Assembly: GCA_945861875.1 (NCBI GenBank)
Contig: CAMAWC010000003.1
Location: forward strand, 1-64,000
Direction: 5' to 3'
Length of the DNA: 64,000 nt
Source of the DNA: Bordetella parapertussis
GTDB taxonomy: Bacteria > Pseudomonadota > Gammaproteobacteria > Burkholderiales > SG8-39
Below the pieces are notes generated by a model. It was not told the origin of the DNA, searched no databases, and saw only the letters and a program-made list of their open reading frames with translations. Shown here one piece after another: positions 1 through 64,000 of the stretch; within the stretch, counting starts at the first letter, position 1, and the number at the start of each line of letters is the position of its first letter. Made by a program: the position numbers and the translations under genes.

Positions 1-3
1 GGA

Positions 4-1020
4 TCAGTCGAGCTTCATTCCCACGTCCCTGACCACCTTGGCAAAGCGCTGGGTGTCCGAGGCGATCATCGCCTCGAACTCGGCCACGCTGGTGCTGCGC
101 GGCTCGTATCCCAGCGCGGTGAGGCGTTCGCGCACCTCTGGCGTGGCCACCGCCTTGACCACCTCGGCGTTCAGGCGCTGCACGATTTCGCGCGGCGTGC
201 CGGCCGGCGCCACCACGCCGTTCCAGGATTCGTAATCGAGCACGGCGACGCCGGTCTCGGTCACCGTAGGGGTGTCAGGCAGGGAGAGTGAGCGCTGCTT
301 GCCGGTGGTGGCGAGGGCACGCAGCTTGCCGGCGCGAATATTGGGCAGCGGCCCGACCGGACTGTCGAAAACGATGTTGATCTCGCCGCCGAGGATCGCC
401 ACCGTCATCGGCGCATTGCCCTTGTAGGGTACGTGCAGCATCTTGATGCCGGCCTGCGAGCAGAACAACTCGGCGCCCATGTGCAGCGGGCCGCCGCTGC
501 CCGATGAGCCGTAGGTCAGCTTGCCCGGGTTGGCCTTGGCATAGGTCACCAGTTCGCGCAGGGTGTTGGCGGGCACCGAGGGGTGCACGGCAATGACCAG
601 CGAGTAGGCGGCGATCAGGCTGATGGGCGCAAAGTCCCGGACCGGGTCCCAAGAAAGTTTTTGCAGGTTCGGTTGTATCGCCATGCCGTTGGTGGCGAGC
701 AGGATGGTGTAGCCGTCGGGTGCCGCCCGGGCGACATATTCGGTGCCGATGTTGCCGCCGGCGCCGGCTCGCGTCTCGACAATCACCGGCTGGCCCATGC
801 TTTCGCTCATTTTCTGCGCCACCAGTCGTGCCGTGGATTCGGCGCCACCGCCGGGTGGGAAGGGCACAACAAAACGGATCGGCTTGTTCGGATAGTTCGA
901 CTGGGCCAGGGCACCGCCCGAGGACACCGCAACGGCGGCGAGGACAAGCGCGAAAACGCACACTGTTGATCGTATCGCGGAAATAAATAAGCTTTGTTCT
1001 CCCGCTTGTTGCACTGTCAT
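4..1020 (-). CDS. TTT substrate-binding protein (Bug/TctC family)
   Basis: Signal peptide then SNYPNKPIRFVVPFPPGG, HVPYKG, family C-terminus; start placed at internal Met (MTVQQ), ORF extends to 1089. Confidence 0.93.
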   Translation of the reverse strand: MTVQQAGEQSLFISAIRSTVCVFALVLAAVAVSSGGALAQSNYPNKPIRFVVPFPPGGGAESTARLVAQKMSESMGQPVIVETRAGAGGNIGTEYVARAAPDGYTILLATNGMAIQPNLQKLSWDPVRDFAPISLIAAYSLVIAVHPSVPANTLRELVTYAKANPGKLTYGSSGSGGPLHMGAELFCSQAGIKMLHVPYKGNAPMTVAILGGEINIVFDSPVGPLPNIRAGKLRALATTGKQRSLSLPDTPTVTETGVAVLDYESWNGVVAPAGTPREIVQRLNAEVVKAVATPEVRERLTALGYEPRSTSVAEFEAMIASDTQRFAKVVRDVGMKLD

Positions 1021-1249
1021 GGTGTCGCTCCTTGTGTAGGGCGTCAGGCGCGTTGGTCGCGCTCGTATCGAGTTTGTCTTCGATGCCATGATAACCGATG
1101 GATGCAGGGCGCTTCATTGGCAAAAACATGGTGCCGCGGAGGATGCACTTCAAATCGCTCCGCCCCGCACAGGCACTTCCCGGTCGCGTCCCCGCCTGCC
1201 CGGTTCGTCCTGCGGTCGTCACATCTCACCCTTCAAACGCGCTGTTGCA

Positions 1250-2137
1250 TCAGCCATCCCCGGCTTTCGCGGACGGGCGCGGCGGCGCGTTGAAAATGAA
1301 CATCGACAGTATCAGCAGTGCGGCGCCAAAGAGCTGCAGCGCATTCATGTATTGCTCGAGAATCAGCGCGGCGAAAATGATGACGCCGATAGCCTCAAAG
1401 TTGATGAAGAAGCCGGTGCGCACTGCTCCAAGCGCCGCGATTGCAGTCATTGTGCCGATGATGGCGACGAAGTAGGCGAGGGGCGCCCCGGCAAAGCCGA
1501 TCCACCCCGCAGTCGTCGCGGGGAAGGAGACGCTTCCGGTCACGGCGCATGCCAACAGGAATATCATTGTCGCGGCCATCAGCATGTGCAGTGTGTGCGC
1601 CTGCGTTTTTCGGCTGCCCAGCATGCGCGCCGAAAGGTGCATCAGGCCGCCCCAGGTCGCCGACGCCGATGCTGCGTAGGCGAGGCCCAGCGGATCAAGC
1701 GGTCCGCCCTTCACTTGCAGTGTCAGCGCGAGTCCGATCAGCGACAGCAGCAAGGCAAGCGCAACACGCAGGCTGGGTCTCCCACCGCCCGTCAGCCAGC
1801 TGACGATGCTGAGCAGCAGCGGGTAGGTGTAGAAAATGAGCAAGGCGTTGGAAACGGGCAGCAGGGCGATGGCCTGGTTGAGGAGGAAATTCGAAAAGGC
1901 CAGCAGTAATCCGAGCGCCAGCGACGTATTGCGCTCCGGGGCAGGCAGGCGCCATTGCGCGCCGCGCCAGACCAGGAAGCCCCATAGGGCGAAGAGCACA
2001 AACAGGGCGCGGGCGGTGATGACGGTAAGCACATTGCTGCCGCCGTCGTAGGCGAGCCGGCCACAGATTGAAACCAGGGCGTAGGCAAATGCAACGCCAA
2101 TGGCGTAGGCGGTGTTGACGGGGATTCGTGCTGGCAA
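1250..2137 (-). CDS. EamA/DMT-family transporter
   Basis: 295 aa, about 10 hydrophobic segments in two halves, typical of EamA permeases. Confidence 0.85.
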   Translation of the reverse strand: MPARIPVNTAYAIGVAFAYALVSICGRLAYDGGSNVLTVITARALFVLFALWGFLVWRGAQWRLPAPERNTSLALGLLLAFSNFLLNQAIALLPVSNALLIFYTYPLLLSIVSWLTGGGRPSLRVALALLLSLIGLALTLQVKGGPLDPLGLAYAASASATWGGLMHLSARMLGSRKTQAHTLHMLMAATMIFLLACAVTGSVSFPATTAGWIGFAGAPLAYFVAIIGTMTAIAALGAVRTGFFINFEAIGVIIFAALILEQYMNALQLFGAALLILSMFIFNAPPRPSAKAGDG

Positions 2138-2399
2138 AAGTGATCCTCTGGCATGCCGTCGATCGGAGCGGGGACAGGAAAGACGGTCGGCGCGGCTGGT
2201 GTATTGGTGTTTTGGGCGACGCGGCCTGAGTTGTAATGTGTTGCAGCCCTGATGGCCCGCGGGTGAATCAACACTGCGCGCGGCCGGTTTCGCACTCCGA
2301 ACCGCTTCCAGATTATAGTGGAGTTGTATAACCTTCCGGCGGAAATCGAGCGATTCGCACGGTTATAATTGGCATCACAAAAATGAAGAAAGTCCCTGC

Positions 2400-3587
2400 T
2401 TGAATACCGCCACAACGCTGCGCGCCGACGTGCGCACCATCGCACTGGTCGGCGTTGCGCACCTGATCAGTCATTTTTTCCAGCTCGTCATTCCGCCGAT
2501 GTTCCCGGTGCTTAAGGAGGAGTTCGGCCTGGGTTACACCGAGCTGGGCCTGGTGATGACGCTGTTTTTCACCGTGTCGGCGGGCTGCCAGACCTTTGCC
2601 GGCGTGCTCGCCGACCGCTTCGGCGCCGGGCGGGTGTTGCTCTCGGGTATCGCGCTGATCGCACTGGGCATCCTGCTGGCGGGCTTTGCGCCTTCGTATC
2701 CGCTGCTGATCGTCGCTGCGCTTGTCGCCGGCCTGGGCAACAGCGTGTTCCATCCGGCCGACTTCGCCATTCTGAATGCGCGTGTCGACCGGTCGCACCT
2801 GGGCCACGCCTTCAGCGTGCACAATATCGGCGGCCACCTCGGATGGGCGCTGGCACCGGTGTATGCGGTGGCGACGGCGGCTTTTGGCTGGCGTGCCTCG
2901 CTGATCGGCGCGGGACTGCTCGGCTTTGGCATTTTCGCGCTGCTGTTCTGGCAGCGTGATTTTTTGCGCACCGAGTCGCGTAAATCGCAGGTTACCGGTG
3001 CCGCCGGCAGCGGCAACCTGCGCATCCTGATGGCGCCCGCCGTCTTGCTGTATTTCCTGTTCTTTGTACTGATGTCGGTGTCCATGGTCGGCACGCAGAA
3101 CTACCTTATCCCGGTGCTGCAAACCCTGTACGACCAGCCGCTGGTGCTGGCCAGTTCGGCCCTGACGGCTTATTTGCTCGGCAGCGCCGCCGGAACCTTC
3201 ACCGGCGGGTTTGTGGCAACGCGCAACTTTCATGCGGAGCGGGTCACCGCCTTTGGCGTGCTGGGCCTCGCGCTGTTTTACTTTGTGCTGGCTGCCGGAT
3301 GGCTGCCCTCGGCGGCGATTGTCGCCCTGGCCGCCTGCGGCGGATTTTCACTCGGCATCATCCTGCCCTCTCGCGACCTGCTGGTGCGTGACGCCGCGCC
3401 CCCCGAAAGTCGCGGCAAGGTCTACGGTTTTGTTTATTCCGGTCTCGATGTCGGCGCCGCCATCGCGCCGGTTGTGCTTGGCTGGCAACTGGACCACGGG
3501 CAGCATCGCGGCATGCTGGTGGTGACGGGCGTACTGCTGCTGCTGGCCATTGCGACCATTTACCAGGCGAGGCGGGTGACGCGTTAG
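2400..3587 (+). CDS. MFS transporter (fosmidomycin-resistance-like)
   Basis: 395 aa, 12 TM-like segments, GVLADRFGAGRVLL motif; TTG start. Confidence 0.85.
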   Translation: MNTATTLRADVRTIALVGVAHLISHFFQLVIPPMFPVLKEEFGLGYTELGLVMTLFFTVSAGCQTFAGVLADRFGAGRVLLSGIALIALGILLAGFAPSYPLLIVAALVAGLGNSVFHPADFAILNARVDRSHLGHAFSVHNIGGHLGWALAPVYAVATAAFGWRASLIGAGLLGFGIFALLFWQRDFLRTESRKSQVTGAAGSGNLRILMAPAVLLYFLFFVLMSVSMVGTQNYLIPVLQTLYDQPLVLASSALTAYLLGSAAGTFTGGFVATRNFHAERVTAFGVLGLALFYFVLAAGWLPSAAIVALAACGGFSLGIILPSRDLLVRDAAPPESRGKVYGFVYSGLDVGAAIAPVVLGWQLDHGQHRGMLVVTGVLLLLAIATIYQARRVTR

Positions 3588-3609
3588 ACCTTGCGCGCGT
3601 CGGTCGGCG

Positions 3610-4104
3610 TTACTTCACCACCAGCCCGCGCTTTTGGTGCCAGTCCATGATGCCGCCGTCCGGGTAGCGCGCAAATGCCGCATTTTTTCGCGCGGCCTTG
3701 GGCACATCGGCCCAGGGTGCGGCGAAGTCCAGCATGATGTTGCAGTGTTGCGGCGGCAGCGGCAGTTTGCTGTCCATGGCCGAGGCAAAGGGGTAGACCC
3801 AGTCGGGCCAGCGCGGGTCGGCGACCCACAGCGCGCTGCCGCAATGGCTGCAAAAGTGGCGGCGTCCGGTACTGGTGGTTTTGCCTTGACCTTTGCCGCT
3901 GCCGATACGCGCCCGGTAGACTGACAGGGCCGCCTTGCCCTTGACCTTGAGTGTCGCCGCCTCACCCATGATATTGATGGCATAGCCGCCGCCGCCACCG
4001 GTCTTGCGGCAGATCGAGCAATAGCAGCGCATATACGGGTAGGGCGTGGTCGATTTGAGTGTAAAGGCAACCGCGCCGCAATGGCAGGATCCGCGCAACA
4101 ACAT
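3610..4104 (-). CDS. GFA (glutathione-dependent formaldehyde-activating/CENP-V) family protein
   Basis: GSCHCGAVAF, RCYCSICRKTGG and FCSHCGSALW Cys motifs. Confidence 0.9.
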   Translation of the reverse strand: MLLRGSCHCGAVAFTLKSTTPYPYMRCYCSICRKTGGGGGYAINIMGEAATLKVKGKAALSVYRARIGSGKGQGKTTSTGRRHFCSHCGSALWVADPRWPDWVYPFASAMDSKLPLPPQHCNIMLDFAAPWADVPKAARKNAAFARYPDGGIMDWHQKRGLVVK

Positions 4105-4260
4105 GGTTTGTCTCCGCGAGTGGACTCAGGCGCAATCCTAGCCTATTGCGCTGCTGTCGTTGAGGGTCGTGTCGCAGTAAAATAGCGCCGCAGCGCACAT
4201 TTTCCCGGTCCGGCCAAGATTCGCTCCGCCCGGACCAGATTCTTCCTGGAGACACTTCCC

Positions 4261-5232
4261 ATGCATCGCCATACCGCCGCTTTGTTTTCGCTGGTCGCCG
4301 TCCTTGCCGCCTTGCCCGTGCAGGCCCAGACGCCGGCTTATCCCTCGCGACCAATCACCTTCCTGGTGCCCTTTACCCCCGGTACCGGGATGGACATGAT
4401 CGCCCGCACTGTCGGTCCCAAGCTGTCGGAGCGCCTCGGCCAGCCGGTGGTGGTGGAAAACAAGCCCGGCGCCAGCGGCAACATCGGCGCCGAACTGGTG
4501 GCGCGCGCCGCCCCCGACGGCTACACCGTGATGATAGGGGCCAACACCATGCTGATCGCCGCCAGCCTTTACAAGAATGTCCCATTCGATCCGCTCAAGG
4601 ACTTTGCGCCGGTTTCGCAGGCGGCTTATGGCACGCTGATGCTGGTGACCAACACCAAGTCGGGCATAGAAAGCGTGCAGGACCTCATCGCCAAGTCCAA
4701 GGCCAAGCCGGGCAGCTTTACCTATGCATCGCCGGGCGTGGGCACGCCGCACCACATGTCCATGGAATTGATGAAAGACCTTGTCGGCATCGACCTGCTG
4801 CATGTGCCCTACAAGGGAACGGCCGGCGCCATCACCGACACCCTGTCCGGCCAGATCAGCGTCATGTTCATGCCCATCCACGTCGCCATGCCGCACGTCA
4901 AGAGCGGACGGCTCAAGGCGCTGGCCGTGGGCAGTGCCAAGCGCAACGCCAGCGCGCCCGACGTGCCCACGCTCACCGAGTTGGGTATCAAGGGCGCCGA
5001 TGTCGACATGTGGTATCCGGTGATGCTGCCCAAGGGCACACCCGCACCCATCGTCGCCAAGCTCAATGCCGAGATCCGCGCCATTCTCGCCATGCCCGAC
5101 GTGAAGGCAAGCCTGAACGGGCAGGGCATGGATGCGACCTCCTCGACCCCCGAGGAATTGCAGGCCTTGATGCAGCGCGATTTTGCGCGCTGGGCCGCGG
5201 TGATAAAGAAAAACAATATTTCCGCCGAGTAA
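4261..5232 (+). CDS. TTT substrate-binding protein (Bug/TctC family)
   Basis: AYPSRPITFLVPFTPGTGMD, LLHVPYKGTAGA. Confidence 0.93.
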   Translation: MHRHTAALFSLVAVLAALPVQAQTPAYPSRPITFLVPFTPGTGMDMIARTVGPKLSERLGQPVVVENKPGASGNIGAELVARAAPDGYTVMIGANTMLIAASLYKNVPFDPLKDFAPVSQAAYGTLMLVTNTKSGIESVQDLIAKSKAKPGSFTYASPGVGTPHHMSMELMKDLVGIDLLHVPYKGTAGAITDTLSGQISVMFMPIHVAMPHVKSGRLKALAVGSAKRNASAPDVPTLTELGIKGADVDMWYPVMLPKGTPAPIVAKLNAEIRAILAMPDVKASLNGQGMDATSSTPEELQALMQRDFARWAAVIKKNNISAE

Positions 5233-5255
5233 GCCAGGTAAAAAATCCTGAATAA

Positions 5256-5344
5256 CGTCGTTCCCGCGTAAGCGGGAACCCATTTTGACTCACGTAATCG
5301 AAGCTTTAGATCAAGGTGGATTCCCGCTTACGCGGGAATGACGA
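5256..5344. repeat. Dispersed REP-like inverted repeat (GTCATTCCCGCgaaaGCGGGAATCC family)
   Basis: Two hairpins cgtcgttcccgcgtaagcgggaaccc and ggattcccgcttacgcgggaatgacg, intergenic. Confidence 0.85.
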
Positions 5345-5375
5345 TCCTGGTCGAAGCGGCTAAAGAGGATTTTTG

Positions 5376-6590
5376 ATGTCTTTGCAATCCAAACTTCCGG
5401 TGGTTATCGCCGGTGCCGGGCCGACCGGGCTGATGGCCGCGCTGGCCCTCGCCAAACAGGGTGTCAGCGTCATCGTCTGCGAGACCGAACCGGGACTGAC
5501 GCACGACTTGCGCGCCGGGTCTTTTCATCCGCCGACGCAGGAAATGATGGCGCCCTACGGCATTACCGCGCGCATGGAAAAAAGCGGCCTCAAGGTGAGC
5601 AACTGGCAGATCCGCCAGCGCCGCGGCGGCCTGGTGGCCAATTTCGACCTCGGCATGCTCGCCGATATCACGCCTTATCCGCATCGCCTGCACCTCGAGC
5701 AGCACCGCCTGACACCCATCCAGTTCGATTTGCTCAAGGAGCAGCCCACCGCAACGGTACATTTCGGCCATGCCGTGACCGGTTTCGAGCAGCGCGGTGA
5801 AAGCGTCATGGTCTCAGTCCAGGCAAATGGAAAAAGCGAGACCATAGAAGCGGCCTGGCTGGTCGCCGCCGACGGCGGCAAGAGCGTGATTCGCAAGCAG
5901 ACCGGCGTCGAGTTCGAGGGCTTTACCTGGCCGGAGCAGTTTCTGGTGGTCAGCACCGAGTACGATTTTGCGCAGCGCGGCTTTGCCATGAACGCCTATA
6001 TATCCGACCCGGTGGAGTGGGCGGCGATTTTCAAGGTGCCCGACGACGGTCCGCCCGGCCTGTGGCGCATCGCCTTTCCCTGCGACACGGAAGTGCCGGA
6101 CGAAGAACACCTCAAGGCCGCCAGCGTCGAGCGACGCATGCAGGGCTTTCTCGATCGCGATGTGCCCTACGAAATACGCTACAAGAGCATCTATCGCGTG
6201 CACCAGCGCGTTGCCGACAACTGGCGCAAGGGGCGCGTGCTGCTTGCCGGTGACGCCGCCCACCTGAACAACCCGCTCGGCGGCTTTGGCCTCAACAGCG
6301 GCATCCACGACGCCATCAACCTGGCGGAAAAACTCGGTCGGGTCTGGCGCGGCGAAGCCGACGAAACGCTGATGGACCGCTATGTGCGCCAGCGCCGCAA
6401 CGCCACCATCGAGCAGGTGCAGGCGATGTCGATACGCAACAAGAAACTGCTCGAAGAGCGCGACCCTGCGGTGCAGCGCCAGCGCGTAGCCGAAATGGTG
6501 GAAATTTCGCAAGACCCGGTGCGCTGCCGCGAGCACCTGCTCAACACCTCCATGATCAGCGGACTGCGGCGCAGCGAACAGGTGCAGTAA
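5376..6590 (+). CDS. FAD-dependent aromatic monooxygenase (UbiH/PHBH-like)
   Basis: VVIAGAGPTGLMAALAL dinucleotide motif, RVLLAGDAAHLNNPLGGFGLNSGIHDAINL. Confidence 0.9.
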   Translation: MSLQSKLPVVIAGAGPTGLMAALALAKQGVSVIVCETEPGLTHDLRAGSFHPPTQEMMAPYGITARMEKSGLKVSNWQIRQRRGGLVANFDLGMLADITPYPHRLHLEQHRLTPIQFDLLKEQPTATVHFGHAVTGFEQRGESVMVSVQANGKSETIEAAWLVAADGGKSVIRKQTGVEFEGFTWPEQFLVVSTEYDFAQRGFAMNAYISDPVEWAAIFKVPDDGPPGLWRIAFPCDTEVPDEEHLKAASVERRMQGFLDRDVPYEIRYKSIYRVHQRVADNWRKGRVLLAGDAAHLNNPLGGFGLNSGIHDAINLAEKLGRVWRGEADETLMDRYVRQRRNATIEQVQAMSIRNKKLLEERDPAVQRQRVAEMVEISQDPVRCREHLLNTSMISGLRRSEQVQ

Positions 6591-6600
6591 TGAATGCCCT

Positions 6601-6674
6601 GTCATTGCGAGCGCAGCGAAGCAATCTCGTCGTAATGCTGCAAGATTGCTTCGTCGCTTCGCTCCTCGCAATGA
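6601..6674. repeat. Dispersed inverted repeat, GTCATTGCGAGC...GCAATGAC type
   Basis: gtcattgcgagcgcagcgaagcaatc ... gattgcttcgtcgcttcgctcctcgcaatgac. Confidence 0.85.
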
Positions 6675-6715
6675 CGGATACGTTTTTTAAGTAATCGAAC
6701 TCAAGGACTTGAACC

Positions 6716-7570
6716 ATGCGCATCTGCCGCTTTAACGACAACCGCCTCGGCGTGGTAATGGACGACGGCATACACGACGTCAGCGCCGTGCTCGCCTCCA
6801 TCCCGGCCGCGACCTATCCGTTCCCGAAGCACGACGCCTTGATCGCCAACCTGGCCACGCTGCGTCCATTGATGGAGGGGGCGGCCAAGGGTGCGCCGGC
6901 GATTAATCCGGATTCGGTAGAACTGCTCAGCCCGGTCGCCAATCCTGGCAAGATTATTGCCGCGCCGGTGAACTACAAAAAACACCTTGAGGAGGCGCTC
7001 GCCGACAAGGGCATACACCACGGCAAGCTGGTGGACGAAATCCATCGCGCCGGCCTGTTTCTCAAGGCCACCAGTTCAGTGGTCGGTGCGGGGGCGGGCG
7101 TTGACCTGGTGCACACCGACCGGCGCAATGATCACGAGGTCGAACTGGCCGTGGTCATCGGCAAGACGGCAAAGAACACCAAGCTGGCCGAGGCGTTGTC
7201 GCATGTGGCGGGCTATTGCATCGGGTTGGATATCACCATACGCGGGCCTGAAGACCGCAGTTTCCGCAAGTCGCCGGACAGCTATTGCGTGCTCGGTCCC
7301 TGGCTGGTGACTGGCGATGAGATCACCGATCCGTCGCACCTCGACCTGTCGATCAAGGTCAACGACCAGGTCCGCCAGCAGTCCAACACGTCCGACCTGA
7401 TACTCAACGTGCAGCAGCTGATCGTTTGGGCGTCGTCCTTTTACACGTTGCATCCGGGTGACGTCATCATCACCGGCACGCCGCAAGGTGTCGGTCCGAT
7501 CAAGGCCGGCGACGTGATGGATGCCCACATCCAGCGCATAGGCGCGATGCGCGTCGCGGTGCGCGGCTGA
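6716..7570 (+). CDS. Fumarylacetoacetate hydrolase family protein
   Basis: KIIAAPVNYKKH, DHEVELAVVIG, GYCIGLDIT, GDVIITGTPQGVGP. Confidence 0.92.
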   Translation: MRICRFNDNRLGVVMDDGIHDVSAVLASIPAATYPFPKHDALIANLATLRPLMEGAAKGAPAINPDSVELLSPVANPGKIIAAPVNYKKHLEEALADKGIHHGKLVDEIHRAGLFLKATSSVVGAGAGVDLVHTDRRNDHEVELAVVIGKTAKNTKLAEALSHVAGYCIGLDITIRGPEDRSFRKSPDSYCVLGPWLVTGDEITDPSHLDLSIKVNDQVRQQSNTSDLILNVQQLIVWASSFYTLHPGDVIITGTPQGVGPIKAGDVMDAHIQRIGAMRVAVRG

Positions 7571-7947
7571 TCGACAAACTTCGCATCGACAAGTGGCTGT
7601 GGGCGGCGCGCTTTTACAAGACGCGCAGCCTCGCCGTGCAGGCCATAGAAGGCGGCAAGGCGCGGGTCAACGGCGAGCGCGTCAAGCCGGCGCGCGAGGT
7701 GAAGGCCGGTGACACCGTCAGCGTGCGCGTGGGCGAGCTCGAGTGGACAGTCGCGGTCCTGGGTGTGTCCGAGCGGCGCGGGCCGGCCAGCGAAGCGGCG
7801 CTGTTATATGCCGAGGGCGAGGAGAGCCGCAAAAAACGCGAACTGATGATCGCCATGCGCCGCGCCGGGCCGCAACCGGACCCCGACGCCAAGGGCAGGC
7901 CGACCAAGCGAGATCGTCGTTTGATTCATCGGTTTACCGATACCTGA
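7567..7947 (+). CDS. S4-domain RNA-binding protein (Hsp15/HslR-like)
   Basis: IDKLRIDKWLWAARFYKTRSLAVQAIEGGKARVNGERVKPAREVKAGD; listed ORF begins too late at 7636; start uncertain, CTG at 7567 overlaps the upstream stop. Confidence 0.8.
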   Translation: MIDKLRIDKWLWAARFYKTRSLAVQAIEGGKARVNGERVKPAREVKAGDTVSVRVGELEWTVAVLGVSERRGPASEAALLYAEGEESRKKRELMIAMRRAGPQPDPDAKGRPTKRDRRLIHRFTDT

Positions 7948-7993
7948 CGCTTCGCATTTAAGCTGTTGTTCACCTATGAAACGGATCGAACGG

Positions 7994-8089
7994 TCTCATA
8001 TATAAAACGGCCCAACGGTGTTGTTGACATGCCCGGTCATCTTTGAAACACTGGCCGTTCATATAAAAACCAACGTTTTATATATAAGA
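7994..8089. promoter_or_regulatory. Putative operator region: three copies of a TCTYATATATAAAACG-like motif
   Basis: tctcatatataaaacg at 7994-8009; cgttcatataaaaacc at 8056-8071; cgttttatatataaga (reverse complement) at 8074-8089. Confidence 0.5.
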
Positions 8090-8167
8090 CAGCGCTTGTC
8101 GAGTGATGCGTAAAGCAGTTGCCGGTTCGCGAAACCGCCCCATGCAGTAACGCCGCAATCACTCTGT

Positions 8168-10558
8168 TTGCGAACTATGGAGCAAGGCATGGCGGACAAC
8201 CCGACCGGTTCATCGCTGATAGGCAAGCCGATTCGTCGCGTCGAGGACGACCGGCTGTTGCGCGGCATGGGACAGTACCTTGCCGACCTCAGCCCGGCAG
8301 GGACCTTGCACGCGGTGTTCGTGCGCAGCCCGCATGCCCACGCAAAGATAAGCCGCATTGATACCGCCGCGGCGCGCGCGCTGCCTGGCGTGGTGGCGGT
8401 GTTCACTTCTGCCGATACTGCGGACAGGACGGAACCGATTTGCGTTTCCGGCGAAGTACATACGCCGGAGCGCCTGCAGCGCGAGTTAAAGCCGCTGGAC
8501 CGCCTGCAGCCCATTCCGCTGTTCCCGCCAGAACGCGTTACTTATGTCGGGCATCCGGTGGCGATGATCGTTGCCGAAAGCCGCATCACGGCCCTCGATG
8601 CGTTGGAACTGGTGGAGGTCGATTACGACAACCTGCCGGTGGTGACCGACCCGGTCGAGGCGCTCAAGCCCGATGCGCCGTTGATCGAACCGTCGTGGAA
8701 GTCCAATCTCGCCTTGTCGGTGGCCACCGGCAAGGGTGATCCGGATGCGGCGTTTGCCGCTGCAGCGGTGGTGGTGGAGGAGGAGTTTCGCACCCACCGC
8801 TATGTTGCCTCGCCGCTGGAAACGCGCGGCATCCTCACGGTGGTCGAGCCGTTCAGCGGCGCGCTGACGGTGTGGGCGAGCACGCAGACGCCGCATGTGC
8901 TGCAGACCATCCTGGCAAGCACGCTGCGCATGCCCACCGAGCGCATTCGCGTGGTCGCCTGCGACGTCGGCGGCGGCTTCGGACAAAAAGGCATACAGAC
9001 CGTGGAGGACGCGCTGGTGCCGTTCGCGGCGCGCGAACTCGGCCGTCCGGTGCGCTGGGTCGAGGAACGCGGCGAGAACCTCACCGCGGCGGCGCATGCG
9101 CGCGATCAAGTGCATCGCATTTCCATGGCCGCCGACAAGGACGGCAACATCCTCGCGCTGCGCGACGATGTGATTGTCAATTTCGGCGCCTATAACGTCA
9201 TCGGGCTGGTGGTGCCCTACAACACGCTGTCGCACCTGCTCGGCGCCTACCATGTGCCCAACGCGCACATCTCGGTACGGGCGGTGCTGACCAACACCTG
9301 CTTTACCACACCGTATCGCGGCGCCGGCCGGCCCGAAGCGGTGTTTGCGATGGAACGCATCATCGACCGCCTGGCCGCGAAGCTGGACATGGATCCGGCC
9401 GATGTGCGTGCGCGCAACCTGGTGCCGGCGGAGGCCATGCCTTACGACACCGGCTTGCTCTACCGCGACGGCAACCCGCAGGTCTATGACTCGGGTAATT
9501 TCCCCGAACTGCTGCGCCGCGCGCGCGCACTGGTCAAGCTCGACGATATCCGCGCCCGGCAAAAAACCGCGAACAAGTCCGGGCCGTTGATAGGCGTGGG
9601 TTTCGCCTTGTATGTCGAGGGTTCGGGCATGGGGCCGTTCGAGGGCGCGGTGGTGCGCGTGCTGCCCTCCGGAAGGGTACAGGTGGCCACCGGCGCCTGC
9701 AGCCAGGGGCAGGGCCATCGCACCGTGTACGCGCAAATCACCGCCGATGCGCTGGGCGTGCCGTTTGAATCGGTTGATGTCATCGGCGGCGATACCGCGA
9801 CCATCGCTTACGGCATCGGCACCATCGCCAGCCGCAGCACTGTTACTGCGGGCAACGCCATCCACCAAGCGTCACTAAAGGTGAAAGATCGCGCCTTGTC
9901 GATTGCCTCCGGCCTGATGGAGACGGCTGTACCCGACCTGGAGATCGTCGGCGGACAGGTTCGCACCAAAGGGATTCCCGAACGCGCCATGTCCATGGCG
10001 CAGGTTTCGCAGGCGGCGCTAAAGGCCGTGCTCAAACAGGGCGCACCCGGCGACGGGTTGTTGTCTGACACCGCCTACTTCGTGCCGCCGACAGTGACCT
10101 ACTCGAGCGCCGCGCATGCGGTGGTCGTCAGCATCGATCCGGATACCGGCGTGGTGAAACTCGAACGTTACGTTGTCGTGCACGACTGCGGTCGCGTGGT
10201 CAATCCGCTGCTCGCCGATGCGCAGGTGGTCGGCGGCATCATGCAGGGCATAGGCGGCATTTTGCGCGAGGAACTTGTTTACGACGAAGCCGGCCAGCCG
10301 CTGACGGGCAGCTTCATGGATTACGCCATGCCTATCGCCTCGGACATGCCGCCGATTGAGCTTGACCACATCGAGAGCCTTTCGACGCGCAACCCGCTTG
10401 GCGTAAAAGGGCTGGGCGAGGGCGGTGCCATCGGCCCGCCTGCGGCGATTGCCAACGCCGTCGAGGATGCGCTAAAGCCTTTTGGCATCGTCATTCGCCG
10501 CGGGCCGCTCAGCTCGGCGCGCATCCACCGCCTGCTGTCCGAGGCGCGGCAAACCTAA
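8168..10558 (+). CDS. Xanthine dehydrogenase family, molybdopterin-binding (large) subunit
   Basis: IRRVEDDRLLRGMGQYLAD, VACDVGGGFGQKG, YRGAGRPEAVFAMERIID, GVKGLGEGGAIGPPAAIANAVEDAL. Confidence 0.95.
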   Translation: MRTMEQGMADNPTGSSLIGKPIRRVEDDRLLRGMGQYLADLSPAGTLHAVFVRSPHAHAKISRIDTAAARALPGVVAVFTSADTADRTEPICVSGEVHTPERLQRELKPLDRLQPIPLFPPERVTYVGHPVAMIVAESRITALDALELVEVDYDNLPVVTDPVEALKPDAPLIEPSWKSNLALSVATGKGDPDAAFAAAAVVVEEEFRTHRYVASPLETRGILTVVEPFSGALTVWASTQTPHVLQTILASTLRMPTERIRVVACDVGGGFGQKGIQTVEDALVPFAARELGRPVRWVEERGENLTAAAHARDQVHRISMAADKDGNILALRDDVIVNFGAYNVIGLVVPYNTLSHLLGAYHVPNAHISVRAVLTNTCFTTPYRGAGRPEAVFAMERIIDRLAAKLDMDPADVRARNLVPAEAMPYDTGLLYRDGNPQVYDSGNFPELLRRARALVKLDDIRARQKTANKSGPLIGVGFALYVEGSGMGPFEGAVVRVLPSGRVQVATGACSQGQGHRTVYAQITADALGVPFESVDVIGGDTATIAYGIGTIASRSTVTAGNAIHQASLKVKDRALSIASGLMETAVPDLEIVGGQVRTKGIPERAMSMAQVSQAALKAVLKQGAPGDGLLSDTAYFVPPTVTYSSAAHAVVVSIDPDTGVVKLERYVVVHDCGRVVNPLLADAQVVGGIMQGIGGILREELVYDEAGQPLTGSFMDYAMPIASDMPPIELDHIESLSTRNPLGVKGLGEGGAIGPPAAIANAVEDALKPFGIVIRRGPLSSARIHRLLSEARQT

Positions 10559-10584
10559 TCTTGCAGTCCAACCAGGGAGTCATC

Positions 10585-11565
10585 ATGAAAAAACTTGCTT
10601 GTTCCGTAGTCGCCGTATTCGGTCTGCTGGCCTTGAGCCTGGGACCCGCCGTCGCGCAGCAGTGGCCGTCCAAGCCGGTCAGGATCATCGTGTCCTATCC
10701 GGCCGGCGGCCCGGTCGACCTCCTCGCCCGCAATCTGGCCGTCGGCCTGCAGCAATTGTGGAACGGCACGCCTGTACTGGTCGAGAACAAGCCGGGCGCC
10801 AATGCCATTATCGGCACCGACTACGTCGCCAAGCAGCCGGCCGACGGGTATACGCTGCTGTTCGCCAATGATCCGTCGCTTTCGTCTAACCAGTACCTCT
10901 ACAACAAGCTGCCCTACGACCCGGTCAAGGACCTCGTTCCGGTGGTCAACGTGGCGAGTACGACGCTGATCCTGGTGACCAACGCGTCGGTGCCGGCCAA
11001 GAACCTGACCGAACTGATTGCGCTGGCCAAGCAAAAGCCCGGGGTGCTCTCCTACGGCAGCTTCGGTCCGGGCAGCGTAGTCCACCTGGACATGGAAGCC
11101 TTTGCATCGGCGGTCGGCATCAAGCTGCTGCACGTGCCTTTCAAGGGAACGGCGGATGTGATGCAGGCGCTTGCCGGCGGGCAGATCGACATGGCCTTCG
11201 CCGCCATCGGACCGGCGGTACCGCAGATCAAGGCCGGCAAGATGCGCGGCCTCGGCGTGGCAAGCCTGCAACGCCAGCCGCTGGTGCCCGATGTGCCGAC
11301 GTTCAGCGAAGCCGGCGTGCCGAATTTTGAGGCGCGCTCCTGGTTCGGTATTGCCGCTCCGGCCGGCACTCCGCGTCCCATCATCGATCGCATCGCCGCC
11401 GACGTGTTGCGCGTCGTCCAGACGCCCGATTATCGCAAGCGCGTGGTGCTGGATCTTGGTCTTGATCCCTTCGAAATGGGCCCGGACCAGTTTGCCGCCT
11501 TTCTCGTCAAGGATCGCGCCAAGTACGAGCAGCGCATCAAGAACGCCAACGTCAAGCTTGACTGA
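10585..11565 (+). CDS. TTT substrate-binding protein (Bug/TctC family)
   Basis: Signal peptide, QWPSKPVRIIVSYPAGGPVD, LLHVPFKGTADV. Confidence 0.93.
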   Translation: MKKLACSVVAVFGLLALSLGPAVAQQWPSKPVRIIVSYPAGGPVDLLARNLAVGLQQLWNGTPVLVENKPGANAIIGTDYVAKQPADGYTLLFANDPSLSSNQYLYNKLPYDPVKDLVPVVNVASTTLILVTNASVPAKNLTELIALAKQKPGVLSYGSFGPGSVVHLDMEAFASAVGIKLLHVPFKGTADVMQALAGGQIDMAFAAIGPAVPQIKAGKMRGLGVASLQRQPLVPDVPTFSEAGVPNFEARSWFGIAAPAGTPRPIIDRIAADVLRVVQTPDYRKRVVLDLGLDPFEMGPDQFAAFLVKDRAKYEQRIKNANVKLD

Positions 11566-11589
11566 ACTTTTCGCCGCGGCGGAGTTGCC

Positions 11590-11619
11590 AAAAAAATCGC
11601 CACCCGCAGGTGGCGATTT
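11590..11619. terminator. Hairpin terminator between convergent genes
   Basis: AAATCGCCACC-CGCA-GGTGGCGATTT, perfect 11-bp stem with A run before and T run after. Confidence 0.75.
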
Positions 11620-11641
11620 GCATTGTGACACGCACCGCGGC

Positions 11642-12706
11642 TCAGGTGGCGCCGTGCGCCTCCACATACAGTGCGTACAGCGAGTGGCTGCTGGTCATGT
11701 ACAAGCGGTTGTTTTTCGGGCCGCCAAAAGTGAGGTTGGCGCAGCGCTCGGGCAGGCGGATATGGCTTATGGCCTTGCCCTGCGGGTTGAACACCATCAC
11801 GCCATCGAGCTCTTCGGCTTTGGCCGTCGGTGAGCCGTTGCTGCCCCAGCCGCACCACAGGTTACCGTCGGTATCGACCCTGAAGCCATCAAGCGCCCCC
11901 GGGCCGTTGGCGTCTATGACCTTGGTCTTGCCCGACAGGCTGCCGTCGGCGGCGACGTCGTAGCCCCAGATGCTGCGGTTGGGCGTGCCGCGCCATTCGA
12001 CGACGTAAAGCTTTTTCTCGTCTGGTGAGAAGGCGAGGCCGTTGGGGTTGAGCAGGTCGGTGATCATGGCGCTGATTTTGCCGTCGCTGCCGATGCGGTA
12101 GACGTTGGTGGTGGCCTGCTCAGGCTTGGCGCGCGAACCTTCCCATTCGCCGTTGATGCCGAAGATCGGGTCGGTGAACCAGATCGAGTCGTCTGACTTG
12201 ACGACGATGTCGTTGGGCGCGTTAAGTTTTTTCCCCTCGAAGCTGTCGGCTAGTACGGTGATCTTGCCGTTGTGCTCGGTGCGTGTGACGCGGCGCGTCA
12301 CCGAATGCTCGCAGGTAACGAGGCGCCCCTGGCGGTCGCGTGTATTGCCGTTGGCGTAGTTGGCATTCTCGCGAAACACGCTGAAGGCGCCGTTGGTCTC
12401 GTCGTATTTCATGATGCGGTTGTTCGGGATGTCGCTCATCAGCAGGTAACGCCCGGCGGGGAAGTACACCGGGCCCTCGGCCCAGCGCATGCCGCTGGCA
12501 AGCTGCTCGACGCTGCTGCTGTAGATGCGGTACTTTGCAAAGCTCGGGTCGAGGATTTGCACCGAGGCGTCGGGGTAGCGCTGGTTGGGTTTGAAGCTGA
12601 ATGATTGCGCATTGGCGAGGCCGCTCGCGCCACCGAGCGCGGCGATGCTGCCGCCTGCGGCCAGCTTGATGAAATCACGCCTGCGTTTGATTGTGTCTTC
12701 CTGCAT
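11642..12706 (-). CDS. SMP-30/gluconolactonase-like protein with Tat signal
   Basis: RRRDFIKLAAGG twin-arginine motif; RWAEGPVYFPAGRYLLMSDIPNNRIMKYDE, LNAPNDIVVKSDDSIWFTDP; start set at MQEDTIKRRRDF. Confidence 0.92.
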   Translation of the reverse strand: MQEDTIKRRRDFIKLAAGGSIAALGGASGLANAQSFSFKPNQRYPDASVQILDPSFAKYRIYSSSVEQLASGMRWAEGPVYFPAGRYLLMSDIPNNRIMKYDETNGAFSVFRENANYANGNTRDRQGRLVTCEHSVTRRVTRTEHNGKITVLADSFEGKKLNAPNDIVVKSDDSIWFTDPIFGINGEWEGSRAKPEQATTNVYRIGSDGKISAMITDLLNPNGLAFSPDEKKLYVVEWRGTPNRSIWGYDVAADGSLSGKTKVIDANGPGALDGFRVDTDGNLWCGWGSNGSPTAKAEELDGVMVFNPQGKAISHIRLPERCANLTFGGPKNNRLYMTSSHSLYALYVEAHGAT

Positions 12707-13189
12707 GTCTCTCTCCTTGGATGGATCGTCGTTTTGGTTTTTAGTTATGGGTAAGACCAGCTGACAGCCCGAATATTCTAATGGCCATTGCGCGCCCATG
12801 CGCTTGCGCCAGCGGTGTTTGCGAAAATTTATTTCGCTTTTGCCGCTGGAGATGAGACGTCGTACGACTGCACAAGTCATCTCCGGCGCACGGAACTCGC
12901 GTTTGCGTCGCGCCGGATTACGCAAAGTTTGCGTGAAAGTCAGTTGACGGAAACCGTATCGTCCTTGGGTTGTGGCGCCGGCGGCGCGCTCTGGGCGTGG
13001 GCATCGGGCAAGAGATGCTCGATCAGCGGTGAGGCAACGAGGCCTGCGCAACGGCCAGTGAGACGGCGAGGGTGACGGCGCTTGTGGAATGGCGCATGCG
13101 GGGTCTTCGCTGTTTAGTGGATGGCGTTGGGTACGCGTCGTCTACGGCATGCGCGTGCTAAGCCGGGGCAGAGTGATTTGTGCAATCGC

Positions 13190-13220
13190 CTGGAAACGAC
13201 CGACTGGTGCGGCTTTCCAG
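13190..13220 (-). repeat. 31-bp hairpin element, copy A
   Basis: Minus strand CTGGAAAGCCGCACCAGTCGGTCGTTTCCAG; see findings. Confidence 0.6.
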
Positions 13221-13248
13221 CGTATTGCCGCCTTTTTGCCGTGGCGAT

Positions 13249-13653
13249 TCAGGCGCTCTTCGGGTACTCGCACACCTCGACCAGGTTGCCGTCCGGATCG
13301 CGCAAGTAAATCGAGCGCATGGCGCCCAGCGCGCCGCGGCGTGACACCGGGCCGGTGTCTATGGCGATGTTCTCCTTCTTGAGGTGGGCGATCACGCCAT
13401 CCAGCGGCACCGCGGCGATGAGGCAAAAGTCGCCGGCGCCCAGGGTGGGCACGCGCGCCTTGGTCGGCGTTTCGGTGGCGGCGTCCTGCAGGTTGAGTTT
13501 TTGTTTGCCGAACAAGAGCGCGTGGCGCGGCTGGCCTTCAGGGCCGCGAAAGAATTCGCGCTGCATGCCCAGGGCGCGTTCGTAAAAGCGCGTGGTGGCC
13601 TCGATGTCACTCACCGTCAGCACCAGGTGGTCTACGCGGTCGACAAGGCTCAT
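13249..13653 (-). CDS. VOC (glyoxalase/bleomycin resistance) family protein
   Basis: VDHLVLTVSDIEATTRFYERALGM ... SIYLRDPDGNLVEVCEY. Confidence 0.93.
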   Translation of the reverse strand: MSLVDRVDHLVLTVSDIEATTRFYERALGMQREFFRGPEGQPRHALLFGKQKLNLQDAATETPTKARVPTLGAGDFCLIAAVPLDGVIAHLKKENIAIDTGPVSRRGALGAMRSIYLRDPDGNLVEVCEYPKSA

Positions 13654-13671
13654 GTTGATCTTCTGCGACGA

Positions 13672-14478
13672 CTAAATCGGCGCGGCCGGGGCCACGGCGA
13701 CGCCTTCGATCTTGTGCCGCTCCAGCGCCTGGGCGACAAAGCCCGAGGCTTTCATCTCCTCGACAAAGCCGCGCATGTACTTGATGCCCTCGTCGCGGCC
13801 CTTGGAGGTGCCCATGGCCTGGTTGATATCCATGAAGCGGCCGGGGAGCATGCGCAGGTCGGGCACGCGTTTCATGTCCTTTTCCAGCTGCTGTTTCACG
13901 CCGGCGGCGACGTCGAGGTTTTGCGCGATAAAGAGGTCCACCACGCCGCCCGAGGTGGGGGTGCGCTCGAGTTTGGCCTGTTTCAGTTCGCGCGACAGGA
14001 ACAAGTCGTAGGCGCTCTTGGCGGCAACGGCGACGCGCACGCCCGGCTTGTCCACTTCGGCGTTGGCCTTGATCGGCGAATCCTTGCGCACGACGTAGGT
14101 ACCCTCGATCATGACGTAGGCGGCGGTGTAGTCGGTGTCGGCGCCGCGCAGCGGGTCAATGGCGAAAAAAGCAATGTCGGCCTGCTTGTTCTTGATCGCC
14201 TCGACCGATTTGTTTGCCGCATCAAAGGGTACCAGCACGACTTCCACGCCCAGGCGCTTGGCCAGTTCGCGCGACAAGTCCACCGACACGCCGCTGACTT
14301 CGCCGCTGGCGGCATCGCGCTTGGCCAGCACGGCGTTGCCGTAGTTGATGGCGGCGCGCAGCTTGCCGGTAGGCGCGAGTTGCGAAACGGCGGTGGCAGA
14401 GGGGGCGGGTGTGGTGGGCGTCATTGAGCAGGCAGTCAAAAAAGAGAGTGAAAAAAGGACGCTGGCAAGTCTGGGCAT
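13672..14478 (-). CDS. Extracellular solute-binding lipoprotein (SBP_bac_3-like)
   Basis: Lipobox LTACS, SGVSVDLSRELAKRLGVEVVLVPFDAANKSVEAI. Confidence 0.85.
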   Translation of the reverse strand: MPRLASVLFSLSFLTACSMTPTTPAPSATAVSQLAPTGKLRAAINYGNAVLAKRDAASGEVSGVSVDLSRELAKRLGVEVVLVPFDAANKSVEAIKNKQADIAFFAIDPLRGADTDYTAAYVMIEGTYVVRKDSPIKANAEVDKPGVRVAVAAKSAYDLFLSRELKQAKLERTPTSGGVVDLFIAQNLDVAAGVKQQLEKDMKRVPDLRMLPGRFMDINQAMGTSKGRDEGIKYMRGFVEEMKASGFVAQALERHKIEGVAVAPAAPI

Positions 14479-14571
14479 GGCGGATCCTTCAAGGGTATTG
14501 CGCTGCCGGCCGTAGTCAGGGTGCGGGACAGGCACGACGGGAGAGCGAGTTTAGCAGAGCGGGGCGCCCGG

Positions 14572-14997
14572 TCAGGGCAGCGGCATGCTGTGCCACCACA
14601 GGCGGCACACCTGGCACAGTCCGGCAACGTTGAACTGTGCGCTGAGCACGCCGTCCAGTACCAGGCGCGGCAGCGGGTCGCCGGGTTTGCGCGCGATCAG
14701 GTTGGTGCCGGTGGAGGCGGCCCAGATCTTGAACAATTCCTCCGAGGCCACCTGGTAGGTGACATGCCAGTGCGCGATGCCCGAGTCCGAGGATGTCGAC
14801 AAGACCTCGTAAGTGAGGGTGATGTCTTCCTGCAACTTGATGCGCTGCCAGTAGGCATCCAGTGCGCCGTGGCCGCGTTGCGTCGCAAAAGGCGTGTTGT
14901 GGTATTCGCCGTCGGCGGCGAACAGGGCGCAAAAGCGCGCCGGGTCGCGGCCCTCCCATGCCGACTTGTAGCCTTGCATGAATGTTTCGATGTTCAA
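14572..14997 (-). CDS. NTF2/SnoaL-like protein
   Basis: ETFMQGYKSAWEGRDPARFCALFAADGEYHNTPFATQRGHGALDAYW; TTG start proposed. Confidence 0.7.
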   Translation of the reverse strand: MNIETFMQGYKSAWEGRDPARFCALFAADGEYHNTPFATQRGHGALDAYWQRIKLQEDITLTYEVLSTSSDSGIAHWHVTYQVASEELFKIWAASTGTNLIARKPGDPLPRLVLDGVLSAQFNVAGLCQVCRLWWHSMPLP

Positions 14998-15244
14998 GGA
15001 AGCCCCCTCGCAGAAATGACTTTTCGCATACTCGCCGTTCAGTGCTTTGGCCGTCAACACCCGCGGCAATGCGCGTTCTCGATTGCGGCAAAGTGCCGCA
15101 TGGCGGCGATATGCGGGGAAAAACGGCCTGCGGCCTGATATTAGGCGTGTTTCCTCGTATTTAGACTGCCGGAATCGCTCTGGCAAAGCCTCTTTCCGGT
15201 AGAATGCCGGCCTTCGCAAGAATCACCAGTGCATTGGAAATCCC

Positions 15245-16873
<1,629 letters not shown>

Positions 16874-16886
16874 CAATGGCAGCCGG

Positions 16887-16917
16887 CTGGAAATCCGCGC
16901 CAGTGGCGGGTTTCCGG
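16887..16917 (+). repeat. 31-bp hairpin element, copy B
   Basis: CTGGAAATCCGCGCCAGTGGCGGGTTTCCGG, 14 nt after the ABC-F stop. Confidence 0.6.
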
Positions 16918-16967
16918 CCGATTGTGTGGCGCCGGTGCGGCCGTCGGAGTCCGGTTGATGTAAGCGT

Positions 16968-17519
16968 CTACGGCCGGCCGGCTGCCGTGATGACGATCTC
17001 GACGCGCCGGTTCTGGGCGCGCCCTTGCGCGGTGTTGTTGCCGGCCACCGGGCGCGACTCCCCGAAGCCTTGCGCCGACATAGTGTTCATTGGCACGCCC
17101 TTGGCCGCGAGGTAGCGCAAAACAGCACCGGCGCGCGCGGAAGAAAGTTCGATGTTGGACGGAAAGCGCGACCTGAGACCGGGACCGATCGGTACGTTGT
17201 CGGTAAATCCCTCGATAATGATTTGCTGCCCCGGCAGTGAGGCCAGTGTCGGTGCAATTTTTGCAAGCGCCGCTTCACCCTTTGCGTGCAGCTCCCAGCC
17301 GCCTTCGGAAAAGAGAATTTCATCGACGATGGTGACTTTGAGCTGGTTCTGCAAATCCTGGATCTTTGCCGTATCGCTGCTCAGTTCCGCCGACAATTGC
17401 TGGTTGAGTTGTGCGTACGAGTCCGCCCTTTTCACTTCGGTGTTGTAGGTCTGCTGTGAAACGCAGGCTGCGGTGAGTAGCGTCACAGATAACGCCATGC
17501 TGAGTTTGATCGATTTCAT
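16968..17519 (-). CDS. OmpA-family lipoprotein
   Basis: Lipobox TAACVS; IIIEGFTDNVPIGPG...NIELSSARAGAVLRYLAAKGV...GFGESRPVAGNNTAQGRAQNRRVEI. Confidence 0.92.
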   Translation of the reverse strand: MKSIKLSMALSVTLLTAACVSQQTYNTEVKRADSYAQLNQQLSAELSSDTAKIQDLQNQLKVTIVDEILFSEGGWELHAKGEAALAKIAPTLASLPGQQIIIEGFTDNVPIGPGLRSRFPSNIELSSARAGAVLRYLAAKGVPMNTMSAQGFGESRPVAGNNTAQGRAQNRRVEIVITAAGRP

Positions 17520-17769
17520 TTGATTCTCCAGTCTACGTATGCAATATGAGAATCCGTCTGCGCCATCCAAGGTGATTTCATTCTGCACCGGATAAAATTG
17601 GCGTTGGCCGGGCGCTTGAAAGGGCGGCGGCGGCCAGGGCGAGCGTGGCATACAGCGGACCGGCCATTCTACGAATGGATCCGGCGGTTTTAATTATTTT
17701 TTCGTTCCTTTTTGTCTTCAGCCGGCGTTCAATGCTGGTCGCCGGCCGCTTGGTTTTCGCTCGGGCGGG

Positions 17770-18501
17770 TCAAGGAGTCGCCACCACAACGTAGTGAACG
17801 CCGTTTGCGCCAAATGACGGCTTGAACCAGGTATTGCCGATTCGGTAGTAAGTGATGCCGTTTTTGGTGATCGCAAGCGCACCGGACGGCAGCACCGCGT
17901 AACTGACGCCCACCGGGTAGGGCCTGACGACGGGGTAGGGCGTGACGACGACCGTCGGTGTCGCGGCGGTCGCAGCAGCCACGCCGACAACTGCGCCGGC
18001 TGCGGCTGCGCAACCGACGCAAGTGGTGGCGTAGTAAGGCACGACGACCGGCGGGTGGTAGGCGGGGGGCACATAATACGCCGCGGGTGCGCCGTAATAC
18101 GGGCTGTGATAAGCGGTGGCACCGGATGGCGCCGTATAGCTGGTGTAGCCCGAACCCGTGGCATGGTAGGCGCTGCCGCCATCGGCGCCGGTCGCGGAGG
18201 TGCCCTGCCCGTAGGTGCGGGTGGCGGTGCCGCCGTTGGCGTTGGTTGCGGTCGTAGAACCCGATCCTTCGGCATGGTAGGCCGACCCGCCGTACTGGTT
18301 GGTCGCGGACGTGCCCTGGCCGGCGGTGTGGGTGGCACTGGATCCCCACGATGTGGTCGCGGTTGTGGACCCGGTGCTGTGCGTCGTGGTACCACCAGCG
18401 CGGTTTGCCGACGACCACGCCGCCGCAGGCCCCGAGGCGAGCGCGGTGCTCAGAATAATTACGATGCCAATCATGTTTTTTCTCATGGTTTGCCTCTTCA
18501 T
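17770..18501 (-). CDS. Secreted Gly/Ser/Thr-rich repeat protein
   Basis: Signal peptide, imperfect repeats of GQGTSAT..GGSAYHA.GSG, Pro/Tyr-rich centre. Confidence 0.75.
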   Translation of the reverse strand: MKRQTMRKNMIGIVIILSTALASGPAAAWSSANRAGGTTTHSTGSTTATTSWGSSATHTAGQGTSATNQYGGSAYHAEGSGSTTATNANGGTATRTYGQGTSATGADGGSAYHATGSGYTSYTAPSGATAYHSPYYGAPAAYYVPPAYHPPVVVPYYATTCVGCAAAAGAVVGVAAATAATPTVVVTPYPVVRPYPVGVSYAVLPSGALAITKNGITYYRIGNTWFKPSFGANGVHYVVVATP

Positions 18502-19451
18502 TGGGTCTTGGGTTTTGCGGACTTGCCCAGTCCGATCGGTTTGAAGCCGGGCGGCAGTTTAGGCACCTCCGGCCGCGCAAATGCGATGGGTGTCGCGGAT
18601 GCGATCTTTGCGGAACTGAACGCATCGGCGGGTACCGCCGGATCGAGCTGCCAGTTCGACAGGTCAAGCTGGTGGCGCAAGCGCAGCGGGTCGGCGCGGA
18701 AGACGGCGTTCATCTTGCGCGGCAGTTTGTCTTCGGCGCCGATCCAGACTTGCACGAACACATCGTTGGTTGCGAATGCGAGCATCTCTGTGGTCGTGCC
18801 GCCCACCACCTTGGACTGGCCGATGTAGAAGGCGAGCGTCACCCCGTCCGCAATCACTGCGTAAGGATCGGTGAGAATCAGGTCGGTGAAAGGATAGTAG
18901 ATGGCGGCAGAGTTGTACGCCGTCTTCAGCGTCGCCTCTATCGTCGGCGGCGCGTCGGCCACCGCCACAAAGTTCTCCGCCGGGGCAAAGGCCATCATTT
19001 TTTTGCCGTCGTAGTAAAACTCGGTCGCGGGACCGTCGCCGAGGGTGAGGACCCGCAGCTTGTCGGGGCGTTGGACGAGGACCTCGGAGCGGGTGGTGAA
19101 GGCGAGCGCCGGGCCGAGCAGGCTCGGATGCTCGTAGGTCACGACCGAGGTAAAGCTCATCGACTTGGCCGCGGCGAGGCGCTCACTCATGCCCTTGAGC
19201 AAGGCGAGGGCGCGCGGTTCGCGCACCATCTCGGGCGCCTTCGCCTGTGCTTTGGCCGCCGGCTTGGCGGCCTTGGCAGGTTTTGCAGCCGGGGTCGCCG
19301 GCTTGGCGTCGGCCGCCGGTGCCTGCGCCTGCGCGGCCGCGCCGGTGGCGGCAAAGATCCCGACGGCCAGCGCCACGGACGCAATGGAAAGTGCGGTCAA
19401 TTTTTTCAAAATCTGGCTCCTGTTAACGAAGTGGCAAAACGTTTGCAGCAA
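18498..19451 (-). CDS. DUF2092-like periplasmic protein
   Basis: Signal, Ala/Lys/Pro linker, RSEVLVQRPDKLRVLTLGDGPATEFYYDGKKMMAFAPAENFVAVADAPPTIEATL; stop overlaps next start by 4 nt. Confidence 0.75.
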   Translation of the reverse strand: MLQTFCHFVNRSQILKKLTALSIASVALAVGIFAATGAAAQAQAPAADAKPATPAAKPAKAAKPAAKAQAKAPEMVREPRALALLKGMSERLAAAKSMSFTSVVTYEHPSLLGPALAFTTRSEVLVQRPDKLRVLTLGDGPATEFYYDGKKMMAFAPAENFVAVADAPPTIEATLKTAYNSAAIYYPFTDLILTDPYAVIADGVTLAFYIGQSKVVGGTTTEMLAFATNDVFVQVWIGAEDKLPRKMNAVFRADPLRLRHQLDLSNWQLDPAVPADAFSSAKIASATPIAFARPEVPKLPPGFKPIGLGKSAKPKTQ

Positions 19452-19457
19452 TGGCGG

Positions 19458-19965
19458 TCAGGGTACGCGCGTGACCGGCGGCAGCTTGTATGTTCCCCAT
19501 CCAGCAACTCCTTTTTCGGCGGGTAGATACGCGCGGTCAGGTTAAACGGCCCGCTAGGCGGGGTTGGTAGAAGCCAGTTCGACTCATTGTACGCGCCCGG
19601 AGAGGTCACCTGCACGTAAAGATCGAACGATTCGTCGGCATTCTGCGTGAAAGGCATGGACGACAGAACACAGTAGGGGTTGATTGAATTGCGGATGTAA
19701 AAGTTCTCGCGATACGGTGAGATCGACCAGACGGTGGAACCCGAGGGTGGCAGTTGCACCTTGGGGAAGCGGATGGCCTACCTGCAGGCGGCGTCGAGAG
19801 CCTGGCCCTTGCCGTCGGCAAATGCCCTGGGGTAGAGGGAATCGTCCGGGGTCAGCGCACCCAGTCCGGCATGGGCGATGAAGGCGCGGGTGTTGTAATC
19901 GGTACCGTGGCGGCCGAGGTTGGTCGGCATTTGCAGCCGATTGTGTCGGGCGGACGCGGCGCGGA
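19458..19965 (-). pseudogene. DUF1254/DUF1214 protein remnant with TAG stop, frameshift and missing 5' part
   Basis: NLGRHGTDYNTRAFIAHAGLGALTPDDSLYPRAFADGKGQALDAACR*AIRFPKVQLPPSGSTVWSISPYRENFYIRNSINPY..., then DG and TYKLPPVTRVP* in another frame. Confidence 0.8.
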
Positions 19966-19980
19966 CGCCTCGGCGTGGTG

Positions 19981-20154
19981 CTAGACGGCGGGCTTGACCT
20001 CGGCGTTGGCGGGCGGTGGGGCATCGCCGGCCTGGGCGTCACCGGCGAGCGGATCTTCGGCGGCTCCTTGTTTTTTGCGCAGCTTTTCTTCCTTCTTGGC
20101 CTTCTTGGCCATTTCTCTCTGGCGTTTGGCGAAATCGTAGTTGGGCTTGGCCAA
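19981..20154 (-). CDS. Small highly charged protein (57 aa)
   Basis: TTG start; MAKPNYDFAKRQREMAKKAKKEEKLRKKQGAAEDPLAGDAQAGDAPPPANAEVKPAV; below ORF track cutoff. Confidence 0.75.
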   Translation of the reverse strand: MAKPNYDFAKRQREMAKKAKKEEKLRKKQGAAEDPLAGDAQAGDAPPPANAEVKPAV

Positions 20155-20205
20155 TTTGTGTGTCCTTTTGTCGAGTGGCAGGGGTAACAGGCCTAGGGTA
20201 ACCGC

Positions 20206-20238
20206 TTTTGCCCCTTAGCGCACCCGACCGGGGCAAAA
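20206..20238. terminator. Possible hairpin terminator
   Basis: TTTTGCCCC ... GGGGCAAAA inverted repeat downstream of 20255..20884 stop. Confidence 0.5.
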
Positions 20239-20254
20239 AGGGCGCTGATTTGCG

Positions 20255-20884
20255 CTAGTTGCGCATCAGCGGGTTGGGCGTGGGCTCCTCGAGCTTGCGC
20301 AGGGTGTTTTTGTCGGTGTGGTGGAACAACGCGTCCTTGCCGGCGATCTTGAGCACGGTGTCCTGGTCGTAGCTCCAACTGCCGTCCTTGTGCACATCAA
20401 CCTGGATGCGAAACGACTCGGTGCGAAAAGCATGGTCGAGAAAAGGGTTGGACAGCGTGCCGTAGTGCGGCGAACCGAATTCGCAGGTCAGCTCAAAACT
20501 GCTGGCGTCGGCGGCGGCACGACCGGCGGCCATCGCCACCTGGCCGCGCGGGATGGCCAGGGTGTGGATGATGGTTTGCGTCGCCGGCTCCCACAGCCAG
20601 TAGCCGACCTGGTCGTGAAAGGTCTTGACCTCGTTCGGCTTGGTGATATGCAGGTGGTAGCGCAGGCCGTAAAACAGCTGCGGGCCGTTGGTCTGCGGGT
20701 CTATGGGTTGCAACTCGTAGCGCTCGACGTAGGCTTGTTTTTCCGGACCGAAGGATTCCGGATGCACGTCAAGGCCGCGTGTGCTCTGCCACACGCCGGC
20801 GAGGGCGCGCAGCGGGCCGAGATTTTTGAGCGTATCGGGATCGATCTCGGGTTCAGTGTAAATGTCGGCGGGAAAATCGGACAT
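20255..20884 (-). CDS. Heme-binding beta-barrel/FABP-like (DUF1794) protein
   Basis: LGPLRALAGVWQSTRG...YVERYELQPIDPQTNGPQLFYGLRY. Confidence 0.8.
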   Translation of the reverse strand: MSDFPADIYTEPEIDPDTLKNLGPLRALAGVWQSTRGLDVHPESFGPEKQAYVERYELQPIDPQTNGPQLFYGLRYHLHITKPNEVKTFHDQVGYWLWEPATQTIIHTLAIPRGQVAMAAGRAAADASSFELTCEFGSPHYGTLSNPFLDHAFRTESFRIQVDVHKDGSWSYDQDTVLKIAGKDALFHHTDKNTLRKLEEPTPNPLMRN

Positions 20885-21015
20885 GCGGGGCTCCAGCTTA
20901 TTGACGGGTGGAAGGGGTCGCTCATTGTAAATCCGTAATTTGTGCGTCGGTGCGCGCAAAAGAGGTGGCCGGCAAGGCGTGCCAGATACCAATGGCACTT
21001 CCTTAAGCAAGCGGC

Positions 21016-21112
21016 TGTCATTCCGGGGCCGCAAAGCGGAACCCCGAATCCATGGGGTTCGTCGCTCAGGTACAAATCCAACCCCATCGATCCCCGCTTT
21101 CGCGGGGATGAC
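21016..21112. repeat. Dispersed REP-like inverted repeat
   Basis: gtcattccggggccgcaaagcggaaccccgaatcc ... gatccccgctttcgcggggatgacg. Confidence 0.8.
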
Positions 21113-21184
21113 GATAAACCGGAGGGGCGAAAAATATCAAGCAAGTGCCAATTCCGCCAGGTGAGACCTTCCAGCTTATGGAGT

Positions 21185-22600
21185 TCAGGCTGCGAGGGGC
21201 GGCAGGCGCTTATGCCAGTCGGTGACACGCTGGTAGGCGTCACCGGCGCGCAGCAGCAGGGCTTCGGTAAAAGGCTTGCCGACGAGCTGGAAGCTCACCG
21301 GTAATGCATCGACAAAGCCACAGGGCACGGCCAGCGCCGGCAGGCCGAGGTAGTTGATGCCGCGCGTGCAGTGGGTTATGGCGCCGATCTTGGCCGCGAT
21401 GGCAGCCGGGTCGCCGGCGGTGGTTTCTGCTATCGAGGGCACAGGTATGGATAGCGTCGGCAGGTGCAGCAGGTCGGCGCCTTGCATTGCGCTGGCGACA
21501 TACTCGGCGGCGATTTTGGCGCGCAGCGACAAGGCCTCGGTGTAGCGCGTGGCCGGGTAGTAAAGTCCGGGCTCGATGCGGCTCCTGACCTGGTCGGCAT
21601 AATCGTCCGGGCGTGTCGCCAGCCAGTTGCGGTGGATGCTCGCCGCCTCGACCGTCATCACCACGATCATCAGCGCGTTGATGAGGGCCATGTCCGGCAC
21701 CCTGGTGGTGACGGTTTTGGCGCCCAGGTCGCGCAGTGCGGTGAGCGAGTCATCCAGCGCTTTTTTTACCCCGGGCGTGACGTGCTCATAGTAGTAATTG
21801 CCGGGCACGGCGATGGTCAGGTTTTTCAGGTGGCCGTTGAGCTGGGAGGCATAGTCGGGCACCGGCATGTGCGAGGCGGTGGGATCGGCGATGTCCGCCC
21901 CGGCGATGACCTGCATGATACGGGCGCAGTCGCGCGCCGTTTGCGCCAGTGACCCGATGCAGTCGAGTGACCAGGACAGCGGCATGGCATTGGCGCGGCT
22001 GACGCGCGACCAGGTCGGCTTGAGCCCGGTGAGTCCGCACATCGCCGCCGGGTGGCGGATTGAGCCGCCGGTATCCGAACCCAGTGAAGCGCTGATGAGC
22101 CGCGCGGCGACGGCGGCGCCCGATCCGCTGGAGGACCCGCCGGTGACGTGGGCGGTGTTCCACGGGTTGCGCGCGTGGCCGTAGGGCTCGTTGTAGCCGG
22201 TGGGCGAGAGCGCGAACTCGGCCATGTGCAGGGTGCCCAGGTCGAGCGCACCGGCGGCATCAAGGCGATTGAGTACCGTCGCGGTGGCCTGCGGCACGAA
22301 GCCCTGGCGAATTTTTGAACCGCCGGCGCAGGGGCGGCCCCTTCGGTAGAACAAATCCTTGTGCGCCAGCGGCACGCCGTGCAGCAGGCCGAGCGGCTTG
22401 CCGGCTTTACGCGCGGCGTCGGCCTTGTCGGCGGCGGTGAGGGCTTGTTCTTCCTCGATCAGGACCACGGCATTGAGTTTTGGTCCGATGGCCTTCAGGC
22501 GCGCGAGGCTGGCTTCGGTGGCGGCGCGCGAACTGATCTCGCCCCTGGCGATGGCCTCGGCCAGTTCGCTCAGCGACAACAGGTATGGCGCGGCGCTCAT
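21185..22600 (-). CDS. Amidase signature family protein (AtzF/GatA-like)
   Basis: GVPLAHKDLFYRRG, TGGSSSGSGAAVAARLISASLGSDTGGSIRHPAAMCGLTGLKPT. Confidence 0.95.
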   Translation of the reverse strand: MSAAPYLLSLSELAEAIARGEISSRAATEASLARLKAIGPKLNAVVLIEEEQALTAADKADAARKAGKPLGLLHGVPLAHKDLFYRRGRPCAGGSKIRQGFVPQATATVLNRLDAAGALDLGTLHMAEFALSPTGYNEPYGHARNPWNTAHVTGGSSSGSGAAVAARLISASLGSDTGGSIRHPAAMCGLTGLKPTWSRVSRANAMPLSWSLDCIGSLAQTARDCARIMQVIAGADIADPTASHMPVPDYASQLNGHLKNLTIAVPGNYYYEHVTPGVKKALDDSLTALRDLGAKTVTTRVPDMALINALMIVVMTVEAASIHRNWLATRPDDYADQVRSRIEPGLYYPATRYTEALSLRAKIAAEYVASAMQGADLLHLPTLSIPVPSIAETTAGDPAAIAAKIGAITHCTRGINYLGLPALAVPCGFVDALPVSFQLVGKPFTEALLLRAGDAYQRVTDWHKRLPPLAA

Positions 22601-22800
22601 GGCTTGTGGCCTTCGAGCCAGGCGACAAAATCAGCGGGGCTGTCGTCCATGCGCAGTCGTTCGCGCGCGGCCTTGGCGATGATGGCGTTGTTGGCTTCGA
22701 CCAGCGGCCGTGTGCGTGCGACGCGCTCTGGTGGCAGTTCCAGTTGTTGCAGCGCCGAGGCGATATCGCCGGGGGTGGCATCTTGTATGAGTTTGCTCAT
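22597..22800 (-). CDS. DUF4089/AtzG-like small protein
   Basis: 67 aa, SALQQLELPPERVARTRPLVEANNAI; ATGA overlap with downstream amidase. Confidence 0.8.
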   Translation of the reverse strand: MSKLIQDATPGDIASALQQLELPPERVARTRPLVEANNAIIAKAARERLRMDDSPADFVAWLEGHKP

Positions 22801-22802
22801 GG

Positions 22803-23714
22803 TCAGCTTCCTGGAATGACGCCCGGCGGCAGCGCCAGGCAGTGGTTGGCAATGTCGCCTGGTCTGGTCCACCACACGCGGCCGGCGAGCGGATGCTTCA
22901 CGCAGTGTTGCAACGCGCGGCGCAAGGCCCGGATGCGAAAGGGCTGGCCGAACACATAGGGATGGACGGACACGTTCATGACCAGCGGATGGCGCGCGCT
23001 TTGTTCGACGATTTCATCGAATTGCGCAACGACCATGTCGTAGAACACTTCGGCGCTCCATTTGCGATGGATGATGGCCTGTGCGTCGTCGGTTTCTATC
23101 GGGTAGGGCACCACCAGGATCGGACCGGCGCGCGTGCGCATCCACACCGGCTGGTCGTCCATGGGCCAGTCCATCAGGTAGGTATAACCCAGTTCCTTGA
23201 GCAGGTCGGGCGTATGCGCGGTTTCGTAGGCGCCGGCGCCCATCCATCCCCTGGGCGGACTGCCTTCGTGCCGGGTAATGGTCTCGGTGACTTCGCGCAG
23301 CAGGTGTTCTTCGTCGGGCTGCCACAGGCCGCGCAGGTTCTCGGCATTGGTCCGGCCATGCGCTATGAGTTCGTCGCCGCGCCTGCGTATGGCATCGGTG
23401 ATCTGCGGAGCGTAGTCGTAAATAAGGCTGTTGGTAGCGTGTCCGGCGGGCAGTTCCAGCTCGTCAAGGAGGTCAAACAACCGCCAGATGCCGATGCGGT
23501 TGCCGTAGTCGCGCCAGGAATAATTGCGATGCGTCTGCGGCTCGCCGGTCTTGGCCGGGTCATGGCCCATGCCGGCACCGAAGGCAAACCATTCGATGTT
23601 GGTGGTGACGGTGAACGCAAGGCGTTTGCCGTCCGGCCAGGAATAGTCTTGGCGCTCGGTCAGCGGAAGGAAATCGTAGCGATCGTGCCGGGGTAGGAGG
23701 GGTTTGTCGCTCAT
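22803..23714 (-). CDS. Polysaccharide deacetylase family protein (PuuE-like), paralog 1
   Basis: RLAFTVTTNIEWFAFGAG, NYSWRDYGNRIGIWRLFDLLDELELPA, GRTNAENL, GYTYLMDWPMDDQP; start MSDKPLL. Confidence 0.9.
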   Translation of the reverse strand: MSDKPLLPRHDRYDFLPLTERQDYSWPDGKRLAFTVTTNIEWFAFGAGMGHDPAKTGEPQTHRNYSWRDYGNRIGIWRLFDLLDELELPAGHATNSLIYDYAPQITDAIRRRGDELIAHGRTNAENLRGLWQPDEEHLLREVTETITRHEGSPPRGWMGAGAYETAHTPDLLKELGYTYLMDWPMDDQPVWMRTRAGPILVVPYPIETDDAQAIIHRKWSAEVFYDMVVAQFDEIVEQSARHPLVMNVSVHPYVFGQPFRIRALRRALQHCVKHPLAGRVWWTRPGDIANHCLALPPGVIPGS

Positions 23715-24994
23715 TTGCCCGGAGCGCAACCCCAAAGATCCAGCAGCACGCTCGCCCCCGGCACAAACATCGTGTCGGCAACCCCGATTGCGCTAAAGGG
23801 CAGGCCGGCTTCGCGCAGGTCCGCGTCCCAGGCCATGTAAGCGCCGTGAAAGCCGGCGAGGTCGGTATGAAAGTGCAGCGCGCGCACGATTTGCGACAAA
23901 TCGCTGCCGGCGGCGGCAAAGATGGTATTGGCCTTGGTGAGGATGTCTGTCATCTGGGCGCGACTGCTGTGGTGGAAATACGGCGCGCCGGGCTGCACCT
24001 GCGCGGATGGCGCGAGGCCATTCTTGTCTATGGCCATCAGTCCGGCGACGAACAACAGGCCGTCGAAGGTGCACGCGGGCAGCATGCCTTCAGCGATGAG
24101 TGCCACATCGCAGGTCACATCCTTCACGCGCGCGCTTGCCGATGCGTGCGCCGCGATGAGATTCACTTCGATGGTCGCATCGATGGTGCCGAAGGCCGGA
24201 TGTGCGACCGGGACGATGGTGGTGGGCGGGATGCGCTTGCCAAAGCACTGCGCCCAGCTTAGCAAAAAGGCCGGCAGGTCTTCCGGGTGGCTCAGGTAGA
24301 CCTGCGCCTTGAGCACCAAGTCCGGATGGCTGCCCGCGGCCTCGAGCGCGGGCAACAGGCGTTTCCTGAACAGGTATTCGGTCTCGAGTTTGATGCGTGT
24401 GCCGTTCCACTGCTGGCCGGCGGGCGGCTGCGCTTCGGCGGCGATGTTGCCCGCGACGTCGCGCGCCAGTTGCCCGGCGACGAACACCATGTCACCGACG
24501 CGTATGCAGGGCGCATAGCCCGAGCTCTGCGGCGCATTGAGGTCGGCCTTGATGCGTTCGACGGTGTAGCCGCTGGCTGCGGTGGCGGCCATGACTTGCA
24601 CATCCATGGCGGCGTCGCAATTGAGCAGGCCGCCGACAATAATGGATGTGCTGGGCGCGACCTGGCCGGCGAGTGCCTGCTTGCGCACGACATGGTAAGG
24701 GTCAACCGAACGCGGGTCGGGGTAATACTGGTCCAGGCGCGCGACGCGTGACATTGCGCTGCCGGCCGTGTTGAGGTGCGCGGCCATGGCCTCGAATATG
24801 TGTTCCGCCTCGCGCTGCGCCTTGGGGGGCGCGTCAAGCGGACGGCCGGACTTGAGCACGGCCGGATCCATCAGGCCGTTGGCGAGAGTGGCGCGCAGGC
24901 CGCTGCCGAACACCCAGTTGCCGGCGCGCACAAAAGGCGCATGGACGATGTCGCCGTTGCCGTAACGGGTTTTTCCGAAGCGCTCTATGCTCAT
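23711..24994 (-). CDS. Triple-domain RidA (YjgF/YER057c/UK114) protein
   Basis: Three successive RidA-like units; MVFVAGQLARD, LFVAGLMAIDKNG, YYPDPRSVDPYHVVRKQ, YLSHPEDLPAFLLSW. Confidence 0.8.
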   Translation of the reverse strand: MSIERFGKTRYGNGDIVHAPFVRAGNWVFGSGLRATLANGLMDPAVLKSGRPLDAPPKAQREAEHIFEAMAAHLNTAGSAMSRVARLDQYYPDPRSVDPYHVVRKQALAGQVAPSTSIIVGGLLNCDAAMDVQVMAATAASGYTVERIKADLNAPQSSGYAPCIRVGDMVFVAGQLARDVAGNIAAEAQPPAGQQWNGTRIKLETEYLFRKRLLPALEAAGSHPDLVLKAQVYLSHPEDLPAFLLSWAQCFGKRIPPTTIVPVAHPAFGTIDATIEVNLIAAHASASARVKDVTCDVALIAEGMLPACTFDGLLFVAGLMAIDKNGLAPSAQVQPGAPYFHHSSRAQMTDILTKANTIFAAAGSDLSQIVRALHFHTDLAGFHGAYMAWDADLREAGLPFSAIGVADTMFVPGASVLLDLWGCAPGK

Positions 24995-25008
24995 GCCTGT
25001 TTCCTTGC

Positions 25009-25968
25009 TTAATCTATCTTGGCACCGGTTTCCTTGATCAGGCGCGCCCACAAATCGCGGTCGCCGCGGAAAAAGGCGCCGAACTCCGCGGGCGTGGAGC
25101 CGATTTGCTCGATGGCGGCGTTGCTCATGTAGGACCTGACCGCGGGGGCCTTTAGCGCCGCGTTCAATTCGCGGTTGAGTTTGTCGATGATGGGGGCTGG
25201 TGTGCCCTTTGGCGCCAGGATGCCCATCCAGATGTAGGCTTCGTAGCCCTTGAAACCGGATTCAGCGAGGGTGGGCACCTCGGGCAGCAGCGGCGAGCGC
25301 GTCGCGCCGCTGACCGCCAGTGCGCGCAGTTTGCCTTCCTTGATATGGCTGATCATCGCCGCGAGGCCGGGCATCGCCGTCTGGATTTGCCCGCCCAGCA
25401 GGTCGGTGGTGACGCCGCCGCTGCCCTTGTAAGGCACGTGCGTCATCTTCAGGTCACCGATGGAATTCATCAGCGCCATGAACAGGTGTTGCGCGCTGCC
25501 GTTGCCCGAGGACCCGTAATTGACCTTGCCCGGATTGGCTTTGACGTAGGCGACGAACTCGCGGATGGTCTTGGCCGGCACCGACGGATGCACCAGCAGC
25601 ACCGCCTGCTCGCGTCCGAGCAGCGAAATCGGCAGGAAGTCGTCGACCGGATTGTGCGTCAGGTTGTTGTACAGCGAGACGCTGATGGCGTTGGGATTGG
25701 ATGCGAGCAGCAGTGTGTAGCCGTCGGCTGGGGCCTTGACCACTTCGGCACTGCCTATCATCGCGCCCTGTCCGGGCTTGTTCTCGACCACCATCTGGTG
25801 GCCGACCTGTTTGGAGAACTCCTGGGCGATGACGCGCATCGGTCCGTCGGAGGAGCCGCCTGCGCCGTAGGGAACAACGAGGCGTATGGGCCGGTTCGGA
25901 TAGTCCTGGGCCTGTACGGTGGCGCTGAACAAGGCGAGGGTGAGCAATGTGAAGCCGAGGCGTTTCAT
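25009..25968 (-). CDS. TTT substrate-binding protein (Bug/TctC family)
   Basis: QDYPNRPIRLVVPYGAGGSSD, THVPYKGSGGV. Confidence 0.93.
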   Translation of the reverse strand: MKRLGFTLLTLALFSATVQAQDYPNRPIRLVVPYGAGGSSDGPMRVIAQEFSKQVGHQMVVENKPGQGAMIGSAEVVKAPADGYTLLLASNPNAISVSLYNNLTHNPVDDFLPISLLGREQAVLLVHPSVPAKTIREFVAYVKANPGKVNYGSSGNGSAQHLFMALMNSIGDLKMTHVPYKGSGGVTTDLLGGQIQTAMPGLAAMISHIKEGKLRALAVSGATRSPLLPEVPTLAESGFKGYEAYIWMGILAPKGTPAPIIDKLNRELNAALKAPAVRSYMSNAAIEQIGSTPAEFGAFFRGDRDLWARLIKETGAKID

Positions 25969-25981
25969 GGTGGTTCTCCTG

Positions 25982-26893
25982 TCAGCTTCCGGGAATGATG
26001 CCCGGGGGCAAGGTAAGGCAGTGATCGGCGATCTCGTGCGGTTTGCACCACCAGACGCGGCCGGCCTTGGCGTGCTCGACGCAATGCTGGAAGGCGCGGC
26101 GGATCATGCGCAGGCGAAAGGGCTGGCCGAACACATACGGATGGATGGACACGTTCAGCACCAGCGGATGGCGTTCCGATTGCTCGATCATTTCATCGAA
26201 TTGCTCGGTAATCATGTCGCAAAAGCTCTCGGCGTCACCCTTGCGGTGGATAACGTGCTGCGAATCATTGAGCTCGATCGGGTAGGGCACCGACAGGATG
26301 GGGCCGGCGCGCGTGCGCAACCACACCGGCTGGTCGTCCATGGGCCAGTCCATGAGGTAGGTGTAGCCCAGTTCCTTCAACAGGTCGGGGGTGTTGCCGG
26401 TCTCGTAGGCGCCAGAGCCCATCCAGCCCTTGGGCGCCCTGCCTTCATGTTTGGTGATGGTATCGGTGACTTCGCCCAGGATGCGCTCCTCGTCCGGCTG
26501 CCACAGTCCCTTGAGGTTCTCGGCGTTGCTGCGGCCATGGGCGACGATTTCGTCACCGCGCTTGCGAATGAAGTCGGTGATTTGCGGCGCGTACTGGTAG
26601 ATGAGGCTGTTGGTGTTGTGGCCGGCGGGCAGTTTCAGCTCGTCAAGGAGCTCAAACAGCCGCCAGATGCCGATGCGGTTGCCGTAATCACGCCAGGAAT
26701 AGTTGCGATGCGTCTGCGGCTCACCGGTCTTGGCCGGGTCGTGCCCAAGGCCCGCGCCAAAGGCGAACCATTCGATATTGGTGGTGATGGTGAAGGCGAG
26801 GCGTTTTCCGCCCGGCCAGGAGTAGTCCTTGCGCTCCGGTAACGGGATGTAGTCGTAGCGCGTGTGCTGGGGGAGGAGGGGTTTGGTGCTCAT
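25982..26893 (-). CDS. Polysaccharide deacetylase family protein (PuuE-like), paralog 2
   Basis: Near-identical motifs to 22803..23714; start MSTKPLL. Confidence 0.9.
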   Translation of the reverse strand: MSTKPLLPQHTRYDYIPLPERKDYSWPGGKRLAFTITTNIEWFAFGAGLGHDPAKTGEPQTHRNYSWRDYGNRIGIWRLFELLDELKLPAGHNTNSLIYQYAPQITDFIRKRGDEIVAHGRSNAENLKGLWQPDEERILGEVTDTITKHEGRAPKGWMGSGAYETGNTPDLLKELGYTYLMDWPMDDQPVWLRTRAGPILSVPYPIELNDSQHVIHRKGDAESFCDMITEQFDEMIEQSERHPLVLNVSIHPYVFGQPFRLRMIRRAFQHCVEHAKAGRVWWCKPHEIADHCLTLPPGIIPGS

Positions 26894-26944
26894 GGAATAG
26901 GTCTTCACTAAACGATAGTCGAATCTGGGCAAACCAAGAAACTA

Positions 26945-27022
26945 CCGTCATTCCCGCGAAAGCGGGAATCCATTTTTCTCTGCCAAAAGACCCCATGGAT
27001 CCCCGCTTTCGCGGGGATGACG
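26945..27022. repeat. Dispersed REP-like inverted repeat
   Basis: cgtcattcccgcgaaagcgggaatcc ... ggatccccgctttcgcggggatgacg. Confidence 0.85.
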
Positions 27023-27049
27023 AATTTCTCAGGGATGTACGTGTTGAGT

Positions 27050-28036
27050 TTATTCCACCTTTGCGCCAGACGCCTTGACCACCGGCGCGAGCATGGAGAT
27101 TTCCTTGCTCAGCATGGCTGCAAACGCCTCGGGTGTGGTGGCGATTGGGTCGGCGCCGAGGTTGTCGAAGACCCGCTTGATTTCCTCGCTGGCGATGACC
27201 TTGGCGAATTCGGCGTTAAGTTTGCGCACGATCGCCGGGTCCATGCCTTTGGGGCCGAGGATGCCGTTATAGAGCACCACCTCAAAATTAGCGACGCCCG
27301 CCTCGCCCATGGTCGGCACATCGGGTGCGGCGGCGACGCGCTTGGGCGTGGTTACGGCGAGGGCGCGCAGCTTGCCGGCCTTGGCGTTGGACACCGCCGG
27401 CGGCATGGTGGAGAACACGAAGGCCACTTCATTGCCGAGGATGGCCTGGGTCGCCGGGTTGCTTCCTTTGTAAGGCACGTGCACAACGTCAATGCCCTGG
27501 CCGGCTTTGAACATCTCGCCCGCCAGGTGCAGGATGGTACCGTTGCCGGATGAACCATAGGAGAACTTGCCCGGTTGCGATTTCATCAGCGCGGCGAGCT
27601 CCTTGACGGTTTTGGCCGATGAGGACGGATGCACCACCAGCATCAGCGGCGTCGAGGCGAACAGCGCAATGGGGGTGAAATCCTTGATCGAGTCGTAGGG
27701 CAGCTTGGGGTAGAGGCTGGCATTGATGGCGTGGGTGGTGATGTCCTGCAGCCAGATGGTGTAGCCGTCGGGGGCGGCCTTGGAAACAATATCCCCGGCG
27801 ATGGTGGTGCCGGCGCCGGGCTTGTTCTCGACAAACACGCTTTGCCCGATCGTAGTGGACATCTTGGCGGCAATCGCACGCGCCAGCACGTCGGAAATGC
27901 CGCCGGCGGCAAAGCCGACAACCATTTTGATCGGCTGTTTCGGGTAGTCGGCCTGGGCCCGGGCGTGGCCGATGCAGGTGGCAAGTATTGCGCCTGACAG
28001 CAGGACCGAGGAAAGGACGCGTCGTTTGCGATTCAT
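27050..28036 (-). CDS. TTT substrate-binding protein (Bug/TctC family)
   Basis: ADYPKQPIKMVVGFAAGGISD, VVHVPYKGSNPA. Confidence 0.93.
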   Translation of the reverse strand: MNRKRRVLSSVLLSGAILATCIGHARAQADYPKQPIKMVVGFAAGGISDVLARAIAAKMSTTIGQSVFVENKPGAGTTIAGDIVSKAAPDGYTIWLQDITTHAINASLYPKLPYDSIKDFTPIALFASTPLMLVVHPSSSAKTVKELAALMKSQPGKFSYGSSGNGTILHLAGEMFKAGQGIDVVHVPYKGSNPATQAILGNEVAFVFSTMPPAVSNAKAGKLRALAVTTPKRVAAAPDVPTMGEAGVANFEVVLYNGILGPKGMDPAIVRKLNAEFAKVIASEEIKRVFDNLGADPIATTPEAFAAMLSKEISMLAPVVKASGAKVE

Positions 28037-28113
28037 GGCGGGCTCCGAAAATGTAAGAAGTGGTAAAGAAGTACACCGGCGCGCCGTGCGCACCGCATCG
28101 AACCGGGTCGGTG

Positions 28114-28821
28114 CTATTTCACACCCAGAAAGCGCTGCATGGTGGCGCGGTCGTTGCGCAGTACGTCGGCGCCGCCGTGCCAGACAATGCCGCCTGTCTC
28201 AAGTATGTAGACCTCGTCGGCGACCGCCAGGGCGCTGTAGAGGTTTTGTTCCACCAGCAGGATGGCAAGGCCGGTCTGCTTGAGTTGCGTGATGATGCCC
28301 TCGAGGTGCTGCACCATCACCGGGGCGAGGCCTTCCGAGGGCTCGTCCATCAGCAGCAGCGTCGGGTTGAGCATCAGCGCGCGTCCGACGGCAAGCATCT
28401 GGCGCTCGCCGCCCGAGAGCTGGTTGCCGCGATGGTGGCGCCGTTCGCCAAGGCGAGGGAACATGGCAAAAATGCGCTCCACCGTCCATTCGTGGCTGTC
28501 GGCGCCGCGCGATTCGACCATGGTCAGGTGCTCGGTGACGCTGAGCGAGGCGAACAGCCGGCGGCCCTGCGGCACCAGGCCGATGCGCTCGCGCGCGATG
28601 GCATGCGGCGTGAGACCGCGCAACTCCTTGCCAAGGTACTTGACGCTGCCCTGGGTGACCTGCGGCGAGGTGAAATTCATGATCGAGCGGATCAGCGTGG
28701 TCTTGCCCATGCCGTTGCGGCCGAGCAGGGCGACGACGCGGCTGGCCGGCACGTCGAGCGACACGCCGTGCAGGATGTGCGCGTCGCCGTACTTGCTGTG
28801 CAGGTCGCGTATTTCAAGCAT
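28114..28821 (-). CDS. livF: Branched-chain amino acid/amide ABC transporter ATP-binding protein LivF
   Basis: LLGRNGMGKTTLIRSIM, LSGGERQMLAVGRALMLNPTLLLMDEPSEGLAP. Confidence 0.93.
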   Translation of the reverse strand: MLEIRDLHSKYGDAHILHGVSLDVPASRVVALLGRNGMGKTTLIRSIMNFTSPQVTQGSVKYLGKELRGLTPHAIARERIGLVPQGRRLFASLSVTEHLTMVESRGADSHEWTVERIFAMFPRLGERRHHRGNQLSGGERQMLAVGRALMLNPTLLLMDEPSEGLAPVMVQHLEGIITQLKQTGLAILLVEQNLYSALAVADEVYILETGGIVWHGGADVLRNDRATMQRFLGVK

Positions 28822-29569
28822 GGTGGGGCTTTCCGAGATAGACCTCTTGCACCTTCTCGTTGCCGCGGATGGCGTCCGGCGTGTCCTCGACCAGAACCTG
28901 GCCGTGCTGCAGGCAGGTGACGTAATCCACGAGGCCGAGGGCAAGGTCCATGTCGTGCTCTATCAGCACCAGTGTCAACTCTCGCGGCAGGGCGCGGATA
29001 ATCTCGGCCATGCGCACGCGTTCGGCCGCCGAAAGGCCGGCGGCCGGTTCGTCCAGCAGCAGCAGGCTGGGCTTGCCGGCGAGGGCAAGGGCGAGCTCAA
29101 GCTGGCGTTGCTCGCCGTAAGAGAGGTCGCGTATCGGCACGCCGCGGCGCGCGCTCATGCCGCTCTCGGACAGGGCCTCCTCGACCGCGGTGTGCTCGGC
29201 CGTGTTGAGCTTGCCCGAGCCAAACAGCGAAAACTTCCGCGGCGAGAGGCCGCGCACGGCAAGGCGCAGGTTGTCCTCGACTGACAGTGACGCAAACAGG
29301 TTGGTGATCTGGTAGGTGCGGCCTATGCCCAGGTGCGCCTTGGCGTGCGGTTTGAGCCGGGTGACGTCGTTGCCGCGAAAGCTCACGCTGCCGCCCGAGG
29401 GACGGATGTCGCCGGCGATGGCGTTGAACAGTGTCGTCTTGCCGGCACCGTTGGGGCCAATGATGGCGCGGCGTTCCCCCGCCTTGACCGACAGCGACAC
29501 GCCGTCGACGGCGCGCAGCGCACCGAAGGTGACGCTGACGTTGTCGAGTTTGAGCAGGGGATCGGTCAT
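28814..29569 (-). CDS. livG: Branched-chain amino acid/amide ABC transporter ATP-binding protein LivG
   Basis: IGPNGAGKTTLFNAIAGDIRPSGG, RTYQITNLFASLSVEDNL, LSYGEQRQLELALALAGKPSLLLLDEPAAGLS. Confidence 0.93.
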   Translation of the reverse strand: MTDPLLKLDNVSVTFGALRAVDGVSLSVKAGERRAIIGPNGAGKTTLFNAIAGDIRPSGGSVSFRGNDVTRLKPHAKAHLGIGRTYQITNLFASLSVEDNLRLAVRGLSPRKFSLFGSGKLNTAEHTAVEEALSESGMSARRGVPIRDLSYGEQRQLELALALAGKPSLLLLDEPAAGLSAAERVRMAEIIRALPRELTLVLIEHDMDLALGLVDYVTCLQHGQVLVEDTPDAIRGNEKVQEVYLGKPHHA

Positions 29570-29600
29570 CTTGATTGGTTGATGGGCGGTGCGTAAATGC

Positions 29601-29695
29601 CGTCATACCCGCGCAAGCGGGAATCCATGGGGTTTGCATGCCGAACCCATGGATTCCGGGTTGCGCCCAAGGTGACGGGCGCCCCCGGAATGACG
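29601..29695. repeat. Dispersed REP-like inverted repeat
   Basis: cgtcatacccgcgcaagcgggaatccatggggttt ... ggaatgacgg. Confidence 0.75.
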
Positions 29696-29705
29696 GCGTT
29701 GTGGA

Positions 29706-30974
29706 TCAGGTTTTCTTGATGCCCTGGAAGGTGCGCGAATACGGCGGTTGCGCCATATAGGTTTCCGGGTTGTATTTCCAGAACTGGCTGACGTTGGGAT
29801 ACGAGGCGATGGGCACGTTCCAGAGTTTGCCGTCCGGGCGCTTGACGGTCTTCCTGATGTACATGTCGTAGACCGGGTTGCCGTAAGGATCGAGTTCGAC
29901 GCTCCTCCCGAGGGGCGAGCCGGTGAGCTTGACCTGGCGCACTTCGTTGAGGAAGTTGACCTTGTCCTCGACCTTGCCGTTGACGCGCTTGATCGCCTCG
30001 GCGAGCCACATCGCGCCCGAGTAATGCGAAAAGCCGTAGATTGACGGCAGCTTGTTGTAGGCCTTGTTGTAGTCGGCGAGGAATTTATTGTTGGCGGCCT
30101 CGTCGCGGCCCTCGCAAAAGTGTGCGCCGGAAATCAGGCCCTCGGCTTCGGGGCCCATGGTGCGGATGACCGACTGGTCGGTGGCGTTCTGGCAATAGAG
30201 AACGGGAATCTTGTCTTTCAGGCCGAAGTTGTTCCATTGCTGGATAAAGCGCGAGGCGTCGGCGCCGGTCTCCATCGAAAACACCACATCGGGCTTGAGG
30301 TTCTGGATTTGCGCCAGGTAGGGACTGAAGTCGGCGGTGTTAAGCGGGTTCCAGAACTGCTGCATGATCGTTCCGCCGCCCTCGGTGAAGGTCTGGCAAA
30401 AGCCGCCGCACTGTTCGTGGCCGAAGGCGTAGTCCTGCGAAATGGTCACGGCTTTTTTGTAACCCTGCTTGAGGCCGTAATCAGCGATCGGCCGCGGCGT
30501 CTGGCTGGAACTGTAGCCGGCGATGCGCACGACGTTGTTAAGGCGCTTGCGCTGCGTCAGGTCGTCGGCGGCGATCACCGGGATGAAGTAGGGCACGCCG
30601 TTGCCCTTGACGTATTCGGCCACGGCAAGGCCGGTGTTGGCGAGGATGTTGCCCACCAGCCAGTGCACGTTGCGCTGCTCGACGAGGCGGCGCGCCTTTT
30701 GCAGCGAGGTATCCGGGTTGGCGCCGTCGTCCTCGACGATGACTTCGATTTCGCGCCCGGCGACTTTCTTGCCGACCTGGTCCCAGTAAAGGTTGAAACC
30801 CTCGACCACTTCACGGCCGCCGGCGGCGACCACGCCGGTGAGCGGGGCCATCAGGCCGATGCGGATCGGACCGGTCTGCGCCGAGGCGGTGTGCACCCAC
30901 GGGCCGACCGAGGTCGCGGCGGTGGTGGCGGCGGCGGCGCCGGTGGCTTTGAGGAATTTGCGGCGGTTCATCAT
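29706..30974 (-). CDS. ABC transporter substrate-binding protein (LivK-like, Tat signal)
   Basis: NRRKFLKATGAAAA; IRIGLMAPLTGVVAAGGREVVEGFNLYWDQVG; between livM and livG. Confidence 0.93.
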   Translation of the reverse strand: MMNRRKFLKATGAAAATTAATSVGPWVHTASAQTGPIRIGLMAPLTGVVAAGGREVVEGFNLYWDQVGKKVAGREIEVIVEDDGANPDTSLQKARRLVEQRNVHWLVGNILANTGLAVAEYVKGNGVPYFIPVIAADDLTQRKRLNNVVRIAGYSSSQTPRPIADYGLKQGYKKAVTISQDYAFGHEQCGGFCQTFTEGGGTIMQQFWNPLNTADFSPYLAQIQNLKPDVVFSMETGADASRFIQQWNNFGLKDKIPVLYCQNATDQSVIRTMGPEAEGLISGAHFCEGRDEAANNKFLADYNKAYNKLPSIYGFSHYSGAMWLAEAIKRVNGKVEDKVNFLNEVRQVKLTGSPLGRSVELDPYGNPVYDMYIRKTVKRPDGKLWNVPIASYPNVSQFWKYNPETYMAQPPYSRTFQGIKKT

Positions 30975-31003
30975 GGTGACCTCCAGTTAACAAAAAAGGA
31001 AAT

Positions 31004-31936
31004 TCAGGAACTACGTTTGGAACGGCGCCGCGCGAGTATTTGTCGCGCCTTGCCGACAAGGCCTTCGGGGGCAAAAATCATGGTGAAAATGAACATGAAG
31101 CCGAGCACCATGGACCAGCGCTCGGTGTAAAGGCTGACCACGTTTTCCAGGCTGATGATAACAATGGAACCTATCAGCGAGCCGAACAGCGTGCCGACCC
31201 CTCCGACAATGGCCATCAGCAGGCCGGACACCGACTGCTTGAGTTCCACCGTGGATGGGCTGACAAAGCTGTTGTAAAAGGCGTAGAGGATGCCGGCGAT
31301 TCCGGCGAAAAAACCGGATACGACAAAGCCGATGAACACGTGCAGCGGCACGTTGTAGCCCAGCGCCCGCATGCGCGATTCGCTCTCGCGAATGCCCTTG
31401 AGGGTGAGGCCGAAGGGTGAATTGACGAAACGCCACATCGCCAGGGCCATCAGCGAGGTGATGGCGAGGGTGAGGTAATACAGGTTGACGTGGTTGGCCA
31501 GCCATTCGGGCTTGATGTTGCCGCGAATGCCGTTCTCGCCGCCGGTGACCGACGTCCAGCGCAGCGACACGCCCCAGACGATCATGCCCAGGGCAAGGGT
31601 GAGCAGCAGGAAATACACGCCGGAGGTGCGGATGGCGAGGGCGCCGAACACCACGGCGGTGGCGGTGGCGGCAAGAATGCCCAGCACGATGCCGGCGGCG
31701 AGGGAGCCGTTGGCGGCGGTGACGTAATAGAGCACCACGTAGGTGGCGACGCCGAAAATCGCGCCGTGGCCCAGCGGCGTGCGCCCGGTATAGCCGGCGA
31801 GGATGTCGATGGACATGGCGAGCGCGGCGTAGATCAGGATTTGCGTCGCGATGCTGGTGTGGTAGCCGGTGATGGCCAGCGGCAGCAGCGCCAGGGCGGC
31901 CAGCACGATGGCGGTCCAGGCGTAGCGCTTGTTCAT
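31004..31936 (-). CDS. livM: Branched-chain amino acid/amide ABC permease LivM
   Basis: SIDILAGYTGRTPLGHGAIFGVATYVV, GYNVPLHVFIGFVVSGFFAGIAGILYAF; start MNKRYAW. Confidence 0.92.
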   Translation of the reverse strand: MNKRYAWTAIVLAALALLPLAITGYHTSIATQILIYAALAMSIDILAGYTGRTPLGHGAIFGVATYVVLYYVTAANGSLAAGIVLGILAATATAVVFGALAIRTSGVYFLLLTLALGMIVWGVSLRWTSVTGGENGIRGNIKPEWLANHVNLYYLTLAITSLMALAMWRFVNSPFGLTLKGIRESESRMRALGYNVPLHVFIGFVVSGFFAGIAGILYAFYNSFVSPSTVELKQSVSGLLMAIVGGVGTLFGSLIGSIVIISLENVVSLYTERWSMVLGFMFIFTMIFAPEGLVGKARQILARRRSKRSS

Positions 31937-31946
31937 ACCCGGCTGC

Positions 31947-32804
31947 TCATGTGGCCCGTCCGAACAGGCCGAGCGGGCGGAAGGCGAGCAGCACGGCCAT
32001 CGGCCCGAAAATGACAAAGTAGGCGAGTTCCGGGAACCAGACCTGGCCGAAGGTGTTGAGCATGGCGACAAAGATCGCGCCCACTGCGGCGCCGGCAAGG
32101 CTGCCGCGGCCGCCGATGATCACCACCGCAAGGCTGAACACCAGGATTTCGGCGTCGGCGGTGGGGTAGAGCGACAGGAAGGCGCCGCCCAGCGAACCGC
32201 CGAGGCCGGCGAGGGCGGTGCCCAGCATCAGCGTGTAGATGAACACGCGGCGGATGTTGACGCCCATGGCTTCGACCATTTCGGCATCGTCGACGCCGGC
32301 GCGAATCAGCGCGCCCAGGCGCGTCTTGTTGAGCAGCAGCCACAGGCCGATGAAAATCGCCACGCCCACGCCCAGCACGAACAGGCGGAACGCCGGGTAG
32401 GTGATGCCGGCGAACTGCACCGCCCCCTGCAGCCACTGCGGCACCGGCACGGTGAAGGTGTCGCCGCCCCAGATCACCAGCATCAGGTCGTTGAGCACCA
32501 GCGCGACCCCGACCGTGAGCAACACCTGGCGCAGTTCGTTGTTTTTGACAAAGCGCAGCAGCAGCGTGTCAATGAGAAAACCGGCAAAGGCCACCGCCAG
32601 TGCGGCGCAGCCTATGCCAATGGCAAAACTGCCGGATTTCATCGCCACGGTAAAGGCGATGTAGCCGCCCAGCAGGTAGAGCGCCCCGTGCGCCAGGTTG
32701 ACGATGCGCATCAGCCCGAAAATCAGCGTAAAGCCGCTGCCGACCACGAACAGCAGCGCCGCGAAAGTCAGGCTGTTGAGCAGGTTGAAGGCGAGCATCG
32801 ACAC
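31947..32804 (-). CDS. livH: Branched-chain amino acid/amide ABC permease LivH
   Basis: LTLIFGLMRIVNLAHGALYLLGGYIAF, KTRLGALIRAGVDDAEMVEAMGVN. Confidence 0.93.
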   Translation of the reverse strand: MSMLAFNLLNSLTFAALLFVVGSGFTLIFGLMRIVNLAHGALYLLGGYIAFTVAMKSGSFAIGIGCAALAVAFAGFLIDTLLLRFVKNNELRQVLLTVGVALVLNDLMLVIWGGDTFTVPVPQWLQGAVQFAGITYPAFRLFVLGVGVAIFIGLWLLLNKTRLGALIRAGVDDAEMVEAMGVNIRRVFIYTLMLGTALAGLGGSLGGAFLSLYPTADAEILVFSLAVVIIGGRGSLAGAAVGAIFVAMLNTFGQVWFPELAYFVIFGPMAVLLAFRPLGLFGRAT

Positions 32805-32817
32805 GGGGCAGTCGTCC

Positions 32818-33702
32818 TTACTTGGCTTGCGTGCGGGCCTTCTGGTACCAGTCGAGGATTTCCTCGCCGTTCCAGTGGATCACGCCGGGGAAGCGGCTCA
32901 TGTAATCGTACACGGCTTCAAGGTACTTGATGCGGAAGGGCTGGCCGCTGACATAGGGGTGGATGGCGATGGCCATGATGCGCGGCCGCTCGGCCCCTTC
33001 CATGTACAGGCGGTCGAAGGTGTCGGTGCATTTTGTCTGCCAGTAGGCCGCCTCGTGGTGCTGCACCAGCATCGCCGGGATGTCGTTGGTCTCGACCGAA
33101 TAGGGCAGGGTGATGAGCGGGCCGTTGGTGGTCTTGATCTCCGTCGGCTCCTCGTCATAGACCCAGTCGCCGATGTATTTCACACCGGCGGCGGTGAGGT
33201 AATCGGGTGTGTCCAGCGTTTGCGTCAGGCCGGGTCCGAGCCAGCCGACCGGGCGTTTGCCGGTGAATTTTTCGATGGTGTCCATGGAGCGGCCGATCAT
33301 GCCCGGCTGGTCTTCTTCCTTGTGTATCGGCCCCTGCTCCCAGCTGTGGCCCATGAATTCCCAGCCCGAGTCCTTGCAAGCCTGCGCGACGCGCGGGTAA
33401 TCGACACAGACGCGGGCGTTGATCGACAGGGTCGGCCGCAGGCCGAGCTTTTCGTACAAGGCATGAAAACGCCAGAAACCGACGCGCATGCCGTACTCGT
33501 GCCAGGACCAGTTGGGCACGTCCGGCAGCAGCATCGCGCCGGTGGGCGGCGGGATGACCTGGCGCGCCATGGCCTTGGCGATGTCCCACACTTCAAGGTT
33601 GACGATGGTCCAGACGATGATGCGGCCGTCGCCCGGCAGCTTGAGCTTGGGGCGGTCGACAATGGCGCTGAAGGGAACGCGTTCGCGCGGAAGCATGGCC
33701 AT
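32818..33702 (-). CDS. Polysaccharide deacetylase family protein, paralog 3 (divergent)
   Basis: NWSWHEYGMRVGFWRFHALYEKLGLRPTLSINARVC, EFMGHSWEQGPIH, GWLGPGLTQTLDTPDYL, AIHPYVSGQPFRIKYLE. Confidence 0.88.
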   Translation of the reverse strand: MAMLPRERVPFSAIVDRPKLKLPGDGRIIVWTIVNLEVWDIAKAMARQVIPPPTGAMLLPDVPNWSWHEYGMRVGFWRFHALYEKLGLRPTLSINARVCVDYPRVAQACKDSGWEFMGHSWEQGPIHKEEDQPGMIGRSMDTIEKFTGKRPVGWLGPGLTQTLDTPDYLTAAGVKYIGDWVYDEEPTEIKTTNGPLITLPYSVETNDIPAMLVQHHEAAYWQTKCTDTFDRLYMEGAERPRIMAIAIHPYVSGQPFRIKYLEAVYDYMSRFPGVIHWNGEEILDWYQKARTQAK

Positions 33703-33724
33703 GATGGGGTCTCCTGTTGCGTTG

Positions 33725-34363
33725 TTAGGGGGTAAGAGGTGCTGCCATGATTTCGTCGGTACTCATGACAAAGCCAAAAGCGGTGCGCATGCACAGCAGT
33801 GCGGCGGCATGCAGTTCGGGCGCGTCCATGGTGTCGACACAATCTTCGGCAATTATGACCGCATAATCCTTCGAGCAGGCGGCCAGGACGGTGGAGAGCA
33901 CGCAGCTGTTGGTGTTGACACCGCTGACGATCAGGGTGTTCACGCCGTGCGAGCGCAGCACGAAATCGAGGTCGGTGCCGACAAAGCAGTCGTAACGCTT
34001 CTTGGTGTCGACCACCCAGTCGCGTTTGGCGTCGTGCAGCTCGGGGATGATGGTGCAGCCGGGCATGCCGGCGATGTTGTGCTTGAGCACGTTCTTGCGC
34101 GGGTTGTCCGGGTTCTCGGCGCGGGTGCGCCAGAACGGATTGACGCGGATCTCCTCGGCGTCACGGTAAGTCGTTACGAGGTGCACGATGGGAATCGCCT
34201 TGGTGCGGCACCAGTCAAACAGCCTTTTGTTGGCGGCGATGACGCGCCTCGCCTGCGCCTCGGTCGGCACCGGCATGGTCGCAACCGTGAGGTCGAGATG
34301 GCCGCGGTGCAGGTCGATGGCGACCACCGCGGCTTTGATTTTGTCTACGCCGAGATTCAGCAT
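33725..34363 (-). CDS. Isochorismatase-type cysteine hydrolase
   Basis: AAVVAIDLHRGHLD, HGVNTLIVSGVNTNSCVLSTVLAA, AEDCVDT. Confidence 0.9.
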   Translation of the reverse strand: MLNLGVDKIKAAVVAIDLHRGHLDLTVATMPVPTEAQARRVIAANKRLFDWCRTKAIPIVHLVTTYRDAEEIRVNPFWRTRAENPDNPRKNVLKHNIAGMPGCTIIPELHDAKRDWVVDTKKRYDCFVGTDLDFVLRSHGVNTLIVSGVNTNSCVLSTVLAACSKDYAVIIAEDCVDTMDAPELHAAALLCMRTAFGFVMSTDEIMAAPLTP

Positions 34364-34395
34364 CGGGGCCCCCGTGGCAGGTTCGGTAAATTAAC

Positions 34396-34487
34396 CGTCA
34401 TACCGGGGCGCGCAGCGAACCCGGTATCCATGGGGTGCGCGGCATCGCGACGAACCCCATGGATTCCCGCTTGCGCGGGAATGACGG
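34396..34487. repeat. Dispersed REP-like inverted repeat
   Basis: cgtcataccggggcgcgcagcgaacccggtatcc ... ggattcccgcttgcgcgggaatgacgg. Confidence 0.8.
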
Positions 34488-34542
34488 TGTGTTTTTGAGA
34501 GCAGTCATTCATCTTTGGCAAAACAAATCTTCGCCGGCAAGC

Positions 34543-35781
34543 TCAGGCGGCGCTGAACTGCAATTGTCGCTGGTCGATGCCGAACTTGTCGGCGAGCCAG
34601 TCGTTCATCAATTCCTGGCCCAGCGTCGGGTTGTCATGCTGGCAGTGTTCGGCGCCGGTTTCCTCGGCCGAGGTGAGGCGCAGCGTGACGTCCTTGCCGC
34701 GTGCCTTGGCGTAATCATAGACCTTGGTGGCCTGCGACACGGTCAGCACGTCGTGGCCGCCGTGCAGCACCAGCAGCGGGCACTTGATATGGTCGAGGTG
34801 GCCTTCAAGCGTAAAAGCCTTTGCCTTGACCATGGACTCTTTCATCGACTTGCAGCCAAACACCCAGCGAATGTGCTCCGCCAGGCCGTGACTGTCGTCG
34901 GCATTGCCCCACAAGTCGGTGATGGCCCAGACCGCGCCATGGGCGATGACCGCGGCAAGGCGCGGTTCGTAGCAGCCGGCGCGCGCGGCGTAATAACCGC
35001 CAAGGCTGGACCCGCAGCAGGCGATGCGCTTGGCATCGACGTCATCGCGCTGTTCCAGCCAGTCTATGCATTTGCCCACCGGCACTTCGGTGTCGGCGCG
35101 GTTGGGGATCTTGTGCCGGCGCAGCGTGCCGCCCTGGCCGGGCAGGTCGACCATCAGCACCGAGATACCGCGTTGCAGCGCGCCGTGCGCCTGCATGAAC
35201 CACATCTCGTCCTTGATTGAGTCAAGGCCGCCAAAGCAGATCAGCACCGGGTGCTTGTTGCTGCGATTGTTCTCTCCATGCGGGGTGCGCACAAAATAGC
35301 CGCAAATCGTGACGCCGTTTTCGTAGGGGATCTCGACCTCCTCGCCCTTGGGCGTGAGGTGGCTGATGAATTTTTTCGAGCAGGCTTCCATTTTTTCGAA
35401 GGTCGGCAGGCGGCGCGGATCTTCGGGCGTGAGATGGAACTCGGCCTGGCGGTAGTAGTCGGCGGCGCGCAGGAAGCAGTTCATGGCACTGCGCACGTGG
35501 CCGAGTGTTTCCTCGGCAAGGCCGCGCTGCCAATTGTTGTCGGCGACGACCATCCATTCGGTGTGCCAGGACTCCTTGTCACCGGGGATCATGCGGCTGG
35601 CGGCGAGGAAACACTCGCTTACCGCACCGCCGCCTTCCTGGGTTTCGCCGAGGGCGCGGCGGAACTGGTAGGTCAGCCAGGGGTGTTCGGGCCAGTGGTG
35701 CCAGCCGTAGGGTTCGTAGTGGGGCTGCCGGTTGGCGGTGATTTTTTCAATCAGGTTGTCTTCGGTGGCGTTGGAGGCCAT
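34543..35781 (-). CDS. Alpha/beta hydrolase (2,6-dihydroxypseudooxynicotine hydrolase-like)
   Basis: PVLICFGGLDSIKDEMWF, ACCGSSLGGYYAARAG nucleophile elbow, HGGHDVLT. Confidence 0.85.
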   Translation of the reverse strand: MASNATEDNLIEKITANRQPHYEPYGWHHWPEHPWLTYQFRRALGETQEGGGAVSECFLAASRMIPGDKESWHTEWMVVADNNWQRGLAEETLGHVRSAMNCFLRAADYYRQAEFHLTPEDPRRLPTFEKMEACSKKFISHLTPKGEEVEIPYENGVTICGYFVRTPHGENNRSNKHPVLICFGGLDSIKDEMWFMQAHGALQRGISVLMVDLPGQGGTLRRHKIPNRADTEVPVGKCIDWLEQRDDVDAKRIACCGSSLGGYYAARAGCYEPRLAAVIAHGAVWAITDLWGNADDSHGLAEHIRWVFGCKSMKESMVKAKAFTLEGHLDHIKCPLLVLHGGHDVLTVSQATKVYDYAKARGKDVTLRLTSAEETGAEHCQHDNPTLGQELMNDWLADKFGIDQRQLQFSAA

Positions 35782-35962
35782 GATTTCACTCGGCTTTCTG
35801 TATTGATTCCAGCGTAAGTCAATGCGGCGGAGTTTTGTTCAAGTCACTTGAACGTGCGACTCTATGAACTCGTAGCAAGCCTGTCAAGAAAGGTTTTTAT
35901 TGGTGCATTACCGCACCAGCGAAGGGCGGCACATTGCGAGTTTTTATAGGGCACGCAAGCGC

Positions 35963-36607
35963 TCAGAACGTCGGTGGTGTGCTGATCCAGATGATGCGCG
36001 CGTGTTTTTTCGCCGGGTTGCGGTAGCTATGGGGGATTTCCGAGCGAAAGCTGAATGAATCGCCGGCGGCGAGCAGATAGGTGCGGTCGCCCACCGTGAG
36101 TTCCAGTTCGCCGTCGATGACAAAGCCCACTTCCTCGCCCTCGTGCGAGAGCATGCCTTCGCTGCCGCCGCCCGGCGCGAGAATGTGCAGGTTGCCCTCG
36201 AGCAGGTGGCTGCCTTCGGCCGGAATCAGCCGCTCCAGCTGCGAGCCGGCCTTGTCTATGGAAAACGCCGGGCGTTTGCCGCGGCGGGCGACGATGCCGC
36301 GGTCGGCGTGCTCGTCGGCAAACAGCGCCGCCATGTTGACGTTGAGCGCCGCGACAATCTTGTGCAGTACCGTAACAGAAGGCAGGGCGACGCCGTTCTC
36401 GATCTTCGAAATAAGGCTCTCGGAACAGCCGACGCGCCCCGACAGGTCGCGCAGCTTGAGCCCCTTGATCATGCGCAGGGCCTTGATGTTGGCGCCGAGG
36501 CGGCTGTTCTGCTCGGTGGCGCGGCTGTTTGCCGCGGCGCTGCGCGCGGTTTTGCGCGCTGCCGGGCGTTTTGCCGGTTTGCGGGTGGTGCGGGGCGGAC
36601 TGGTCAT
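35963..36607 (-). CDS. XRE-family regulator with C-terminal cupin (PuuR-like)
   Basis: LGANIKALRMIKGLKLRDLSGRVGCSESLISKIENG HTH; cupin HEGEEVGFVIDGELELTVG...FRSEIPHSYRN. Confidence 0.93.
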   Translation of the reverse strand: MTSPPRTTRKPAKRPAARKTARSAAANSRATEQNSRLGANIKALRMIKGLKLRDLSGRVGCSESLISKIENGVALPSVTVLHKIVAALNVNMAALFADEHADRGIVARRGKRPAFSIDKAGSQLERLIPAEGSHLLEGNLHILAPGGGSEGMLSHEGEEVGFVIDGELELTVGDRTYLLAAGDSFSFRSEIPHSYRNPAKKHARIIWISTPPTF

Positions 36608-36719
36608 GACGCGAGTCTAGCCGCAGTAGGACCGGATGTCTCGCCTGTGGCCGTCGGGAACGGGCGAGTGGACGAACCGCCGCCGCAATGGACATCCGGC
36701 GTGGCCGCCGGGCAGGAAG

Positions 36720-36750
36720 CTGGAAACTGGCGCCAGATGCGGGTTTCCAG
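36720..36750 (+). repeat. 31-bp hairpin element, copy C
   Basis: CTGGAAACTGGCGCCAGATGCGGGTTTCCAG. Confidence 0.6.
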
Positions 36751-36809
36751 ACGATGGGCTCGTCCCTGCATTCAGGCGTTAAAATACAGGCAAATCCCAA
36801 GGAGGTCAG

Positions 36810-37829
36810 ATGAAAACAATTTTCGCCGCAGCCGGCGCTGTTCTGGTGTTGTCGGCCTGTTCGCAGGCGCCGATACAGTTGTCGCAAATGGGTTCCTTCC
36901 ATGTTGGTGGTCGCGAAGTCGTCATCAGCGGCAAGCCGGTCAAGGAAGTGTTGTTCACCCCCGGTGGCGTGCCGGCCAAGGTCGATCCGAACGGCGTCTA
37001 CCAGGTCGAGCAGATGTATGTGCAGTATTTCATCCCGAAAGACCCGCGCGGCCTGCCACTGCTGATGTGGCATGGCGGCGGCCTGTCCGGCGTGAGTTAC
37101 GAGACGACGCCTGACGGCCGCGAGGGCTGGGTGAACTACTTTGTCAAAAAAGGCTGGCCGGTCTATAACTCCGACGCCGTTGAGCGCGGCCGCTCCGGCT
37201 GGGCAATGTATCCGGACATTTTCACCACCGACCCGGTGTTCCTGACCAAGGAAAACCCGTTCGAGCGTTTTCGCATCGGCCAGGGTGCCGGCTCCTATAA
37301 CAAGGATGTTTCCAAAATGAAGCCCATGCCGGGCAGCCAGTTCCCGGTCGAAGGCTATGACAACTTCACCAAGCAGAATGTGCCGCGCTGGACCTCAACC
37401 GACGTGCCGACCATCGCCGCTTATACCGCGCTGGTTGACAAGGTCTGCCCGTGTATCGTGCTGGTGCATTCGCAGGCCGGCCTGTTCGGCATTCGCGTCG
37501 CCGAGGCGCGGCCGGACAAGGTCAAGGCGCTGGTGCTGGTCGAGCCGGCAGGCACCGGTCCGGTCAGCGACGCGCCGAAAATGAAAAACGTGCCGGTGCT
37601 CGCCATTTATGGCGATTACATCGAGCAGGATTCGCGCTGGCCGACCATACGCGGCAACGGCATCAAGTTCTACGAAGCCTTGCGCGCCGCCGGCGGCAGC
37701 GCCGACGTGGTAGACCTGCCCAAGGCGGGTATCACCGGCAATTCGCACATGATCATGATGGACAAGAACAGTGACGTGGTGGCCGGGGTGATACAGGACT
37801 GGCTGGTGAAGCGGGGTTTGTACAAGTAA
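36810..37829 (+). CDS. Alpha/beta hydrolase lipoprotein (esterase-like)
   Basis: Lipobox VLSACSQ; LPLLMWHGGGLSGVSYE; VHSQAGLFG. Confidence 0.85.
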   Translation: MKTIFAAAGAVLVLSACSQAPIQLSQMGSFHVGGREVVISGKPVKEVLFTPGGVPAKVDPNGVYQVEQMYVQYFIPKDPRGLPLLMWHGGGLSGVSYETTPDGREGWVNYFVKKGWPVYNSDAVERGRSGWAMYPDIFTTDPVFLTKENPFERFRIGQGAGSYNKDVSKMKPMPGSQFPVEGYDNFTKQNVPRWTSTDVPTIAAYTALVDKVCPCIVLVHSQAGLFGIRVAEARPDKVKALVLVEPAGTGPVSDAPKMKNVPVLAIYGDYIEQDSRWPTIRGNGIKFYEALRAAGGSADVVDLPKAGITGNSHMIMMDKNSDVVAGVIQDWLVKRGLYK

Positions 37830-37846
37830 TGGTTTTCTCGTAGACC

Positions 37847-37933
37847 CCTCACCCCAACCCTCTCCCCATGCGGGGGCGAGGGGGCTAAAAACTCCCTCTC
37901 CCGCTTGGGCGGGAGAGGGTTGGGGTGAGGGAA
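37847..37933. repeat. Dispersed inverted repeat CCCTCACCCCAACCCTCTCCC type
   Basis: cccctcaccccaaccctctcccc ... gggagagggttggggtgaggg. Confidence 0.85.
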
Positions 37934-37970
37934 GGGCGGTTCGCTTTGAGGCGGCATTCAACAGGAGTCA

Positions 37971-39059
37971 GTGGTGCAAAGAAAAATTCCCTGCGTGATC
38001 ATGCGCGGCGGCACCTCGCGCGGGCCGTATTTTGTCGCCTCAGACCTGCCCGCCGACGTGGCCGGGCGCGATGCGGTGCTGCTCAATGTCATGGGTTCGC
38101 CGCATCCGCTGCAGGTGGACGGCATAGGCGGCACCAACACGCTCACCAGCAAGGTGGCGATCGTCAGCCCGTCGCGGCAAAAAGGCGCCGACGTCGATTA
38201 CCTGTTTGCCCAGGTGTCGGTGAACGAGGCCAAGGTCGACACCAACCCCAACTGCGGCAACATGCTCTCGGGCGTCGGCCCGTTTGCCATCGAGGCGGGG
38301 ATGGTCAAGGCAGGCCGCGGGGAAACCCTGGTGCGTATTTTCAACGTCAACACGCAAAGTTTCATCGAGGCCATCATCCAGACGCCCGGCGGCCGCGTCG
38401 AGTACGAGGGCGACGCGCGTATCGACGGCGTGCCCGGCACCGGTGCGCCGATCAAGCTTAATTTTCTTGACGCCAAGGGTGCGGTCACCGGCAAGATGTT
38501 TCCTACCGGCAAGCCCATCGACATGATCCAGGGCATTGAAGTGACCTGCCTCGACATGGCCATGCCGATGATGCTGGTCGCGGCGGGTTCAATGAGCAAG
38601 AGCGGCGCCGAGACCCCGGCAGAACTGGATGCCGACAAGGACTTTCTTGCGAAGCTCGAATCCATGCGCCTCGAAGCGGGCCGGCTGATGGGCATGGGCG
38701 ATGTCACCGGCAAGGTGGTGCCCAAGGTGGGCCTTTTGTCGGCACCCGGTCAGGGCGGCAGCATACGCTCGCGCTATTTCACGCCGCTTGTCTGCCACAA
38801 GGCACATGCGGTGACCGGCGCAGTCTGCGTTGCCAGCGCCTGCGCGCTGCCCGGTACGGTGGCGCGCAAGCTGGTTGTGCCGGCGGATTTCAAGTCCGGC
38901 GTGGTGCGCATCGAGCACCCGTCGGGCGCAATAGAGGTCGACTTGCAGGTGAGCGGGCAGGGCGATGCAATGGACATTTCCCGTGCGTCGCTGTTGCGCA
39001 CGGCAAGACGCATATTCGAGGGCAATGTGCTGGTGCCCGAGCGGCTTTACAGCAAGTAA
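37971..39059 (+). CDS. PrpF/4-oxalomesaconate tautomerase family protein
   Basis: IPCVIMRGGTSRGPYF, GIGGTNTLTSKVAIV, NPNCGNMLSGVGPFAIE; GTG start. Confidence 0.92.
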   Translation: MVQRKIPCVIMRGGTSRGPYFVASDLPADVAGRDAVLLNVMGSPHPLQVDGIGGTNTLTSKVAIVSPSRQKGADVDYLFAQVSVNEAKVDTNPNCGNMLSGVGPFAIEAGMVKAGRGETLVRIFNVNTQSFIEAIIQTPGGRVEYEGDARIDGVPGTGAPIKLNFLDAKGAVTGKMFPTGKPIDMIQGIEVTCLDMAMPMMLVAAGSMSKSGAETPAELDADKDFLAKLESMRLEAGRLMGMGDVTGKVVPKVGLLSAPGQGGSIRSRYFTPLVCHKAHAVTGAVCVASACALPGTVARKLVVPADFKSGVVRIEHPSGAIEVDLQVSGQGDAMDISRASLLRTARRIFEGNVLVPERLYSK

Positions 39060-39076
39060 TCCCATCCGGAGAACAC

Positions 39077-40048
39077 ATGAATCGTAAATTTCCAAAACTC
39101 GTCCTGGGTTTCGCGCTTGCCGCGGCGTCCGCAGCAGCGTTCGCGCAGGTGCAGCCCTACCCGGCCAAATCCATTCGCGCCATCGTGGCCTTCGCCCCCG
39201 GCGGTATCGCCGACGGCATCGGGCGACTGGTCGGGCAAAAACTCACCGAACGCATGGGCCAGTCGGTGGTGATTGAAAACCGCGACGGTGCGGCCGGCAC
39301 CCTGGCAGCCAAGGCCGTCGCCGCTGCGGCGCCCGACGGTTACACCCTGCTGGTGCATACCGCGGCGGTGGCCATCAGCCCAAGCCTTAATGTCAGCAAG
39401 GAGGGCTTTGACCCACTGACCGAACTGGTACCGGTGGCGATGATCGCTTCGACACCAACCATTTTTGCCGTCAGTGCTTCGGTGCCGGCCAATAACCTGG
39501 CTGAATACATCAAACTGAAAGGCGGCAAGTTCAATTACTCGACCGCGGGCGTGGGCACGCCGCCGCACCTGACGGCCGAGTTCCTGTTCAAGACGATGAA
39601 GGGCGTCGATGCGGTGCATGTGCCGTTTCGCGGCGGCGCACCGGCTATCACCGCGGTGCTGGGCGGACAGGTGGACATGGTCTCGACTTCCATGCCGCCG
39701 GCGGTGCCGCATATCAAGCAGGGCAAGATGAAGGCGCTGGTGGTGACCAGCGCGAAGCGCTCGTCCATCCTGCCGGATGTGCCGACGGCGGCTGAATCGG
39801 GCTTTGCCGATTTCGAAGACGTGTCATGGGTGGCGTTTTTTGCGCCGGCCAGGACGCCGCCGGCTGTGGTGCAGAAACTCAACGCCGAAATCAACGAGGT
39901 GTTGAAGCTGCCCGACGTCAAGGAGCGCCTCGCCGCGCTCGGTTTTGACCCGACGCCAAGCAGCGCGCCCGAGTTCGCCGAGTACATGAAAAAAGAAGTC
40001 GCCAAGTGGGCGAAAATCGTCAAGACCATCGGCTTTGTCGCCAACTGA
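39077..40048 (+). CDS. TTT substrate-binding protein (Bug/TctC family)
   Basis: QPYPAKSIRAIVAFAPGGIADGIGR, AVHVPFRGGAPA. Confidence 0.93.
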   Translation: MNRKFPKLVLGFALAAASAAAFAQVQPYPAKSIRAIVAFAPGGIADGIGRLVGQKLTERMGQSVVIENRDGAAGTLAAKAVAAAAPDGYTLLVHTAAVAISPSLNVSKEGFDPLTELVPVAMIASTPTIFAVSASVPANNLAEYIKLKGGKFNYSTAGVGTPPHLTAEFLFKTMKGVDAVHVPFRGGAPAITAVLGGQVDMVSTSMPPAVPHIKQGKMKALVVTSAKRSSILPDVPTAAESGFADFEDVSWVAFFAPARTPPAVVQKLNAEINEVLKLPDVKERLAALGFDPTPSSAPEFAEYMKKEVAKWAKIVKTIGFVAN

Positions 40049-40841
40049 CGCCATGCTGGTCCGCGCCAACGAGATCGACATCAACTACACGGTACAGGGC
40101 AGCGGGCCCTGGCTGGTGTTCAGCCATTCGCTCGCCTGCGACCTGCACATGTGGGACGAGCAGGCGGATTTGTTTTCGAAACGCTTTCGCGTGCTGCGCT
40201 ATGACACGCGCGGCCACGGCCTGTCTTCGGCTCCGGGCGCCGACTACACCCTCGACCAGCTCGCCGGCGACGCCAAGGGCTTGTTTGCCGCGCTGGGCAT
40301 CGCCAACTGCCATTGGGTCGGCCTGTCCATGGGCGGCATGATAGGGCAGACCTTTGCGCTGAAGTATCCGGGTGTGTTCAGCAGCATTACCCTGGCTGAC
40401 ACCACCAGCCGCCGGCATGAGGGCGCGCGCGAAATGTGGGAGGCGCGCATCAAGGTCGCAAGCGAAAAAGGCATGGCGGCGCTGGTCGAGCCGACACTGC
40501 AGCGCTGGTTCACCGAGCCTTTTCGCAAGGCCAATCCGGCGGTGATGGCGCGCGTGGGCGCGATGATACGCGCGGTGCCCGCAGCAGGTTATGCCGGATG
40601 CGCGCGCGCCATATCGGAGATGAACCTGACGCAGCGCCTGAAGGAAATCACCTGTCCGGCGCTGGTCATGGCCGGCGCCGAGGACGCCGGCACACCGGTG
40701 GAGATGACCCACGAGATCCACGCCAACCTGCCGGGCTCGGAATTGGTGATCATCCCTGATGCCTCGCACCTTTCGAATGTCGAACAGCCGGCGGCCTTCA
40801 ATGCCGCGCTGGCGGCGTTTCTCGGCCGGCATGGTGGCTAG
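40035..40841 (+). CDS. Alpha/beta hydrolase (3-oxoadipate enol-lactonase-like)
   Basis: YTVQGSGPWLVFSHSLACDLHMWDEQ, RVLRYDTRGHGLSS, VGLSMGGMIGQ; ATG may be at 40053. Confidence 0.88.
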   Translation: MSPTDAMLVRANEIDINYTVQGSGPWLVFSHSLACDLHMWDEQADLFSKRFRVLRYDTRGHGLSSAPGADYTLDQLAGDAKGLFAALGIANCHWVGLSMGGMIGQTFALKYPGVFSSITLADTTSRRHEGAREMWEARIKVASEKGMAALVEPTLQRWFTEPFRKANPAVMARVGAMIRAVPAAGYAGCARAISEMNLTQRLKEITCPALVMAGAEDAGTPVEMTHEIHANLPGSELVIIPDASHLSNVEQPAAFNAALAAFLGRHGG

Positions 40842-40865
40842 CGAAACGCTGAATACATCCCACAC

Positions 40866-40952
40866 CGTCATTCCCGCGAAAGCGGGAATCCATTTTATGC
40901 AGTTAAATTGACGGCCTAAATCAAGGTGGATTCCCGCTTTCGCGGGAATGAC
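40866..40952. repeat. Dispersed REP-like inverted repeat
   Basis: cgtcattcccgcgaaagcgggaatcc ... ggattcccgctttcgcgggaatgac. Confidence 0.87.
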
Positions 40953-41027
40953 AAAATTATTAAGCCACGCCGTTAGCACCACTCCAAACACACTTACAAT
41001 CACTTCTCCACATCAGGGATTCACGCA

Positions 41028-43343
41028 ATGACTGAACACGCATTCCACGGCCGCCGCGAAGACCAGCGCATGCTGACGGGCAAGGGCCGTTATACCTCTG
41101 ACTTCAATTTTCCCGGCCAGCTCTACGCCGCATTTGTGCGCGCCGACCGCGCCAGCGCAAAACTGTTGTCGGTGGACGCCGCTGCGGCGCGCGAGGCGCC
41201 GGGCGTCGCCGCCGTCTATACCGGCGCCGACCTGGCGGCGCATCCTTTTGGCACGCTCAAGTCCATGGTGAGTTACAAGGGCGTCGGCGGCGAGGCGATC
41301 AAGGTGCCGGCGCGTCCGGTGCTGGCGCGCGATTGCGTGCGTTTTGTCGGCGAGGAGATTGCATTGGTCGTGGCCACTTCTGTGTCGGCCGCGCAGGACG
41401 CGGCAGAGCTGGTGATGGTCGATTACGAGGATTTGCCGGCGGTGGCGCATCCGCATGACGCGGTGGTCCCGACGGCGCCGCTGGTGCACGCCGAAATCCC
41501 GGGCAATGTCTGTTTCGAGTTTGATTATGGCGATGCCGTGGCCACCGCGGCGGCGATTGCCGGTGCCAAGCATGTGACGCGCATTACCCTATCGAGCCAG
41601 CGCGTCGCCCCCAATCCGATGGAGCCGCGCGGTTTTGTCGTGTCCCATGACGCCGCCAGCGGTTGCTATGACTTGTACACCTCCAACCAGGGTGTGTACA
41701 TGATGCGCGGCGGGTTGGCGCATATCACCGGAATCGACGAGGCCTTGCTGCGCGTGCATCCGCTGGATGTCGGCGGCGGCTTTGGCGCGCGCAGCGCGCC
41801 TTACCAGGAATATCCGGCGCTGATTTACGCCGCCAAGGCGCTGGGCAAACCGATCAAGTGGACCGGTTCACGCTCGGAGAGCTTTGCCACCGACAACCAC
41901 GGCCGCGCCCTTGAGCTCGAGGGTGAACTGGCGCTTGATGCCGACGGACGTTTTCTTGGCATTCGCACCGGCTGGATTTGCGACCAGGGCGCCTACCTCA
42001 TTCCGTCCGGGCCGCTTACCAACACCATGAACGGCATGCTCACGGTGACCGGCTGCTATCGCATCCCGGTCGCCTACGGCCGCCATCGTTGCGTTGTCAC
42101 CAACACCTCGCCGACCGGTCCTTATCGCGGCGCCGCCCGACCGGACATGGCCTACCTGATGGAGCGCCTGGTCGACCAGGCGGCCGCCGAAACCGGCATC
42201 GACCGGATCGAACTGCGCCGCATCAACGCCATCCCCAAGGAAGCCTTTCCCTATACCGGGCCGACCAAGTCGACTTACGACAGCGCCGATTTTCCCGGCA
42301 TGATCGAGCGGGCGATAAAGGAATCGGACTGGCATGGGTTTGCCGCGCGACGCGAACAATCAAAGGCCAGGGGCAAGCTGCGCGGCCTCGGTTGTGCGCT
42401 GTTCCTCGAGCCCTCCGGAGGTGGCTCGATGCCGCAGGATCGCGTTTCGCTGCGCTGGGTCGGCGGCAGGCTTAACCTGTATGCGGTGACGCAGTCGCAG
42501 GGGCAGGGCCACGAGACGGTGTTCCCGGAAATCGTCGCCGATGTGCTGGGCATCCCGGCCGCCGATATCGACCTGCTGGCCGGGGATATCGAGGGCATCG
42601 TCGGCCTGACCGGTTCGGGCGTGATCGGTTCGCGCTCGACCATGGCGCAGGGCAGCGCCTTCAAGCGCGCCGCCATTGCAGTGGTCGACAAGGGGCTGGA
42701 ACTGGCCGCGGACAAGCTCGAGGCCGCACCTGCGGACATCGAATTCAAGGACGGTACCTACACCATCAAGGGCACCGACCGGCGCATTGCGCTGATCGAC
42801 CTCGTGCGCGAGCACGATGGCAAGGACGGGGGCGACACACCCAATCCGCTTGACGCCCTGGGCGAACAGGCCATGTCGCGCGCTTTTCCCAGCGGCATGC
42901 ACGTGGCCGAAATCGAGATTGATCCGGACACCGGCGTCACCGAGGTAAAGAGTTATGTCGCCGTGGACGATTGCGGTGTCGTCATCAACCACACCCTGGT
43001 GCAGGCGCAGGTGCACGGTGGCGTGGCGCAGGGTGCCGGCCAGGTGTTCGGCGAGCACGCCCATTACGATCGTGCCACCGGGCAGTTGCTCAACGCCAGT
43101 TTCATGGACTACACCATGCCGCGCGCCGACCTGATTCCGGGAATCGCCGACCATTACCACCTGACGCCCAGTCCGAGCAACTTCCTTGGCGCCAAGGGCG
43201 TGGGCGAGGCCGGCACCACCGGCTCCATCCCGACGCTGATGAACGCCATTGTCGACGCGCTGCGACCCCTGGGTGTTCACACCTTCGACATGCCGGCCAG
43301 TTCCGATCGGGTGTGGCAGGTGATGCGCGATGCGCGGCGGTGA
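41028..43343 (+). CDS. Xanthine dehydrogenase family, molybdopterin-binding (large) subunit
   Basis: FHGRREDQRMLTGKGRYTSD, VGGGFGARSAPYQEYPALIYAA, YRGAARPDMAYLMERLVD, LGAKGVGEAGTTGSIPTLMNAIVDAL. Confidence 0.95.
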   Translation: MTEHAFHGRREDQRMLTGKGRYTSDFNFPGQLYAAFVRADRASAKLLSVDAAAAREAPGVAAVYTGADLAAHPFGTLKSMVSYKGVGGEAIKVPARPVLARDCVRFVGEEIALVVATSVSAAQDAAELVMVDYEDLPAVAHPHDAVVPTAPLVHAEIPGNVCFEFDYGDAVATAAAIAGAKHVTRITLSSQRVAPNPMEPRGFVVSHDAASGCYDLYTSNQGVYMMRGGLAHITGIDEALLRVHPLDVGGGFGARSAPYQEYPALIYAAKALGKPIKWTGSRSESFATDNHGRALELEGELALDADGRFLGIRTGWICDQGAYLIPSGPLTNTMNGMLTVTGCYRIPVAYGRHRCVVTNTSPTGPYRGAARPDMAYLMERLVDQAAAETGIDRIELRRINAIPKEAFPYTGPTKSTYDSADFPGMIERAIKESDWHGFAARREQSKARGKLRGLGCALFLEPSGGGSMPQDRVSLRWVGGRLNLYAVTQSQGQGHETVFPEIVADVLGIPAADIDLLAGDIEGIVGLTGSGVIGSRSTMAQGSAFKRAAIAVVDKGLELAADKLEAAPADIEFKDGTYTIKGTDRRIALIDLVREHDGKDGGDTPNPLDALGEQAMSRAFPSGMHVAEIEIDPDTGVTEVKSYVAVDDCGVVINHTLVQAQVHGGVAQGAGQVFGEHAHYDRATGQLLNASFMDYTMPRADLIPGIADHYHLTPSPSNFLGAKGVGEAGTTGSIPTLMNAIVDALRPLGVHTFDMPASSDRVWQVMRDARR

Positions 43344-43372
43344 TCGGGGCAATATTGAACGAGCATAACGCT

Positions 43373-43450
43373 GTCATTCCCGCGAATGCGGGAATCCATG
43401 GGGTTTGAGCCCGAGACAACCCCATGGGTCCCCGCGTTCGCGGGGACGAC
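43373..43450. repeat. Dispersed REP-like inverted repeat
   Basis: gtcattcccgcgaatgcgggaatcc ... gggtccccgcgttcgcggggacgac. Confidence 0.83.
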
Positions 43451-43508
43451 GAAGCTCCGGCCGGGTGCTTCAGCAGTACTTAATAAAGTTGAAAAAGGAG
43501 TGATACGC

Positions 43509-44489
43509 ATGAACCAGACCCTGCACCGCAGCCTCATCGCCGCCGGCATCGCACTGACTGCGTTTGCCGGCGGGGCATTCGCGCAAGCCTTCCCGGCCGA
43601 GGGCAAGCCGATACGCATCATCGTCCCTACCGCGCCCTCGGGTGGCAACGACGTGATGGCGCGCATTGTCGCGCTCAAGCTCGGCGAGCGCATGAAGCGC
43701 ACCGTCATTGTCGAAAACAAGGCCGGCGCCAACGGCGCCATCGCCTCCGAATATGTCGCCAAGGCGGCGCCCGACGGCTACACCATCCTGTTTGGGTACA
43801 TCGCCACACACGGCATCAACCCGGCGCTTTCCAAGCTGCCCTACGATGCGGTAAGGGATTTTGCGCCGATCAGCATGCTTGCCGAAGCCCAGGGTGTGCT
43901 GGTGGTCAATCCCAAGGTGCAGGCGAAAACGGTGAAGGAACTCATTACCCTTGCCAAGGCCAAGCCCGGCGCCATCGCCTACGCCTCGGCCGGCAACGGC
44001 ACCGCGCCGCATATCTCGGCCGAAATGTTCAAACAAATGGCCGGCGTCGACATGCTGCACGTACCCTACAAGGGATCGGCGCCGGCGGTCACCGATACCA
44101 TCGCCGGACAGACGCAGGTGATGTTTCCCAGCCTGGTTGCCGCCAGCCAGCACATCAAGGCCGGGCAGTTGCGCGGCCTCGCGGTGACCGGAAAAAAGCG
44201 CTCGCCACTGTTCCCCGAACTGCCGACGGTGATCGAGTCCGGGCTGCCCGGTTTTGAAGTGACGCAGTGGTACGCGCTCTTCGCACCGGCGAAGACGCCC
44301 AAGGCCGTCATCGACAGGCTCAATACCGAGGTGGTGGCCGTGATGAACGACCCGGACACGGTGAAGCGCTTTGCCGAGCAGGGCGCCGACGCCGAAACCA
44401 GCTCCCCCGAGGCGCTGGGCAGGTATGTCGAGGCCGAAATCGCCAAGTGGAAAAAAGTCATCACGGCGGCGAAAATCACCGCAGACTGA
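43509..44489 (+). CDS. TTT substrate-binding protein (Bug/TctC family)
   Basis: GKPIRIIVPTAPSGGND, LHVPYKGSAPAVTD; start MNQTLHRS. Confidence 0.93.
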   Translation: MNQTLHRSLIAAGIALTAFAGGAFAQAFPAEGKPIRIIVPTAPSGGNDVMARIVALKLGERMKRTVIVENKAGANGAIASEYVAKAAPDGYTILFGYIATHGINPALSKLPYDAVRDFAPISMLAEAQGVLVVNPKVQAKTVKELITLAKAKPGAIAYASAGNGTAPHISAEMFKQMAGVDMLHVPYKGSAPAVTDTIAGQTQVMFPSLVAASQHIKAGQLRGLAVTGKKRSPLFPELPTVIESGLPGFEVTQWYALFAPAKTPKAVIDRLNTEVVAVMNDPDTVKRFAEQGADAETSSPEALGRYVEAEIAKWKKVITAAKITAD

Positions 44490-44513
44490 AGGCAATACAA
44501 GAAAGGCAATGCG

Positions 44514-44544
44514 CTGGAAAACCGCGCCAGATAAGGCTTTCAAG
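44514..44544 (+). repeat. 31-bp hairpin element, copy D
   Basis: CTGGAAAACCGCGCCAGATAAGGCTTTCAAG, 24 nt after a stop codon. Confidence 0.55.
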
Positions 44545-44550
44545 CCATCC

Positions 44551-44665
44551 GTCATCCCCGCGAAAGCGGGGATCCATGGGGTTCGTCTCAGGCATCAAAA
44601 CAAAAACCCATGGATTCCCGCTCCCCGATTAAAGCGTTCGAGGACAAGCTTCGCGGGAATGACGG
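44551..44665. repeat. Dispersed REP-like inverted repeat, second arm interrupted
   Basis: gtcatccccgcgaaagcggggatcc ... ggattcccgct[27 nt]ttcgcgggaatgacgg. Confidence 0.8.
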
Positions 44666-44712
44666 CTAAATACAATTGGCGGGAATCAGGTAATTTTTCA
44701 ACCGGAACGAAT

Positions 44713-45675
44713 ATGAACCCGATTAAATGGCTGTTCGCAGCGGCGCTTTTCGCGCTCCCCATACTCGCCCATGCGCAGGCCTATCCGTCCAAGCCGGTGC
44801 GCATCCTGGTCGGGTTCTCTCCCGGCGGCGTGCCCGACATCGCCGCGCGCATCCTGGCGCAAAAACTCACCGAGGCCTGGAAGCAGCCGGTGCTGGTGGA
44901 AAACCGCCTTGGTGCCGGCAGCAATATCGCGGCGCAGGCGGTGGCGGGCGCGGCCCCCGACGGCTACACGCTGTTGTCGGTGTCCTCGGCCCACGCCATT
45001 GCGCCGGCGATTTATCCCAAGCTGGGATTTGACGTGCTCAAGGATTTTTCCGGTATCACGCTCACCGCGACCGGCCCCGCGCTGCTGGTGGTCTCGCCCA
45101 AGCTGGGCGTAAAGAATGTCGCCGAGCTGATTGCGCTGGCCAAGTCAAAACCGGGGCAACTCAATTATTCCTCGGCCGGTGTGGGTAGCGGCTCACACTT
45201 TGCCGTCGAGTTGCTCAAGGCGCAGACCGGTATCGACGTGGTGCACGTGCCCTTCAAGGGCATACCCGAGGCGCTGACCGAAACGGTTACCGGCCGCGTG
45301 GATTTTTTTGTTTCTCCCTTTGCCAGCGCCATCAACCTGGTGAAAGACGGCAGGGCCAAGGCCATCGCCGTGACCAGTGCAAAACGCATGGCCGAACTGC
45401 CCGACATGCCCACGGTCGCCGAATCGGGCGCGCCGGGCTACCTCTGGGTGTTCTGGTACGGACTGCTCGCGCCGGCCAAGACGCCGGCGGCGCTAATAAA
45501 CCAGCTCAATGCCGATGTCACACGCATCCTCAAGGAGTCCGAAGTAAAGGCACGCCTCGCGCCGCTGGGCACCGAGCCGGCGACCAGCACGCCCGAGGCC
45601 TTCGACAAAATGATCGCCGAAGAAGTGGCGAGCTTTACGCGCGTGGCCAGGGCGGCGAATATCAAGGTGGATTGA
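44713..45675 (+). CDS. TTT substrate-binding protein (Bug/TctC family)
   Basis: QAYPSKPVRILVGFSPGGVPDIAARI, VVHVPFKGIPEAL; start MNPIKWLF. Confidence 0.93.
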   Translation: MNPIKWLFAAALFALPILAHAQAYPSKPVRILVGFSPGGVPDIAARILAQKLTEAWKQPVLVENRLGAGSNIAAQAVAGAAPDGYTLLSVSSAHAIAPAIYPKLGFDVLKDFSGITLTATGPALLVVSPKLGVKNVAELIALAKSKPGQLNYSSAGVGSGSHFAVELLKAQTGIDVVHVPFKGIPEALTETVTGRVDFFVSPFASAINLVKDGRAKAIAVTSAKRMAELPDMPTVAESGAPGYLWVFWYGLLAPAKTPAALINQLNADVTRILKESEVKARLAPLGTEPATSTPEAFDKMIAEEVASFTRVARAANIKVD

Positions 45676-45741
45676 CGGCTGCGCCGGTCTTTTTTGGTAA
45701 TGGCGGGAAATGCTGTAGATTGGCGGCGAGGAGGAGTCAAC

Positions 45742-46722
45742 ATGAAAACATTAAAAATCGCCGCCGCAGCGCTGGCCCTGACCCTGGCCTGCGCATCCCA
45801 GGCGCTGGCCCAGGCCCAGGCCTACCCGAACAAACCCATCCGCCTGGTGGTGCCGTGGCCACCGGGGCAGGCCACCGATCTTGCCGCGCGCATCGTCGGC
45901 ATCAAGATCAGCGAGTCGCTGGGACAGCCGGTGGTGGTGGACAATCGCGCCGGCGCCGGCGGCACACTTGGCACCGACATTGCCTCCAAGGCGGCGCCCG
46001 ACGGCTACACGCTGCTTGCCGGATCGAGCGGGCCGGTGTCGATCAGCCCGCTGCTGCAAACGGTGCCCTACGACCCGGCGAAGGCTTTCGCGCCGGTCAG
46101 CCTGATCGCCACGGTGCCCTACATCCTGGTCACCCATCCGTCTTTTCCGGCCAATAACGCACGCGAGCTGATAGGGCTCTTGAAGGCCAATCCGGGCAAG
46201 TACACCTTTTCTTCATCAGGCACCGGTGCGACCGGGCATCTGGTGGGCGAACTGTTCAACGCCACGGCCGGGGTGCAGGTCTTGCACATACCATACAAGG
46301 GCGCGACGCCTTCGCTCACGGACATCATGAACGGCAACGTCGGCTACAGCTTTGAAACCCTCGCCGCGGTGGTCGGACCGATCAAGTCCGGACGCTTGAA
46401 GGCGCTGGCCACTTCGGGGGCGCGGCGCAGTGCGGCGCTGCCCGATGTGCCGACCGTTGCCGAGTCGGCCGGCATGCCCGATTTCGCCATGGCGGCATGG
46501 ATAGGCTACCTGATGCCGGCCGGCACGCCGCCAGAGGTGCTTGCGCGCCTGAGCGCCGAGGTGCAAAAAGCCATGCAGGCGCCGGACCTGAAGGAGCGCT
46601 ATCTTGCCCTGGGCATGGACCCGGTGGCCAACACACCCGAGGAACTGGGCGCGCTGATGGTGCGCGAGCGCGAACGCTACAGCACGATTATCAAGCGGGC
46701 CAACATCAAGCTGGAGCAATAA
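45742..46722 (+). CDS. TTT substrate-binding protein (Bug/TctC family)
   Basis: QAYPNKPIRLVVPWPPGQATDLAARI, LHIPYKGATPSLTD; start MKTLKIAAA. Confidence 0.93.
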   Translation: MKTLKIAAAALALTLACASQALAQAQAYPNKPIRLVVPWPPGQATDLAARIVGIKISESLGQPVVVDNRAGAGGTLGTDIASKAAPDGYTLLAGSSGPVSISPLLQTVPYDPAKAFAPVSLIATVPYILVTHPSFPANNARELIGLLKANPGKYTFSSSGTGATGHLVGELFNATAGVQVLHIPYKGATPSLTDIMNGNVGYSFETLAAVVGPIKSGRLKALATSGARRSAALPDVPTVAESAGMPDFAMAAWIGYLMPAGTPPEVLARLSAEVQKAMQAPDLKERYLALGMDPVANTPEELGALMVRERERYSTIIKRANIKLEQ

Positions 46723-46782
46723 GCGCGACTGCGCGCAATTCAAGCCAGGCGGATCGGGCCTGGCCCGCCGGGGTCAGTGGCG

Positions 46783-47781
46783 TCAGTCGAGCTTGATGCC
46801 CAGTTCTTGAATGATGGGACGGAACTGCGCGACCTGTTTGCGCAGCATGGCGTCCTGCTCAGCCGGCGTTGAGCCGACCGCCTCGGCGGAGATTTCGTTG
46901 AGGCGTTTCATTACTTCCGGGTGACGCACGGCCGCCGCGGTTTCGCGCTGCAAGCGGTCGATGATGTCGCGCGGGGTTTTGGCCGGGGCGAACAGGCCGT
47001 TCCAGCCGTCGGCCTCGATTTTGGGCATGCCCATTTCGCGCACGGTCGGCACATCGGGAAGCGCCGGGATGCGCGTCGCCGATACGGTTGCCAGTGCCTT
47101 CAGCGTGCCCTTTTTAATGTCACCGATGGACGAGGACAACTGGTCGCCGCCGACTTGTATGCGCCCGGCGAGCAATTCTTGCTTCAGCGGGGCGGCGCCC
47201 TTGTACGGGATGTGGGTCATCTCGATTTTTTCCTCGCGTTTGATCACTTCGCCGACCACATGCATGAACGAGCCGGGTCCGGTGGAACCGTAGTTGTATT
47301 TCAGCGTGCTGTCTTTTTGCAACAGGGTTGCCAGTTCGCGCAGGTTGTTGGCCGGCACGCTGGGGTGCACCATGATTACCAGCGGCACGTTGGCGGCTAT
47401 GGATATGCCGGCGAAGTCGGTGTCGATGTTGTAGGGCGCGCGATTGGCCAGGGCGAGGGCGACCGATGCGAGCGGGAAGGTGATGTTGTGCATCAGTATG
47501 GTGTAGCCGTCGGGGGCGGCCTTGGCGACCGCATCGGCGCCGATCGAGCCGCCGGCGCCGGCGCGGTTTTCCACCAGCACCGGCTGGCCCATGGTCTCGG
47601 TCATGCGCTGCGCCACCAGGCGCGCGATGATGTCGGTGGTGCCGCCCGCCGGGAAGGGCACGATGATCTTGATCGGCCGGCTCGGGTAGGCCTGTGCCAG
47701 CGCGCCGGTCGGTATCGCAGCGCTCAGGGTGAGCGCGAGGGCGCAGAGTGCGGCCCGCAGGACTGCTTTTGTTGAAACCAT
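46783..47781 (-). CDS. TTT substrate-binding protein (Bug/TctC family)
   Basis: QAYPSRPIKIIVPFPAGGTTDIIARL, THIPYKGAAPLKQ. Confidence 0.93.
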   Translation of the reverse strand: MVSTKAVLRAALCALALTLSAAIPTGALAQAYPSRPIKIIVPFPAGGTTDIIARLVAQRMTETMGQPVLVENRAGAGGSIGADAVAKAAPDGYTILMHNITFPLASVALALANRAPYNIDTDFAGISIAANVPLVIMVHPSVPANNLRELATLLQKDSTLKYNYGSTGPGSFMHVVGEVIKREEKIEMTHIPYKGAAPLKQELLAGRIQVGGDQLSSSIGDIKKGTLKALATVSATRIPALPDVPTVREMGMPKIEADGWNGLFAPAKTPRDIIDRLQRETAAAVRHPEVMKRLNEISAEAVGSTPAEQDAMLRKQVAQFRPIIQELGIKLD

Positions 47782-47907
47782 GGTTTCCTCCCGGTATTTT
47801 TTTGTATGTATTCCGGAGTTAGATACTACGCCTGTCCGGAGCCTCGCACAGTGGGGCGTTCGCCGTGCAACTGCGCGCCCGGCGCAAGGTCGAAGTGGTC
47901 GAGGGAC

Positions 47908-48879
47908 CTAGTTGGCGACGATACCGGCCGCGCGTATCAGTTTGCCGTAGCGCGCCACGTCACTGCGTATCAGATTGCCGAATTCGACCGGGCCGTCGCC
48001 CGACAATTCAAAGCCCAGCGTCGAGAGCTTGGCACGCACCGACGGATTGGCGATGGCCCTGGCAAACTCGGTATGCAGTTTGCGGATCACCTCGGGCGGC
48101 GTGCCCGCCGGTGCGACCACGCCGTTCCAGGCGGCGTAGCCGTAGCCGGGAACACCGGCTTCGGCGATCGTCGGCACATCGGGCATCGCGGCCGAGCGCC
48201 TGGGCGTGCTGATGCCAAGCGCGCGCAGCTTGCCGTCCTTGACCAGCGATATGACATTGGACATGCCCGAGAACATCACCGGCACATGGCCGGCCAGCAC
48301 GTCGGCCAGGGCCGGGCCCATGGACTTGTAGGGCACGTGCGTCATGCGCACACCGCTCGCCTCCATGAAAAACTCCATCGCCAGGTGTTGCGCGGCGCCG
48401 GCGCCGGTGGAGGAAAAATTGATGCTGTCGGGCTTGCCCTTGGCCATTGCAATCAGCTCGGCGAGATTCTTTGCCGGGAAGGCCGGATTGACCACCAGCA
48501 CCAGCGGAACGGTGGAGAACAGCGTTACCGGCAGGAAATCTTTCAGCGGGTCGTAGGGCAGCTTGGCGTACATCGCCGGGTTGGCCGCCATGATGCCGTC
48601 GTTGGGCATGAACAGGGTGTAGCCGTCGGGCGCCGAGCGCGCCACCGCTTCGGCGGCGATGATGCCGTTGGCGCCGGTGCGGTTGTCTATGATCACCGCC
48701 TGGCCGACCTGCTCGGCCACCTGTGCGCCGACCACCCTGGCGATGGTATCGACCGCGCTGCCGGTGCCAAAGGGCACGATGATGCGAACCGGCTTGTCGG
48801 GAAAAGTCTGGCCGGCGGCGAGGTTGGCGAAGCACAGTAGTGTGGCGGTCAATAGCGTGGCAAGACGGCGCAAAATCAT
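47908..48879 (-). CDS. TTT substrate-binding protein (Bug/TctC family)
   Basis: QTFPDKPVRIIVPFGTGSAVDTIARV, THVPYKSMGPALAD; start MILRRLATL. Confidence 0.92.
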   Translation of the reverse strand: MILRRLATLLTATLLCFANLAAGQTFPDKPVRIIVPFGTGSAVDTIARVVGAQVAEQVGQAVIIDNRTGANGIIAAEAVARSAPDGYTLFMPNDGIMAANPAMYAKLPYDPLKDFLPVTLFSTVPLVLVVNPAFPAKNLAELIAMAKGKPDSINFSSTGAGAAQHLAMEFFMEASGVRMTHVPYKSMGPALADVLAGHVPVMFSGMSNVISLVKDGKLRALGISTPRRSAAMPDVPTIAEAGVPGYGYAAWNGVVAPAGTPPEVIRKLHTEFARAIANPSVRAKLSTLGFELSGDGPVEFGNLIRSDVARYGKLIRAAGIVAN

Positions 48880-48977
48880 GATGATTTCCGGTGAGTTGGG
48901 GGGGCGGGTCATTGTAGACTGTGCCGGAGGCAATTCACAATTCAAGGTTTGCATTTTGCAATGGCAGCCGGATCGCA

Positions 48978-50366
48978 ATGGAGCGAGGCATGAGCAGCGA
49001 CAATATGAGCAGCGACACGACGACCTATCTGGACCAGCTGGCTGAATTTGCCAACCGCACGCAACTGGCCGACGTCTCGCCTGCAGCGCTCGCTTATCTG
49101 CGCGCCATCCTCGCGGACACGCTTGCCGCCTGCGCCGTTGGCAACCGCGAACCGGAAATGCGGGCCTTGCTGGCCAGGCAGTTACCGCAGGTGGCGCCCG
49201 GATTCGCCAGCGTGTTCGGCTCGGGGAAGCGTCTGAACCCCATGGACGCGGCGGCGCTCAACGCCGCCGCCGGCTGCTGGCTGGAGCTCGATGAGGGCAA
49301 TCTGGCCACCAACGGCCATCCGGGCATACAGGTGATTCCCGCCGTGCTGGCGGCGGCGCAGCAGATGGGCAGCTCGGGTGAGCAATTGCTGCTCGCCTGC
49401 GCCCTTGGTTACGAAATCTGCGGCCGCATCGGGGCGGCCTGCGACATGCGCATGGAAATCCACCCGCACGGCACCTATGGCGTGGTCGGTGCCGCCGTCG
49501 CCGTGGCCCGCCTGCAGGGGCTGGAGCCGGCACGCATGCGCGAACTGATCAGCCTCGCCGGCTCGTCGCCCATCGCCGGCAACCGCCGCAGCATGAAAGA
49601 CGGCGCCACGCTGCGCAACTGGTACGCCGCGCACAGCGCGCTGATGGGGCAGATGGCGGTGCGCCTGGTGGATGCGGGCTTTACCGGGCCGAGCGACGGC
49701 GTGGCGGCGACCTGCGACGAGGTGTTGTTCGACAATTTCCGCCCCGACGAGGTGGTGCGCGACCTGGGCAGGCGCTGGTTTCTCGCCGAGGGCTATATCA
49801 AGCTCTATCCCTGCGGCCGGCCCATCCACGCCGCCATAGACGCGTTGCGCATGGCGCTGGCCAGGGCGAAGTCACCGGTTCGTCCGGAGGACATCGAGCA
49901 GATCAGCGTACGCGGCTTCAAGTTCATCATTTTTCTCAATCGCAAGGATATCCGCAACGCTTTCGCAACGCGTTTTTCGACGCCTTTTGCCTTGGCTGCG
50001 GTGACGGTGAAGGGCAGCCACGGCCTGGAGTGCTTTACCGACGCTACGGCCGCCGATCCGGTCATCAACGCGCTGATGCAGCGCGTGGAAATGAGTGAAG
50101 TGCCCGCATACAGCGCGCAGTTTCCGGGCAAGCAGTTATGCGACGTGGCCATCCTGCTAAAGGACGGCACCCGGCTCGAAGGCCGTTGCGAGACCATACG
50201 CGGCGAAGCGGCCAACCCGGCCGAACCGGCGGAGTATCGCGACAAGTTTTTTGCCATCGCCAGACCGGTCTGGGGCGAGGCCTTGTCAGAGCGCGTTTAT
50301 GCTGATGCGCTGAACATGGAAAAACTTGGCAATGTGCGCCAGCTGGCCGGGGGCGCGGATTTGTAA
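48978..50366 (+). CDS. MmgE/PrpD family protein
   Basis: ALNAAAGCWLELDEGN, GYEICGRIGAACDMRMEIHPHGTYGVVGAAVA, GYIKLYPCGRPIHAAIDAL. Confidence 0.92.
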   Translation: MERGMSSDNMSSDTTTYLDQLAEFANRTQLADVSPAALAYLRAILADTLAACAVGNREPEMRALLARQLPQVAPGFASVFGSGKRLNPMDAAALNAAAGCWLELDEGNLATNGHPGIQVIPAVLAAAQQMGSSGEQLLLACALGYEICGRIGAACDMRMEIHPHGTYGVVGAAVAVARLQGLEPARMRELISLAGSSPIAGNRRSMKDGATLRNWYAAHSALMGQMAVRLVDAGFTGPSDGVAATCDEVLFDNFRPDEVVRDLGRRWFLAEGYIKLYPCGRPIHAAIDALRMALARAKSPVRPEDIEQISVRGFKFIIFLNRKDIRNAFATRFSTPFALAAVTVKGSHGLECFTDATAADPVINALMQRVEMSEVPAYSAQFPGKQLCDVAILLKDGTRLEGRCETIRGEAANPAEPAEYRDKFFAIARPVWGEALSERVYADALNMEKLGNVRQLAGGADL

Positions 50367-50426
50367 CCGTGCTGCGCCTGGACTTGGGTTGGCAGCTGAG
50401 ATATCGCGGCTACGTTCAGCTTGAAG

Positions 50427-51719
50427 TCATGTCCAGGCGTGTCCAATGCGCTGCTCGACCCATAGCGCGACGGCGAGCAAGTGATCATCGCGGTGGAATC
50501 CACCGATGAATTTTGTGCCCACGGGCAGGCCCTTCGGCCCTTTGTGCGTCGGCAGTGATATTGCCGGTGCGTGCAGGAAAGTCCACATGCTCTGCCAGCG
50601 CTGATCTCCGGTTGCGGAAAGTCCCTCGGGTGCCTCGCCGGCGGCGCTTGGAACCAGCAGCGCGTCGCAGTCACCGAGTACGGAGGGAAATGCCGCGCGG
50701 CACGCCGCCGCAGTGGCGAGGTCATCAAGATAGTCTTCGTAGCGGTGGTCGCGGCCGATCTCGAGGTATTGCTGGAGTTTCTCGCTCAACATTTCGCGGT
50801 GATTGTTCCATTCCCACGCCAATGCCCGGAAGAATTCATATGACAGCACCCTCCAGTGCGCCGCAGCCATGCTCGCAAAAAGCGGCGGTAATTCAATGCT
50901 TGTGACGCGCGCGCCCGCTGTGGCGAGTTTCGCCCCCATGTCATGGACCGCCTCGATCGATTCCGGGCTGGTTTCATTCCAGAGGTGCGTTCGGGCGATG
51001 GCAATGCGCGGCGGCCTTAGGAGGACGGTGGTGCCAACAGCCGGCCGGCCGTTGAGTACGGCATTGACCAGTGCAATGTCATTGACTGAGCGCGCCATGC
51101 ACCCGATGGTGTCAAGCGATTCGGACTCGGACATCACCCCGGCGCGATTGACCAGCCCGTAGCTGGGTTTCCAGCCGACTACGCCGCAAAATGCCGCGGG
51201 ACGGATCACCGAACCGGCGGTCTGGGTGCCGATGCCGGCCGGTACCATCAGGTCGGCCACCGCCGCGGCGGTACCGCTCGATGATCCCCCCGGCGTGTGC
51301 GCAGTATGGTGAGGGTTACGCGTCAGGTTCGGCTGCATGGCGGCAAATTCGGTCGTGACGGTTTTCCCGAGGATTACCGCACCGGCTGCCCGCAGCAGTC
51401 CTACCGAGGCGGCGTCGGCCCGCGGCTGGTTGCCGTCGTAGATGGGAGAGCCCATGCCGGTGGGCATATCGGCGGTGTTGAAGATGTCTTTAACTGCGAT
51501 GGGTACCCCATGCAGCAGACCGCTTCGCTCGGCAGAGTCGTCCCGCTCACGCGCCTGGAGGAGTGCCTTTTCCGCCGACAGGTACGCCCAAGCGTGCACC
51601 ACGGGTTCACGCGTCGCGATGCGTTCGAGGCAATCCTGTACCAGGTCCACGGAGGAAATACCGCCAGAAGCTATGCGCCGTGCGGCGTCAGTGGCCGAGA
51701 GGTGGTTTAAGTTCGTCAT
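50427..51719 (-). CDS. Amidase signature family protein
   Basis: GVPIAVKDIFNTADMPTGMGS, TPGGSSSGTAAAVADLMVPAGIGTQTAGSVIRPAAFCGVVGWKPSYG. Confidence 0.95.
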   Translation of the reverse strand: MTNLNHLSATDAARRIASGGISSVDLVQDCLERIATREPVVHAWAYLSAEKALLQARERDDSAERSGLLHGVPIAVKDIFNTADMPTGMGSPIYDGNQPRADAASVGLLRAAGAVILGKTVTTEFAAMQPNLTRNPHHTAHTPGGSSSGTAAAVADLMVPAGIGTQTAGSVIRPAAFCGVVGWKPSYGLVNRAGVMSESESLDTIGCMARSVNDIALVNAVLNGRPAVGTTVLLRPPRIAIARTHLWNETSPESIEAVHDMGAKLATAGARVTSIELPPLFASMAAAHWRVLSYEFFRALAWEWNNHREMLSEKLQQYLEIGRDHRYEDYLDDLATAAACRAAFPSVLGDCDALLVPSAAGEAPEGLSATGDQRWQSMWTFLHAPAISLPTHKGPKGLPVGTKFIGGFHRDDHLLAVALWVEQRIGHAWT

Positions 51720-52075
51720 AGTTTGAATATATCAAATCCTGTTCCCAAAGTTCTGGTGATGAAAAATCGGAGATTGGCGCGAAGCTTGCTCATGCAGGAC
51801 TATGGTGCGGCGCGTCGCAAGCTTGAATCTGCTCGAAGTGTAGACGCAATTGGGGACCAGGCGGGAGGCGGCATACAGGTGTCCAGCGGTTGCACCGTGA
51901 CCGCTTTGGCGCTGTCAACCCAGGCAATTGGTGCACTGCCAGCAGGCAGGGCGACCAGGTTTTGCACCATTGATGGGCGGGAGCGGTGTTGCTTGGCGAC
52001 GGGTACTCCTGAGCTTTTCTTATAGGTATTAGCGGTCTAGCTGCTCGTTGCCGGTTGAGGAAAAAAATTCGAGTT

Positions 52076-52087
52076 ATAACTTGTTAT
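52076..52087. promoter_or_regulatory. Possible operator palindrome ATAAC-TT-GTTAT in AT-rich leader
   Basis: Perfect 5-bp arms about 85 nt upstream of the GS-like gene. Confidence 0.3.
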
Positions 52088-52172
52088 GCCGTGTTAAAGA
52101 TGTTTAAATTAATCGGTTAGTTAAATTTGAATAAGTGCACGCAGCAGATTACCTAATCCGAGGGGAATACCA

Positions 52173-53558
52173 GTGAACGACCCGAGACTGATCGCCGAAA
52201 CGAAACGCCAGTTGACCGCCAAGGGAGTGGAGTACTGCCTTGCGGCTTACGTTGATGGTCATGGCGTGCCGAAAACCAAGACCGTGCCTATGGCCTATTT
52301 TGAAAAAATGGCAAAAGGCTCCGAACTCTTCACCGTCGGTGCCCTCGAGGGCCTCGGCTTGATCGGTCCGCAAAAAGACGAATGTGCGGCGGTCCCCGAT
52401 CTGTCCAATCCAGTCATTCTTCCTTGGGACAAGCGATTCGCCTGGTTTGCCAGCGACCTTTACTACCATGGTGAGCCGTACGTAAATTGCCCCAGGGTCG
52501 CGCTGAAGCGTGTTTTGGCGAAGACCGCTGCAGCCAAGCAGGTGTTCAACCTTGGTGTCGAGCCCGAGTTTTACGTGTTCCGCAAGTCTGCCGGCGGCTT
52601 TGAGCCCATGGCGACGAGCCGTTTTTTGGGGCCGACTCCCGCATACGATGCCGACCAGACGATGCAGTCGTTCGCTTTCCTCGACCCGATCGTGAGGTAC
52701 ATGAACGAACTGGGCTGGGGCGTCTATTCGTTCGACCAGGAGGGGGGGCGCGGCCAGTATGAGCTGGATTTTGCCTATGCCGATGCGCTCAAGACCTGTG
52801 ACAGGCTGATATTTTTGCGTTTTATGGCAAAGCAGGTGGCCCGCTCCATTGGATGCGTTGCGAGCTTCATGCCCAAGCCGTTCAGCGATGATTTTCGTTC
52901 CGGCGCCCACTACAACATGTCTTTGGCCGACGCAAAGTCAAAGGTCAACCTGTTTGAGCCGAAACGTTCCGCGCCGGGCAAGCTGGCGAAGCGCTACGGT
53001 ATCGAGATTGCCGACATCGCCCTCCACTTTTCAGCGGGACTGTTGGCGCATGCGCCGGCATTGACGGCGCTTTCCTGTCCGACCTTCAATTCCTACAAGG
53101 GGCTGGTTTCTCAGGGAGACATGGCAGACATGTCCTGGGCGCCGGTAATGCGGTGCTATGGCCGCAACAACCGTTCCGCGATGCTCCGATTGCCGATGAA
53201 CCGCTATTGCATCGAGAACCGTTCCCCGGATATCAGCACGAACTATTACCTGACGGCGGCGTTTTCCCTCGCGGCCGGCATGGAGGGCATGAAAAAACAG
53301 TCCGATCCGGGCGCGCCCTGGAACGAGAACCTGTACGAACTCGAAGGCGGGCGCACGACCCGCTCACAGCCCATGCCCGAGCGTCTGCCACGTACGCTCA
53401 TCGAAGCCCTTGATGCGTTCGGGACGGACCCCTTGATCGTCGACACCTTTGGGGCGGAGTTCCGGGATATTTATTTGAAACAAAAGACAAAGGAATGGGA
53501 GCAGGCCTTCTACAAAATTTCCGATGAAGAGCGGCACAGCGCGATGGAATACATTTGA
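52173..53558 (+). CDS. Glutamine-synthetase-like ligase (GmaS/gamma-glutamylamide synthetase type)
   Basis: KGVEYCLAAYVDGHGVPKTKTVPM, GVEPEFYVF, GQYELDFAYADALKT, GAHYNMSL, ALTALSCPTFNSYKGLV, NNRSAMLRLP. Confidence 0.9.
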   Translation: MNDPRLIAETKRQLTAKGVEYCLAAYVDGHGVPKTKTVPMAYFEKMAKGSELFTVGALEGLGLIGPQKDECAAVPDLSNPVILPWDKRFAWFASDLYYHGEPYVNCPRVALKRVLAKTAAAKQVFNLGVEPEFYVFRKSAGGFEPMATSRFLGPTPAYDADQTMQSFAFLDPIVRYMNELGWGVYSFDQEGGRGQYELDFAYADALKTCDRLIFLRFMAKQVARSIGCVASFMPKPFSDDFRSGAHYNMSLADAKSKVNLFEPKRSAPGKLAKRYGIEIADIALHFSAGLLAHAPALTALSCPTFNSYKGLVSQGDMADMSWAPVMRCYGRNNRSAMLRLPMNRYCIENRSPDISTNYYLTAAFSLAAGMEGMKKQSDPGAPWNENLYELEGGRTTRSQPMPERLPRTLIEALDAFGTDPLIVDTFGAEFRDIYLKQKTKEWEQAFYKISDEERHSAMEYI

Positions 53559-53571
53559 GGCGCAGAGGGGC

Positions 53572-54210
53572 ATGAACTCGCCCAATGCCAGTATCCAGCT
53601 CTACACGGCCGCTACCGGAAACGGCCGTCGGGCGACCATCATGCTCGAGGAGTGCGGGCTGCCGTATGTTGCCCACGTCATTCCCATCGGCAAGGCCGCG
53701 GTCAAGCCGTTCGAATTTTTGCGCATCAATCCGCACGGAACAGTGCCGCTGATTGTCGATCCGGGGGGCGAACATGGACGGGACGTGGTGTTGCGCCAGT
53801 CAAGCGCCATCCTGCTGTATCTGGCGGAAAAGTCTGGAAAGCTGCTGCCGCGGGATCCGGCCGCGCGGGCCGTGATGTTCGAATGGATGATGTTCGCCGT
53901 GACCGACGTTGTCGGGTCAAACACGGCGATGTACCAGACAATGACCGAGTTTCCCGACAACGCGCCCGGCGTGGTCGAGTTTTTCCGGCGCCAATTGGTG
54001 GAATTCCTGCGTGTTTGCGACGCGAGACTGGCTCAATCAGAGTATCTGGCCGGAGCGGAAATGAGCATCGCCGACATCGCGCTTTTTCCGGTGTTCGTGA
54101 GCAGGGCAGCCTTGGTAGAGGAGTCGGACGGGCTGGACAATTTCAAGCGATGGGCGGCGGCAATCGGCGCCAGGGCGGGTGTACGGCGCGCACTTGCCGT
54201 GGGAACCTGA
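53572..54210 (+). CDS. Glutathione S-transferase family protein
   Basis: IQLYTAATGNGRRATIMLEECGLPYVAHVI, INPHGTVPLIVD, LRQSSAILLYLAEKSGKLLP. Confidence 0.92.
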   Translation: MNSPNASIQLYTAATGNGRRATIMLEECGLPYVAHVIPIGKAAVKPFEFLRINPHGTVPLIVDPGGEHGRDVVLRQSSAILLYLAEKSGKLLPRDPAARAVMFEWMMFAVTDVVGSNTAMYQTMTEFPDNAPGVVEFFRRQLVEFLRVCDARLAQSEYLAGAEMSIADIALFPVFVSRAALVEESDGLDNFKRWAAAIGARAGVRRALAVGT

Positions 54211-54394
54211 AGGCCGTGCCTTTCATCAAAAGTGCGCGCAAGCGACGACGGTATTGGGTTTTTTAAACTTCCGGGTATTGCATGGTTCGCATATACGAAC
54301 GACGTGGAACAAGCAAACCGGGCGGGAAGCATGACTTTATGGCAGGCCTTTGTGGCAGACGGGTTCGACTCGACAACACCTCTGGGAGAATGAC

Positions 54395-55522
54395 ATGAAT
54401 GACATGAATAAAAAAGGCAAGACAAGTTTTGCCACTCGGCGCAGGATTCTTGCGGGCGCCGCCGCCGGGACGGCATTGGCGGTCACCGGAATGTCAATGC
54501 CCGCCATCGGGCAGGGGCTGACCAAGGTCAAGCTGACGCTTCCCTGGTTGCCGCAGGGGTCTCAATTGTGGCCGTTTGTGGCGAAGGAACGCGGGTTTTG
54601 GCGCAAGCGGGGTCTTGATGTGGAAATCGTCCGCGGTTTCGGCTCCAACGCCGCCATCCAAACGCTGGTGCAGCGCCAGACCGATGTCGGCATCATTGCG
54701 GTCCCCTCGATCATGCTGTCCGCCGCACAAGGCGTACCCTTGCGCTCGTTCGGCATCGTCGGCTACGACCTCGGCATGGGCATCCTTACCCTTGAGGAAG
54801 GGCCGATTAAAACCCTCAAGGACCTCGAGGGTCGCAAACTCGGTACGACGCCCCCGTCGGCAGAGGCGCCGTATGTGGATGCTTTTCTGCAGGGCTCGAA
54901 TGTTGACCTGAGCAAGGTATCGCGCGTTGCGTTACAGGGCAATGTGCTCGATTCATCCCTGCTCAATAAGCAGGTGGACGCCATTTCCGCGGTCGCAACG
55001 TCCAACCTGCCGAGTCTGCTGTCCCAGGGCATCAAGCTGCGCTTTTTTCCGATGAACAGCGCCGGTATCAACACATACTCGCTCGGTTTGACGGTGGCGC
55101 CGGAGTATGCAAGCGCCAACCGGGCCGTCGTTGAAGGGTGGGTTGACGGAATGAATGAGGGCATCAAGTATTTCATGCTCAATTTCGAGGAATCGGTGGA
55201 CCTGTTTGTGAATGCGGTACCGGAGGTGAAAATGTCCGCCACCGGAAAGGTGCACACGCGCTACGGGGCAGGCCTTGCCCTTGCCACCATGATGGCGCCG
55301 GAGTTGCGCGATCATGGGCTGGGCTGGGCAGACATGGCGTCCTTGAACAAGCAAACCGATTTGGTGATGAAGTTCGGAGCGCCGCCAACGGCCAAGCGCC
55401 CGGACGTCGGCGCCATCTTCACCAACGAGTTCGCGGGCAGGATGAAGCTCACTGCGCAAGAAGACGCCAGTGTGCGCAAGACCGCCGCGGAGTTTGCCCG
55501 TCACCTGAACTTCAAGGTCTGA
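54395..55522 (+). CDS. ABC substrate-binding protein, NMT1/THI5-like (taurine/nitrate type)
   Basis: Tat-like TRRRILAGAAAG; LPWLPQGSQLWPFVAKERGFWRKRGLDVEIVRGFGSNAAIQTLVQRQTDVGI. Confidence 0.92.
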   Translation: MNDMNKKGKTSFATRRRILAGAAAGTALAVTGMSMPAIGQGLTKVKLTLPWLPQGSQLWPFVAKERGFWRKRGLDVEIVRGFGSNAAIQTLVQRQTDVGIIAVPSIMLSAAQGVPLRSFGIVGYDLGMGILTLEEGPIKTLKDLEGRKLGTTPPSAEAPYVDAFLQGSNVDLSKVSRVALQGNVLDSSLLNKQVDAISAVATSNLPSLLSQGIKLRFFPMNSAGINTYSLGLTVAPEYASANRAVVEGWVDGMNEGIKYFMLNFEESVDLFVNAVPEVKMSATGKVHTRYGAGLALATMMAPELRDHGLGWADMASLNKQTDLVMKFGAPPTAKRPDVGAIFTNEFAGRMKLTAQEDASVRKTAAEFARHLNFKV

Positions 55523-55534
55523 GGGGAAATCCGG

Positions 55535-56383
55535 ATGGCCGTCGCACCCGCCCAGCCTCCAAGGCCGCCCAGCGAGGAAGCCTTCATACGCGTCGCCGGG
55601 GTGGGCAAGACCTACGCCGGCAAAGGTGGGCGGGGGCTCAAAGCACTGCACGATGTCAGCTTTGACGTGGGACGACGGCAGTTCATTTCCATTCTCGGTG
55701 CATCCGGCTGCGGGAAAAGCACGTTGTTGATGATGATTGCGGGGCTGGAGCAGATCAGTGCGGGCCAGATCATCATTGCCGGGCAGGTCGCCGGCCGTCC
55801 GCGCCGCGATGTCGGCGTTATCTTCCAGGACGCGACTTTGCTGCCATGGAAGACGGCCATCGAGAACGTGCTTCTCCCTATAGAAATATTCGGGCTTAAG
55901 AAGGAGCAGTACCGCGAGCGTGCGGAGGCCTTGCTTGGGCTGGTGGGGCTGGGCCACGCGATGGACAAGCGCCCACGCGAGTTATCCGGAGGCATGCGGC
56001 AAAGGGTGTCGATCTGCCGGGCGCTCATCCATGAGCCGTCGGTGCTGTTGATGGATGAACCGTTCTCGGCGCTTGATGCGATCACGCGTGATGACTTGAA
56101 CGTCGAACTGCTGCGCATCTGGGACCGTTACCACCAAACGGCTTTGTTCGTCACGCACTCGATAAGAGAGGCGGCATTCCTGTCCGATCGCGTCATTGTT
56201 CTGGGTGACCGTCCAGGGCGTGTTCTGGCGGACATGACCATGCCGTTTCCGCGGCCACGTGATCTTTCCATCGGCGAAACGATCGAGTTCAACCGCATTT
56301 GCGCCGAACTCCGGCACCACGTCGCCACGGGGCACGCCGAAGCGTCGGCAGCGGTATCTACCACGACCGGAGCGGCGACTTGA
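55535..56383 (+). CDS. ABC transporter ATP-binding protein (SsuB/TauB-like)
   Basis: LGASGCGKSTLLMMIAGLE, LSGGMRQRVSICRALIHEPSVLLMDEPFSALDAITRDDL. Confidence 0.93.
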   Translation: MAVAPAQPPRPPSEEAFIRVAGVGKTYAGKGGRGLKALHDVSFDVGRRQFISILGASGCGKSTLLMMIAGLEQISAGQIIIAGQVAGRPRRDVGVIFQDATLLPWKTAIENVLLPIEIFGLKKEQYRERAEALLGLVGLGHAMDKRPRELSGGMRQRVSICRALIHEPSVLLMDEPFSALDAITRDDLNVELLRIWDRYHQTALFVTHSIREAAFLSDRVIVLGDRPGRVLADMTMPFPRPRDLSIGETIEFNRICAELRHHVATGHAEASAAVSTTTGAAT

Positions 56384-57204
56384 AGCCCGAATCATCGACT
56401 GTCGAAGTATTCGAAGCCGCTGGCGGACCGACGGCGTCCGAAGGCTCGGCCCTGGCGTACGTACTTCGCAAGATCGCACAACCGGTTGCCGCGGCGGCGG
56501 TATTCCTTCTGGCTTGGGAGATACTGGTCAGGGCCTACCAGATCAAACCGGCATTCCTGCCCCCGCCCAGCGCTATTCTGCTTGCCATGGCGGCGCAGTG
56601 GGAAATCCTCCTGAAAAACGCCGTTCCCACGGCACTGGAGTCACTTGGCGGATTTGTCCTGTCGGTGGTGGTCGGGGTAATGCTCGGGGCGTTGTTGACG
56701 TTTTCGAGGGCGTCGCGCGACTATCTTTACCCAAACGTCGTATTGTTCCAGCTTGTGCCCAAGGTCGCAGTGGCACCGCTGTTCATGCTTTGGCTCGGGA
56801 TCGACTGGCAGTCACGGGTGGCCATCGCGTTTTTCATCGCGTTTTTCCCCATTGTCATTTCCACGGTATCGGGCCTGAATGCGGTCGATCCGACCCTGCT
56901 TCGCCTTTTCCGCAGCCTGACTGCGAACGAATGGCAGGTGTTTATGAAGGTGCGCGTTCCGATGTCACTGCCGTTTGTCTTCAACGGCATGAAGATCAGC
57001 ATGACGCTGGCTATCATCGGCGTCATTGTCGGCGAGTTTGTCACTTCACAACGCGGCCTCGGTTACATCATTCTTTTTGCCGGATCACGCCTTGAAACGG
57101 CGTTGGTCCTGGCAGCCATACTCGTGCTTTGCATCGTGGGCCTCCTCCTGTACGGCATTGTGGCGCTGGCCGAGCACCTGATCATGAAGAAATACGGCGC
57201 TTGA
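56380..57204 (+). CDS. ABC transporter permease (SsuC/TauC-like)
   Basis: EWQVFMKVRVPMSLPFVFNGMKISMTLAIIGVIVGEF; TTG start overlaps the upstream TGA. Confidence 0.9.
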   Translation: MKPESSTVEVFEAAGGPTASEGSALAYVLRKIAQPVAAAAVFLLAWEILVRAYQIKPAFLPPPSAILLAMAAQWEILLKNAVPTALESLGGFVLSVVVGVMLGALLTFSRASRDYLYPNVVLFQLVPKVAVAPLFMLWLGIDWQSRVAIAFFIAFFPIVISTVSGLNAVDPTLLRLFRSLTANEWQVFMKVRVPMSLPFVFNGMKISMTLAIIGVIVGEFVTSQRGLGYIILFAGSRLETALVLAAILVLCIVGLLLYGIVALAEHLIMKKYGA

Positions 57205-57206
57205 GC

Positions 57207-58004
57207 ATGGTGCAAACCGGCTTTTCAAACCGGGTCGCCCTGATCACCGGCGGCGCCACGGGGATTGGGCTGGAACTGGCGAGGCAGCTGCGTTTGCGCA
57301 ACAACGAGGTGGTGATTTGCGGGCGCCGGCAGGAGTTGGTCGAGAGTGCGCTGAGGTCGATACCAGGGTTGCGTGGCATCGCATGTGACCTGGGCGCGGA
57401 CGAGGGCATCGACCGCCTGCTCGATTTTGTCCGCAGCGAGAAACTGACTATCGACCTGCTGGTCAATAACGCGGGCATACAGGTGCAGACGGACCTGATG
57501 GTCGCCGATGATCGCATCACCGGGGCGCTGGAGTATGAGTTGCAGGTCAACCTGCTTGCACCGATGAAGCTGACAAAGCGCCTGCTGCCGTCGCTGCTGT
57601 CGCGGCCGGACGCGGTGATCCTCAATATGCTTTCCCTGCTCGCAATCATGCCCAAGGCAAATGCCCCCGGATATTGCGCCGCCAAGGCCGGGCTTTTTGC
57701 TTTTTCGAAGTCGCTTCGTGTTTTGCTCGCGCAACGCGACATCCGGGTTTTTGTGGCTTTCCCGCCGCTGGTCGACACGCCGATGATGCGGGGGCGGGGC
57801 AGCAACAAGATGCCGGTGGAGACATTTGTCCGGGAGATGCTTGAACAAATGTCGCGTGGGCGTCTGGATATTTGCGTCGGATCGGCGCGCACCCTTTATC
57901 GGCTGGAACGCCTCTCACCGGCGCTTGCCGGATGGTGGACCCGACGCATCTCGGCCGGCAGCACCCTTCCGGCCGAACAACCCAAGACACCCCCTATCCA
58001 ATAA
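57207..58004 (+). CDS. Short-chain dehydrogenase/reductase
   Basis: VALITGGATGIGLELARQL, LVNNAGIQ, YCAAK. Confidence 0.93.
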   Translation: MVQTGFSNRVALITGGATGIGLELARQLRLRNNEVVICGRRQELVESALRSIPGLRGIACDLGADEGIDRLLDFVRSEKLTIDLLVNNAGIQVQTDLMVADDRITGALEYELQVNLLAPMKLTKRLLPSLLSRPDAVILNMLSLLAIMPKANAPGYCAAKAGLFAFSKSLRVLLAQRDIRVFVAFPPLVDTPMMRGRGSNKMPVETFVREMLEQMSRGRLDICVGSARTLYRLERLSPALAGWWTRRISAGSTLPAEQPKTPPIQ

Positions 58005-58028
58005 ACGGTATTGGCCGGAGATCCCGTT

Positions 58029-59171
58029 ATGCAAGGCAATATGTTTGACCCGAAACTCTACGATGCAGTCAGGCGCCCCCTGGGAGAGGCCAGCCACCTG
58101 CCGGCCTGGTGCTACACCTCGGAGGCGTTCTATCGCGCCGAAGTCGAGCGCATTTTTATGCGGACGTGGAATTTCATTGGCCGCGCCGATCAGCTTAAAA
58201 AGCCGGGGGACTATTTCACCGTCGAGATGACCGGGATTCCGCTCATCGTCTTGCGCGGCGCGGATGGGAAATTGAGTGCATTCGTCAATTCCTGCCGCCA
58301 TCGCGGCGCGCGCCTGCTCACCGGAGAGGGTTCGGGCCGCCGTACCATCGCCTGTCCGTATCATGCCTGGGTGTATGGAATGGACGGAAGCCTGCTTGCG
58401 GCGCAGGGCATGGATGGCATAGTGGATTTTCAACTTGGCGACCATGGTTTGCAATCCGTGCGCCTTGAAACCTGGGATGGTTTCGTTTTTGTCAATTTCG
58501 ATGCGGGGGCGGGCAGCCTTGACGAGTACCTCGGGGACCTGCCGCAGAGGATGGCCTCATACGATCTGGGCAGCATGGTGACGGTGCGGCGCAAGGAGTA
58601 CCAGATAGACTGCAACTGGAAGCTGCTTACCGAGAACTCGATGGAGGAATATCACACTTCGACGGTTCATCGTGGATCAATCGGGGCGCAGACGCTTACC
58701 TACGAAAAGGGGCGCGGGCAGTGGGAGGCCGGCCATTTGTTTTCGGAAAAATCCGTCGCGACCCTTCCCGGTGAAAAGGGCGGATTTCCGCATATCAAGT
58801 CCCTTACCGGGAACGCGGCGCAGGGAACCTACTTCGTTCTACTCAATCCCTGCACGACGCTGGCCCTGGCACAGGATTCCCTGATGTGGCTGGAGCTATA
58901 CCCCCTCGGGGCGGCACGAACAAAGCTGGTTGTCGGCTCCGCCTTCCCGCGTTCGACTGTCGAGCGCGCCGACTTTGAAGAGGTCGTCCAGATCTACTAC
59001 CGCAGGTGGGACAAGTCGATTCCCGAGGATAACTGGATTTCCGAGGAGCAGCAGCGCGGTCTGGAGTCGCCGCTGAGCAAGACCGGCAGGGTATCCCGGT
59101 TCGAGCCGGTCGTTCACAGTATGGCCAACTGGATCCTTGACCGGGTGCTGGAGGTTCCAGGCAAAAAATGA
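58029..59171 (+). CDS. Rieske non-heme iron oxygenase alpha subunit, copy 1
   Basis: Rieske CRHRG...CPYHAW; iron-site NWKLLTENSMEEYHTSTVH. Confidence 0.95.
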   Translation: MQGNMFDPKLYDAVRRPLGEASHLPAWCYTSEAFYRAEVERIFMRTWNFIGRADQLKKPGDYFTVEMTGIPLIVLRGADGKLSAFVNSCRHRGARLLTGEGSGRRTIACPYHAWVYGMDGSLLAAQGMDGIVDFQLGDHGLQSVRLETWDGFVFVNFDAGAGSLDEYLGDLPQRMASYDLGSMVTVRRKEYQIDCNWKLLTENSMEEYHTSTVHRGSIGAQTLTYEKGRGQWEAGHLFSEKSVATLPGEKGGFPHIKSLTGNAAQGTYFVLLNPCTTLALAQDSLMWLELYPLGAARTKLVVGSAFPRSTVERADFEEVVQIYYRRWDKSIPEDNWISEEQQRGLESPLSKTGRVSRFEPVVHSMANWILDRVLEVPGKK

Positions 59172-59288
59172 GTTCCCGTACACGTACCAATCACAGCAAA
59201 TACAAACCCAAACTGCCGGACCGCGCCACGGTTGCAGGTCAGACGGGTCTGCATCGCTGCATTGAAACAGCTGCCAAGGGGAAGTGAT

Positions 59289-60284
59289 ATGACGGACAAG
59301 AAGCTTGTAACCTATGTAAAGAATGTTCGCTCCCTCGGAGCGGTATTCGATCTCGACAAAGAGGTTTTCGCAAAGGTGGCCGCGCGCTTCCCGGAAGTCG
59401 CGAAGAGGCTTGATTTACGGATCGGCTACGACGACGACGAAGTGGCGAAATGGCTGCCGGAGGCCGAAATCCTGTTTGCCTGGGAGTTCGATCGCAGCAA
59501 TCTTGCCGTGGCGGCGCCCAAGCTGCAGTGGATACAGTTGATGGGCGCCGGCCTGGACCATCTGCTGCCGCTCGACTGGCTGCCTCCGAAAGTTCGCCTT
59601 GCCACCGCCGCCGGGGCTCATCATGACAAGGCGGGTGAGTTCCTGTCCACCGCCGTATTAATGCTGAACAACTGGATTCCGGCATTTGCCACGGAACAAC
59701 GATCGGCAAAGTGGGCAACGCGGTACTCCGGCCCGGTGACCGGGAAAACCGTCCTTCTGGTCGGCGTCGGCGGAACCGGGGGCGCTTGCGCCGAACGCTG
59801 CAAGGCGCTGGGCATGCAGGTATTGGGCGTGCGGCCGAGCCGCAGGCCGCACCCGGCGGTCGATGAGATGTTTGGCAGCGACGAGTTGAAATCTGTCCTG
59901 CCGCGCGCCGATTTCGTCGTCGTCACGGTGCCGCTGACCGAGCGCAACCGCGGCACCATCGGCCGCGAGGAATTCGCCTGCATGAAGCAGGGCGCGGGAC
60001 TGGTGAATATCGGTCGCCACGGCGTCGTGAATGAGGCGGCAATGATGGAGGCCCTGGAGAGCGGCAAACTCTCGGGTGCGGTACACGATCTGGAGGATCC
60101 GGCCGCCGTCCCTTGCGACAAGCGACTCTGGACAACGCCCAATTTGCTCATTATCCCGCATTGCCTGACCAATGATCCGGCAACATTTCGCGAACATGTG
60201 CTTGAAGTATTTTTCAAGAATGTCGATGAATACCTGGCCGGCCGAGAGCTTAAAACGCTGGTCGATCGGAAGCTGGGGTACTGA
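59289..60284 (+). CDS. D-2-hydroxyacid dehydrogenase family protein
   Basis: TVLLVGVGGTGGACAERCKALGM, FVVVTVPLTERNRGTIGREEF, NLLIIPH; start MTDKKLV. Confidence 0.88.
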   Translation: MTDKKLVTYVKNVRSLGAVFDLDKEVFAKVAARFPEVAKRLDLRIGYDDDEVAKWLPEAEILFAWEFDRSNLAVAAPKLQWIQLMGAGLDHLLPLDWLPPKVRLATAAGAHHDKAGEFLSTAVLMLNNWIPAFATEQRSAKWATRYSGPVTGKTVLLVGVGGTGGACAERCKALGMQVLGVRPSRRPHPAVDEMFGSDELKSVLPRADFVVVTVPLTERNRGTIGREEFACMKQGAGLVNIGRHGVVNEAAMMEALESGKLSGAVHDLEDPAAVPCDKRLWTTPNLLIIPHCLTNDPATFREHVLEVFFKNVDEYLAGRELKTLVDRKLGY

Positions 60285-60404
60285 ACCCCAACTGGGCATC
60301 TAAAAGGATCCGGTGTCAGGTAAAGAGCGCCGGGGCTGATTAATTGATAGCGCAACGCGGTCGCCATACCGCGGCAATGACTTCACATAAAAAAGGATTT
60401 TTCC

Positions 60405-61478
60405 ATGAGCAACCCACGTTACAAGTACAACGCCCTGATGGATTTGGTGGCGGCCCTTGGCACAAAAGTCGGCTTGCCGGCCGATCGTGCCAGAACGCAG
60501 GCGGAGATCCTGCTCGAAGGGGACCTGATGGGACACACGACGCACGGCCTGGCGCTGTTGCCGGGCATGCTCTCCGGGCTGGAGTCCGGAGCGATCCGCG
60601 CTTCCGGCGACCAGATTCAGGTATCGGATCACGGATCGACCATCGTATGGGATGCCGACCGCCTGCCGGGTACCTGGATGTTGACAGAGGCCATCTCCGA
60701 GGCCTGCCGCAGGATAGACAAACATCCGGTGATGACGGTTGTGCTCAAGCGCATGTCCCATATCGCGGCTCTTGGCGCCTATCTTCGCCAAGCGACCGAC
60801 AAGGGGCTGGTGATCTCGATCATGAATTCCGACCCTTCCATGCGCACCGTCGCGCCGGCCGGCGGGATGGAAGCGCAGTTGGCGGCAAACCCCATTGCGT
60901 TTGGCTATCCGACCGATACGGACCCGGTACTCATCGACGTCAGCACTTCCCCCGTTGCCAATGGCTGGGTTCGGCGCTGGGGCGCCGAAAAGAAAAAACT
61001 GCCGGGTAAATGGCTGCTCGACGCATCAGGAAATCCGACAGACGAGCCGGGTGCCTTGTTTGGTACGCCGAGTGGCGCGATGCTTCCGCTTGGCGGCCTG
61101 GAACTTGGGCACAAGGGCTTTGCCTGGGGGTTGATCGTCGAGGTGCTGACGGCGGGGCTATCGGGCCTCGGTCGAGCCGACAATGTCGCGCCTAACACCG
61201 GTACACCGGTTTTCCTGCAGATCATCGACCCGGATGCGTTTGCGGGAAAGACCGCATTGAAACGCGAGGCGGGTTGGCTGGCCAATGCCTGCCGCAATTC
61301 CAAACCGATTCGTCCCGGATCCACGGTGAGAATGCCGGGGGATTCGGCCCTGGCATCGCGCCGGCGCCAGCTTGCCGCCGGCGTGGAACTCTATCCGGCC
61401 ATTCCGCCCGAGTTGTCAAAATGGGCCGACAAGCTGGGTGTCAAAATGCCCGCGGCGATGGCTGAAGGCGCAGCCTGA
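60405..61478 (+). CDS. Malate/L-lactate/ureidoglycolate dehydrogenase (Ldh2/AllD) family protein
   Basis: EGDLMGHTTHGLALLPGML, QLAANPIAFGYPTDTDPVLIDVSTS, LGHKGFAWGLIVEVLTAGLSG. Confidence 0.92.
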   Translation: MSNPRYKYNALMDLVAALGTKVGLPADRARTQAEILLEGDLMGHTTHGLALLPGMLSGLESGAIRASGDQIQVSDHGSTIVWDADRLPGTWMLTEAISEACRRIDKHPVMTVVLKRMSHIAALGAYLRQATDKGLVISIMNSDPSMRTVAPAGGMEAQLAANPIAFGYPTDTDPVLIDVSTSPVANGWVRRWGAEKKKLPGKWLLDASGNPTDEPGALFGTPSGAMLPLGGLELGHKGFAWGLIVEVLTAGLSGLGRADNVAPNTGTPVFLQIIDPDAFAGKTALKREAGWLANACRNSKPIRPGSTVRMPGDSALASRRRQLAAGVELYPAIPPELSKWADKLGVKMPAAMAEGAA

Positions 61479-61489
61479 ATTTCCGCGCC

Positions 61490-62143
61490 GTGACGGCAGC
61501 AGCGCAGGAGCTTCGCCCAAACTGGCCCGACGGCCTTCCGCCCGAAAGGGCGAAGGACCTGATGGCGGCGGCGCTGGAGCTTTTTGCGCGGCATGACTAT
61601 TCATCCGTGACGATCAAGGATATTGCGCGCAGCCTGGGGGTGAATACCGCGCTTATCTACTATTACTTTGACAGCAAGGAAGACCTGTTCCGGGTCACCC
61701 TCGAGTATTTCATCCAGAAAGCCCTGGAAACCTTTCGCGGCCTTGAGCGTGCCAACGAGGATCCGGTGAAAATGCTTTCGGCATGGTTTTCCACCCAGGC
61801 GCGCCTCGCCGGCGAGATCCGCCAGTTGGTCAAGATCATGCTCGATTACAGTATCTCCGGAGGCCAGTCAAAAGTGGCGGACGCGGCGATTCATGTGTTC
61901 TACCAGCACGAGTTGAAGATACTCTCCAGTCGCATCCAGCTTGGTGTCAAAAAAGGAATCTTCCGTGCCGTCAATGTAAAAAGGGCGGCGCAACTCGCGT
62001 CGACCCATCTGGATGGAATCATGGTCGGTTCGCTGATGCATCCTGATTTTGACGTTGCCTCGGCGATTCGTGATTTTGAAGAGGTTTTTTGGAACTATCT
62101 TGGCTACAGTCCTGCCCGGAAAGTTTTGCTAAAACGCAGATGA
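61490..62143 (+). CDS. TetR/AcrR-family regulator
   Basis: RAKDLMAAALELFARHDYSSVTIKDIARSLGVNTALIYYYFDSKEDLF; GTG start. Confidence 0.94.
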   Translation: MTAAAQELRPNWPDGLPPERAKDLMAAALELFARHDYSSVTIKDIARSLGVNTALIYYYFDSKEDLFRVTLEYFIQKALETFRGLERANEDPVKMLSAWFSTQARLAGEIRQLVKIMLDYSISGGQSKVADAAIHVFYQHELKILSSRIQLGVKKGIFRAVNVKRAAQLASTHLDGIMVGSLMHPDFDVASAIRDFEEVFWNYLGYSPARKVLLKRR

Positions 62144-62155
62144 AAGGATAGCCGA

Positions 62156-63304
62156 ATGACCGAGCTTTTCGAGTCCAAAACCTATCGCGCGCTTCGCAAA
62201 CCGCTGCTTGATGCCGAGACCCTGCCGCCGGAGTGCTACACCTCGGCGGAGTTTCATCGCCGCGAGGTTGCCGAGATATTCCTGAAGAGCTGGAACCTCG
62301 TCGGTCGAACCGACTATGTGAAGAAAGCCGGTGACTATTTCACGCACACGGTGACGGGCGTGTCCTTCATCGTAATTCGCGGCGACGACGGCCGCATCCG
62401 GGCCCTGGTCAACTCCTGCACGCATCGCGGGACAAAGTTGCTCGAAGGTGAGGGCAATTGCCGCACGATCCGCTGCCCCTATCACAGCTGGATGTTTGAC
62501 CGGGACGGGGCGCTCAAAAGCGCGCCCTATATGCAGGACGTTCCGGGATTCTCCATGGGGGAAAATGGGCTCGTTGAAATCAGGCTGGAGGAGTGGTCGG
62601 GTTTCCTGTTCGTGAATTTTGACCCCGGGTGCGGCAAGCTGCGGGACTATCTTGGCGACCTGGATGCGTGGACGGAGTCCTACGAGTTTGGGCGCATGGT
62701 CACGGTCAAGCGCAAGGAGTTCGTGATCCGCGGAAACTGGAAAGGTTACGTGGAGAATTCCCTTGAGCACCTGCACCTGCCCACGGTGCATCAAAAGACC
62801 ATCGGCGGCGTGCAGGCGATATGGGAGCCGGTTGATGGAACGCCGGGAAACTATGTGATCCTGCGCTCGAAAACCGCCAATTCGCGTGCGACCCTTGGGA
62901 AGGATGTGGCATTTGACAGGATCGCCAGCCTGCGCGGACCGGCTGCTGAAGGGGCGCAGTACATATTGATTTATCCCTGCACCGTCATCGGGGCTGATCT
63001 GGATTGCATGTGGTTCAAGCAACTGCTGCCGGAAGGGCCCGATACGGTCCGGGTTGTCGCGGCGTTTTGCTTCACCCAGGAGGCGGTGGCAAGGCCGGAT
63101 TTCGAACAGGTGGTGCAGAGTTATCACAAACGGTTCGATCTGGTGATGGGTGAGGACAACGATATCTCGGGCAAGCATCTGGCCGGGGTGGAAAATCCCC
63201 TGGCCCGCCCGGGACGCTTTTCCAGTCTGGAGCCGCTGGTCCACCGCATCGATAACTGGATTGTCGACCGGGTGATCGGCCGCGGCGAAGGCGAAGCTAA
63301 GTAG
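62156..63304 (+). CDS. Rieske non-heme iron oxygenase alpha subunit, copy 2
   Basis: CTHRG...CPYHSW; NWKGYVENSLEHLHLPTVH. Confidence 0.95.
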   Translation: MTELFESKTYRALRKPLLDAETLPPECYTSAEFHRREVAEIFLKSWNLVGRTDYVKKAGDYFTHTVTGVSFIVIRGDDGRIRALVNSCTHRGTKLLEGEGNCRTIRCPYHSWMFDRDGALKSAPYMQDVPGFSMGENGLVEIRLEEWSGFLFVNFDPGCGKLRDYLGDLDAWTESYEFGRMVTVKRKEFVIRGNWKGYVENSLEHLHLPTVHQKTIGGVQAIWEPVDGTPGNYVILRSKTANSRATLGKDVAFDRIASLRGPAAEGAQYILIYPCTVIGADLDCMWFKQLLPEGPDTVRVVAAFCFTQEAVARPDFEQVVQSYHKRFDLVMGEDNDISGKHLAGVENPLARPGRFSSLEPLVHRIDNWIVDRVIGRGEGEAK

Positions 63305-63365
63305 GCGAAGTAGCCGGGGTGCGCATCCGCGTGCCCGATGGCAATTGGCAGGAGGAAGCTAGGAT

Positions 63366-64000
63366 ATGGACAAGGGGCAAGGCACAAGTGGCAGTACCGC
63401 GCCGGGTGGCGCAGAGCAGCGCCGGCTTGAGGCGAACGCAGAGGCTTTCCGGCGGCTGTGCACCTCTGATCCGGTACTCCTGGATGTCAGGCCGGCCATT
63501 GAGGTTGTACCGGGATTTACCCGCGAAACAATTCTCACCTCCGGACCACTGCTGGCATGGGATGAATACACGGGGGGGCAGCGTTCGGCAATCATCGGCG
63601 GGGCATTGTTCGAGGGGCTGGCAAGCGATGCCCTGGATGCCGAGAAAAAGCTGGCGGCGGGGAGCATCCGGCTGCGTGGCTGCCAGGAACTGAAGTGCGT
63701 AGGCTCTCTTGCCGGGATCTACACCGCATCGATGCCGGTCTTTGTCGTCAGCAACAAGGCTTTCGGCAATCTCGCCTACTGCAACATCTACGAGGGCACC
63801 AATCCGCGCAGGCTCAACTACGGCGTATATGACGATGGGGTGCGAGACCGGCTGCGTTACATCAGCGACATCATTGCTCCCGTTCTTGGCAGGGCGGTTC
63901 GTTCCGAGGGTGGCATACCGCTCAAATCCATCATGAGCCGCGCCCTGCACATGGGGGATGACCTGCACAGCAGGAATACCGCGGCTTCGCTGCTGTTTTC
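63366..64000 (+). CDS. DUF1116 (YlbE/AllG-like) protein, truncated by window end
   Basis: Not in ORF track; no stop through 64000. MDKGQGTSG...VLLDVRPAIEVVPGFTRETILTSGPLLAWDEYTGGQRSAIIGGALFEGLA...ALHMGDDLHSRNTAASLLF. Confidence 0.85.
   Translation, partial: MDKGQGTSGSTAPGGAEQRRLEANAEAFRRLCTSDPVLLDVRPAIEVVPGFTRETILTSGPLLAWDEYTGGQRSAIIGGALFEGLASDALDAEKKLAAGSIRLRGCQELKCVGSLAGIYTASMPVFVVSNKAFGNLAYCNIYEGTNPRRLNYGVYDDGVRDRLRYISDIIAPVLGRAVRSEGGIPLKSIMSRALHMGDDLHSRNTAASLLF

Follow-up and report, generated by a model that had tools for sequence, protein, structure and literature searches.

The window, the whole stretch of 64,000 nucleotides that was analysed, encodes a protein (P0001) in which three Rid domains follow one another in a single chain and none of them has an arginine at the position of Arg105 of Escherichia coli RidA. 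We tentatively read P0001, giving this interpretation nearly even chances, as a Rid pseudo-trimer in which one site has been rebuilt around unit 1, and thus as a putative enzyme acting on an imported nitrogen compound. Arg-less single Rids are already known, and covalently linked trimers were proposed when the 3x-RidA proteins were named (Niehaus et al. 2015; PMC4433059; example EF_0115). Together with the proposal that AtzD comes from three concatenated YjgF units (Peat et al. 2013; PMC3758960), this means that neither the fusion nor the idea of new chemistry following fusion is new. What is new here, as far as the open-access literature shows, is the asymmetric, Arg-less triple class; neither this class nor its sister with a single arginine nor triple Rids with differentiated units were found in that literature.

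Three divergent Rid units without the canonical arginine

The gene for P0001 is intact, with a Shine-Dalgarno-like AAGGAA just 5' of its ATG at 24994, and lies exactly where the initial annotation had placed it, on the minus strand, which that annotation had left unstated (Table 1). The product of about 427 aa had been described as three RidA-like domains, and the domain search bears this out: PF01042 (RidA/L-PSP) matches P0001 three times (whole-protein E-value 8.2e-24 with Pfam), and a profile search of its own genome locates these matches one after another in the ORF, at 24584-24931, 24149-24535 and 23783-24073. P0001 thus has the three tandem Rid domains per chain that characterise the 3x-RidAs. 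Its units, however, are only 17-22% identical to one another, whereas those of P0002, a canonical 3x-RidA, share 72-79% identity. Unit 1 is the most divergent, scoring alone 23.3 bits in the genome search, just below the Pfam cut-off of 27.3. Pairwise dN/dS values of 0.05 to 0.31 in four compared pairs indicate purifying selection on these proteins and, together with intact relatives across many genomes, show that P0001 is not a chance ORF.

Table 1. Triple-Rid gene, its units and the neighbouring genes of the window
Feature	Coordinates	Strand	Remarks
Amidase	21185..22600	minus	nearest NCBIfam models AtzE-type (below cut-off)
PuuE-like CE4 amidohydrolase	22803..23714	minus	ATG overlaps triple-Rid stop (ATGA)
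Triple-Rid gene, Arg-less (P0001)	23711..24994	minus	intact ORF, 427 aa, stop TGA 23713-23711
Unit 3, aa 289-427 + stop	23711..24130	minus	Phe400 at Arg105 position, Leu417 at Glu120 position
Unit 2, aa 143-288	24131..24568	minus	Thr258 at Arg105 position; Rid Glu is E276
Unit 1, aa 1-142	24569..24994	minus	Ser115 at Arg105 position; invariant E62, R86, D88, R104, S115, T116, S117
TctC-type solute receptor	25009..25968	minus	directly upstream; 14 bases from its stop to triple-Rid ATG
Second PuuE-like CE4 amidohydrolase	25982..26932	minus	78% identical to copy at 22803
TctC-type solute receptor	27050..28093	minus	
Branched-chain-amino-acid-type (Liv) ABC importer	28114..32804	minus	two ATPases, receptor, two permeases
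Third PuuE-like CE4 protein	32818..33702	minus	distant copy
Isochorismatase-fold hydrolase	33725..34363	minus	nearest NCBIfam: biuret hydrolase, RutB (below cut-offs)
FrsA-like alpha/beta hydrolase	34543..35781	minus	
HTH-cupin regulator, PuuR-like	35963..36607	minus	

The units were aligned one by one with E. coli RidA, and the columns of Arg105 and Glu120 were scored over 60 Arg-less relatives. The strings previously quoted as the equivalent ends of the units (APSTSIIVGG, PPTTIVPVAH and PFSAIGVAD) are present near aa 113, 256 and 399, and the Arg105 column is occupied by S115, T258 and F400, in agreement with the earlier claim that no unit has the canonical arginine. The units also differ from each other, so that any sites would be asymmetric, as had been supposed. 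Arginine does not occur at this position in any unit of the 60 relatives: unit 1 invariably has Ser (60/60), unit 2 has Leu, Thr, Val or Ile, and unit 3 has Phe in 51 of the 60 and mostly Leu or Tyr in the rest. Strict retention of the Glu120 equivalent is confined to unit 2 (E276, 60/60); this residue is variable in unit 1 and lost in unit 3, where mainly hydrophobic residues have taken its place. Given that this pattern is common to 60 relatives, the Arg-less state is a fixed property of the family and not an accident of one gene. By contrast, the three canonical 3x-RidAs seen here, P0002 included, have both Arg and Glu in every unit.

In TdcF, Arg105 holds the carboxylate of the ligand (PMC1884159), and this residue has been described as the determinant of Rid deaminase activity (PMC5619798). 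For Rid7 of Salmonella enterica, the one tested member of the Rid4-Rid7 subfamilies, no imine deaminase activity was detected, and neither this protein nor variants with Arg changed to Ala acted on the imines tried (PMC4433059, PMC8113886); no enzymatic activity of an Arg-less Rid is reported in the literature searched. P0001 resembles the Rid4-Rid7 proteins in having no conserved arginine at the Arg105 position, but these are single-domain proteins described as keeping the glutamate (PMC4433059), which the P0001 family retains strictly in one unit of three. Judged by the arginine, the automatic label of RidA-type imine deaminase on such proteins is probably misleading.

Three kinds of triple Rid

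The source genome, a 4.07 Mb draft with 21 PF01042 stretches, encodes two further triple Rids: P0002 (L009:4451-5701), which is canonical and shows PPPRTT and Glu in each of its units, and P0003 (L010:7372-8652), which like P0001 is Arg-less. A sister group of the Arg-less proteins, with members in L023 and L077 and as second genes in L054, L055 and L060, carries its single canonical arginine in unit 2, the same position being Ser in unit 1 and Thr in unit 3. The number of canonical arginines is accordingly three in the canonical 3x-RidAs, one in the sister group and zero in the Arg-less proteins. Four loci (L054, L055, L060 and L086) each carry a same-strand group made up of an Arg-less gene, an ABC importer and a sister gene with one arginine (at 11522-12793 in L086). 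Going by the record titles, L086 is betaproteobacterial and the other three are alphaproteobacterial, which places such groups in both classes.

A single-unit tree of 94 rows places all first units of the Arg-less and sister proteins in one clade, and likewise all second and all third units (support 100/99 each); the two groups thus split after a single triplication. The tree is built on few columns, which makes the deep forks uncertain. On the simplest reading, units 1 and 3 would already have lacked the arginine when the two groups parted, and unit 2 would have lost it along the Arg-less line. The units of the canonical 3x-RidAs cluster by protein, and these proteins may have arisen by a separate triplication or may have been homogenised; both fit the unit tree.

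A putatively rebuilt unit 1 in a predicted pseudo-trimer

Twenty-one positions of unit 1 are conserved at 95% or more, and E62, R86, D88, R104, S115, T116 and S117 are each present in 59/59 proteins of the Arg-less set. Relative to the canonical 3x-RidAs, unit 1 has exchanged Gln for Glu62, Lys for Arg86, Trp for Arg104, Arg for Ser115 and Thr for Ser117. All five of these new residues are common to the Arg-less (59/59) and one-Arg sister (5/5) proteins, and Asp88 is found in 59/59 and 4/5, respectively. In the alignment, Arg104 occupies the position of Tyr91 of E. coli RidA, three residues past Asn88, which in TdcF hydrogen-bonds Arg105 (PMC1884159). The equivalent place holds Trp in unit 2 of both the Arg-less and the sister group and in unit 3 of the Arg-less group. 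The confinement of the Trp-to-Arg exchange to unit 1 in the Arg-less proteins and its nearness to the Asn88 position make it a reasonable hypothesis that unit 1 carries a relocated arginine, R104; the invariant residues of this unit would line a pocket.

An AlphaFold2 model of P0001 built with 46 sequences forms one compact fold (mean pLDDT 93.5, pTM 0.93; with 7 sequences, pLDDT 83.0 and pTM 0.88), and a pTM of 0.93 over three domains indicates that their mutual placement is confident. In Foldseek searches, RidA chains match the model domain by domain, with TM-scores by target of up to 0.89, and the best whole-length PDB matches are chorismatases, the four longest of which cover 385-390 columns with TM-scores by target of 0.58-0.63 and rmsd of 5.0-5.7. 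The suggestion in the initial annotation that the chain folds as an intramolecular pseudo-trimer is thus supported as regards a compact single-chain model with full-length matches to chorismatases; the closed, trimer-like barrel is a prediction from the model confidence and these same matches. A PDB profile search, in which RidA-type chains were listed, found no solved triple-Rid structure by sequence.

Genes around the triple Rids

The genes surrounding the triple-Rid gene form a same-strand run (Table 1) that looks like a set for taking up a nitrogen compound and hydrolysing its amides step by step. All matches to named NCBIfam enzyme models are below the cut-offs, so the exact functions of the neighbours are not readable from these names. 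The two 78%-identical PuuE-like CE4 genes flank the TctC and triple-Rid genes. A linkage to PuuE-like genes as a family-wide feature was rejected: it occurs in only three loci, the window included, and the source genome has 14 PuuE-like genes. TctC genes account for 27 of the 136 near neighbours, but as the source genome contains at least 150 TctC receptor genes, the case for TctC as a specific partner is weak. Some automatic neighbour clusters were discarded as antisense frames of other genes.

Across loci, importers recur and PuuE-like genes do not. Of 57 loci, 14 have an ABC importer permease within 6 kb of the relative, and those checked for a receptor had one of the NMT1 type; TctC genes occur in many loci. 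One betaproteobacterial clade has a single-domain, Arg-keeping PF14588 Rid close by, with the motif HAR(T/S)AVG. Single-domain Rids with the arginine were also seen near Arg-less triple Rids at L032:7893-8366 and L038:12370-12840 and in relatives of these loci, and the PF14588 matches are probably these same proteins. The window resembles the RutC context, in which a Rid shares an operon for a nitrogen compound with two hydrolases, one an amidohydrolase of the isochorismatase fold and the other of the alpha/beta type (PMC8113886). RutC, however, is a single-domain protein that needs its Arg104 (PMC8113886), whereas P0001 is triple and Arg-less, and no RutA-type oxygenase was identified among the scanned neighbours of P0001.

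Possible activity of P0001

Under the interpretation that we tentatively favour, P0001 would be a Rid pseudo-trimer with covalent links, in which the three sites between the domains have diverged, the canonical sites having been abandoned and one site rebuilt around unit 1. It would be a soluble enzyme that helps to break down an imported nitrogen compound. The probable reaction would be the hydrolysis or isomerisation of an enamine/imine-type intermediate without the carboxylate that Arg105 holds in ordinary RidA. Given that Arg105 holds the carboxylate, that Arg-less Rids have shown no deaminase activity in the literature searched and that unit 1 has a new, strictly kept polar set, a carboxylate-free substrate appears most likely. 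Such action at a single site would most likely resemble that proposed for a Rid6 protein (with variable Arg) on an enamine of the nicotine pathway (PMC7688666). The close, operon-like packing of the gene between those for a solute receptor and an amidohydrolase counts in favour of this interpretation; against it, the literature searched reports no enzymatic activity for Arg-less Rids, the gene set of the window is not conserved across the family, and the invariance of the unit-1 residues can also be compatible with folding or ligand binding.

The loss of Arg105 from all three units, with Glu120 strict in one only, could instead mark a pseudoenzyme, catalytically dead, that binds a metabolite or a partner as a sensor, chaperone or scaffold within the operon, and the Arg-keeping PF14588 Rid nearby in one betaproteobacterial clade could there do any deamination. 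Yet a polar set in unit 1 that is invariant across Alpha- and Betaproteobacteria exceeds the needs of a scaffold, and charged residues have been newly gained, not merely lost, so we regard a dead protein as rather unlikely. The new arginine itself raises the question of whether P0001 has remained a normal imine deaminase, its arginine having shifted from the strand (105) to the preceding helix (R104 of unit 1) while still gripping the carboxylate. R104, present in 59/59 proteins, takes the place of the canonical 3x-RidA Trp and lies three residues after position 88, which touches Arg105 in TdcF (PMC1884159). This, too, seems to us unlikely, given that it is Arg105 that has been described as the determinant of Rid deaminase activity (PMC5619798) and that the sister group has a canonical arginine alongside R104.

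Chorismatases are the best of the full-length fold matches, and AtzD and barbiturase (Toblerone fold) resemble P0001 in consisting of three concatenated YjgF-like units with new chemistry after fusion (PMC3758960), so that P0001 might be a chorismatase or an AtzD-type ring-opening amidase missed by sequence profiles. The chorismatases (PDB 4bps, 5a3k and 5ag3), however, are single chains of about 333 residues, some 95 shorter than P0001, and share with it 11-15% identity and no sequence profile match, and the PDB profile search returned RidA-type chains and no chorismatases. AtzD has a single central site to which every repeat contributes a Lys, a Ser and an Arg (PMC3758960), and it is absent from the 50 fold matches listed for the P0001 model. 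PF01042 is matched by 46/46 members of the family and the chorismatase or AtzD families by none, even at an E-value of 1. Membership in either family was rejected as being without profile support, and a missed relationship of this kind is very improbable. The Pfam name, Endoribonuclease L-PSP, and a ribonuclease activity reported for rat L-PSP (as cited in PMC4433059) would point to an endoribonuclease; the operon, however, is metabolic and contains no pointer to RNA, which makes this reading extremely unlikely.

To return to a site rebuilt around unit 1, a more far-reaching version is possible but doubtful in our view: that fusion freed the sites, and that unit 1 (R104, Ser115/Ser117 and perhaps Glu276 of unit 2) became a putative new enzyme, the third separate invention by Rid concatenation. 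If this were true, the enzyme would fall outside the imine deaminases, the chorismatases and the AtzD amidases alike, and the proteins with three, one and zero canonical arginines would preserve the steps by which it arose. In a homotrimer, one active site cannot change without all three, whereas in a covalently fused trimer it can; the Arg-less family, its one-Arg sister and the symmetric 3x-RidAs therefore offer a comparison set for site-by-site divergence. The Arg-less Rids, the function of which has been called mysterious, also gain a concrete, expressible candidate with an operon context.

Distribution of the triple-Rid genes

The taxonomic survey called for in the initial annotation yielded 77 loci from a scan of genome contigs, most of them full-length relatives. 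The majority belong to Alpha- and Betaproteobacteria, and Acidobacteria, Deltaproteobacteria and Actinomycetes contribute a few each. Ancylobacter mangrovi (L054) and Bradyrhizobium sp. dw_411 (L083) are among the carriers that are in culture. The closest relative among these loci (64% identity) is from a Ramlibacter MAG (L031), in which a TctC gene is also directly upstream. The distribution of the gene is patchy. Among 98 genomes from the same family, 10 have a match at 1e-10, a threshold that includes more distant triple Rids; at 1e-60, a class-wide sample of 369 genomes gave 2 with a match, one being the source genome. Viral contigs contained no relative, and plasmids contained no match to P0001 at 1e-20 or to the canonical P0002 at 1e-30.

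Several MAG records labelled Bordetella parapertussis or Klebsiella pneumoniae (L037, L040, L043, L047, L088 and L091) contain these genes; their isolate names mark them as environmental bins, and the species labels look like misassignments. Near Arg-less triple-Rid genes, a more distant, long Rid of about 460 aa was also observed (L040:12098-13483 and L051:6815-8197).
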